The position numbers and the translations under genes were made by a program. Source: Acidimicrobiaceae bacterium (GTDB lineage: Bacteria; Actinomycetota; Acidimicrobiia; Acidimicrobiales; RAAP-2). Taken from it: a stretch of DNA of 32,064 nucleotides. The stretch is from NCBI GenBank assembly GCA_003138815.1, contig PLHD01000037.1, positions 1 through 32,064 on the forward strand, in the 5' to 3' direction. The notes beneath the pieces are model-generated. The model did not search any database and was not told where the DNA came from. It worked only from the letters and a program-made list of their open reading frames with translations. Below, one piece after another: positions 1 to 32,064 of this stretch (positions within the stretch are counted from its first letter, which is position 1; each line of letters starts with the position of its first letter).

Positions 1-576
1 GCATCGCCTCGCGGCGCCAGGGTCCAGAGAAGGGAGTCGCTGCGTCGAACCGGTGGGAGAAGGCCAACGGTCGGGTGCAGAACATCCACACCGGCATCGC
101 CAACGCCCGCAAGAACCTCATCCACGAGACCACGACGATGCTCGCGAAGAACTACGACGTGATCGTGGTGGAGGACCTGAACGTGGCGGGCATGGTGCAG
201 AACCACTCTCTCGCCAAGCACATCGAGGACGCCGCCTGGGCAGAGTTCGCCCGCCAGCTCGAGTACAAGACCAAGTGGTACGGCTCTACTCTCGTGCGCG
301 TCAACCGGTTCTACCCCTCATCAAAGACCTTGCAGTCACTGCGGGACAGCCAAAGCCACGCTGTCCCTTGACCAAAGGATGTATCACTGCGGGGCCTGCG
401 GTCTCGTGCTCGGCCGCGACCACAACGCGGCCATCAACCTGGCCCGACAAGGCCTGCCGGGGACAAGCTCCGGTACTGGACGTGGAGGGGAGGTAAGTCC
501 CGCGCAGCAGAATCTTGTTGCAACGGCACACCCCGACGAAGCGTCAACCGAAACGCCACCGGTAGTCGGCGCGTAG
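1..576 (+). pseudogene. tnpB: TnpB (IS200/IS605- or IS607-type) nuclease, 3' part, frameshifted
   Basis: This is the C-terminal part of a TnpB RNA-guided nuclease; the 5' part lies outside the window. The frame is open from position 3 and carries the RuvC II strand VVEDLNVAGM (catalytic Glu) and the RFYPSSKT motif that precedes the zinc finger. At positions 330-331 there is one extra T in a 'cctt' run, which sends this frame to a stop at 369-371. Moving +1 from 331 restores the zinc finger (CSHC, then CGAC) and the final RuvC motif GRDHNAAINLA with its catalytic Asp, ending at the stop at 574-576. Both catalytic motifs survive but in different frames, so the gene is inactive unless the extra base is a sequencing error or is recoded. 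Identity as TnpB is firm; the exact IS family is not. Confidence 0.85.
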
Positions 577-593
577 GAGATAGTTCGGTGCAG

Positions 594-640
594 AACTCGG
601 TGTGGTGCGTAGTTTGCCGTACTCCACGACCAACCGAGTT
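594..640. repeat. Imperfect stem-loop after tnpB, possible IS right end or terminator
   Basis: A perfect 8-bp inverted repeat (aactcggt at 594-601, accgagtt at 633-640) encloses a loop whose outer parts can pair partly (gtggtg near 602-607 against cacgacc near 626-631). It begins 18 nt after the tnpB stop, where IS605-type elements have a subterminal palindrome and the omega RNA 3' end. There is no T-run after it, so an ordinary intrinsic terminator is less likely. It also lies 50 nt upstream of the NiCoT gene and could instead be a regulatory structure. Confidence 0.4.
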
Positions 641-691
641 TGCCGAATGGGATTCAGTCTTACTGCGAAGGGCTCCTATTAAGGTGGCCCC

Positions 692-1891
692 ATGGCCACG
701 GTGACGACGGAGCAGACCGCCCTACGCCATCGTGTTCGCGCCTCCTTTTCGCCCAGCGAATGGCGCAAGCTCTACTCGATGTTCGGCGTCATCGTCCTGC
801 TGCACGTCGCCGGATGGACCCTGCTCATCATTGCCTCGAGCGAGCGCTACGGCGTTGGATCGGGCAAGGTGCTCGGCGTCGGTACGGGGATACTGGCCTA
901 CTCGCTGGGGATGCGCCACGCCTTCGACGCCGATCACATCGCCGCCATCGACAACACCACGCGCAAGTTCATGTCCGAGGACAAGCGCCCGATGTCGGTG
1001 GGCTTCTTCTTCTCCCTCGGGCACTCCTCGGTGGTAGTGGCGCTCACGGTGCTCCTCGGACTGGGCGCGCGCGTCCTTGGAGGACAGGTCCGCAACTCGA
1101 ACTCTTCGCTGCACCACTACGGCGGGCTGATCGGGACCATTGTCTCGGGCAGTTTCCTGTACCTGATCGCGACGCTGAACCTGATAATCCTCGTGGGCAT
1201 CGTGCGGCTCTTCGTCCAGATGCGCCAGGGCCGCTTCGACGACTCCGAGCTCGAGAAGCACCTGAACTCCCGAGGCTTCATGATGAGGTTCTTCGGGCCC
1301 CTCGCGCGCTCGATCGACGAGCCTTGGAAGATGTACCCGCTGGGTGTGCTCTTCGGTCTGGGCTTCGACACTGCGACCGAGATTGCATTCCTGGTCCTCG
1401 CGGGCACCACCGTCGCCGCCGGGTTGCCGTTCTGGGCGATCCTCAGCCTGCCGATTCTCTTCGCGGCGGGAATGAGCCTGCTCGACACCATCGACGGCTC
1501 GTTCATGAACTTCGCCTACGGCTGGGCCTTCTCCAAGCCGGTGCGCAAGGTCTATTACAACATCGCCATCACCGGGCTGAGCGTCTTCGTGGCCTTCTAC
1601 ATCGGGACCCTGGAGCTGATGCAGGTGCTCGTCGGCCAGCTGAAGCTGAAGGGCGGCCTCTGGAGTTACGCGGCCGCCTTCAACATCAACTCGGCCGGCT
1701 TCACGATCGTGGGGATTTTCGTCTTCGTCTGGGCCGGGGCACTCCTCTACTGGCGCTACGGCAAGGTCGAGGAGCGCTGGGAACGAGCGGCCCTGAAGGC
1801 CCAAGCGTCGAGGGGAGAGCAGACCGACCTCCACTCGGCCGGCATCACCCTGGGGGCGGTGCACAAGCCCTTTACCATCGACGAGGAGTAA
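692..1891 (+). CDS. NiCoT-family nickel/cobalt permease
   Basis: This is a 399-residue integral membrane secondary transporter that imports Ni2+ and/or Co2+ across the cytoplasmic membrane. The family signature HAFDADHIAAIDNTT is at residues 76-90, in the second membrane segment, and its His/Asp residues bind the metal. Other NiCoT signatures follow: FSLGHSSVV near 107, GLGFDTATEIAFL in the middle, and GMSLLDTIDGSFM further on. About eight hydrophobic segments are visible. An aaggtgg ribosome-binding site precedes the ATG at 692. No NikR-like or cobalamin-riboswitch sequence was recognised in the 115 nt upstream, which are occupied by the tnpB relic's stem-loop. Ni versus Co preference cannot be read from the sequence. 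Cobalt for the B12-dependent MetH nearby, or nickel for urease or hydrogenase elsewhere, are both possible. Confidence 0.92.
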   Translation: MATVTTEQTALRHRVRASFSPSEWRKLYSMFGVIVLLHVAGWTLLIIASSERYGVGSGKVLGVGTGILAYSLGMRHAFDADHIAAIDNTTRKFMSEDKRPMSVGFFFSLGHSSVVVALTVLLGLGARVLGGQVRNSNSSLHHYGGLIGTIVSGSFLYLIATLNLIILVGIVRLFVQMRQGRFDDSELEKHLNSRGFMMRFFGPLARSIDEPWKMYPLGVLFGLGFDTATEIAFLVLAGTTVAAGLPFWAILSLPILFAAGMSLLDTIDGSFMNFAYGWAFSKPVRKVYYNIAITGLSVFVAFYIGTLELMQVLVGQLKLKGGLWSYAAAFNINSAGFTIVGIFVFVWAGALLYWRYGKVEERWERAALKAQASRGEQTDLHSAGITLGAVHKPFTIDEE

Positions 1892-1895
1892 GCGG

Positions 1896-3506
1896 TCAGC
1901 CGACCTCGTCGAGGAGGCGCCGGGCCACGACCTTCAGGCAGAGGGTCTCGTCGGCCCCCTCGAAGATCGAGAGAACCCGCGCGTCAACGAAGTAGCGGCT
2001 CACGGGGTACTCCTCGGCGTAGCCCATGCCTCCGTGGATCTGCATCGCCTCGCGCGTCACCCACTCCGCCGCTCGGCAGACGTAGGCCTTGGCCATCGAA
2101 GCCTCCATGGCGCCGGTGCCCCGACCCATCTGGCGCGCGACGTCGAGGGAGAACTGGCGCGAGCACTGGATGATCGCGGCCATGGTGCCGAGCTTCACGC
2201 GGGTCAGCTCGTAGTTGATGATCGGCTCGGCGAAGACGACGCGATGGCGGGCGTACTCCAGGGCCGCCTCGTAGGCGGCCTGCATGACTCCGATGGCCCG
2301 CGCGGCGGTCTGGATCCGTCCGTTCTCGAAGCCGGCCATCTGGAAGTAGAAGCCCTTGCCGAGACCTTCCTCGCCGCCGACGAGGTTCTCGTCAGGCACG
2401 AACCAGTTGTCGAAGCTGAGCTCGTAGGAGTGCATGCCACGGTACCCCAAGGTGTCGATGGGCCGGCCCTCGAGGCGCCCGTTGGCGTCGTGGCGCTCCG
2501 CAGCCGAGGCGTCCTGGGCGAAGAGGAAGCCGTGGCTGTCGCCCCGGGGCTTTTCCACGAGGAAGAGCGAGAGCCCTCGGTGAGCCTTGGCGCGGTCGGG
2601 ATCGGTTCGAACCAGCAGCATCAGGACGTCGGCGCGCGCCGCGAACGTGCACCAGGTCTTGGTGCCGTTGATCAGCCAACCGCCGTTGGTCTTGATGGCC
2701 ATCGTGTTGAGCCCCGCCACGTCGCTGCCGAAGTCGGGCTCGGTCACCGCGACGGCCGCGAGGGCCTCACCGCTCGCGAGCCGCGGCAGCCAGTGTTCCT
2801 TCTGGTCTCGGGTGCCGCCGCTCAGCAGCGCCCTCGCGAGGATCTCGGGTCGGGTGATGAGCGAGCCGCCTATGCCGAGCCCGCCCCACGAGAGCTCCTC
2901 GGTGGCCACGACCATGCCGAGATACTCGGACTCGCCGCCGGTGGCGAAGCCCCCGAACTCCTCGGGTACCGAGAGCCCGAAGCCGCCCAGCTCGCTCAGT
3001 CCGCTGATGATCGAGTCGGGAATGTCGCCGTTGGTGCGGTGCACGTGCTCGGCGTGGGGACGTACTTGCTCCTCGGCGAAGCGGTGGAACATCTCGGCGA
3101 CCATCGAGAAGTCCTCGCCGAGGTGTCGCGGCCCGGGGGTCTCGGCGAGCGAGGCGAGCAGTTGGGGGTCGCGGTGCGAGGCGACGAACGAGGCGAACGG
3201 TCGGTACCAGTCGTCGGCGACGGCCCAGAGCGCCTCGCGGCCGAGGATGCGCGTCGCGAGGTCGCTCAGCGCGAGCCCCAGGAAGGCGCCCGCGAGGGCC
3301 GCCTCGGTGGTGCCCCTACGGGCGTAGTCCAAGGCCGAGCGGGCGGTGGCAATGGCGCTGGCGGCGTGAGCGATGTCGTAGGCGAGCGTCTGGTTGAGGT
3401 CGACGCCGCCACGGGCCTTCAGCTCGCGAACCGCCGCATCGATGAGCCGCTGGGCCCGGTCCACCAAATCGGCTGCTTCAACGAGGTTAAGTGCGGGCGC
3501 GGGCAT
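1896..3506 (-). CDS. mcd: Acyl-CoA dehydrogenase, probable (2S)-methylsuccinyl-CoA dehydrogenase
   Basis: This 536-residue FAD enzyme is longer than an ordinary acyl-CoA dehydrogenase (about 380) because of a helical N-terminal extension of roughly 125 residues. That architecture is typical of methylsuccinyl-CoA dehydrogenase, which oxidises (2S)-methylsuccinyl-CoA to mesaconyl-CoA in the ethylmalonyl-CoA pathway. Visible motifs are VTEPDFGSDVAG (FAD/substrate region), GTKTWCTFAARAD, IHGGMGYAEEYPVSRYF near 490-506 and SIFEGADETLCLKV near 514-527. The last holds the likely catalytic Glu in place of the usual YEGT. These closely match my recollection of the Streptomyces protein from that pathway. 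A mesaconyl-CoA hydratase-like gene lies 0.5 kb away, which supports the call. An isovaleryl- or other branched acyl-CoA dehydrogenase is the alternative. The stop is only 4 nt from the convergent NiCoT stop. The start is ATG at 3506. Confidence 0.72.
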   Translation of the reverse strand: MPAPALNLVEAADLVDRAQRLIDAAVRELKARGGVDLNQTLAYDIAHAASAIATARSALDYARRGTTEAALAGAFLGLALSDLATRILGREALWAVADDWYRPFASFVASHRDPQLLASLAETPGPRHLGEDFSMVAEMFHRFAEEQVRPHAEHVHRTNGDIPDSIISGLSELGGFGLSVPEEFGGFATGGESEYLGMVVATEELSWGGLGIGGSLITRPEILARALLSGGTRDQKEHWLPRLASGEALAAVAVTEPDFGSDVAGLNTMAIKTNGGWLINGTKTWCTFAARADVLMLLVRTDPDRAKAHRGLSLFLVEKPRGDSHGFLFAQDASAAERHDANGRLEGRPIDTLGYRGMHSYELSFDNWFVPDENLVGGEEGLGKGFYFQMAGFENGRIQTAARAIGVMQAAYEAALEYARHRVVFAEPIINYELTRVKLGTMAAIIQCSRQFSLDVARQMGRGTGAMEASMAKAYVCRAAEWVTREAMQIHGGMGYAEEYPVSRYFVDARVLSIFEGADETLCLKVVARRLLDEVG

Positions 3507-3559
3507 AAGTGAAAACTACCGGTTCGCCGCCGTGCTGAGGCGAGACATAGTCTTGGTCG

Positions 3560-4000
3560 GTGAACGTAACGATGCTCCTGGCGGATTCGGCCCAAGTCGC
3601 CGACGGAAAGCTCTATATCCTGGGCGGTGGATGGTCGGTCACCGGACCGGACGCGTCGCCCTCGGCGGTGGCGATGAAGGTCGGCGTGGACTCGCCCGAG
3701 TTCAACGAGAACCACCACTGGGAGCTCTTCTTGGAGGACACCGACGGACAGCTGGTCCAGTTCGAGACCCCCGAGGGAATGCAGACCATCGAGGTGCGCG
3801 GGGACTTCTCGGCCACCGCGCCGACCGGTGTCCCGGTCGGCACGCCAGTCGACGTGCCCATCGCCGTCAACTTCGGTCCGATCCCGCTGGCGCCGAGTTC
3901 GCGGTTTACCTGGCGCATGGTGATCAACGGCGAATCGTTGCCCGGTGCGACCGTCTCGTTCACGACGCGCCCGGCGCTCGAGACGCCGGAAGAGGAATAG
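3560..4000 (+). CDS. DUF6941-like small protein of unknown function
   Basis: This encodes a 146-residue soluble protein with no signal peptide and no cysteine. The N-terminus (LLADSAQVADGKLYILGGGW, residues 6-25) is the hallmark of a widespread actinobacterial family that I recall as DUF6941; the rest is beta-rich. The function is unknown. The start could be GTG at 3560 or ATG at 3572; GTG is chosen because the resulting MNVTMLLAD fits the family's short N-terminus. It is divergent from the mcd-like gene across 53 nt and is followed 33 nt later by the MaoC-type hydratase, so it probably shares a transcript with that gene. Confidence 0.75.
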   Translation: MNVTMLLADSAQVADGKLYILGGGWSVTGPDASPSAVAMKVGVDSPEFNENHHWELFLEDTDGQLVQFETPEGMQTIEVRGDFSATAPTGVPVGTPVDVPIAVNFGPIPLAPSSRFTWRMVINGESLPGATVSFTTRPALETPEEE

Positions 4001-4033
4001 GGCGAGAGCCGCGGCGTCGGTAAGACTGGGGCC

Positions 4034-4546
4034 ATGAGCACTTTCGACCGACCCTTCGGCCGCTGCTTCGAGGAGTTCGAGGTCGGCGATATCTACAAGC
4101 ACTGGCCCGGCAAGACAATCACCGAGGCCGATGACCATCTGTTCTGCATGATCACGATGAACCACCACCCGCTGCACACCAACGCCTGGTTCGCCGAGCA
4201 CGAGAGCGTGCAGAAGAGGAACGTGGTGGTGGGCAACCTCGTCTACTCGCTGGTGCTCGGCATGAGCGTGCCCGACGTGTCCGGCGCGGCGATCGCCAAC
4301 CTGGAGGTCGAGACCCTGATCCACCGGTACCCGACCTTCCACGGCGACACGATCTACGCCGAGACCCGCGTCCTCGCCAAGACCCCTTCCACGTCGAAGC
4401 CCGACCGCGGCGTCGTGCTCGTCGAGACCAAGGGGTTCAACCAGGACGGTCTGGAGGTCTGCTACTTCCGGCGCCGGGTGATGGTGTGGATGCGCGACTA
4501 CGCGCCCAAGCGCCGGCGGCCTTACGGTGACGACGTCTGGGAGTAA
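4034..4546 (+). CDS. MaoC-type hydratase, probable mesaconyl-CoA hydratase
   Basis: This is a 170-residue single hot-dog-domain protein of the MaoC/R-hydratase family. It probably hydrates mesaconyl-C1-CoA to beta-methylmalyl-CoA, the step after methylsuccinyl-CoA dehydrogenase. The hydratase motif reads ITMNHHPLHTN (residues 40-50): His48 matches the catalytic His, while the position of the usual Asp is Asn43. I recall the same LTMNHHPLH variant in the Streptomyces ethylmalonyl-CoA pathway hydratase, together with VVVGNxxYSLxLGMSVPDVSG, which is present at 70-90. Proteobacterial Mch proteins are about twice this length with two domains. The 3' end overlaps the mutY start by 20 nt, indicating coupled translation. 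Neither a beta-methylmalyl-CoA lyase nor crotonyl-CoA carboxylase/reductase is in the window. Confidence 0.72.
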   Translation: MSTFDRPFGRCFEEFEVGDIYKHWPGKTITEADDHLFCMITMNHHPLHTNAWFAEHESVQKRNVVVGNLVYSLVLGMSVPDVSGAAIANLEVETLIHRYPTFHGDTIYAETRVLAKTPSTSKPDRGVVLVETKGFNQDGLEVCYFRRRVMVWMRDYAPKRRRPYGDDVWE

Positions 4547-5408
4547 CGACTACGCCACGTTCCGACGTGCGCTTCGTCGTTGCGCGCCCTCACTCGTCCG
4601 TCCGCTGCCTTGGATCGAGCACCCCGACCCGTGGGCCGTGCTCGTGAGTGAGGTGATGCTCCAGCAGACCCAGGTCTCGCGCGTCGTCGGTCCCTGGTCG
4701 CGTTTCGTGGAGGCCTTCGCGACGCCCACCGCGTGCGCGAACGCGCCGCTGTCGAGCGTCCTTCGCCTCTGGGCCGGGCTCGGCTACCACCGGCGGGCCA
4801 AGGCCCTGCACGATGCGGCGCGAATGATCCGCGACGAGTTCGCCGGTGTGGTGCCTCGAGAGACCTCCCAGCTTCGCCGCCTCCCGGGAGTGGGCGAGTA
4901 CACGGCCAACGCGGTGGCGTCGTTCGCGTTCAAGGAGCGGGTGGCCGTCGTCGACACCAACGTCGCGCGGGTGCTGGCGCGAGCGCTGGCCAACCGTCCC
5001 CTCAGTGCCCCCGAGGCCAGGGCCATGTCCCAGCGGCTGCTCGGGCGCGGCGAGAGCGCTTCGTTCAACCAGGCCATGCTCGACCTCGGCGCGCAGTTCT
5101 GCCGGTCCGTTCCGCTGTGCGCCTCCTGCCCGGTGGCCAGGGTCTGTCGGTGGCGCCTCGAGGGCGGGGCCGATCCCGCGCCGCGAAGCGCGGGGGTATC
5201 GCGGCCGCAGTCGCGTTTCGAGGGTTCCGACCGACAGGTCCGGGGACGGATCCTGGCCCAACTGCGCGGGTCGTCACTATCGACCGCGGCGCTCTTGGCG
5301 CGACTCGACGGAGCCGAGCCCGCGAGGTGCCGGCTCGTTCTCGACGGCCTGATCCGCGACGGGCTGGTCGAGCGCCGCGGTCGCGGCGTGCAGCTGGCCG
5401 GGAGCTGA
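4527..5408 (+). CDS. mutY: A/G-specific adenine DNA glycosylase MutY
   Basis: This enzyme removes adenine mispaired with 8-oxoguanine. Its 293 residues include the catalytic segment SEVMLQQTQV (Glu42), the helix-hairpin-helix LPGVGEYTANAV (119-130) and the catalytic Asp143 in VVDTNVARVL. A C-terminal [4Fe-4S] cluster site has Cys192, 198, 201 and 207. Two details depart from the norm. The usual VDGNV reads VDTNV, and the cluster spacing is C-x5-C-x2-C-x5-C rather than C-x6-C-x2-C-x5-C. The C-terminal NUDIX-like 8-oxoG recognition domain is absent or reduced, as I recall for several actinobacterial MutY proteins. The GTG start lies inside the upstream hydratase gene (20-nt overlap). Confidence 0.9.
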   Translation: MTTSGSNDYATFRRALRRCAPSLVRPLPWIEHPDPWAVLVSEVMLQQTQVSRVVGPWSRFVEAFATPTACANAPLSSVLRLWAGLGYHRRAKALHDAARMIRDEFAGVVPRETSQLRRLPGVGEYTANAVASFAFKERVAVVDTNVARVLARALANRPLSAPEARAMSQRLLGRGESASFNQAMLDLGAQFCRSVPLCASCPVARVCRWRLEGGADPAPRSAGVSRPQSRFEGSDRQVRGRILAQLRGSSLSTAALLARLDGAEPARCRLVLDGLIRDGLVERRGRGVQLAGS

Positions 5409-5436
5409 GCGCGCCCAGGCCGGTAGTCTCGGCCAG

Positions 5437-5910
5437 GTGAGTTCCGTCGACCTCGATCACTACAAGGACGTCGTCAGCCACTACGCGACGGGCGTGGTGG
5501 TGATAACGGCCATGACCCCGGATGGGCCGGTGGGCTTCAGCTGTCAGACCTTCGGTTCGCTGTCGCTGGACCCGGTGCTCATCTCGTTCGCCGCCAAGAG
5601 CGCGGGCCAGTCGTGGCCGCGGATCCGCAGCGTCGGGATCGTCGGGATCAGCATGCTGTCGGCCGACCAGGAGGACCTCGCCCGGCGCTTCGCCCGCAGC
5701 GGCGTCGACAAGTTCGCGGGCGTCGCGTGGGCGCAGGCGCCCCACGGGTCGCCGCTCCTGGAGGGCTCGCTCGCGCACCTCGAGGGACGGATACTCAGCG
5801 TCACCACGTACGGCGACCACGACATCGCCGTGGTGGCGGTCGATTACGTGCAGGCCAACGCCGCCAGCCCGCTGCTGTACTACCGCGGGGGCTACGGGCT
5901 ACCTGCTTGA
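5437..5910 (+). CDS. Flavin reductase-like, FMN-binding split-barrel protein
   Basis: This 157-residue protein belongs to the flavin reductase (HpaC/RutF-like) family. These proteins reduce FMN or FAD with NAD(P)H for two-component monooxygenases. The family pattern is visible: HYATGVVVITAMTPDGPVGF near 15-34, QTFGSLSLDPVLISFA at 37-52 (flavin binding), and a C-terminal DHDIAVVAVDYVQ strand followed by PLLYYRGGYG near 144-153. No partner monooxygenase is nearby, so the substrate system is unknown. The GTG start at 5437 is 28 nt after the mutY stop, on the same strand. Confidence 0.85.
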   Translation: MSSVDLDHYKDVVSHYATGVVVITAMTPDGPVGFSCQTFGSLSLDPVLISFAAKSAGQSWPRIRSVGIVGISMLSADQEDLARRFARSGVDKFAGVAWAQAPHGSPLLEGSLAHLEGRILSVTTYGDHDIAVVAVDYVQANAASPLLYYRGGYGLPA

Positions 5911-5979
5911 GCGGGTCCGCTTCACTACGCTTCGTTCTGTGATCACCACGGCCCGAGTAAGCGTTGTCGCGAGGCGGCG

Positions 5980-6795
5980 GTGACGACCGTCCTGAAGGTC
6001 CTGTTCGCGCTCTTCGTCGTGCTCCTGCTCGCCGCGGCGGCGCTGCGCGCGCGCAAGCTGCGCCGCGACGAGCATCGCGAGGTCGACGCGCCGGTGGAGC
6101 GCCGGCTGACGGCGCCGCCTCCGTCGCCCTACACGCCGTCCAAGGGGTTCCGATTGCTCGACGGGCCCGTGAACGAGCCCCTGCGGCCCGTGCCACCCCG
6201 GCCGCGCCTCGAGCCGGGTCGCGAGTACGTCTTCAGCGAGAGCCAGCTTCCCGACTACGTCAAGAGCGTGTCGCCGCTCGGTCGCCACGACGAGCTCTGG
6301 GCCCTGTCCAAGTCGTCGAGGAAATCGCGGATCTCCGCGGCGACCCTTCGGGTCTTGATGGTCCTGGTCGTGCTCGGGGTTCTCGCGGGGTTCGTCGGCT
6401 ACTACGTGACCGGCCAGGACCATCACCCGACGACCACGACCACCCTGGCGCCTTCCCGGGCGGCCAGCTGGCCGAAGTCGTTCGTCGCCTCGTCGGTGAA
6501 CGGCGAGTCGGCCTCCTACAACGTGCCGGTGCTGAAGTACCACGTGAGCGTCACCGCCGGCGCCGGCCCAGTTTCCACGGTCATCAGAATGGGCGCGGCG
6601 GGCACCCTGGTGTTCCAAGGAACGATTCCCACTGGCACCACGAAGTCGGTGACGGTGTCGGGCGTCTCGCGGGTCACGCTCGGGTCGCCCCAGGACGCGT
6701 CGGTGAGCCTCGGCGGGAGCCCGGTCAAGCTGCCCTCGTCGCTGTCCTCGACCCTCGTGCTGGTCTTCGAGCCGTCCTCTACGGGCGCGGGCTGA
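5980..6795 (+). CDS. Two-segment membrane protein of unknown function
   Basis: This 271-residue protein is not assigned to a known family. It has an N-terminal hydrophobic segment (about 4-22), a basic and proline-rich cytoplasmic-type stretch (to about 110), a second hydrophobic segment (LRVLMVLVVLGVLAGFVGYY, about 123-142), a Thr-rich linker (HHPTTTTTLAPS) and a beta-rich C-terminal domain of about 110 residues that would lie outside the membrane. The layout resembles sensor- or wall-associated proteins that carry a DUF4115-like C-terminal domain, but no such domain is claimed. The GTG start at 5980 is preceded by a gaggcgg stretch. The 3' end overlaps the convergent oligopeptidase B gene by 17 nt. 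Confidence 0.7.
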   Translation: MTTVLKVLFALFVVLLLAAAALRARKLRRDEHREVDAPVERRLTAPPPSPYTPSKGFRLLDGPVNEPLRPVPPRPRLEPGREYVFSESQLPDYVKSVSPLGRHDELWALSKSSRKSRISAATLRVLMVLVVLGVLAGFVGYYVTGQDHHPTTTTTLAPSRAASWPKSFVASSVNGESASYNVPVLKYHVSVTAGAGPVSTVIRMGAAGTLVFQGTIPTGTTKSVTVSGVSRVTLGSPQDASVSLGGSPVKLPSSLSSTLVLVFEPSSTGAG

Positions 6796-8950
6796 CCTCG
6801 CTGAGGAGGAAGGCGAGGACCTGCGCCTCGTCGCGCCACGCGTCGTAGCGCCCTGACGGTCCGCCGTGTCCGGCGCCCATCTCGGTCTTCAGGTACGCCG
6901 TGTTCGCGGGGTTGGCGTCTCGAAGCCTCGCGACCCACTTGGCTGGCTCCCAGAAGCCGACTCGTGAGTCGTTGAGCCCGCCCGTGGCGTAGAGGTGGGG
7001 ATAGACGCGCTCGGAGCCGTCGTCGTTCGTCGACCTGACGTTGTCGTAGGGCGAGTAGCACTTCATCGTGCGGTACGCGGTGGCGCTCGCGTCAGGGTTG
7101 CCCCACTCCTCCCATTCGCCGGCCGTGAGGGGAAGCGAGGCATCGAGCATGGACGTCAGGGCGTCGACGAAGGGCACTTCAGCGACCACGGCCCGGAAGA
7201 GTTCCGGCGCGAGGTTCATCACCGCGCCCATCAAGAGGCCCCCTGCGGAGCCTCCTCGAGCGCTGAACTGGTCCGGCGTGGTCCATCCTCGCGCGACCAA
7301 CTCGCGGGCCACCGCGACGAAGTCGCTGAACGTGGTGGGCTTCTGGGCGAGCCGGCCCATCTCGTACCACGAGCGGCCCATCTCCCCGCCGCCTCTGACG
7401 TGGGCGATGGCGAAGATGACCCCCCGGTCCAGCAGCGACAGGCGCAGCGAGGAGAAGGACGGATCGATGGAGATCTCGTAGCTGCCGTACCCGTAGAGCA
7501 GGAACGGTGACGGCGCTCGCGCGGTGAGTTCGCCGGTGGGTCCGACGTTCACCAGGTCCTTGCGTGCGACGATCGAGACGGGAATGCGCTCGTGGTCGCT
7601 CGCGCTCACCCAGAGGCGCCCGGTGACGTAGTTCGCGGCGTCGAATTCGCCGAGGACCCGCTGCTGCTTGCGCACGAGCAGCTCTGCGGTCTCGACGACG
7701 ACGTCGGCGATGAGCCGCGGCGTCACCAGCGAGGTGATGGAGACCCGAACCAGGGGGGTGTCGAAGTTCGGATTGGCCGAGAGCGACACGGTGCTCGGAC
7801 TCGCGTCGCCCTCTACGAAGGTCGAGCGCCCGATGAGGCCGTCGCCGAACGGATCGTCGCCGGGCAGGGTCTTGACGAGCCGCACGGCCGCGCAGCCGTC
7901 GTGGCGTTCGCTGATGGCGAGGAAGGCCTTGAAGGCGTCGACGCCGTCGAGCCGGCTGCCCGGGCGCTCGGGGATCAGCTCGCGCCACTCGCCGCCGTCG
8001 ACGCGACGCGCCAGCAGGCGGAAGTCCGTGGCGTCCTCGTTCGTGATCTTCAGCCACCATCCCCGCCCGCCGCCGTCGACGAAGTGCTCGACGCCGTACT
8101 CGATGCCGTGGCGGCGTCCCTCGAGCAGCGTCAGCTTGCTCGTCGGCTGGTCCGCGTGGAGGTAGTGGACTTCGGTGGTCATCGACGATCCGACCAGCAC
8201 GGCGATCACCGCGTCGTCGCGGCTGCGCCCGACCGAGACGGTGTACTGCTCGTCCTGCTCCTGGAGCACCAGCACGTCGCTCGCGGCCGGCGTGCCCAAC
8301 TCGTGGCGCCACAGCTGCCATGGGCGCATGGCGTCGTCGACGCGGGTGTAGAAGAAGTGCCGCGAATCGGTCGCCCACGCGAAGCCGTAGTAGACGTCGT
8401 CGAGCTCATCGCCGATCGGCTCTTGTCCGAGCAGGGGGCGCACCGTGACGTGGTGGCGCTCGTCGCCCTCGAAGTCGGTGCCCACGGCCACCCACGCGTC
8501 GTCGGGGCTCACCGCGAGGATCCCGACCGAGAGGAAGTCGCGATCGCCCGCCTCGAGGTTCTCGTCGAGGATGATCTGCTCGCCGGCCAGCGTCTCGTTC
8601 GGGTCGATCTGGGGAGGAGTGAGGTCGTCGCCCGACGCGGGCACCCTCGCGCTGATGGGGTAGTTCAGGCCCTCGCGGGTACGCTCGATGTACCACCAGC
8701 CGCCGCGGCGCACCGGCACCGAGATGTCGGTCTCCTCGATGCGTCCCTTGATCTCCTCGAAGAGCTCGTCCTCCAGGGGCTTCAGGTGGGCCAACTCGGT
8801 GCGCAGGAAGTCGTTCTCGGCGCGTAGGTGGGCGAGAACCTCCTCGTCGTCGCGGTTCATCAGCCAGTAGTAGGGGTCGACGCGGGTATCGTCGTGGCGG
8901 CTGATCGGGTGGGGGCGCTGGGCAGCGGTGGGGGGAGTGGGCACGGTCAC
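6779..8950 (-). CDS. ptrB: Oligopeptidase B (S9A serine peptidase)
   Basis: This is a cytosolic prolyl-oligopeptidase-family peptidase that cleaves small peptides after basic residues. At 723 residues it has the usual length, with an N-terminal beta-propeller (about 75-425) and a C-terminal alpha/beta-hydrolase domain. The catalytic triad is visible: Ser568 in RGGSAGG, Asp661 in GGLNDSRVG and His695 in GAGHGGPSGRY. AHVRGGGEMG (516-525) and the N-terminal HPISRHDDTRVDPYYWL are typical of the family. There is no signal peptide. The GTG start at 8950 leaves 76 nt to the divergently transcribed sufB. Confidence 0.93.
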   Translation of the reverse strand: MTVPTPPTAAQRPHPISRHDDTRVDPYYWLMNRDDEEVLAHLRAENDFLRTELAHLKPLEDELFEEIKGRIEETDISVPVRRGGWWYIERTREGLNYPISARVPASGDDLTPPQIDPNETLAGEQIILDENLEAGDRDFLSVGILAVSPDDAWVAVGTDFEGDERHHVTVRPLLGQEPIGDELDDVYYGFAWATDSRHFFYTRVDDAMRPWQLWRHELGTPAASDVLVLQEQDEQYTVSVGRSRDDAVIAVLVGSSMTTEVHYLHADQPTSKLTLLEGRRHGIEYGVEHFVDGGGRGWWLKITNEDATDFRLLARRVDGGEWRELIPERPGSRLDGVDAFKAFLAISERHDGCAAVRLVKTLPGDDPFGDGLIGRSTFVEGDASPSTVSLSANPNFDTPLVRVSITSLVTPRLIADVVVETAELLVRKQQRVLGEFDAANYVTGRLWVSASDHERIPVSIVARKDLVNVGPTGELTARAPSPFLLYGYGSYEISIDPSFSSLRLSLLDRGVIFAIAHVRGGGEMGRSWYEMGRLAQKPTTFSDFVAVARELVARGWTTPDQFSARGGSAGGLLMGAVMNLAPELFRAVVAEVPFVDALTSMLDASLPLTAGEWEEWGNPDASATAYRTMKCYSPYDNVRSTNDDGSERVYPHLYATGGLNDSRVGFWEPAKWVARLRDANPANTAYLKTEMGAGHGGPSGRYDAWRDEAQVLAFLLSEVSPRP

Positions 8951-8993
8951 TACTTTGTCAGTATTTCGGACATGGGCCGTGGGGTAGTTGTTA

Positions 8994-9005
8994 CTATGGC
9001 CATAG
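8994..9005. promoter_or_regulatory. 12-bp palindrome upstream of sufB
   Basis: The sequence ctatggccatag is a perfect palindrome in the 76-nt divergent gap between ptrB and sufB. It sits 21 nt before the sufB ATG, close to where an operator or early transcribed region would be. It does not match the SufR or IscR operators I know. The functional claim is tentative. Confidence 0.3.
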
Positions 9006-9026
9006 GGTTAATTCCAAAGGAGCGCC

Positions 9027-10427
9027 ATGTCGACAACGGGTCTGGATTTCAGTCGCTACAAGCTGGGCTGGTCGGACGACCAGATTCCCGTGTTCAAGCC
9101 GAAGAAGGGCATCAACGAGGCCATCGTCCGTGAAATGTCGGGCATCAAGAACGAAGAGCCCTGGATGCTCGAGTTCCGCCTCAACGCCCTGAAGCGCTTC
9201 GAGAAGAAGCCGATGCTGCCGTGGTTCGCCACTCGGATGCCCGACCTTGACTTCAACGACATCTACTACTACATCAAGCCCACCGAGAACCGCGTGGAGC
9301 GTTGGGAGGACCTGCCCGACGCGATAAAGAACACCTACGAGCGCCTCGGGATCCCCGAGGCGGAGCGCAAGTACCTGGCGGGAGTGACGGCGCAGTACGA
9401 ATCCGAGGTGGTCTTCCACCGCAACCGCGAGGACCTCGAGCGGCTCGGCGTGCTGTTCTGCGACATGGACACCGCCACGCGCGACTACCCCGACCTGGTG
9501 CGCAAGTACTTCGGGACCGTCATCCCCCCCAACGACAACAAGTTCGCCGCCCTGAACTCCGCGGTGTGGAGCGGGGGATCGTTCATCTACGTGCCGCCGG
9601 GCGTCAACGTCGACCAGCCCCTGCAGGCCTACTTCCGCATCAACACCGAGAACATGGGCCAGTTCGAGCGCACGCTGATCATCGCCGACGAGGGGTCCCA
9701 GGTCCACTACGTGGAGGGCTGCTCGGCGCCGGTCTACTCGACGGACTCGCTGCACTCGGCGGTGGTGGAGCTCGTGGCGCTGCCCGGTTCGCGGATCACC
9801 TACACCACCATTCAGAACTGGTCGAACAACGTCTACAACCTCGTCACCAAGCGCGCGCGCTGCGAAGCCGAGGCGCGCGTGGAGTGGATCGACGGCAACA
9901 TCGGGTCTCGCCTGACGATGAAGTACCCGTCGGTCTACCTGATGGGCCCCAAGGCGTCGGGCGAGGTGCTGTCGGTGGCCTACGCCGGCCCCGGCCAGAT
10001 CCAAGACGCCGGCGCCAAGATGGTGCACTGCGCTCCCGAGACCACCTCGACGATCGTCTCGAAGTCCATCTCGAAGGACGGCGGCCTGACCGCGTACCGC
10101 GGGCTCGTGAAGGTCGAGGAAGGCGCCACCGGCGCCAAGAGCTTCGTGCGCTGCGACGCCCTGCTGCTCGACGAGAAGAGCACCTCGGAGACCAAGCCCT
10201 ACATGGAGGTGGGTGAGCAGGACGCGTCGATCGGTCACGAGGCCACGGTCTCGAAGATCGGCGACGACCAGCTCTTCTACCTGATGAGCCGCGGCCTCAC
10301 CGAGGTGCAGGCAATGGGCATGATCGTGAACGGCTTCATCGAGCCGGTCACCCGCACGCTGCCGATGGAGTACGCGGTCGAGTGGAGTCGGCTCATCGAG
10401 CTTCAGATGGAAGGCTCCATCGGTTGA
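9027..10427 (+). CDS. sufB: Fe-S cluster assembly scaffold SufB
   Basis: SufB is the scaffold subunit of the SufBC2D complex that builds Fe-S clusters and is the sulfur entry site. The 466-residue protein has the full SufB pattern: KPKKGINEAIVREMSGIKNE near 25-44, SGGSFIYVPPGVNVD in the middle, GHEATVSKIGDDQLFYLMSRG and the terminal PMEYAVEWSRLIELQMEGSIG. It contains no intein, unlike mycobacterial SufB. A strong aaaggagcgcc site precedes the ATG. The expected partner sufD is not adjacent: the next genes are on the opposite strand, and sufD begins about 5.5 kb downstream. This separates sufB from its usual operon. Confidence 0.96.
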   Translation: MSTTGLDFSRYKLGWSDDQIPVFKPKKGINEAIVREMSGIKNEEPWMLEFRLNALKRFEKKPMLPWFATRMPDLDFNDIYYYIKPTENRVERWEDLPDAIKNTYERLGIPEAERKYLAGVTAQYESEVVFHRNREDLERLGVLFCDMDTATRDYPDLVRKYFGTVIPPNDNKFAALNSAVWSGGSFIYVPPGVNVDQPLQAYFRINTENMGQFERTLIIADEGSQVHYVEGCSAPVYSTDSLHSAVVELVALPGSRITYTTIQNWSNNVYNLVTKRARCEAEARVEWIDGNIGSRLTMKYPSVYLMGPKASGEVLSVAYAGPGQIQDAGAKMVHCAPETTSTIVSKSISKDGGLTAYRGLVKVEEGATGAKSFVRCDALLLDEKSTSETKPYMEVGEQDASIGHEATVSKIGDDQLFYLMSRGLTEVQAMGMIVNGFIEPVTRTLPMEYAVEWSRLIELQMEGSIG

Positions 10428-10457
10428 CAGCGCTGGCCGATGGCTGACCGGCGGGCG

Positions 10458-10838
10458 TCACGGCGCCGATTGGTCCAGTGCCTCCAACTCGCCGGCATCG
10501 AAGACCCTCGACCTGATGACGAAGTGCCGGTCGCGGCCGGCTCCGATCGAGAACCCCTCGGGCTCGCCGGCGCCCACGTCCAGGATCAACTGGGTGTGTT
10601 TCCAGGCTTCGAACTGGCGGTGGTCGATGTAGAACGCGCAGCCTCCCACGTTCCCGAGCAGCACGTCGTGGTCGCCGATCTTGAACTCGCCCTCCTCGAA
10701 GCACATGGGCAGGCTGCCGTCGCAGCATCCCCCGGACTGGAAGAAGATGACGGGTCCGCGTTCGCGCGTGAGCTCCAATATCGCTCCGAGTGCCGCCGGC
10801 GTGGCGACCACGCGCGTGACGCGCGACCCGTTCATCAT
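10458..10838 (-). CDS. DUF779 protein, partner of aldehyde dehydrogenase
   Basis: This 126-residue DUF779-family protein has the conserved cysteine-rich stretch SGGCCDGSLPMCF near 35-47 and the later DVLLGNVGGCAFYID. The family is almost always found beside AcoD/ExaC-type aldehyde dehydrogenases; its biochemical role is not established. Here it follows the aldehyde dehydrogenase by 16 nt on the same strand, so the two are one operon. Two ATG codons in tandem (10838, 10835) can serve as start. Confidence 0.88.
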   Translation of the reverse strand: MMNGSRVTRVVATPAALGAILELTRERGPVIFFQSGGCCDGSLPMCFEEGEFKIGDHDVLLGNVGGCAFYIDHRQFEAWKHTQLILDVGAGEPEGFSIGAGRDRHFVIRSRVFDAGELEALDQSAP

Positions 10839-10854
10839 CCCTGCGCCATCACTT

Positions 10855-12429
10855 CTAGAAGAATCCGAGCGCTTGGTCGCTGTAGCTGACCAGGAGGTTC
10901 TTCGTCTGGGAGTAGTGCTCGAGCATCATCTGGTGGTTCTCACGGCCCACGCCGGAGATCTTGTAGCCGCCAAACGCCGCACCCGCTGGGTACAGGTGGT
11001 AGCAGTTCGTCCAGACGCGACCGGCCTGCACGGCCCGGCCCATCCGGTAGGCCAGGTTCCCGTCGCGCGTCCACACGCCCGCGCCGAGTCCGTAGAGGGT
11101 GTCGTTGGCGATCTCCACTGCCTGCGCCTCGTCCTTGAACGTGGTCACCGCGAGCACGGGTCCGAAGATCTCCTCCTGGAAGACGCGCATCTTGTTGTGG
11201 CCCTTCAGCACGGTCGGACGGTAGTAGTAGCCGCCCTCCAGCTCGCCGTCGAGGTGCGTCGCCTCGCCACCGATCAGGCACTCCGCGCCCTCGAGTCGAC
11301 CGATCTCGACGTACGAGGCGATCTTCTCCATCTGCTGGATAGAGACCTGGGCACCGAGCATCGTTGTCGGGTCGAGAGGATTGCCTTGCGTGATCTTCTC
11401 GATCCGGGCCAGGCAGCGCTCCATGAACTCGTCGTAGATGGACTCCTCGATCAGCGCGCGCGACGGACAGGTGCAGACCTCGCCCTTGTTGAACGCGTAG
11501 AGGACCAGCCCCTCGACAGCCTTGTTCAGGAACGCGTCGTCCTTCGCCATGACGTCGGCGAAGAAGATGTTGGGCGACTTGCCGCCGAGCTCCACCGTCG
11601 AGGGGATCAGGTTCTCGGCCGCGTACTGCATGATCAAGCGGCCGGTCGTCGTCTCGCCGGTGAAGCCGATCTTGGCGATCCGCGGGCTCGACGCCAGCGC
11701 CTTGCCGATCTCGGCGCCCGGACCGGTGATGATGTTGATCACGCCGGGTGGCACGACGTCTTCGAGCAGCTCGGCCAACTTCAGTATCGACCAGGGGGTC
11801 GGCGACGCCGGCTTCACAACCGTGCAGTTGCCCGCGGCCAGGGCGGGCGCGATCTTCCAGGCCGCCATGAGCAGCGGGAAGTTGAACGGGATGATCTGAC
11901 CAACGACGCCGAGCGGCTCGTGGAAGTGGTACGCCACGGTGTCCTTGTCGATCTCGGTCGTACGCCCCTCGAGCGAGCGAGTCGCTCCGGCGAAGTAGCG
12001 GAAGTGGTCCACCGAGAGCGGGATGTCGGCCGCGAGGGTCTCGCGCACCGGCTTGCCGTTCTCCCAGCTTTCGGCGACGGCCAGCATCTTCAGGTTGGCC
12101 TCGATGACGTCGGCGATCTTGTTCAGCACTGCTGCGCGTTCGGTCAGTGACGTCTCGCCCCACGCTTGCCGCGCCGCGTGCGCGGCGTCGAGCGCCAGTT
12201 CAACGTCCTCTGCGGTCGAGCGGGCGACCTCGCAGAATGGCTTACCCGTCACCGGAGAGATGTCCTGCATGTACTCTCCTCGAACGGGCGGGACCCATTT
12301 CCCACCGATGAAGTTCTGATACCTGGGCTTGAGCGAGACGAAACTGTCGGGCTCGCCTGGTGCCGCGAACACCGCGTCCTTCGGTGTCTGCTTCTCCGTG
12401 TCCACTACCTTTTCGATTACGTCAGTCAT
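10855..12429 (-). CDS. NAD-dependent aldehyde dehydrogenase, AcoD/ExaC/AldB type
   Basis: This cytosolic enzyme oxidises acetaldehyde or other short aldehydes to acids with NAD(P)+. The 524-residue protein has the oxyanion Asn in IIPFNFPLL (Asn182), the general-base Glu280 in VELGGKSPN, and the nucleophile Cys319 in [10 protein letters not shown], a string typical of the acetaldehyde dehydrogenase II group. The start is set at ATG 12429 because a gaggagg site lies 6 nt upstream; upstream in-frame sequence does not look like ALDH. It is transcribed with DUF779 and divergently from the zinc alcohol dehydrogenase at 12910. Together they would convert an alcohol to a carboxylic acid via the aldehyde (inference). 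Confidence 0.93.
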
Positions 12430-12446
12430 GAAAGCCTCCTCCTCGC

Positions 12447-12462
12447 GGTGGCAACGGCCACC
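12447..12462 (-). promoter_or_regulatory. Stem-loop in the aldehyde dehydrogenase 5' leader
   Basis: On the reverse strand, ggtggc and gccacc form a 6-bp GC-rich stem with a 4-nt loop, ending a few nt before the gaggagg ribosome-binding site of the ALDH gene. It could affect translation or mRNA stability. It is short, so chance is possible. Confidence 0.3.
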
Positions 12463-12482
12463 TTTCGTGATTATGACCTTCC

Positions 12483-12531
12483 CGCAAGCGCGCTCATAGT
12501 GCCGAATGTCATATCGCTCGAGGCGCTTGCG
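12483..12531. repeat. 9-bp inverted repeat with 31-nt spacer
   Basis: cgcaagcgc (12483-12491) is the exact reverse complement of gcgcttgcg (12523-12531). The half-site centres are 40 nt apart, close to four helical turns, which would suit two dimers or DNA looping. It lies upstream of the proposed ALDH promoter. No known operator was recognised. Confidence 0.3.
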
Positions 12532-12854
12532 CGGCCCTTGACCTTCGACCTTGGCCGGAAGCGACGTCCCTGGTCGAGGCCCGTGGGGCGTGCCGACAGG
12601 CCGTGTGCTACTTCCCAACCCTGAGCGAGTTCCGCGTGTTGCTACACCCTGGCGGTACTGTCGGAAGTGGATTCACGGCGCCTTGGCGTGATGATTCCTG
12701 CACCGCGAAGCACGCGGGAAGAGCCGTTCGCCACCCGTACAAGCCTCGACAGGGGCAGGGCCCCGGGACGGAACCGGCCAGTGTTGGTCCGAGCGGGCCA
12801 GCCCCAGGACGGTGAGCAAGTGCCGGCTGTTCAGGCGGTCAAGGCGAACCGGTG

Positions 12855-12869
12855 TGTCCAAAGTGGACA
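12855..12869. promoter_or_regulatory. Operator-like repeat TGTCCA-N3-TGGACA before the ADH gene
   Basis: A perfect 6-3-6 inverted repeat (tgtcca aag tggaca) ends 40 nt before the ADH start. An AT-rich tatgtatag stretch at 12875-12883 could be the -10 box, placing the repeat over the -35 zone, where a repressor would block RNA polymerase. The short spacing and TGTC...GACA ends resemble TetR/GntR-type operators. No regulator gene is adjacent. Confidence 0.45.
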
Positions 12870-12909
12870 TGCACTATGTATAGGTTGGCAACGGATAGGG
12901 GGTGCCACG

Positions 12910-13926
12910 ATGAGTGAGAGCATGAGGGCGTGGGCGGTGCGCGCGCCTGGTCCGATCGACACCGGCCCGCTCGCGTTCATTGAGCGAGCCGTTCCCCGGC
13001 CGGGTCCCGGTCAGGTGCGTCTGCGGGTGGTCGCCTGCGGGGTGTGCCGCACCGACCTGCATCTCGCCGAGGGCGACCTGGTCCAGAAGCATCCGCTGGT
13101 CGTGCCGGGTCACGAGGTCGTCGGCTTCGTCGACGCCCTCGGCGAGGGAGCGGAGCGCTTCACCCTCGCAGAGCGCGTCGGGGCGGCGTGGCTCGCGCGT
13201 ACCTGCGGGGCCTGCCGGTACTGCGTGAACGGACGCGAGAACCTGTGCACGTCGCCGACCTTCACCGGCTGGGACGTCGACGGGGGCTACGCGCAGTACG
13301 TGGTGGTGAACGAGGACTACGCCTACCCGGTTCCCGCGAGGTTCAGCGACCAGGACGCCGCGCCGTTGCTCTGTGCGGGCATCATTGGCTACCGGGCGCT
13401 CCGGCGCACCGAGTTGCCGCCCGGCGGACGACTCGGCATCTACGGCTTTGGGGGATCGGCGCACCTCACCGCGCAGATCGCCCTCGCCGAAGGCGCGACC
13501 GTGCACGTCATGACCCGGTCCCCCGAGGCGCGCGAGCTGGCGCTCTCACTGGGCGCCTCGAGCGCGGGCGACGCGAGCGCCCGCCCGCCCGAACCGCTCG
13601 ACGCGGCCATTCTCTTCGCCCCCGTCGGCACGCTGGTGCTGCCCGCGCTCGAGGCCCTCGACCGGGGTGGCACCCTGGCGGTGGCGGGGATCTACTTGAG
13701 CGACATCCCCGCTCTCAACTACGAGCGCCACCTCTTCGAGGAGCGAACACTGCGCAGCGTCACCGCCAACACCCGAAGCGATGGAGCGGAGTTCCTGGAG
13801 ATCGCCGCGCGTATCGGGATAAAGGCGACCGTCAGTCCCTACCCGTTCGGCGAGGCCGACCGCGCCCTGGCCGACCTCGCCCATGACCGGGTGAACGGTG
13901 CGGCGGTGCTGGTGGGCTTCGAGTGA
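12910..13926 (+). CDS. Zinc-dependent alcohol dehydrogenase (MDR superfamily)
   Basis: This 338-residue medium-chain dehydrogenase interconverts alcohols and aldehydes with NAD(P). Catalytic-zinc ligands are Cys43 (in CGVCRTDLH), His68 (in GHEV) and Cys155. Structural-zinc cysteines are at 99, 102, 105 and 113 with the standard C-x2-C-x2-C-x7-C spacing. The Rossmann motif [11 protein letters not shown] begins near 183. It looks like the AdhA subgroup common in actinobacteria. The start is ATG at 12910, after a gataggggg stretch. It is divergent from the aldehyde dehydrogenase, the likely next enzyme in the same oxidation route, and carries an operator-like repeat upstream. Confidence 0.92.
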
Positions 13927-13972
13927 CGGCGCTGGATCGCCGGAAGCCGCGCCCGGCCGTCGCCACCGAAGG

Positions 13973-14602
13973 TCAACGGGGCGGTCGCCACATCGTGTAC
14001 AGCACGGGACCACCCGCGATCGGGTTCAACGTGTCGCGCAGCCGGTAGCCGAAGCTGCGGTAGTAGGCGAGGTTCTCCTGGTTCTGGGTCTCGAGGTAGC
14101 TCCCCACGCCCTCCTCATCGACCATGCCCAGACCGTGCTCGAGCAGCATTGATCCGATTCCCTCGCGCTGCAGGGGCGGCATGACCGCCAGCAGCTGCAG
14201 GTACCAGTGTGGCTCCTTGGAGTGGACCTTGGCGCTGGCGGCGAAGAGCGTGTTGCCGTGGGCGATGGAACGCGGACTACGCCGCATCGAGCGAAGCAGG
14301 CCGGGCAGCTGGGACAGCTGCGTTCGAGCCGACTGGGGATAGGCCCCCGTGGGCAGCCACAGCGCGACGCCCACGACGTGCCCCGCGGCGTTCCTGACCG
14401 TGGCAGTCCTCGCCCGGGGCCCGAGGTGACCCAGCACGGCGCGGAAGAACATTGAGAGGCCGCGGGACCGAAACCTCTCGTCCGGAAAGAGGAATTCGTA
14501 GAAGGGATCGGTGAAGAAGGCGGCCCTGGCCACCAGGGCCGCCTCACGCAGGGTCGTCCGGTCCAGGGGATGCTCGTCCAGTCGTAATCCGTCGGTCGCC
14601 AT
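13973..14602 (-). CDS. GNAT-family N-acetyltransferase
   Basis: This 209-residue acetyl-CoA-dependent N-acetyltransferase has the acetyl-CoA pyrophosphate loop in LLAVMPPLQREGIGSMLLEH (about 136-155), the Q/RxxGxG/A motif being QREGIG. The later AYYRSFGYRL is the usual beta6-beta7 region. The N-terminus (LVARAAFFTDPFYEFLFPD) resembles the puromycin-acetyltransferase-like subgroup. The acceptor is unknown. It is divergent from the Cys4 protein across 43 nt that include an AT-rich run (ataaatttttaga). Confidence 0.88.
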   Translation of the reverse strand: MATDGLRLDEHPLDRTTLREAALVARAAFFTDPFYEFLFPDERFRSRGLSMFFRAVLGHLGPRARTATVRNAAGHVVGVALWLPTGAYPQSARTQLSQLPGLLRSMRRSPRSIAHGNTLFAASAKVHSKEPHWYLQLLAVMPPLQREGIGSMLLEHGLGMVDEEGVGSYLETQNQENLAYYRSFGYRLRDTLNPIAGGPVLYTMWRPPR

Positions 14603-14645
14603 AAATTTTTAGACTACGCGAGCCCTGGCGTGCGAGAATGAGAAG

Positions 14646-14996
14646 ATGGCTATGCGTGAAGAGTGTAAGCATTTCCAGAGCCGAACCTACGCCAACGGCG
14701 AGGCCGCACGCTTCTGCGTGCTCGGCAACGCGCCCGATCAGCCTTGGTCGTGCCCGGAGAACTGCCTGACCTACGAGCGGCGATTCGCCGACGTCGGGTG
14801 GGCTCACGGGTCCCTCGTGAAGAAGCCGGTCGAGAAGGCCCCCGAGTCAGGTGTGCCGGTCGACGACCGGCGCGAGCTGCTCGACCAGGCCAGCGAGATC
14901 GTCAACGCCGTGGCGCCCGAGATGTTCGACGAGCGCCGGCGCGAACTCGACGAGCTGGCGGACAAGCGTCGCGGCTGGAAGTTCTGGCGCCGTTAG
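14646..14996 (+). CDS. Small protein with four N-terminal cysteines, unknown function
   Basis: This 116-residue soluble protein was not recognised. The N-terminal 40 residues hold Cys7, Cys24, Cys36 and Cys40 (EECKHFQ, ARFCVLG, WSCPENC), a plausible Zn or Fe-S site. The C-terminal half is a charged helix ending in GWKFWRR. The last 4 nt overlap the stop region of the convergent isomerase-like gene. Its position within the split suf region makes an Fe-S-related role tempting, but nothing in the sequence proves it. ATG 14652 is an alternative start. Confidence 0.65.
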   Translation: MAMREECKHFQSRTYANGEAARFCVLGNAPDQPWSCPENCLTYERRFADVGWAHGSLVKKPVEKAPESGVPVDDRRELLDQASEIVNAVAPEMFDERRRELDELADKRRGWKFWRR

Positions 14997-15823
14997 TCGC
15001 CGGTGAAGACCGGCTGGCGCCGCTCGAGGAACGCCGTCATCGCTTCGCGCAAGTCGTTGCTCTGCAGGTACATCGTGTTCCAGCGCGCCACGAAGACGAG
15101 ACCTTCGTGCACCGTGTGGCCGTCGTTGGCCGCGAGCACGGCCTTGGTGCCGCGCACCGCGAGCGGGGAGTTCGCGGCAATCTCGTTGGCCAGTTCGTAC
15201 GCGGCCGCGAGCACGTCGTCGGCCCCCGTGCCGTGGACCGAGTTGACGATTCCGATCTGGGCGGCGCGCTGGGCGTCGATGTCCTTGCCGGTGAAGGCCA
15301 GCTCGGCCACGTGTCCCGCGCTGACGATCTTGGGAAGCCTCTGGAGCGTCCCGAGGTCGGCGACGATGGCGACCTTCGCCTCGCGCACCGAGAAGATGGC
15401 GTCACCCGAGGCGAGGCGGATGTCGCAGGCGCAAATGAGGTCCACGCCGCCGCCGATGCAGTAGCCGTGGACCGCGGCGATGACCGGGAACGGCAGCTCG
15501 CTGATCGACGTCACCGAGTCCTGCATGACGCGCACCGCTTCGTAGGTGACGGCACTGGAGGCTGCCCTGGACGGGGCGTCGGTTCCGCTGTGGACGAGGC
15601 TGCCTCCCATCTCCTTGAGGTCGAGTCCCACCGTGAAGTGGGGACCCTTGGCCGCGATGACGAGCGCCCGGATCGACGGGTTGCTCGCGAGCGCGTGCGC
15701 GGCGCGGGGCAGATCGCGCCATAGCGCGCTGCCCATGGCGTTTCTCGCCTCGGCGCGGTCGAGCCACATCGTCGCAACGTGCCCTTCGACTTCCAGCGTG
15801 ATGACATCTGAAGTGAACTCCAC
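14993..15823 (-). CDS. Enoyl-CoA hydratase/isomerase family, delta3,5-delta2,4-dienoyl-CoA isomerase-like
   Basis: This 276-residue crotonase-fold protein likely isomerises 3,5-dienoyl-CoA to 2,4-dienoyl-CoA during beta-oxidation of unsaturated fatty acids. Dienoyl-CoA isomerases use an Asp, a Glu and a second Asp spaced 20 and 8 residues apart. Here Asp128 (GGGVDL), Glu148 (SVREAKV) and Asp156 (VADLGTLQRLP) have exactly that spacing, and DLGTLQRLPK is characteristic. The oxyanion-hole segment GPHFTVGLDLKEM (60-72) also fits. The start is GTG at 15823, with a gaggagg site 5 nt upstream on this strand; longer in-frame starts add residues unlike the family. It is divergent from sufD. Confidence 0.85.
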   Translation of the reverse strand: MEFTSDVITLEVEGHVATMWLDRAEARNAMGSALWRDLPRAAHALASNPSIRALVIAAKGPHFTVGLDLKEMGGSLVHSGTDAPSRAASSAVTYEAVRVMQDSVTSISELPFPVIAAVHGYCIGGGVDLICACDIRLASGDAIFSVREAKVAIVADLGTLQRLPKIVSAGHVAELAFTGKDIDAQRAAQIGIVNSVHGTGADDVLAAAYELANEIAANSPLAVRGTKAVLAANDGHTVHEGLVFVARWNTMYLQSNDLREAMTAFLERRQPVFTGD

Positions 15824-15868
15824 CGGACCTCCTCGGGCGACTTCGCACCAGCCTACGTCCGGGCCCGT

Positions 15869-15895
15869 TTGGTGTCCGGGGCTTCCCATTACAAT
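15869..15895 (+). promoter_or_regulatory. Possible sufD promoter
   Basis: A tacaat hexamer (15890-15895, five of six matches to the -10 consensus) lies 18 nt before the sufD ATG, and a ttggtg (15869-15874) 15 nt upstream could be a weak -35. A separate promoter is needed because sufD is cut off from sufB by genes on the other strand. Confidence 0.4.
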
Positions 15896-15913
15896 GCCAA
15901 GGACCCCAAATCT

Positions 15914-17155
15914 ATGAAAATATTCGCTGAATCAGCCTCTTCCTTCATTTCCAGTCGGCCCGATACGCTCTCGCGACAGCTCGCCTGGGTGGGCTTCGAG
16001 TCGGCCGGTCTGCCCACGACCAGCGATGAGGTGTGGCGCTACGCGCCGCTGGGCGAGCTGGACCTGGACCGTTTCACCCTCGCGGATGAACCGCTCATCG
16101 CCGCCGACTCGGCCTTCGCCGCCCAGCTCTGCCAGCGGGCCGGGCTCGTCGTGCGCATCGTCGACGGCTACTACGTCGGCGCCGGCGCCGACCTCGAGGG
16201 CGTGAGCGTGCTCAGCGTTGATTCGTCCGAGTCGCTCAGCGGCGAGGCGCTCGTGCGGCGCTACGAGAGCGACACCTTCGCCCTGATGAACGTGGCGCTC
16301 GCGCCGGCCACGACGGTCATCCGCGTCGGCGCCGGCGTGAACGTCGAGCGGCCCATCGTGGTGCTCAACGTCACCAACGGAACCTCATCGTTCGCGCGCA
16401 CCCAGATCGTGCTCGAACGCGGCGCGAACGCGACGGTGGTGGAGTACTTCGAAGGCGGGGCCAATGCCCTGGTCGTTCCCCTCAGCGAGTACGAGATCGG
16501 CGAGAACGCCGCCCTGGGGCTCATCACCTACCAGCGCCTGGCCCCGAGCGCGTGGCACGTGGCGCGCACGACCGGTTTCCTGTCGCGCGACGGCCGGCTC
16601 CGCCAGGCCGTCATCGGCATCGGGGGCCACTACAACCGTTCGCGCAACGACGCCGAGATGCTCGGGCTCGGATCGGAGAACGAGCTGCGCACCACGTTCC
16701 TCGGATCGGGGTCGCAGGTTCACGACTTTCGCACGCACCAGTTCCACAAGGCCGGTCGCAGCCGCTGCACGCTGCTGTCCAAGGGCGCGGTCGCGGACGA
16801 GTCGCGCTCGGTCTACACCGGGCTGATAGAGATTGAGAAGGGCGCCAAGCGCACCGACGCGCGCCAGACCAACCACAACCTGCTGCTCTCGCCATCGGCG
16901 CACGCCGACAGCGTGCCCAACCTCGACATTCGCGAGAACGACGTGATGTGCGCGCACGCCTCGAGCGTCGGGCCCCTCGACGAACTGCAGCGCTGGTACC
17001 TCGAGTCGCGCGGGGTGACCCGCGGCGACGCCGAGCGGCTGATGATCCAGGGATTCTTCAACGAGATGCTGACGACCCTGCCCGACGAGCTGGCCGGACT
17101 GGTCGAGGCCGACGTCACCTCGGTGCTGGCGACGGTCCGGGTGGTGACGCCGTGA
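15914..17155 (+). CDS. sufD: Fe-S cluster assembly protein SufD
   Basis: SufD partners SufB in the SufBC2D scaffold and is needed for iron entry. The 413-residue protein has the SufB/SufD beta-helix core with THQFHKAGRSRCTLLSKGAV, the DARQTNHNLLLS segment and CAHASSVGPLDE. The latter includes the conserved C-x-H, whose His is functionally important in SufD. It ends with the family's helical tail (RGDAERLMIQGFFNEML). The ATG at 15914 is preferred over an upstream TTG at 15869 because an aagga site lies about 10 nt upstream and the N-terminus then matches SufD. The stop overlaps the GTG of the Rieske gene. Confidence 0.94.
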   Translation: MKIFAESASSFISSRPDTLSRQLAWVGFESAGLPTTSDEVWRYAPLGELDLDRFTLADEPLIAADSAFAAQLCQRAGLVVRIVDGYYVGAGADLEGVSVLSVDSSESLSGEALVRRYESDTFALMNVALAPATTVIRVGAGVNVERPIVVLNVTNGTSSFARTQIVLERGANATVVEYFEGGANALVVPLSEYEIGENAALGLITYQRLAPSAWHVARTTGFLSRDGRLRQAVIGIGGHYNRSRNDAEMLGLGSENELRTTFLGSGSQVHDFRTHQFHKAGRSRCTLLSKGAVADESRSVYTGLIEIEKGAKRTDARQTNHNLLLSPSAHADSVPNLDIRENDVMCAHASSVGPLDELQRWYLESRGVTRGDAERLMIQGFFNEMLTTLPDELAGLVEADVTSVLATVRVVTP

Positions 17156-17466
17156 GGGCGGTGGACATCGGGACGGTGGAGGACTTCGTTAGTGGCGACG
17201 CCCGCCAGGTGCGCGTCGACGGCCGCGTCCTGGTGGTGGTGCGCATCGAGGCCGACGTCTACGTCCTGGACGATCGCTGCAGCCACGAGGAGTTCAGCCT
17301 CGCCGAAGGCGAGGTGAACGTTGCCACGTGCGAGATCGAGTGCGCGCGCCACGGCGCCATGTTCAGCCTGAAGGACGGCGAGCCCATGTCATTTCCCGCC
17401 ACGCGGCCCGTTCACCACTACGACATCCGCCACAACGAAGGGCGGCTCGAGGTGATGGTGCCGTGA
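17152..17466 (+). CDS. Rieske [2Fe-2S] ferredoxin of the suf cluster
   Basis: This 104-residue Rieske-type ferredoxin has cluster ligands Cys43 and His45 (DRCSHEE) and Cys64 and His67 (ECARHGAMF). It resembles the ferredoxin subunit of aromatic-ring dioxygenases, but no oxygenase is present. In many actinobacteria the same small gene sits between sufD and sufC, so it is part of the suf unit; its role there (electron donor or cluster recipient) is not established. The GTG start overlaps the sufD stop and its own stop overlaps the next GTG, so three genes are translationally coupled. Confidence 0.88.
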   Translation: MRAVDIGTVEDFVSGDARQVRVDGRVLVVVRIEADVYVLDDRCSHEEFSLAEGEVNVATCEIECARHGAMFSLKDGEPMSFPATRPVHHYDIRHNEGRLEVMVP

Positions 17467-18191
17467 GTTCAACCCTGAAGATAGAGGGCCTGCGCGTCGA
17501 AGTCGCCGGCAAAGAGGTGCTGCGTGGATTCGACCTCGAGATGTCGTCGGGCGAGGTGCACGTCATCATGGGACCCAACGGATCGGGAAAGTCGACCCTC
17601 GCCCACGCGATCGCCGGGCACCCGGGCTACAAGGTCCTCGACGGTTCGGTGCGCATCGACGGCGTCGAGCTGCTCGAACTCTCAGCTACCGAACGCGCGC
17701 GCCACGGACTGCTGCTGGCGCTCCAGCAGCCCCTCGAGGTCCCCGGGGTGCGTCCGATCGACCTTCTCGTGGCCGCCGGCGCCGACGCGGCCGACCTGCG
17801 CGCGCGAATGCACGACGAGGCGCGCCGCGTCGAGCTTCGCCCCGAGGTCCTCGACCGGTTCGTCAACGTCGATCTTTCGGGAGGCGAGCGCAAGCGCGCC
17901 GAGATGGTGCAGTTCGGGATTCTCCGTCCTAAGTTCGCGGTGCTCGACGAGATTGACTCGGGTCTCGACGTGGACGCGCTCGGGGCGGTCGCGCGCCGTC
18001 TGCTGGCCGCCACCTCCGAATGGGGCTGCGGGATATTGGCGATCACGCATTTTCGTCGCCTGCTCCAGGAACTCACACCGACGATGATCCACGTGCTCAG
18101 CGCGGGCCGAGTCGTCGTCACCGGCGGACCGGAGCTCGCCGAGGTCCTCGAGCGCGACGGCTACGAGCCTTTCCGCGTCTCCAGCATCTGA
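17463..18191 (+). CDS. sufC: SufC-like ABC ATPase, copy 1 (beside sufD)
   Basis: This 242-residue cytosolic ABC ATPase of the SufC family powers conformational change in the SufBC2D scaffold. Walker A is GPNGSGKST (37-45), the ABC signature LSGGERKR (138-145), Walker B AVLDEIDSGLD (159-169) with Glu163, and the switch His196 is in AITHF. The Q-loop region reads ALQQPLEVPGV, where canonical SufC has FQYP. The stretch between Q-loop and signature is about ten residues shorter than in the second copy at 21321-22079. The location right after sufD-Rieske is the ancestral actinobacterial sufC position. All ATPase residues are intact, so it should be active. Confidence 0.88.
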   Translation: MSSTLKIEGLRVEVAGKEVLRGFDLEMSSGEVHVIMGPNGSGKSTLAHAIAGHPGYKVLDGSVRIDGVELLELSATERARHGLLLALQQPLEVPGVRPIDLLVAAGADAADLRARMHDEARRVELRPEVLDRFVNVDLSGGERKRAEMVQFGILRPKFAVLDEIDSGLDVDALGAVARRLLAATSEWGCGILAITHFRRLLQELTPTMIHVLSAGRVVVTGGPELAEVLERDGYEPFRVSSI

Positions 18192-18227
18192 AATCGTTCG
18201 ACGCGGCCGGCTTGGTAAACTTCTCGA

Positions 18228-19622
18228 ATGTCTGACGGACGTCACAGCGCGCCCCGGGGCCGATCCAACAAAGCCGAAGCGGCCCAGCGGGCCCTGGCGA
18301 ACGAGCACCGTCTCGTCGCCCTGGGCGAGGCCGTGGACCGCAAGAGCGGCATTGAGCCTAAGCGCCGCCGCGACAGGCACCACGGGCGCCACCGGCGCCG
18401 CAACATCATCATCTCGGCGGGCGTGGTGGTCGGACTCCTGGTGGTCCTGCTCGGCGGCGGCTACCTCTACGCCCAGTACCGCTTCAACCAGATCCCCAAG
18501 ATCAACGTCCCCACCGAGGCGCCCGTGCTGGCGGGCAAGCCGTTCAACATCCTCGAGATCGGCTCGGACTCCCGGGTCGGCCTGACGGCCAAGGTCGCCG
18601 CGGAGACCGGCGCCTCCTCGGTGTCGGGCCAGCGCAGCGACGTCGTCAAGATCATGCACGTCGACCCCGCGGCGGGCACCATCACGGTCCTGTCGATACC
18701 GCGCGACACGATGACGACGCTGCTGGCCAACCAGTCACTCTTCGGGAAATTCAACCGCATCAATGTGAACTTTGGCAAAGGCCCCTCGCTGCTGGCCCGG
18801 ACCATCACCGCCAACTTCGGCATTCCCATCAACCACGTCATCGTCGTGAGCTTCGGGGGGCTGATCAACGCCGCCAACGCCATCGGCGGGGTCTACCTCG
18901 ACTTCAAGTACCCGACGCACGACCCCGCTTCCGGGCTCGTCATCAGGCACCCCGGTTGCCAGCTGGTCAGCGGCTTCCAGGCGCTGGCGGTCGCGCGCAG
19001 CCGTCACTACTACTACAACGTCAAGGGCCTCAACTACTGGCCCCGTGACGCCACGCTTATCACGTTGGCGAACAGCACCGCCATCGACGATGAGGTGTAC
19101 AACGACGGCTGGATGTACGACGGAACGAGCGACTTCGGACGCATCGACCGCCAGAACGCCTTCATGCGGGCCATGATCAACCGGGTGAGGGGTACCTACA
19201 ACCCGCTGACGATCAACTCGTTCCTCTCCAAGATCCCCCAGGGCATCACGCTCGACAGCAAGTTCACGCTGGGCGAGCTGGTCGGCCTCGCGATCAAGTT
19301 CCACGGCATCAACCCGAGCGCCATGCTCACCGACACGCTGCCGACCACATCGGCGCTGGACCCGGCCGTCGGCAGCGTGCTCTTCGTCGCCCAGCCGGCC
19401 GCTCAGAAGATGCTGGTGAACATCTTCGGCAGCCAGCTGCTCGCGCCCACCAACCCTCCGCCCAACACGCTCCTGGAGACGCCAATGCCGCCGGTGGTCA
19501 CGGCGACGAAGGCCGTGCCGGTGCCCAAGACCAAGACCGGCCCCAAGAAGGTCGCCACGACTACGACGACGAACCCGTCCCAGGCCGTGCCGAACTTCGA
19601 CCCGGTGCCCTGTACTCCCTAA
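18228..19622 (+). CDS. LytR-CpsA-Psr (LCP) family protein
   Basis: This is a membrane-anchored phosphotransferase that attaches anionic glycopolymers (teichoic acid or arabinogalactan type) to peptidoglycan. The 464-residue protein has a charged, His/Arg-rich cytoplasmic N-terminus, one membrane segment (about 59-82) and an extracellular LCP domain. Motifs are EIGSDSR near 111, SDVVKIMHVDP, LSIPRDT, FNRINVNFGKG and ARSRHYYY, which supply the Asp and Arg residues that bind polyprenyl pyrophosphate. The C-terminus is Pro/Thr/Lys-rich with a TTTTT run, a likely wall-spanning tail. It lies 36 nt after sufC copy 1, and its stop overlaps the convergent sufU stop. Confidence 0.93.
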   Translation: MSDGRHSAPRGRSNKAEAAQRALANEHRLVALGEAVDRKSGIEPKRRRDRHHGRHRRRNIIISAGVVVGLLVVLLGGGYLYAQYRFNQIPKINVPTEAPVLAGKPFNILEIGSDSRVGLTAKVAAETGASSVSGQRSDVVKIMHVDPAAGTITVLSIPRDTMTTLLANQSLFGKFNRINVNFGKGPSLLARTITANFGIPINHVIVVSFGGLINAANAIGGVYLDFKYPTHDPASGLVIRHPGCQLVSGFQALAVARSRHYYYNVKGLNYWPRDATLITLANSTAIDDEVYNDGWMYDGTSDFGRIDRQNAFMRAMINRVRGTYNPLTINSFLSKIPQGITLDSKFTLGELVGLAIKFHGINPSAMLTDTLPTTSALDPAVGSVLFVAQPAAQKMLVNIFGSQLLAPTNPPPNTLLETPMPPVVTATKAVPVPKTKTGPKKVATTTTTNPSQAVPNFDPVPCTP

Positions 19623-20086
19623 GCTGAGCCGAGCTCGTCCAGCCCCTGGCTGAGCGTGTTCCACGCCAGCATGGCGCACTTGATGCGCACCGGGAACTTT
19701 ACGACGCCGGCCAGCGCCGCGAGTTCGCCGATGGCCCGTAGGTCGACCTTCACCGGTTCGCCACTCGGCTGGAGCGTCGATTCGTGCACTGTCATCAGCT
19801 GCTTGAACGTGGTGATGACGTCGCGGACCTGCTCGATGGTCTTGCCCTTGACGGCGCTGCTCATGAGCGAGGACGAGGCCTGGGAGATCGAGCAGCCGTG
19901 CCCGGTCAGCTTGATGTTCGCGAGCACGCCCTCTTCCACGTCGAGGTAGACCACGATCTCGTCGCCGCAGAGGGGATTGAAGCCCTCGGTGCGGATCGCC
20001 GGAGGCGAGGGGAGTTCGCCGCGGTTGCGCGGTGAGCGGTAGTGGTCGAGGATGATCTCGCGGTAGAGGTTGTCGAGGTTCTCCAT
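19619..20086 (-). CDS. sufU: SufU zinc-dependent sulfurtransferase
   Basis: SufU accepts persulfide sulfur from SufS and passes it to the SufB scaffold. The 155-residue protein keeps the zinc ligands of the Gram-positive SufU group: Cys40 and Asp42 (NPLCGDE), Cys65 (GHGCSIS) and Cys137 (RIKCAML). The insertion between the second and third Cys distinguishes SufU from IscU. It starts 2 nt after the sufS stop, the last gene of a sufC-sufS-sufU unit. Confidence 0.95.
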   Translation of the reverse strand: MENLDNLYREIILDHYRSPRNRGELPSPPAIRTEGFNPLCGDEIVVYLDVEEGVLANIKLTGHGCSISQASSSLMSSAVKGKTIEQVRDVITTFKQLMTVHESTLQPSGEPVKVDLRAIGELAALAGVVKFPVRIKCAMLAWNTLSQGLDELGSA

Positions 20087-20088
20087 GG

Positions 20089-21324
20089 CTACGCGAACAT
20101 CTCGATGGCGTGCCGGAGCCCCTCGATCAGGACGTCGGTGTCGCGCACCAGCGAGTAGGGACCGTAGGAGGCGCGCACGGTGGCGGGCAGCGAGAACCGG
20201 CGCATCAGGGGCTTGGCGCAGTGATGGCCCGGTCTCACGCAGACCCCGAACTGGTCGAGCACCTGGGCGACATCGTGGGGGTGCACTCCCTCGACGTCGA
20301 GGCTGATGACCCCGCCCCGGTGCGTCGTGTCGGCGGGCCCGATCACCCTGACGCGGTCCTCGAACTCGAGGCCGAGTCTCGTGAGGGCGTCACCGGTCAG
20401 GGCGCGCTCGTGCTCGGCGACGTTGGCCATGCCGAGCCCCTCGAGGTAGCGCACGGCGGCGCCGAGGCCAGCCGCCTCGGCAATGGGCGGAGTGCCGGCC
20501 TCGAATCGGGTCGGGCCGCCCGCGCAGCTGTAGCCGTCGAGGCGTACGTCGGCGATCATGCCGCCCCCCCCGAGGAACGGGGGCATGGCGTCGAGTATCT
20601 CCGCTCGCGTCCAGAAGACCCCGATCCCGGTGGGACCGAGCATCTTGTGGGCGGAAAAGGCGAAGAAGTCGATGTCGAGGTCCGCGACGTCGGTGACGTC
20701 GTGGGCGACGGACTGGGCCCCGTCGACCGCGATGAGCGCCCCGTGGGCGTGGGCGGTCGCGGCGAGCTCCTTGACCGGGTTGATCGTGCCGAGGACGTTC
20801 GACATCGCAGTCACCGAGACCAGCTTCACGTCCTCCATGAGCTCGTCCACGCTCGAGAGATCCAGGCGGAAGTCGTCGGTGACCGGAATGAAGCGGACCT
20901 CGATGCCGGTGCGCTCGCGCAGCATGAACCACGGCACGATGTTGGCGTGGTGCTCCATCTCGCTGAGCAGCACGACGTCGCCTTCGCTCAGGTTCGCTTC
21001 CCCCCATGACTTCGCGAGCAGGTTGAACGATTCGGTCGTATTCTTGGTGAAGACGACTTCGCCCGCCCCGCCTGGGGCGTTGATGAAGTGGGCCACCGAC
21101 TCGCGGGCGCCCTCGTAGGTGGCGGTCGCCTCGCTCGCCGTCTGGAAGACCGAGCGGTGCACGTTGGCGTGGCGCAGCTCGTAGTACCGGCTCATCGCTT
21201 CGATGACGGCTCGGGGCGGCAGCGACGTGGCGCCGGAGTCGAGGTACGTGATGCGCTGTCCGTTGATGATGCGCGCGAGCGCGGGCGTGTCCGCGCGTAC
21301 CCGGCGGGCGTCGAAGCTGCTCAC
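20089..21324 (-). CDS. sufS: Cysteine desulfurase SufS
   Basis: This 411-residue PLP enzyme of the class V aminotransferase fold (group II desulfurases) removes sulfur from cysteine as a persulfide. The PLP Schiff-base lysine is Lys227 in AFSAHKMLGPTG, DGAQSVAHD (201-209) holds the PLP-contacting Asp, and the persulfide Cys369 is in VRPGHHCAKPLM. SEMEHHANIVPW matches SufS rather than IscS. The GTG start overlaps the sufC copy 2 stop (GTGA). Confidence 0.96.
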   Translation of the reverse strand: MSSFDARRVRADTPALARIINGQRITYLDSGATSLPPRAVIEAMSRYYELRHANVHRSVFQTASEATATYEGARESVAHFINAPGGAGEVVFTKNTTESFNLLAKSWGEANLSEGDVVLLSEMEHHANIVPWFMLRERTGIEVRFIPVTDDFRLDLSSVDELMEDVKLVSVTAMSNVLGTINPVKELAATAHAHGALIAVDGAQSVAHDVTDVADLDIDFFAFSAHKMLGPTGIGVFWTRAEILDAMPPFLGGGGMIADVRLDGYSCAGGPTRFEAGTPPIAEAAGLGAAVRYLEGLGMANVAEHERALTGDALTRLGLEFEDRVRVIGPADTTHRGGVISLDVEGVHPHDVAQVLDQFGVCVRPGHHCAKPLMRRFSLPATVRASYGPYSLVRDTDVLIEGLRHAIEMFA

Positions 21325-22079
21325 GCGCTAACGGGACGCCACGCGTCGTAGCCCTCGAGCTCGATCTGCTGGGCGAGTTTGGCCGAACCGGAGTGCACGA
21401 TCTGGCCGTCGACGAGGATGTGGACGCGATCGGGCTCGATCTCCTCGAGGAGCTTGACGTAGTGGGTCACGATCACCACGCCCATCGGGGGGTTCTGGTC
21501 GCGCACCGTTCGCACGCCGCGCGCGACGATGCGCAGCGCGTCGATGTCCAGCCCCGAATCGGTCTCGTCCAGGAAGGCGATGGCCGGCTCGAGCAGGGCC
21601 ATCTGGAGCACCTCGTTGCGCTTGCGCTCGCCGCCCGAGAAGCCCTCGTTGAGGTGGCGCTCGGCGAAAGCCGGATCCATGCCCAGACGGTCCATCCATT
21701 CGGCGAGGTTGAGGCGGACCTCGAGAATGCTCAGCTCCTCGAGACCCTTGCGCGCGGCGATGGCCTGGCGCAGGAACTGCACGACCGAGACGCCGCTGAT
21801 CGCTTCGGGGTACTGGAAGGCCAGGAAGATCCCGGCGCGGGCGCGTTCGTCGGGCGTCCAGGCGGCGATGTTCTCGCCGTTCAGCAGTATCTCGCCGGCG
21901 GTGACGGTGTAGCCGGGGTGGCCCATGACCACGTTGGCGAGGGTCGACTTCCCGGCCCCGTTGGGACCCATGAGGGCGTGCACCTCGCCCTCGTTCACGA
22001 CGAGGTCGACGCCGCGCAGGATCGAGGCGCCGTCGGCTTCGGCGTGGAGGTTTCGCAGTTCCAGCAGGGGTTCGGACAC
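21321..22079 (-). CDS. sufC: SufC ABC ATPase, copy 2 (beside sufS-sufU)
   Basis: This 252-residue ATPase has all the canonical SufC features: Walker A GPNGAGKST (38-46), Q-loop FLAFQYPEAISGVSV, signature NEGFSGGERKRNEV (144-157), Walker B AFLDETDSGLDIDAL and the switch His in VIVTHYVKLL. It is closer to textbook SufC than copy 1, which nevertheless holds the conserved position after sufD-Rieske. Sequence divergence between the two is large, so recent tandem duplication is unlikely. GTG start. It is the first suf gene of the reverse-strand unit, 42 nt after the metallo-hydrolase gene. Confidence 0.93.
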   Translation of the reverse strand: MSEPLLELRNLHAEADGASILRGVDLVVNEGEVHALMGPNGAGKSTLANVVMGHPGYTVTAGEILLNGENIAAWTPDERARAGIFLAFQYPEAISGVSVVQFLRQAIAARKGLEELSILEVRLNLAEWMDRLGMDPAFAERHLNEGFSGGERKRNEVLQMALLEPAIAFLDETDSGLDIDALRIVARGVRTVRDQNPPMGVVIVTHYVKLLEEIEPDRVHILVDGQIVHSGSAKLAQQIELEGYDAWRPVSA

Positions 22080-22121
22080 GGGTAGGAGCCTACCGGTATT
22101 GGGGAGGAAACTGACCCTTCG

Positions 22122-22739
22122 CTACCAGCCGCGCGCCACCCATTCGTCGAGGTGGGGCCGCTCGAGGCCGATCGTGGACTGCGCTCCGTGGCCGGGCCAG
22201 AAGATGGTCTCGTCGCCGTACACCCGGTAGAACCGCTCCTCGATCGAATTGATGATCACGGCGAAGTCACCGCCCTCGAACGTGGTGTTGCCTGGTCCAC
22301 CGGGAAAGAGCGTGTCGCCGGTGAACAGGATTGGCGTGCCCTCCAGGGCGAACGAGACGCTGCCCGGGGTGTGGCCGGGGGTGTGGATCGTGCGAAGCGC
22401 CAGGTGGCCGACCCGGTGCACCGTGTCGTCCTCGAACACGTGGTCGTAGCCGGGCAGCAGCGCGGCGTCCTCGCCGCCCACCCAGACGTCGATGCCGGCG
22501 TCGCGGACCTGTTCGACGGCCCCGATGTGGTCCCAGTGTCCGTGCGTCTCGAGCACCGAGGTCACGCCCAGGTTGGTCGCCACCCGCAAGAGACGATCGT
22601 GCTCGTTGGCCGCATCGATCAGCGTCGCCTCGCCCGTCCTTCGACAGCGCACCACGTAGACGTTGTTGGCGACCGGGCCCACGACGAACCGGTGCACCTC
22701 GGCGTCGGCGTCCGCCCAGACCAATTCGACGTTGTCCAC
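22122..22739 (-). CDS. Metallo-beta-lactamase-fold hydrolase (glyoxalase II-like)
   Basis: This 205-residue metal hydrolase has the binuclear site THGHWDH (His66, His68, Asp70, His71), a third His in HTPGHTPGS and a bridging Asp in LFTGDTLFPGGPG. GTP(S)-like substrates are unlikely; the compact form is that of glyoxalase II or small thiol-ester/persulfide hydrolases. It lies upstream of sufC-sufS-sufU on the same strand and may be co-transcribed. A link to sulfur handling is conceivable but unproven. The GTG start has no well-spaced ribosome-binding site (ggggag abuts it). Confidence 0.85.
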   Translation of the reverse strand: MDNVELVWADADAEVHRFVVGPVANNVYVVRCRRTGEATLIDAANEHDRLLRVATNLGVTSVLETHGHWDHIGAVEQVRDAGIDVWVGGEDAALLPGYDHVFEDDTVHRVGHLALRTIHTPGHTPGSVSFALEGTPILFTGDTLFPGGPGNTTFEGGDFAVIINSIEERFYRVYGDETIFWPGHGAQSTIGLERPHLDEWVARGW

Positions 22740-22794
22740 CTCCCCACAATGCCACTTCCGGCCGGGCGGCGAAGTTTGGCTATTCTCGCTATGG

Positions 22795-22811
22795 CTGGCA
22801 TTACTTGCCAG
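22795..22811. promoter_or_regulatory. Operator-like repeat CTGGCA-N5-TGCCAG before the acyl-CoA dehydrogenase
   Basis: A perfect 6-5-6 inverted repeat (ctggca ttact tgccag) lies 20 nt before the ATG at 22832, just after a tattct stretch (22780-22785) that could be a -10 box. A repressor of the TetR type that controls fatty-acid genes is a plausible binder. No regulator lies adjacent. Confidence 0.45.
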
Positions 22812-22831
22812 TAGGGGAGAAGAGGGTCGCG

Positions 22832-23947
22832 ATGAACTTTGGATTTAGCGAAGAACAAGAAGAACTCCGCAAGATGGTGAAGCGCTTCCTCGAAGAGAAG
22901 TCCCCCGAGAGCGAGGTCCGGCGACTGATGGCGACGGCGGAGGGCTACGACGCGGCCGTGTGGAGCCAGATGGCCGACGAACTGGCCCTGCAGGGCCTCG
23001 GGATCCCCGAGGAGTTCGGCGGTCAGGGTTACGGGCCCGTCGAGCTCTACGTGGTCTTCGAGGAGATGGGCGCGGCCCTGCTGTGCTCGCCGTACTTCTC
23101 GACGGTCGCCCTGGCCGCCAACGCGGTGCTCTTCGTGGGCACCGACGCCGACAAGGCGGTGTTCCTGCCCGGCATGGCGTCGGGAGAGACGATCGCCACG
23201 GTCGCGTTGACCGACGACGCCGGACAGTGGGACCTCGACTCGACGTCGACCACCGCGAGCGCGTCGGGCGACGGCTACGTGGTGAACGGCGTGCGCAACT
23301 ACGTCACCGACGGCAACGTCGCCTCGATTATCTTCGTGCCGGCCATGACCGACAAGGGGCTCTCGCTCTTCGCCGTGCGCGGCGACGCCACGGGCGTGGC
23401 GCGCGAGGCGCTGGCCACGATGGACCAAACCCGTAAGCAGAGCCGCATCGTGTTCGACAACGCCCCGGCCGCCCTGGTGGGCGTCGAGGGCGCCGCGAGG
23501 GACGGCCTCGAGACCACGATGCAAGTCGCGGTCGCGGCGCTCGCGGCCGAGCAGGTCGGCGGCGCCCAGCGCGTGCTCAACAACGCCGTCGAGTACGCCA
23601 AGGTCCGAGTGCAGTTCGGGCGGCCCATCGGATCGTTCCAGGCGATCAAGCACAAGTGCGCCGACATGCTCCTCGACGTGGAGTCGGCCAAGTCGGCCGC
23701 CTACTACGCCGCCTGGGCGGCCCAGGAGCGAAACGACGAGCTGCCGATCGCGGCGAGCCTCGCCAAGTCGTTCTGCTCGGAGGCCTACTTCCACTGCGCC
23801 GCGGAGAACATCCAGATCCACGGCGGCATCGGCTTTACCTGGGAGCACCACGCCCACCTGTACTTCAAGCGGGCCAAGAGTTCGGAGCTGTTCCTGGGCG
23901 ACCCGGCCTACCACCGCGAGCTGCTGGCCCAGCGACTGGGCATCTAG
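22832..23947 (+). CDS. Acyl-CoA dehydrogenase family protein
   Basis: This 371-residue FAD-dependent dehydrogenase of fatty acid or steroid side-chain type has the N-terminal helical domain FGFSEEQEELRKMVKRFL, the middle segment VALTDDAGQWD, and IQIHGGIGFTWEHHAHLYFKRA near the C-terminus. The last resembles actinobacterial FadE proteins that form heteromeric enzymes. The usual catalytic YEGT motif is absent; the matching place reads SSELFLGD. The enzyme may therefore use another base or act as a non-catalytic subunit. The start is ATG at 22832, after a ggggagaagaggg stretch. The next gene begins 6 nt later. Confidence 0.88.
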   Translation: MNFGFSEEQEELRKMVKRFLEEKSPESEVRRLMATAEGYDAAVWSQMADELALQGLGIPEEFGGQGYGPVELYVVFEEMGAALLCSPYFSTVALAANAVLFVGTDADKAVFLPGMASGETIATVALTDDAGQWDLDSTSTTASASGDGYVVNGVRNYVTDGNVASIIFVPAMTDKGLSLFAVRGDATGVAREALATMDQTRKQSRIVFDNAPAALVGVEGAARDGLETTMQVAVAALAAEQVGGAQRVLNNAVEYAKVRVQFGRPIGSFQAIKHKCADMLLDVESAKSAAYYAAWAAQERNDELPIAASLAKSFCSEAYFHCAAENIQIHGGIGFTWEHHAHLYFKRAKSSELFLGDPAYHRELLAQRLGI

Positions 23948-23953
23948 CCCGAC

Positions 23954-24700
23954 GTGCTCGCCCACGAGCAGCTGGTCAGCGGCAACTCGCTGCTCGACCT
24001 GCGCATCGCGACGTCCAACACCCGTCCGCTGGTGAGCCACGTGCTGGTGCTCGTGCACGGCCTGCCCCGGATGATGGGCATGGGACGTCAGGCGGCGGGC
24101 CTGCTGCCCGAGCTGGCCGAGCACCTGGCCAACGAATCGGGGTGGCTGGTGGCGACCGGCACGCTCTCGGGCGTCGGCGGCAGCACCGGGACGTTCTCGG
24201 CCACGCAGTGGCGCGCCGACCTGGACCAACTGCTCAACCGCGTCCAGGAGGGCGAGCGGCGCATCTCGCTGGCGGGCTTCGGCTTCGGCGGCGCGATGGC
24301 GCTGGCCACGGCGGCGACCGACGAGCGCGTCCACGGCGTGGCGACGTTCGCCGCCCCGGCGCACCTCGAGGCGTGGTGCGGTCCGCCCGAGGAGTTCCGC
24401 CGGGCCGTCCAGGTGGCGGGAGTGGTCGCGAACCCCAAGGAGCTGCTCAGTGCCGAGGAACTGCGACGCGACGTGGTCGCCATCGATCCGCTGGGCGCAA
24501 TCGTCAAGATCCCGCCGCGGCGCCTGCTGATCGGCCACGGGACCGACGACCTGGAGATCCCGGTGTCCGATGCGCGCGACCTGCTCAACGCCGCCGAGGG
24601 CCGCGCGGAGTTGCGACTGATCCAGGGGGCCGGCCACCAGTTGAGGGCGGACCCTCGGATGGTGGCCACCTTGCTAGGTTGGCTCGACCGACACCGTTAG
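23954..24700 (+). CDS. Alpha/beta hydrolase-like protein lacking the nucleophilic serine
   Basis: This 248-residue alpha/beta-hydrolase fold has the oxyanion-side LVLVHGLPR (31-39), an acid-residue loop GHGTDDLEIP and a His in GAGHQLRAD near 229. At the nucleophile elbow, where G-x-S-x-G is expected, the sequence is GFGFGG, with Gly110 in the Ser position (codon ggc; agc would be Ser). It is either catalytically inactive, a pseudo-enzyme, or uses a different residue. The GTG start follows the acyl-CoA dehydrogenase by 6 nt, so the pair is an operon. The stop overlaps the convergent thiE stop. Confidence 0.8.
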   Translation: MLAHEQLVSGNSLLDLRIATSNTRPLVSHVLVLVHGLPRMMGMGRQAAGLLPELAEHLANESGWLVATGTLSGVGGSTGTFSATQWRADLDQLLNRVQEGERRISLAGFGFGGAMALATAATDERVHGVATFAAPAHLEAWCGPPEEFRRAVQVAGVVANPKELLSAEELRRDVVAIDPLGAIVKIPPRRLLIGHGTDDLEIPVSDARDLLNAAEGRAELRLIQGAGHQLRADPRMVATLLGWLDRHR

Positions 24701-25320
24701 CCGAGGGCCTCGTCGAGCGCGTCGCGCAGCTCGCGCGCCGCGCGCTCGGGTGAAGAGGCCTCGCAGAGCGCGCGCACCACAACGAAGTGGCGCAGCCCCG
24801 CGGCCACCAGACCGGCGATGTTGGCCGCGTCCACCCCGCCGGTGACGAAGACGGGCCGGTCGCTGCGGGCCTGGCAGGTCACGGCGTAGTCGAGCCCGGT
24901 GCCGGTGCGTCCGGGCTTGGTCGGTGTGGCGACGATGGGTCCCGCGCTGAGATACGACGCGCGCTCGCTCAGGGCCGCGTCGAACTCGTCGGGGGAGTGC
25001 GTGGAGAGGCCTACGATCGCTTCGTCGCCGAGGACGTCGCGGCAGTGGGACACGCTGACGTCATCCTGGCCCACGTGCACGCCGTCGGCGCCTGATTCGA
25101 GAGCGAGTTCCGGCGAGTCGTTCATCACGAACGGCACGTCGAACTCGTGGCAGATCGGCACCATGATCCGGGCCATCTCCAGGCGCTCGGCGTCGGGGCG
25201 CTGCTTTTCGCGTAACTGGACGACGTCGACGCCGCCGCGCAGCACCGCGGGCAGGAAACTCGCCATGTCCGGGCGAAGGGCCACGCAGAGGTAAAGGTTC
25301 CGATTCGAGAGTTCGAGCAC
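24697..25320 (-). CDS. thiE: Thiamine-phosphate synthase ThiE
   Basis: This enzyme joins hydroxymethylpyrimidine pyrophosphate and thiazole phosphate to make thiamine monophosphate. The 207-residue TIM barrel has the family motifs VVQLREKQ (33-40), VMNDSPELALESGADGVHVG, and the phosphate-binding GPIVATPTKPGRTGTGLDY, with VTGGV following. The GTG start is at 25320. No other thiamine gene and no TPP riboswitch were recognised in the 65-nt divergent gap to the Rrf2 gene. Confidence 0.93.
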   Translation of the reverse strand: MLELSNRNLYLCVALRPDMASFLPAVLRGGVDVVQLREKQRPDAERLEMARIMVPICHEFDVPFVMNDSPELALESGADGVHVGQDDVSVSHCRDVLGDEAIVGLSTHSPDEFDAALSERASYLSAGPIVATPTKPGRTGTGLDYAVTCQARSDRPVFVTGGVDAANIAGLVAAGLRHFVVVRALCEASSPERAARELRDALDEALG

Positions 25321-25385
25321 CAGCTCACCCTAATGTTGGGCGGTGATTCGTGAAATGTCGGTCCCTGGTAGGGCAGAATGGGGGA

Positions 25386-25844
25386 ATGCAGATTCCCGCC
25401 AAGGCCGACTACGCCATCCGTGCGCTCCTGACCCTGGCGGCGAGCGAGACCTCGGTGAGCGCCGAGCACCTCGCCCAGCAGCAGGAACTGCCGGCCAAGT
25501 TCCTCGGCGCGATCCTCTCGGACCTGCGACGAGGTGGGCTCGTCTCGAGCCAGCGCGGCCCCGAGGGCGGCTTCAAGCTCGCGCGGGACCCCGACACCAT
25601 CATGATCGCCGACATCCTGCGCATCGTCAGCGGCCCGCTCGCCGGCGTGCGCGGCATGCGCCCCGAGACCCTGCACTATGGCGGCGAGGCCACGCACCTC
25701 CAGGACGTGTGGATCGCGGTGCGGGCCACCCTGCGCGAGGTCCTCGAGCACGTCACGCTCGGCCAGGTGCTGCGCGGCGACCTGCCCGAATCGATCACGA
25801 GGTTCAGCTCCGATCCCGATGCGTGGATAACGCGGCACATTTGA
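25386..25844 (+). CDS. Rrf2-family transcriptional regulator without cysteines
   Basis: This 152-residue winged-helix regulator begins with the Rrf2 hallmark KADYAIRALLTLA (6-18), followed by the recognition helix AKFLGAILSDLRRGGLVSSQRG and the wing GPEGGFKLAR. IscR, NsrR and RsrR bind Fe-S clusters through cysteines in the dimerisation region. This protein has no cysteine at all, so it cannot sense by a cysteine-ligated cluster. It lies in the same neighbourhood as the suf genes but is not adjacent to them. ATG 25386 is chosen because the family starts a few residues before DYAIRAL. The stop overlaps the RNase HI start. Confidence 0.9.
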   Translation: MQIPAKADYAIRALLTLAASETSVSAEHLAQQQELPAKFLGAILSDLRRGGLVSSQRGPEGGFKLARDPDTIMIADILRIVSGPLAGVRGMRPETLHYGGEATHLQDVWIAVRATLREVLEHVTLGQVLRGDLPESITRFSSDPDAWITRHI

Positions 25845-26278
25845 AAAGAATTCACACGGATGGTTCGTGCCGCGGCAATCCCGGACCCGGGGGTTGGGCG
25901 TGGGCACTCGACACCGACTGCTACGCCAGCGGCGCCGAAGCGCACACCACGAATCAGCGCATGGAGGTCTACGCCGTCATCGACGCGCTGCGCGAGAACC
26001 CCGAGGGACCGGTGGCGATCGTCAGCGATTCCACCTACGTGGTCAAGTGTTTCAACGACAAGTGGCACGCGGGCTGGCTGAAACGCGGCTGGAAGAACTC
26101 GCAGGGCCAGCCAGTGGCCAACCGCGATCTCTGGGAGGAGCTCTTCGAACTCGTCCTGCAGAGCGGGCGGGCGGTGACCTTCACGTGGGTGAAGGGACAC
26201 TCGGGCGACATGATGAACGATTTCGTCGATGCGCTGGCGACCGTGGCCGCTGACACCCAGCGGGGGCAGCGCTCGTAG
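25841..26278 (+). CDS. rnhA: Ribonuclease HI
   Basis: This 145-residue enzyme degrades the RNA strand of RNA-DNA hybrids. Active-site residues are all present: Asp7 (HTDGSCRGNPGPGG), Glu42 (NQRMEVYAVIDAL), Asp63 (IVSDSTYVV), His120 (WVKGHSG) and Asp130 (NDFVDALA). The start is placed at TTG 25841, which overlaps the Rrf2 stop as TTGA and gives the usual MKRxxTDG N-terminus; GTG 25823 is an alternative. Co-translation with the regulator gene is implied. Confidence 0.93.
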   Translation: MKRIHTDGSCRGNPGPGGWAWALDTDCYASGAEAHTTNQRMEVYAVIDALRENPEGPVAIVSDSTYVVKCFNDKWHAGWLKRGWKNSQGQPVANRDLWEELFELVLQSGRAVTFTWVKGHSGDMMNDFVDALATVAADTQRGQRS

Positions 26279-26353
26279 CCCCGTTCCGGCGCTCTCCAGG
26301 AAACATTAGAATTCCATTGGTTTTCTCCGTATGAGCGAGTGAAGGGTCAGTCC

Positions 26354-27769
26354 GTGGCGAATGAGGTCCAGCAGTTTGATGTAGTTGTCATTGGGGGCGG
26401 ACCCGGCGGATACGCCGCCGCCCTCTACGCCGCGGCCGCCGGCCTGAGCGTCGCCCTGGTCGAGCGCGACAAGGTGGGAGGCACCTGCCTGCACCGCGGA
26501 TGCGTCCCCGCCAAGGAGTTCCTCGAGACCGCGCACGTGCGGCGCACGGTCGAGCACGCCGGCGACTTCGGCATCACTACCAAGGGCGTGAACGTCGACT
26601 TCGCCGTCAGCCAGGCGCGCAAGAACGAGATCGTCGATCGCCTGTTCAAGGGCCTGTCGGGGCTCCTCAAGGGACGCAAGGTCACCGTCTTTTCCGGCAG
26701 CGCCCGCCTGGACGCCGATCAAACCGTCACGGTGGTCGACGGCGCCGACGCCGGGGTCGTGGCCCGGGGAAAGAACGTAATCCTGGCGGCGGGCTCGGTG
26801 CCTCGCACCTTGCCCGGCTTCGACGTCGACGGCTCCCTCGTCGTCACGTCCGACGAGTTCCTCGACCTCGCAGCGCTGCCCGCGACGGCGGCGGTGATCG
26901 GCGGAGGGGCGATCGGCTGCGAGTTCGCGTCGATGCTCTGCGACATGGGAACCAAGGTCACCATCCTCGAGTTCCTGCCGACGATCCTGACGGGATGCGA
27001 TACCGAGGTCGTCAACGTGGTCGGCCGGGCGTTCAAGAAGCGCGGTATCGACGTGCGTGCCGGAGTCAACGTGACCGGCCACACGCCCAAGAAGGGCTCG
27101 ACAACCGTCACCGTCGAGAGCGGCGACAACGTCGTCGTGGACATGGTGGTGCTTTCGGTCGGGCGCCGTCCCTGCAGCGACGGGCTGCTGGGCGAGGGAA
27201 CCGGCGTGGTCGTCAACGAGCGAGGATTCGTCGTGACCGACGGCGCCCAGCGCACGGCCAGTCCGAACGTCTTCGCCGTCGGCGACATCGTGGCGAACTC
27301 GCCACAACTCGCCCACGTCGGATTCGCCGAGGCGATCGTCGCGGTGAAGACCATTCTCGGCGAGCCGGTCGTCCCGGTGGACTACGAGCGGGTGCCGTGG
27401 GCCATTTACTCGAACCCAGAAGTTGCCTTCTGCGGCCTCACCGAGGCCGCCGCGAAGGAGAAGGGCTACGAGGTCGTGGTCAAGAAGGACCCCTTCGGCG
27501 GCAACAGCCGCGCCCAGATCATCGGTGACACCGATGGCGTCGTCAAGGTCATCGCCGAGAAGCGCACCGACGGCACCGCCGGCCAGATCCTCGGCGTGCA
27601 CATGGCCGGTCCGTGGGTCACCGAGCAGCTCGGCGCCGGCTACTTCGCCGTGAACTGGGAGGCGACCGCGGAGGAGGCGGCCGCGCTGATCCAGCCGCAC
27701 CCTTCGCTTTCCGAGACGTTCGGTGAGACGCTCCTCGCGCTCGCCGGCCGAGGACTACACATTGGCTGA
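26354..27769 (+). CDS. lpdA: Dihydrolipoamide dehydrogenase (E3)
   Basis: This 471-residue FAD/NAD enzyme reoxidises the dihydrolipoyl group of 2-oxoacid dehydrogenase E2 or of GcvH. FAD is bound by VIGGGPGGYAAAL (12-24), the redox disulfide is Cys45-Cys50 in GGTCLHRGCVPAK, NAD is bound by VIGGGAIGCEFASM, and the catalytic His-Glu pair is in QPHPSLSETFGE. GTG 26354 is preferred to GTG 26339 because aaggg lies 8 nt upstream. A possible -10 box, tagaat, is at 26307-26312. The 3' end overlaps the E2 gene by 8 nt. Confidence 0.94.
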   Translation: MANEVQQFDVVVIGGGPGGYAAALYAAAAGLSVALVERDKVGGTCLHRGCVPAKEFLETAHVRRTVEHAGDFGITTKGVNVDFAVSQARKNEIVDRLFKGLSGLLKGRKVTVFSGSARLDADQTVTVVDGADAGVVARGKNVILAAGSVPRTLPGFDVDGSLVVTSDEFLDLAALPATAAVIGGGAIGCEFASMLCDMGTKVTILEFLPTILTGCDTEVVNVVGRAFKKRGIDVRAGVNVTGHTPKKGSTTVTVESGDNVVVDMVVLSVGRRPCSDGLLGEGTGVVVNERGFVVTDGAQRTASPNVFAVGDIVANSPQLAHVGFAEAIVAVKTILGEPVVPVDYERVPWAIYSNPEVAFCGLTEAAAKEKGYEVVVKKDPFGGNSRAQIIGDTDGVVKVIAEKRTDGTAGQILGVHMAGPWVTEQLGAGYFAVNWEATAEEAAALIQPHPSLSETFGETLLALAGRGLHIG

Positions 27770-28943
27770 CGTCACGCTGCCGTCACTGGGTGAGTCGGTC
27801 ACCGAAGGGATCATCACGCAGTGGTTCAAGAAGGTGGGCGACGCCGTGGCGCGCGACGAAGCGCTCTTCGAGGTGTCCACGGACAAGGTCGACTCCGAGA
27901 TGCCTTCGCCGGCCGCCGGAGTCCTCACCCAGATCCTGGCCCAGGAGGGCGACACGGTCCAGACTGGTTCGCGGGTCGCCGTGATCGACGAGAACGCAGT
28001 GGCGGGCTCGACCCCACTCAGCGCGCCGACCCCACCCGGCGCGCCGACGGCACCGACCACGCCGACGCCCCGCGCGGCGCCGGGCGCGCCGAACGAAGCC
28101 GAGGAGCTGGGCGTGGTGATGTCGCCCGTCGTGCGGCGAATCCTCGCCGACGGGGAGGTGGACCCCTCGACGCTGCGTGGTTCGGGACCCGGCGGGGCCA
28201 TCACGCGCCGCGACGCCGAACGTGCGGTCGCCAACGGCCCAACCGATGAGGTGCTCGTGCCCCTTTCCAACGGCCGCCGCCGCATGGGCCAGCACATGGC
28301 CTTGTCGGCCCAGACCACCCCGCATGGCTTCGTCGCCATCGAGGCCGACGGCGACATCTTCGCCAAACTCGAGTCCATGGGGCGAGTGAGCCGCGACGGC
28401 GTGGGCGTGACCGACGAGATGGTCGTTAGCCTGGCCGGCGTACGGGCGCTGGGGGAGTTCGAGTACTTGAACGCGACCTTCGCCGGCGATGAGCTGGTCG
28501 TGCACCGCAGCGTCAACCTCGGCTTCATGAGAGTGGTGGAGAACGACGGCATGCTCGTGCCGGTCGTGCACGCGGCGGCCGGCCTGACGCTTCGAGCTCT
28601 GGCACGGCGGGTCAGCGAACTCGGTGAGCGCGTCGCCTCGCACCACCTCACGACCGACGATCTCATGGGTGGGACGTTCACCATCGCGGGCGCGCCGAGC
28701 GAACACACCCTGACCAGCGTGCCGATCATCATTCAGCCCCAGGTCGCGGTGCTGTCGCTGGGCGCGGTTCGCCAAGTGCCGGTCGTCGTCACCGAGGACG
28801 GCGTGACGTCGGTCGAGGTCGGACGCCGACTCGTGCTCGGGCTCTCCTTCGACCACCGGGTCTGTGAATCGGTGGCCGCGGCGAGCTACCTCGAGCGGGT
28901 CGCGGAGCTGCTCTCGGGCATGGACCTGGAGAGCGAGCTCTAG
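27762..28943 (+). CDS. 2-oxoacid dehydrogenase E2 acyltransferase with altered active site
   Basis: This 393-residue dihydrolipoamide acyltransferase has one lipoyl domain (about 1-78; lipoyl-lysine Lys42 in STDKVDSE) and an Ala/Pro/Thr-rich swinging linker (80-112). A peripheral-subunit-binding domain (SPVVRRILADGEVDPSTL..., 121-157) and a C-terminal catalytic domain follow. The catalytic motif of E2 enzymes, HRxxDG, here reads HRVCES (His365, Glu369, Ser370): the His is kept but the Asp-Gly is not. The usual TFTIxNxG stretch is also changed (TFTIAGAPSE). The acyl substrate cannot be assigned, since no E1 gene is present. TTG start inside the lpd stop region. The next gene starts with no gap. 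Confidence 0.87.
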   Translation: MADVTLPSLGESVTEGIITQWFKKVGDAVARDEALFEVSTDKVDSEMPSPAAGVLTQILAQEGDTVQTGSRVAVIDENAVAGSTPLSAPTPPGAPTAPTTPTPRAAPGAPNEAEELGVVMSPVVRRILADGEVDPSTLRGSGPGGAITRRDAERAVANGPTDEVLVPLSNGRRRMGQHMALSAQTTPHGFVAIEADGDIFAKLESMGRVSRDGVGVTDEMVVSLAGVRALGEFEYLNATFAGDELVVHRSVNLGFMRVVENDGMLVPVVHAAAGLTLRALARRVSELGERVASHHLTTDDLMGGTFTIAGAPSEHTLTSVPIIIQPQVAVLSLGAVRQVPVVVTEDGVTSVEVGRRLVLGLSFDHRVCESVAAASYLERVAELLSGMDLESEL

Positions 28944-30569
28944 GTGCTGCGCCGACGCCACCTCGGGCGAATCACGTTCGCCGAGGCCAACGATTTCCAG
29001 CGGGCCCTGGTTCGTTCGAGCGACGACTACATCCTGCTGTTCGAGCACCCTCCCACCTACACCATGGGAATCCGCACCCAGGCCGAGCACTTCCTGGTGC
29101 CGCCCGAGACCCTGGACGCGGTGGTCATCGACGCCGACCGTGGCGGCGACGTGACCTACCACGCGCCTGGACAGGTCGTGGCCTGGGCTATCGTCACTGT
29201 CCCCGACGATCCGTCGGCGGGCAAGGCCCACGTCACCCGCCTCGAAGACGCGGTGATTGCGACGGTCCAGAGCTTCGACCCCGACGGCCACCTGGGCGTC
29301 GTCGGCCGCCTGGAGGGTTACCCCGGGGTGTGGGCCCACCTCGAGGGGGCCCCTGCCAAGATCGCGGCCGTCGGCGTGCGCACCGAGCGCAACGAGCTCG
29401 GTGCGCGTCGCACCATGCACGGGGTGGCGCTCAACGTCGACGTCGATCTCGCGGGATTCGGCTTCATCGTGCCCTGCGGCATCGCCGACAAGCCCGTGGC
29501 GTCGATGCACTCGCTCGGACTCTCCCCGACGTCGCTCGAGGTCGAAGAGCGCCTCGGCGACCAGCTCGAGGCCCGCCTGGGCGCCCGCGCCGCGGTGGCC
29601 CGGGTCGATCGCAGCGTCTCGACCAACACCGCCGAGCGCCCGCTGCTGCGCCGACTGCGCAAGGCCGGTGTCGATCCCGACGCGGGGATCCCGATACGCT
29701 CGCGCAAGCCCGAGTGGCTGCGGATCGAGGCCCATATGGGCAACGAGTTCCAGTCGCTGCGCACGCTCACCGAGGACCTGCGGCTGGTGACGGTCTGCGA
29801 GGAGGCGGGCTGTCCGAACATCTTCGAGTGCTGGAGCCAGGGCACGGCGACCTTCATGGTCAACGGCGAGCGCTGCACGAGGGCCTGCGGATTCTGCCTG
29901 ATCGACACCCGCAAGCCAATGGCGCTGGACCCGAGCGAACCCGACCGCGTCGCCGAGGCGGTGGTCCGCCTCGGGCTGCATCACGCGGTCGTGACGTGCG
30001 TGGCGCGCGACGACCTCGCCGACGGAGGTGCCGGGGCCATCGCGGCGACGGTGCGCGCGATACGCGACCGTTCACCCCAGACCGACGTGGAGGTGCTCAT
30101 CAGCGACCTCAAGGGCGACGCGGGCGCGCTGGAGCTGATCATCGATTCGCGGCCCGACGTGATGAACCACAACGTCGAGACGGTCGCGCGCCTGCAGCGG
30201 GCGGTGCGCCCGAGCGCCGGCTACCTGCGCTCGCTGACCGTGCTGGCGCGCAGCGTGGCGGCCGGGCTCACCACCAAGTCCGGCATGATGGTCGGCCTCG
30301 GCGAGACCCCCGACGAGGTGCACGAGACCCTCGCGGACCTCGCGGCAGTCGGGGTCTCGATCGCGACCATCGGCCAGTACTTGCGCCCCACCGAGCGCCA
30401 CCTGCCGGTCGCGCGCTGGTGGGAGCCCGCCGAGTTCGACGAGCTGGCCCGCTACGGCAGGCAGCTGGGCCTCGCTCACGTGCAGTCGTCGCCGCTGACA
30501 CGCTCGAGCTACCACGCCCGTGAGGCGCTCAGCGACGCGACGCCGGTGGCGGCTCCGACTCGGCGCTAG
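28944..30569 (+). CDS. LipB-LipA fusion: octanoyltransferase plus lipoyl synthase
   Basis: One uninterrupted 541-residue frame encodes both steps of lipoate assembly. Residues 1 to about 220 are LipB, which transfers octanoate from acyl carrier protein to lipoyl domains. RGGDVTYHAPGQ (67-77) is the family signature (usually YHGPGQ), Lys139 is in PAKIAAVG, and the acyl-thioester Cys178 is in IVPCGIADK. Residues about 250-541 are LipA, a radical-SAM enzyme that inserts two sulfurs. Auxiliary-cluster cysteines are 285, 290 and 296 (C-x4-C-x5-C), SAM-cluster cysteines 311, 315 and 318 (CTRACGFC), and the C-terminal RSSY is at 520-523. A linker of about 30 residues joins them. LipB and LipA are normally separate genes. 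GTG start immediately after the E2 stop. Confidence 0.92.
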   Translation: MLRRRHLGRITFAEANDFQRALVRSSDDYILLFEHPPTYTMGIRTQAEHFLVPPETLDAVVIDADRGGDVTYHAPGQVVAWAIVTVPDDPSAGKAHVTRLEDAVIATVQSFDPDGHLGVVGRLEGYPGVWAHLEGAPAKIAAVGVRTERNELGARRTMHGVALNVDVDLAGFGFIVPCGIADKPVASMHSLGLSPTSLEVEERLGDQLEARLGARAAVARVDRSVSTNTAERPLLRRLRKAGVDPDAGIPIRSRKPEWLRIEAHMGNEFQSLRTLTEDLRLVTVCEEAGCPNIFECWSQGTATFMVNGERCTRACGFCLIDTRKPMALDPSEPDRVAEAVVRLGLHHAVVTCVARDDLADGGAGAIAATVRAIRDRSPQTDVEVLISDLKGDAGALELIIDSRPDVMNHNVETVARLQRAVRPSAGYLRSLTVLARSVAAGLTTKSGMMVGLGETPDEVHETLADLAAVGVSIATIGQYLRPTERHLPVARWWEPAEFDELARYGRQLGLAHVQSSPLTRSSYHAREALSDATPVAAPTRR

Positions 30570-30804
30570 CGCGGCCGCAGTCAGCCTGGCGCCGTTGGAT
30601 CGCGCAATGGGCAACGTCGTCGTCAACGCGCACGCCACGTGGCTCTCCGTGGGCGAGGCGAACGGCGCGCTTGCGCCGCGGCACGGGCCAGGAGCGACGC
30701 AGCGTCACCTTTTCGTTCCATGGGCGAGCACCCGGCGGGCGGCTGCACGGTCGCCGCGCTCGACCGTCGGGGTCCAAGCCGACGCTGAACGGCGTCAACC
30801 CCGA
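30570..30804. other. Convergent intergenic region
   Basis: No gene was recognised in these 235 nt. A short GC-rich hairpin (cggcgc at 30663-30668, gcgccg at 30673-30678, 4-nt loop) lies between the convergent lipBA fusion and metH genes. It has no T-run, so it is only a weak terminator candidate. Confidence 0.35.
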
Positions 30805-32064
30805 TCAGGCGACGAAGTACTTCGCCATCGGATGGTGGACGATGATGGCGTCGGTCGTCTGCTCGGGATGGAGCTGGAAGCCCTCCGAGACGCTCACCCC
30901 GATGCGGCTGGCTTCGAGGAGCCCGGCGACCTTGGCGTTGTCGGCGAGGTCCGGACAGGCCGGGTAGCCCCACGAATAGCGCCCGCCGCGGTACTGCTGG
31001 CGGAAGAGCCCGGTGAGCGTCGGGCCGTCCTCTTCGGCGAAGCCCAGTTCCTCGCGGATCCGGCGGTGCCAGAGCTCGGCGAGCGCTTCGGCCATCTCGA
31101 CCCCGAGGCCGTGCAGCATCAGGTAGTCGCTGTAGTGGTTCTGGGTGAAGAGCTCCTGGCAGCGCTCCGAGACGCGCGGCCCCATGGTCACGAGCATGAA
31201 GCTCGCGTAGTCCTTGTCGTCGCTCTCGACCGAACGGAAGAAGTCCGCGATGCACAGGTGGGGCGCCACGTGCTGGCGCGGGAAGGTGAATCGCGTGGCC
31301 TCGCGGTCGCGGGTATCGTCGCAGTAGACGATCAGGTCGTCGCCCTGGGACGCCACCGCGTAGTGACCCCAGACGACCTGGGGGATGAGCAGGTCCTCCT
31401 GTTTGGCGATCGCGAGCTGCTCGCGCAGCGTGGCGCTGACGCGCTCCTTGAAGGCCGGGTCGTCCTCGCCGTTCTCGGGCCGGAATCCCCACTGGTTGCG
31501 AAAGAGCGCCGTCAGGTTGAGGTAGTCGCTGATCTCGTCGACCGACATGCCCTTGGCCACCCGGCTGCCCAGGAAGGGCGGCACGAAGATGGGGTTGTCG
31601 GTGTCGACGTCGGGACTGCGATCGGGCAGCCCTTCGGGAGCCTCGTCGGCCTCGCCGCGGACGCGCCGCGAGACCTTGCGCTCGGAGATGACGCGCCCGA
31701 AGGTCGGGTCATCGCACTCGCCGCGGCGCAGCTCGCCGAGGCGGTCGAGCACGCGCAGCCCCTCGAAGGCGTCCTTGCCGTAGAAGACGCGGCCCTGGTA
31801 GACGGTGCGCAGGTCGCGCTCCACGAAGGTGCGCGTCAGCGCCGCGCCGCCGAGCAGCACGGGGACGTTCTGCATCCCGCGCTCGTTCATCAGCTCGAGG
31901 TTCTCGCGCATGATGAGCGTCGACTTGACCAGGAGACCGCTCATGCCCAGCGCGTCGGCCTGGTGCTCCTCGACGGCGGCGAGCATCTCGTTGACCCCGA
32001 CCTTGATGCCGAGGTTGATGACCTCGTAGCCGTTGTTGGTCAGGATGATGTCCACGAGGTTCTT
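30805..32064 (-). CDS. metH: Cobalamin-dependent methionine synthase, C-terminal part
   Basis: The visible 420 residues are the C-terminal part of MetH, which methylates homocysteine using methylcobalamin. The gene runs off the window edge just after the point where the B12-ligating His loop would lie: the first codons read KNLVDIILTNNGYEVINLGIK, the strand following DxHxxGKN. The cobalamin domain continues through GMSGLLVKST and VLLGGAALTR. The reactivation domain, which binds S-adenosylmethionine, includes RYSWGYPACPDL (normally RxxxGYPACP) and ends with the usual HHPMAKYFVA. All visible elements are intact. The full protein, normally about 1,150-1,200 residues, cannot be judged here. Confidence 0.93.
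   Translation of the reverse strand, partial: KNLVDIILTNNGYEVINLGIKVGVNEMLAAVEEHQADALGMSGLLVKSTLIMRENLELMNERGMQNVPVLLGGAALTRTFVERDLRTVYQGRVFYGKDAFEGLRVLDRLGELRRGECDDPTFGRVISERKVSRRVRGEADEAPEGLPDRSPDVDTDNPIFVPPFLGSRVAKGMSVDEISDYLNLTALFRNQWGFRPENGEDDPAFKERVSATLREQLAIAKQEDLLIPQVVWGHYAVASQGDDLIVYCDDTRDREATRFTFPRQHVAPHLCIADFFRSVESDDKDYASFMLVTMGPRVSERCQELFTQNHYSDYLMLHGLGVEMAEALAELWHRRIREELGFAEEDGPTLTGLFRQQYRGGRYSWGYPACPDLADNAKVAGLLEASRIGVSVSEGFQLHPEQTTDAIIVHHPMAKYFVA

Follow-up and report, generated by a model that had tools for sequence, protein, structure and literature searches.

Two successive reactions on one protein-bound chain assemble the lipoyl cofactor. In a 32,064-nucleotide stretch of DNA (contig PLHD01000037.1, assembly GCA_003138815.1, hereafter the window) from an Acidimicrobiaceae bacterium of the class Acidimicrobiia, a single open reading frame appears to unite the octanoyltransferase LipB with the lipoyl synthase LipA, which raises the questions of whether this union is natural, how widely it is kept among related bacteria and whether the two active sites cooperate. 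We conclude that the gene very probably encodes a bifunctional lipoyl-assembly enzyme, most likely of single origin no later than the base of the class and retained ever since. The features considered here are as follows.

26339..27769, + strand: dihydrolipoyl dehydrogenase (E3), in the same operon by position (TIGR01350, 455 bits, cut-off 408.8)
27723..28943, + strand: E2 acyltransferase with one lipoyl domain, the probable substrate (PF00364, PF02817, PF00198)
28944..30569 (stop codon included), + strand: LipB-LipA fusion gene, 541 aa (TIGR and Pfam profiles; frame of relatives)
28944..29558, + strand: octanoyltransferase (LipB) domain, residues 1 to ~205-208 (PF21948, TIGR00214, alignment to 1w66)
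29358 and 29475, + strand: codons of the LipB catalytic residues Lys139 and Cys178, respectively
29568..29636, + strand: junction, residues ~209-231 (length variable among families; model confidence lower at 221-230; protein-level constraint)
29637..30533, + strand: lipoyl synthase (LipA) domain including its N-terminal tail, residues 232-530 (TIGR00510, alignment to 5exi)
from 29796, from 29874 and from 30501, + strand: LipA motif codons for Cys285/290/296, Cys311/315/318 and RSSY, respectively

One open reading frame carries complete LipB and LipA domains

The frame starts with GTG, comprises 541 codons and encodes a protein with a calculated mass of 58.6 kDa. Its LipB part passes the equivalog cut-off of TIGR00214 (116.7 bits; cut-off 83.55) and scores 84.7 bits against Pfam PF21948 (cut-off 27); against narrower LipB models (NF010925 and others) it falls below their own cut-offs. 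The LipA part passes the equivalog cut-off of TIGR00510 (335.2 bits; cut-off 310.25) and scores 60.6 bits against PF04055 (cut-off 29.5), and PF16881, the Pfam model of the LipA N-terminus, gives 26.5 bits, marginally below its cut-off of 27. The nearest solved structures by sequence are the M. tuberculosis proteins 5exi (LipA) and 1w66 (LipB), and alignment to the latter places K139 and C178 at the Lys and Cys positions of LipB, which in M. tuberculosis is a cysteine/lysine dyad enzyme according to a title cited within PMC12246082. In the LipA part, C285, C290 and C296 form the CX4CX5C motif of the auxiliary cluster, C311, C315 and C318 form the CX3CX2C motif of the radical-SAM cluster, and RSSY occupies residues 520-523; the accessible portion of PMC12246082 describes the roles of the auxiliary triad and of RSSY, which provides a serine ligand.

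Conservation of these residues was assessed in 145 fused loci, which include repeats (L008, L009 and L119 are the window's gene) and represent 135 distinct proteins; 17 stretches of the class that were added later are in neither count. K139 and C178 are kept at all 145 loci and the six LipA cysteines at 144, the remaining row being a gap, and the tyrosine of RSSY is replaced in three rows and lies in a gap in three others. The initial annotation had read this frame as a complete octanoyltransferase with Lys139 and Cys178, joined to a complete lipoyl synthase with both cysteine triads and RSSY, and had placed it directly behind a lipoyl-domain E2. This description holds throughout: both domains pass their equivalog cut-offs within one frame, the catalytic residues and motifs are in place, and the stop codon of the E2 gene (the true start of which may lie downstream of the first GTG of its ORF) abuts the GTG of the fusion. 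We infer the LipB and LipA activities from family membership and expect the chemistry to be the textbook chemistry of both enzymes.

The fusion is found in nearly all sampled families of Acidimicrobiia

Genomes were drawn at the level of the class, the order and the phylum, all within Actinomycetota, and a fusion was called either by our own frame tests or from a single continuous match free of stop codons. A match was obtained in 114 of the 119 genomes of the class draw, 112 of which carry both domains in one frame. The match was continuous in 87 of these 112 genomes (83 without a stop, and four with a reported stop that were then tested as fused) and in two pieces, tested as one frame, in 24; the last, G381, was tested as fused and is cut by the contig end. 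The exceptions are G398, where LipA is open to the contig edge, and G390, where a LipB frame of 267 residues (L218) has no LipA behind it, owing to either a real loss or a misassembly.

Across all draws, 78 of the class's 83 family codes include at least one fused genome; f11, f37 and f46 had no match, and f55 and f83 were called neither fused nor split. No genome with only separate lipB and lipA genes was found among the class genomes tested. The order draw gave a match in 278 of 298 genomes, those with two matches being frame-tested only in part, among the matches listed. When 18 genomes (the unresolved families and two single-contig genomes) were re-searched individually, the junction lay in one frame in 17 of 17 stretches; G079, with its pieces on different contigs, stands outside these 17, and G127 (L234) has its junction in frame and its LipB part broken by a stop near the contig edge. 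Among 80 relative loci, both domains share one frame at 53 and do not at 25, and two contain LipA only. The 25 comprise 24 loci with separate genes, assigned by title to other Actinomycetota, and one MAG contig (L065; titled coverage 1.25) with a frame break inside LipB, near residue 140 and not at the junction. The fused set includes single-contig genomes (for example G030, G056, G158, G338, G026, G322, G164 and G292) and stretches of 33-37% G+C. The junction is thus confirmed in independent assemblies, namely in 112 of the 114 matching class genomes and in the 17 further stretches, and the stop or frame change between the domains that the initial annotation had considered as a sign of error was not found among the decidable class genomes.

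Two records were unusual in other respects. Besides its fused gene, G360 contains separate lipB and lipA genes, which lie in different frames on the 5-kb contig C83 (L181). The split LipA falls outside the fused group in the LipA tree, and this pair represents either contamination or transfer. A contig titled 'Acidobacteria bacterium isolate REEB88' (L056) encodes a fused protein 72% identical to that of the window, with E3-E2 upstream, and its Acidobacteria title is probably wrong.

Separate genes in other classes and the origin of the fusion

In classes other than Acidimicrobiia, the Actinomycetota genomes tested have lipB and lipA as separate, often adjacent genes. The phylum draw gave a match in 125 of 149 genomes: all 13 genomes of the window's class are among those shown fused, and in the 112 genomes of other classes no joined domains were found among the matches listed. 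Four genomes of other classes with long reported frames (G516, G442, G495 and G507) were examined as candidate fusions and none proved fused: in three, stop codons separate the two genes, and in one the stretch has no LipB match. A long reported open frame is therefore no proof of fusion. Of twenty further stretches from other classes, six have no LipB match; the other 14 match both domains, but never in the same frame. No single-piece match over both domains was found among the 30 of 213 plasmid records or the 5 of 13 phage records listed.

For phylogenetic analysis, 38 of the 135 distinct fused proteins (<70% mutual identity) served as representatives after fragments and X-containing rows had been dropped, and both trees were built by a quick method. 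In the LipA tree (38 fused and 51 separate rows) all fused rows lie on one side of a branch with an SH-aLRT support of 98. The LipB tree (38 fused and 41 separate rows) needs three changes between fused and separate labels, the separate long-branch rows L184 and L194 being placed among fused ones with branch support of 73 and 82; with the fused rows held together, lnL was +25 relative to the free tree, and this arrangement was not rejected (AU p 0.79). Mapping the fusions on trees, as the initial annotation had suggested, therefore yields one fused group that is clear for LipA and weak for LipB, and a single origin would be the simplest reading, fitting the two trees to the same unequal degree. 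Where the genes are separate (24 loci), the distance from the lipB stop to the first in-frame lipA start is 0-141 nt, and <100 nt at 21 loci; with neighbours so close, the loss of one stop codon would be an easy route to fusion. Most likely, at the base of the class or earlier, neighbouring same-strand lipB and lipA genes merged in a single event, and the product was then retained. Overall, the family profiles, the catalytic residues, the in-frame conservation in 78 of 83 family codes and the matches to solved structures support a natural fusion of a complete LipB domain with a complete LipA domain, which is real, old and conserved.

Predicted structure and proposed function

AlphaFold2 models were obtained for the window's protein (mean pLDDT 92.2, pTM 0.91) and for L173, which is 40% identical to it (mean pLDDT 92.4, pTM 0.92), from an alignment of 56 fused proteins, both models thus sharing one sequence set. 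For domains of ~210 and ~300 residues joined flexibly, a pTM of ~0.55-0.6 would be expected (an estimate from the definition of pTM and not a control fold); since both values lie well above this estimate, the two domains are predicted to be docked through a fixed LipB-LipA contact. In Foldseek comparisons the model resembled LipA (5exk) with a target-based TM of 0.93 and LipB (1w66) with a TM of 0.82.

In the mechanism that we propose, the LipB domain would take octanoate from octanoyl-ACP by means of Cys178 and Lys139 and attach it to the lipoyl-domain lysine of E2 or GcvH, and the LipA domain, with its auxiliary and radical-SAM [4Fe-4S] clusters, would then insert two sulfurs at C6 and C8. 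The window's genome (75 contigs, 96% complete) contains one PF21948 match, the fusion itself, and one match to the fusion protein; it also contains eight biotin/lipoyl-domain matches, some on other contigs, and one GcvH. The fusion is therefore the only LipB/LplA-family gene detected in the genome and probably provides its sole enzyme for de novo lipoylation; with one PF21948 gene set against several lipoyl/biotin domains and a GcvH, it must serve beyond the adjacent E2.

Contacts among lipoylation enzymes have reportedly been observed in work on E. coli. The docked models make direct hand-over of the octanoylated substrate between the two sites of the fusion more plausible. In its fullest form, which we put forward tentatively and consider rather doubtful, this proposal would have sites of fixed geometry octanoylate and then sulfurate one lipoyl domain without its leaving, as the main or only de novo lipoyl route of the class since its ancestor; if true, the docked form would show how free-standing LipB and LipA transiently meet elsewhere.

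A bifunctional enzyme does not, however, require hand-over, and there is a slightly better than even chance that the two domains act independently, the fusion fixing only their ratio and co-location. Loose tethering of this kind would suit the variable length of the stretch equivalent to residues 209-252, which ranges from 29 to 103 residues (median 54) across the 135 distinct proteins, and the biotin/lipoyl domains on other contigs, together with GcvH, indicate substrates other than the adjacent E2. On the other hand, pTM values of 0.91 and 0.92 predict a fixed arrangement in two members that are only ~40% identical, and the finding that no tested family has split genes only suggests that more than convenience is involved.

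The junction is very probably part of one protein

The initial annotation had described a linker of about 30 residues between the domains. A linker does exist, and its length is rather 20-25 added residues, because from about residue 232 onward, before the RKPEW motif, the fusion aligns with the N-terminal tail of free-standing actinobacterial LipA (from separate genes of Mycobacterium, Nocardia, Arthrobacter, Streptomyces and others). In a set of 38 sequences of >72% identity, the window's included, pN/pS was lowest in LipA (0.20) and LipB (0.30) and higher in the linker stretch (0.44) and its core (0.57); these ratios are rough because synonymous sites are near saturation (pS ~0.63). Judged by these ratios, the linker behaves as protein, under protein-level constraint.

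We consider it very unlikely that two proteins are made from this gene after all, whether because LipA translation starts internally or because the linker is cleaved. Although the linker has lower model confidence and contains in-frame start codons in 127 of the 135 proteins, no internal start is common to most members, and the linker pN/pS of 0.44 speaks for protein-level constraint, part of which the LipA N-terminal tail would explain. An SD-like 4-mer precedes a linker start in 43 of the 135 proteins (32%), compared with 555 of 2652 (21%) 50-codon background windows, in a test that is weak in that only 61 of the 135 genes pass it at their own chosen starts. The linker of the window's gene contains a single start codon, GTG at codon 218, and no SD-like sequence is discernible by eye in the preceding 18 nt; ATG265 lies inside the LipA domain. 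An internal LipA start was accordingly rejected as a candidate, no shared start with an SD-like site having been found by this weak test.

Both other frames are stop-free across the window's linker as well, so that an uninterrupted frame there is weak evidence on its own; the proof of the junction comes from relatives, among them the stretches of 33-37% G+C. The window's genome is a 75-contig assembly, but loss of a stop codon through an assembly or sequencing artefact is exceedingly improbable given the same frame in 112 class-draw genomes, single-contig ones and the low-G+C stretches included, and for the class as a whole sequencing error is refuted by the class-wide single frame.

Relationship to known lipoylation enzymes

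The fusion shares with LipB (TIGR00214; 1w66, 2qhs) the fold, the Cys/Lys pair and an equivalog score above the cut-off, and with LipA (TIGR00510; 5exi/5exk, human LIAS 8tsk, 9c19) the triads, RSSY, the fold and the N-terminal tail. Whereas both enzymes are normally free-standing, here LipB continues into LipA and LipA carries LipB N-terminally. The NCBIfam family NF053790 (LplA_LipA_fuse, bifunctional lipoate--protein ligase/lipoyl synthase) also has an attaching enzyme before LipA, but its N-terminal partner is named LplA, whereas that of the window is LipB, as judged by TIGR00214 and by its sequence matches to solved LipB structures. Against NF053790 the window's protein scores 348.3 bits, below the cut-off of 800, aligned to positions 330-605 of 606, and the reported alignment stretch covers the LipA part of the fusion only. 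The adjacent lipB and lipA genes of Actinomycetes (Mycobacterium, Streptomyces, Nocardia and others) have the same order and strand as the fusion but encode two proteins with a stop codon between them, where the fusion encodes one. In Shewanella, lipB and lipA stand together as two genes of the lipBA operon, and the 'fusions' mentioned in the accessible portion of the paper describing it (PMC4398509) are lacZ reporter fusions.

No description of a LipB-LipA fusion was found in the accessible open-access literature, including the available portions of PMC10332631, PMC3917532, PMC3904984, PMC6067878, PMC4921024, PMC12246082, PMC5962788, PMC12263773 and PMC4398509, and a report in subscription journals is quite possible. 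The surprise lies in fixation through a class combined with predicted docking, which makes hand-over testable: a natural joined and apparently docked pair offers a ready construct for solving the structure and for probing hand-over by competition. The fusion also provides a class-level marker, and its recognition gives a correct name to a protein that automatic annotation might, we expect, label by one half only. In UniProt, chains of this kind may already carry an automatic label as multifunctional fusions.

Genes upstream of the fusion

At 49 of 53 loci, an E2 gene ends no more than 170 nt before the fused gene; one of the four exceptions, L071, has only 43 nt of upstream sequence. At L080, L083 and L086, E3 directly precedes the fusion, with no E2 found in the 5 kb upstream. 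Of the 24 loci with separate genes, seven have an E2 upstream (at 0.8-2.5 kb), 14 have none, and in three the upstream sequence is too short.

A gene for an Rrf2-family regulator (25350-25844, + strand; 106.7 bits) precedes the window's E3-E2-fusion genes by about 0.5 kb, with a stretch that appears RNase H-like by eye in between. In IscR, cysteines hold an Fe-S cluster; the window's regulator, inspected by eye, is without such IscR-type Fe-S cysteines.

The usual acyltransferase motif of E2 is DHRxxDG. At ORF residue 376, the E2 of the window reads FDHRVCES, without the Asp-Gly; close relatives have FDHRVCEP, FDHRVCDP and similar forms, and most of the fused loci at greater distance show forms like WDHRAVDG. 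To judge from this motif, the acyltransferase of the window's genus may be altered.
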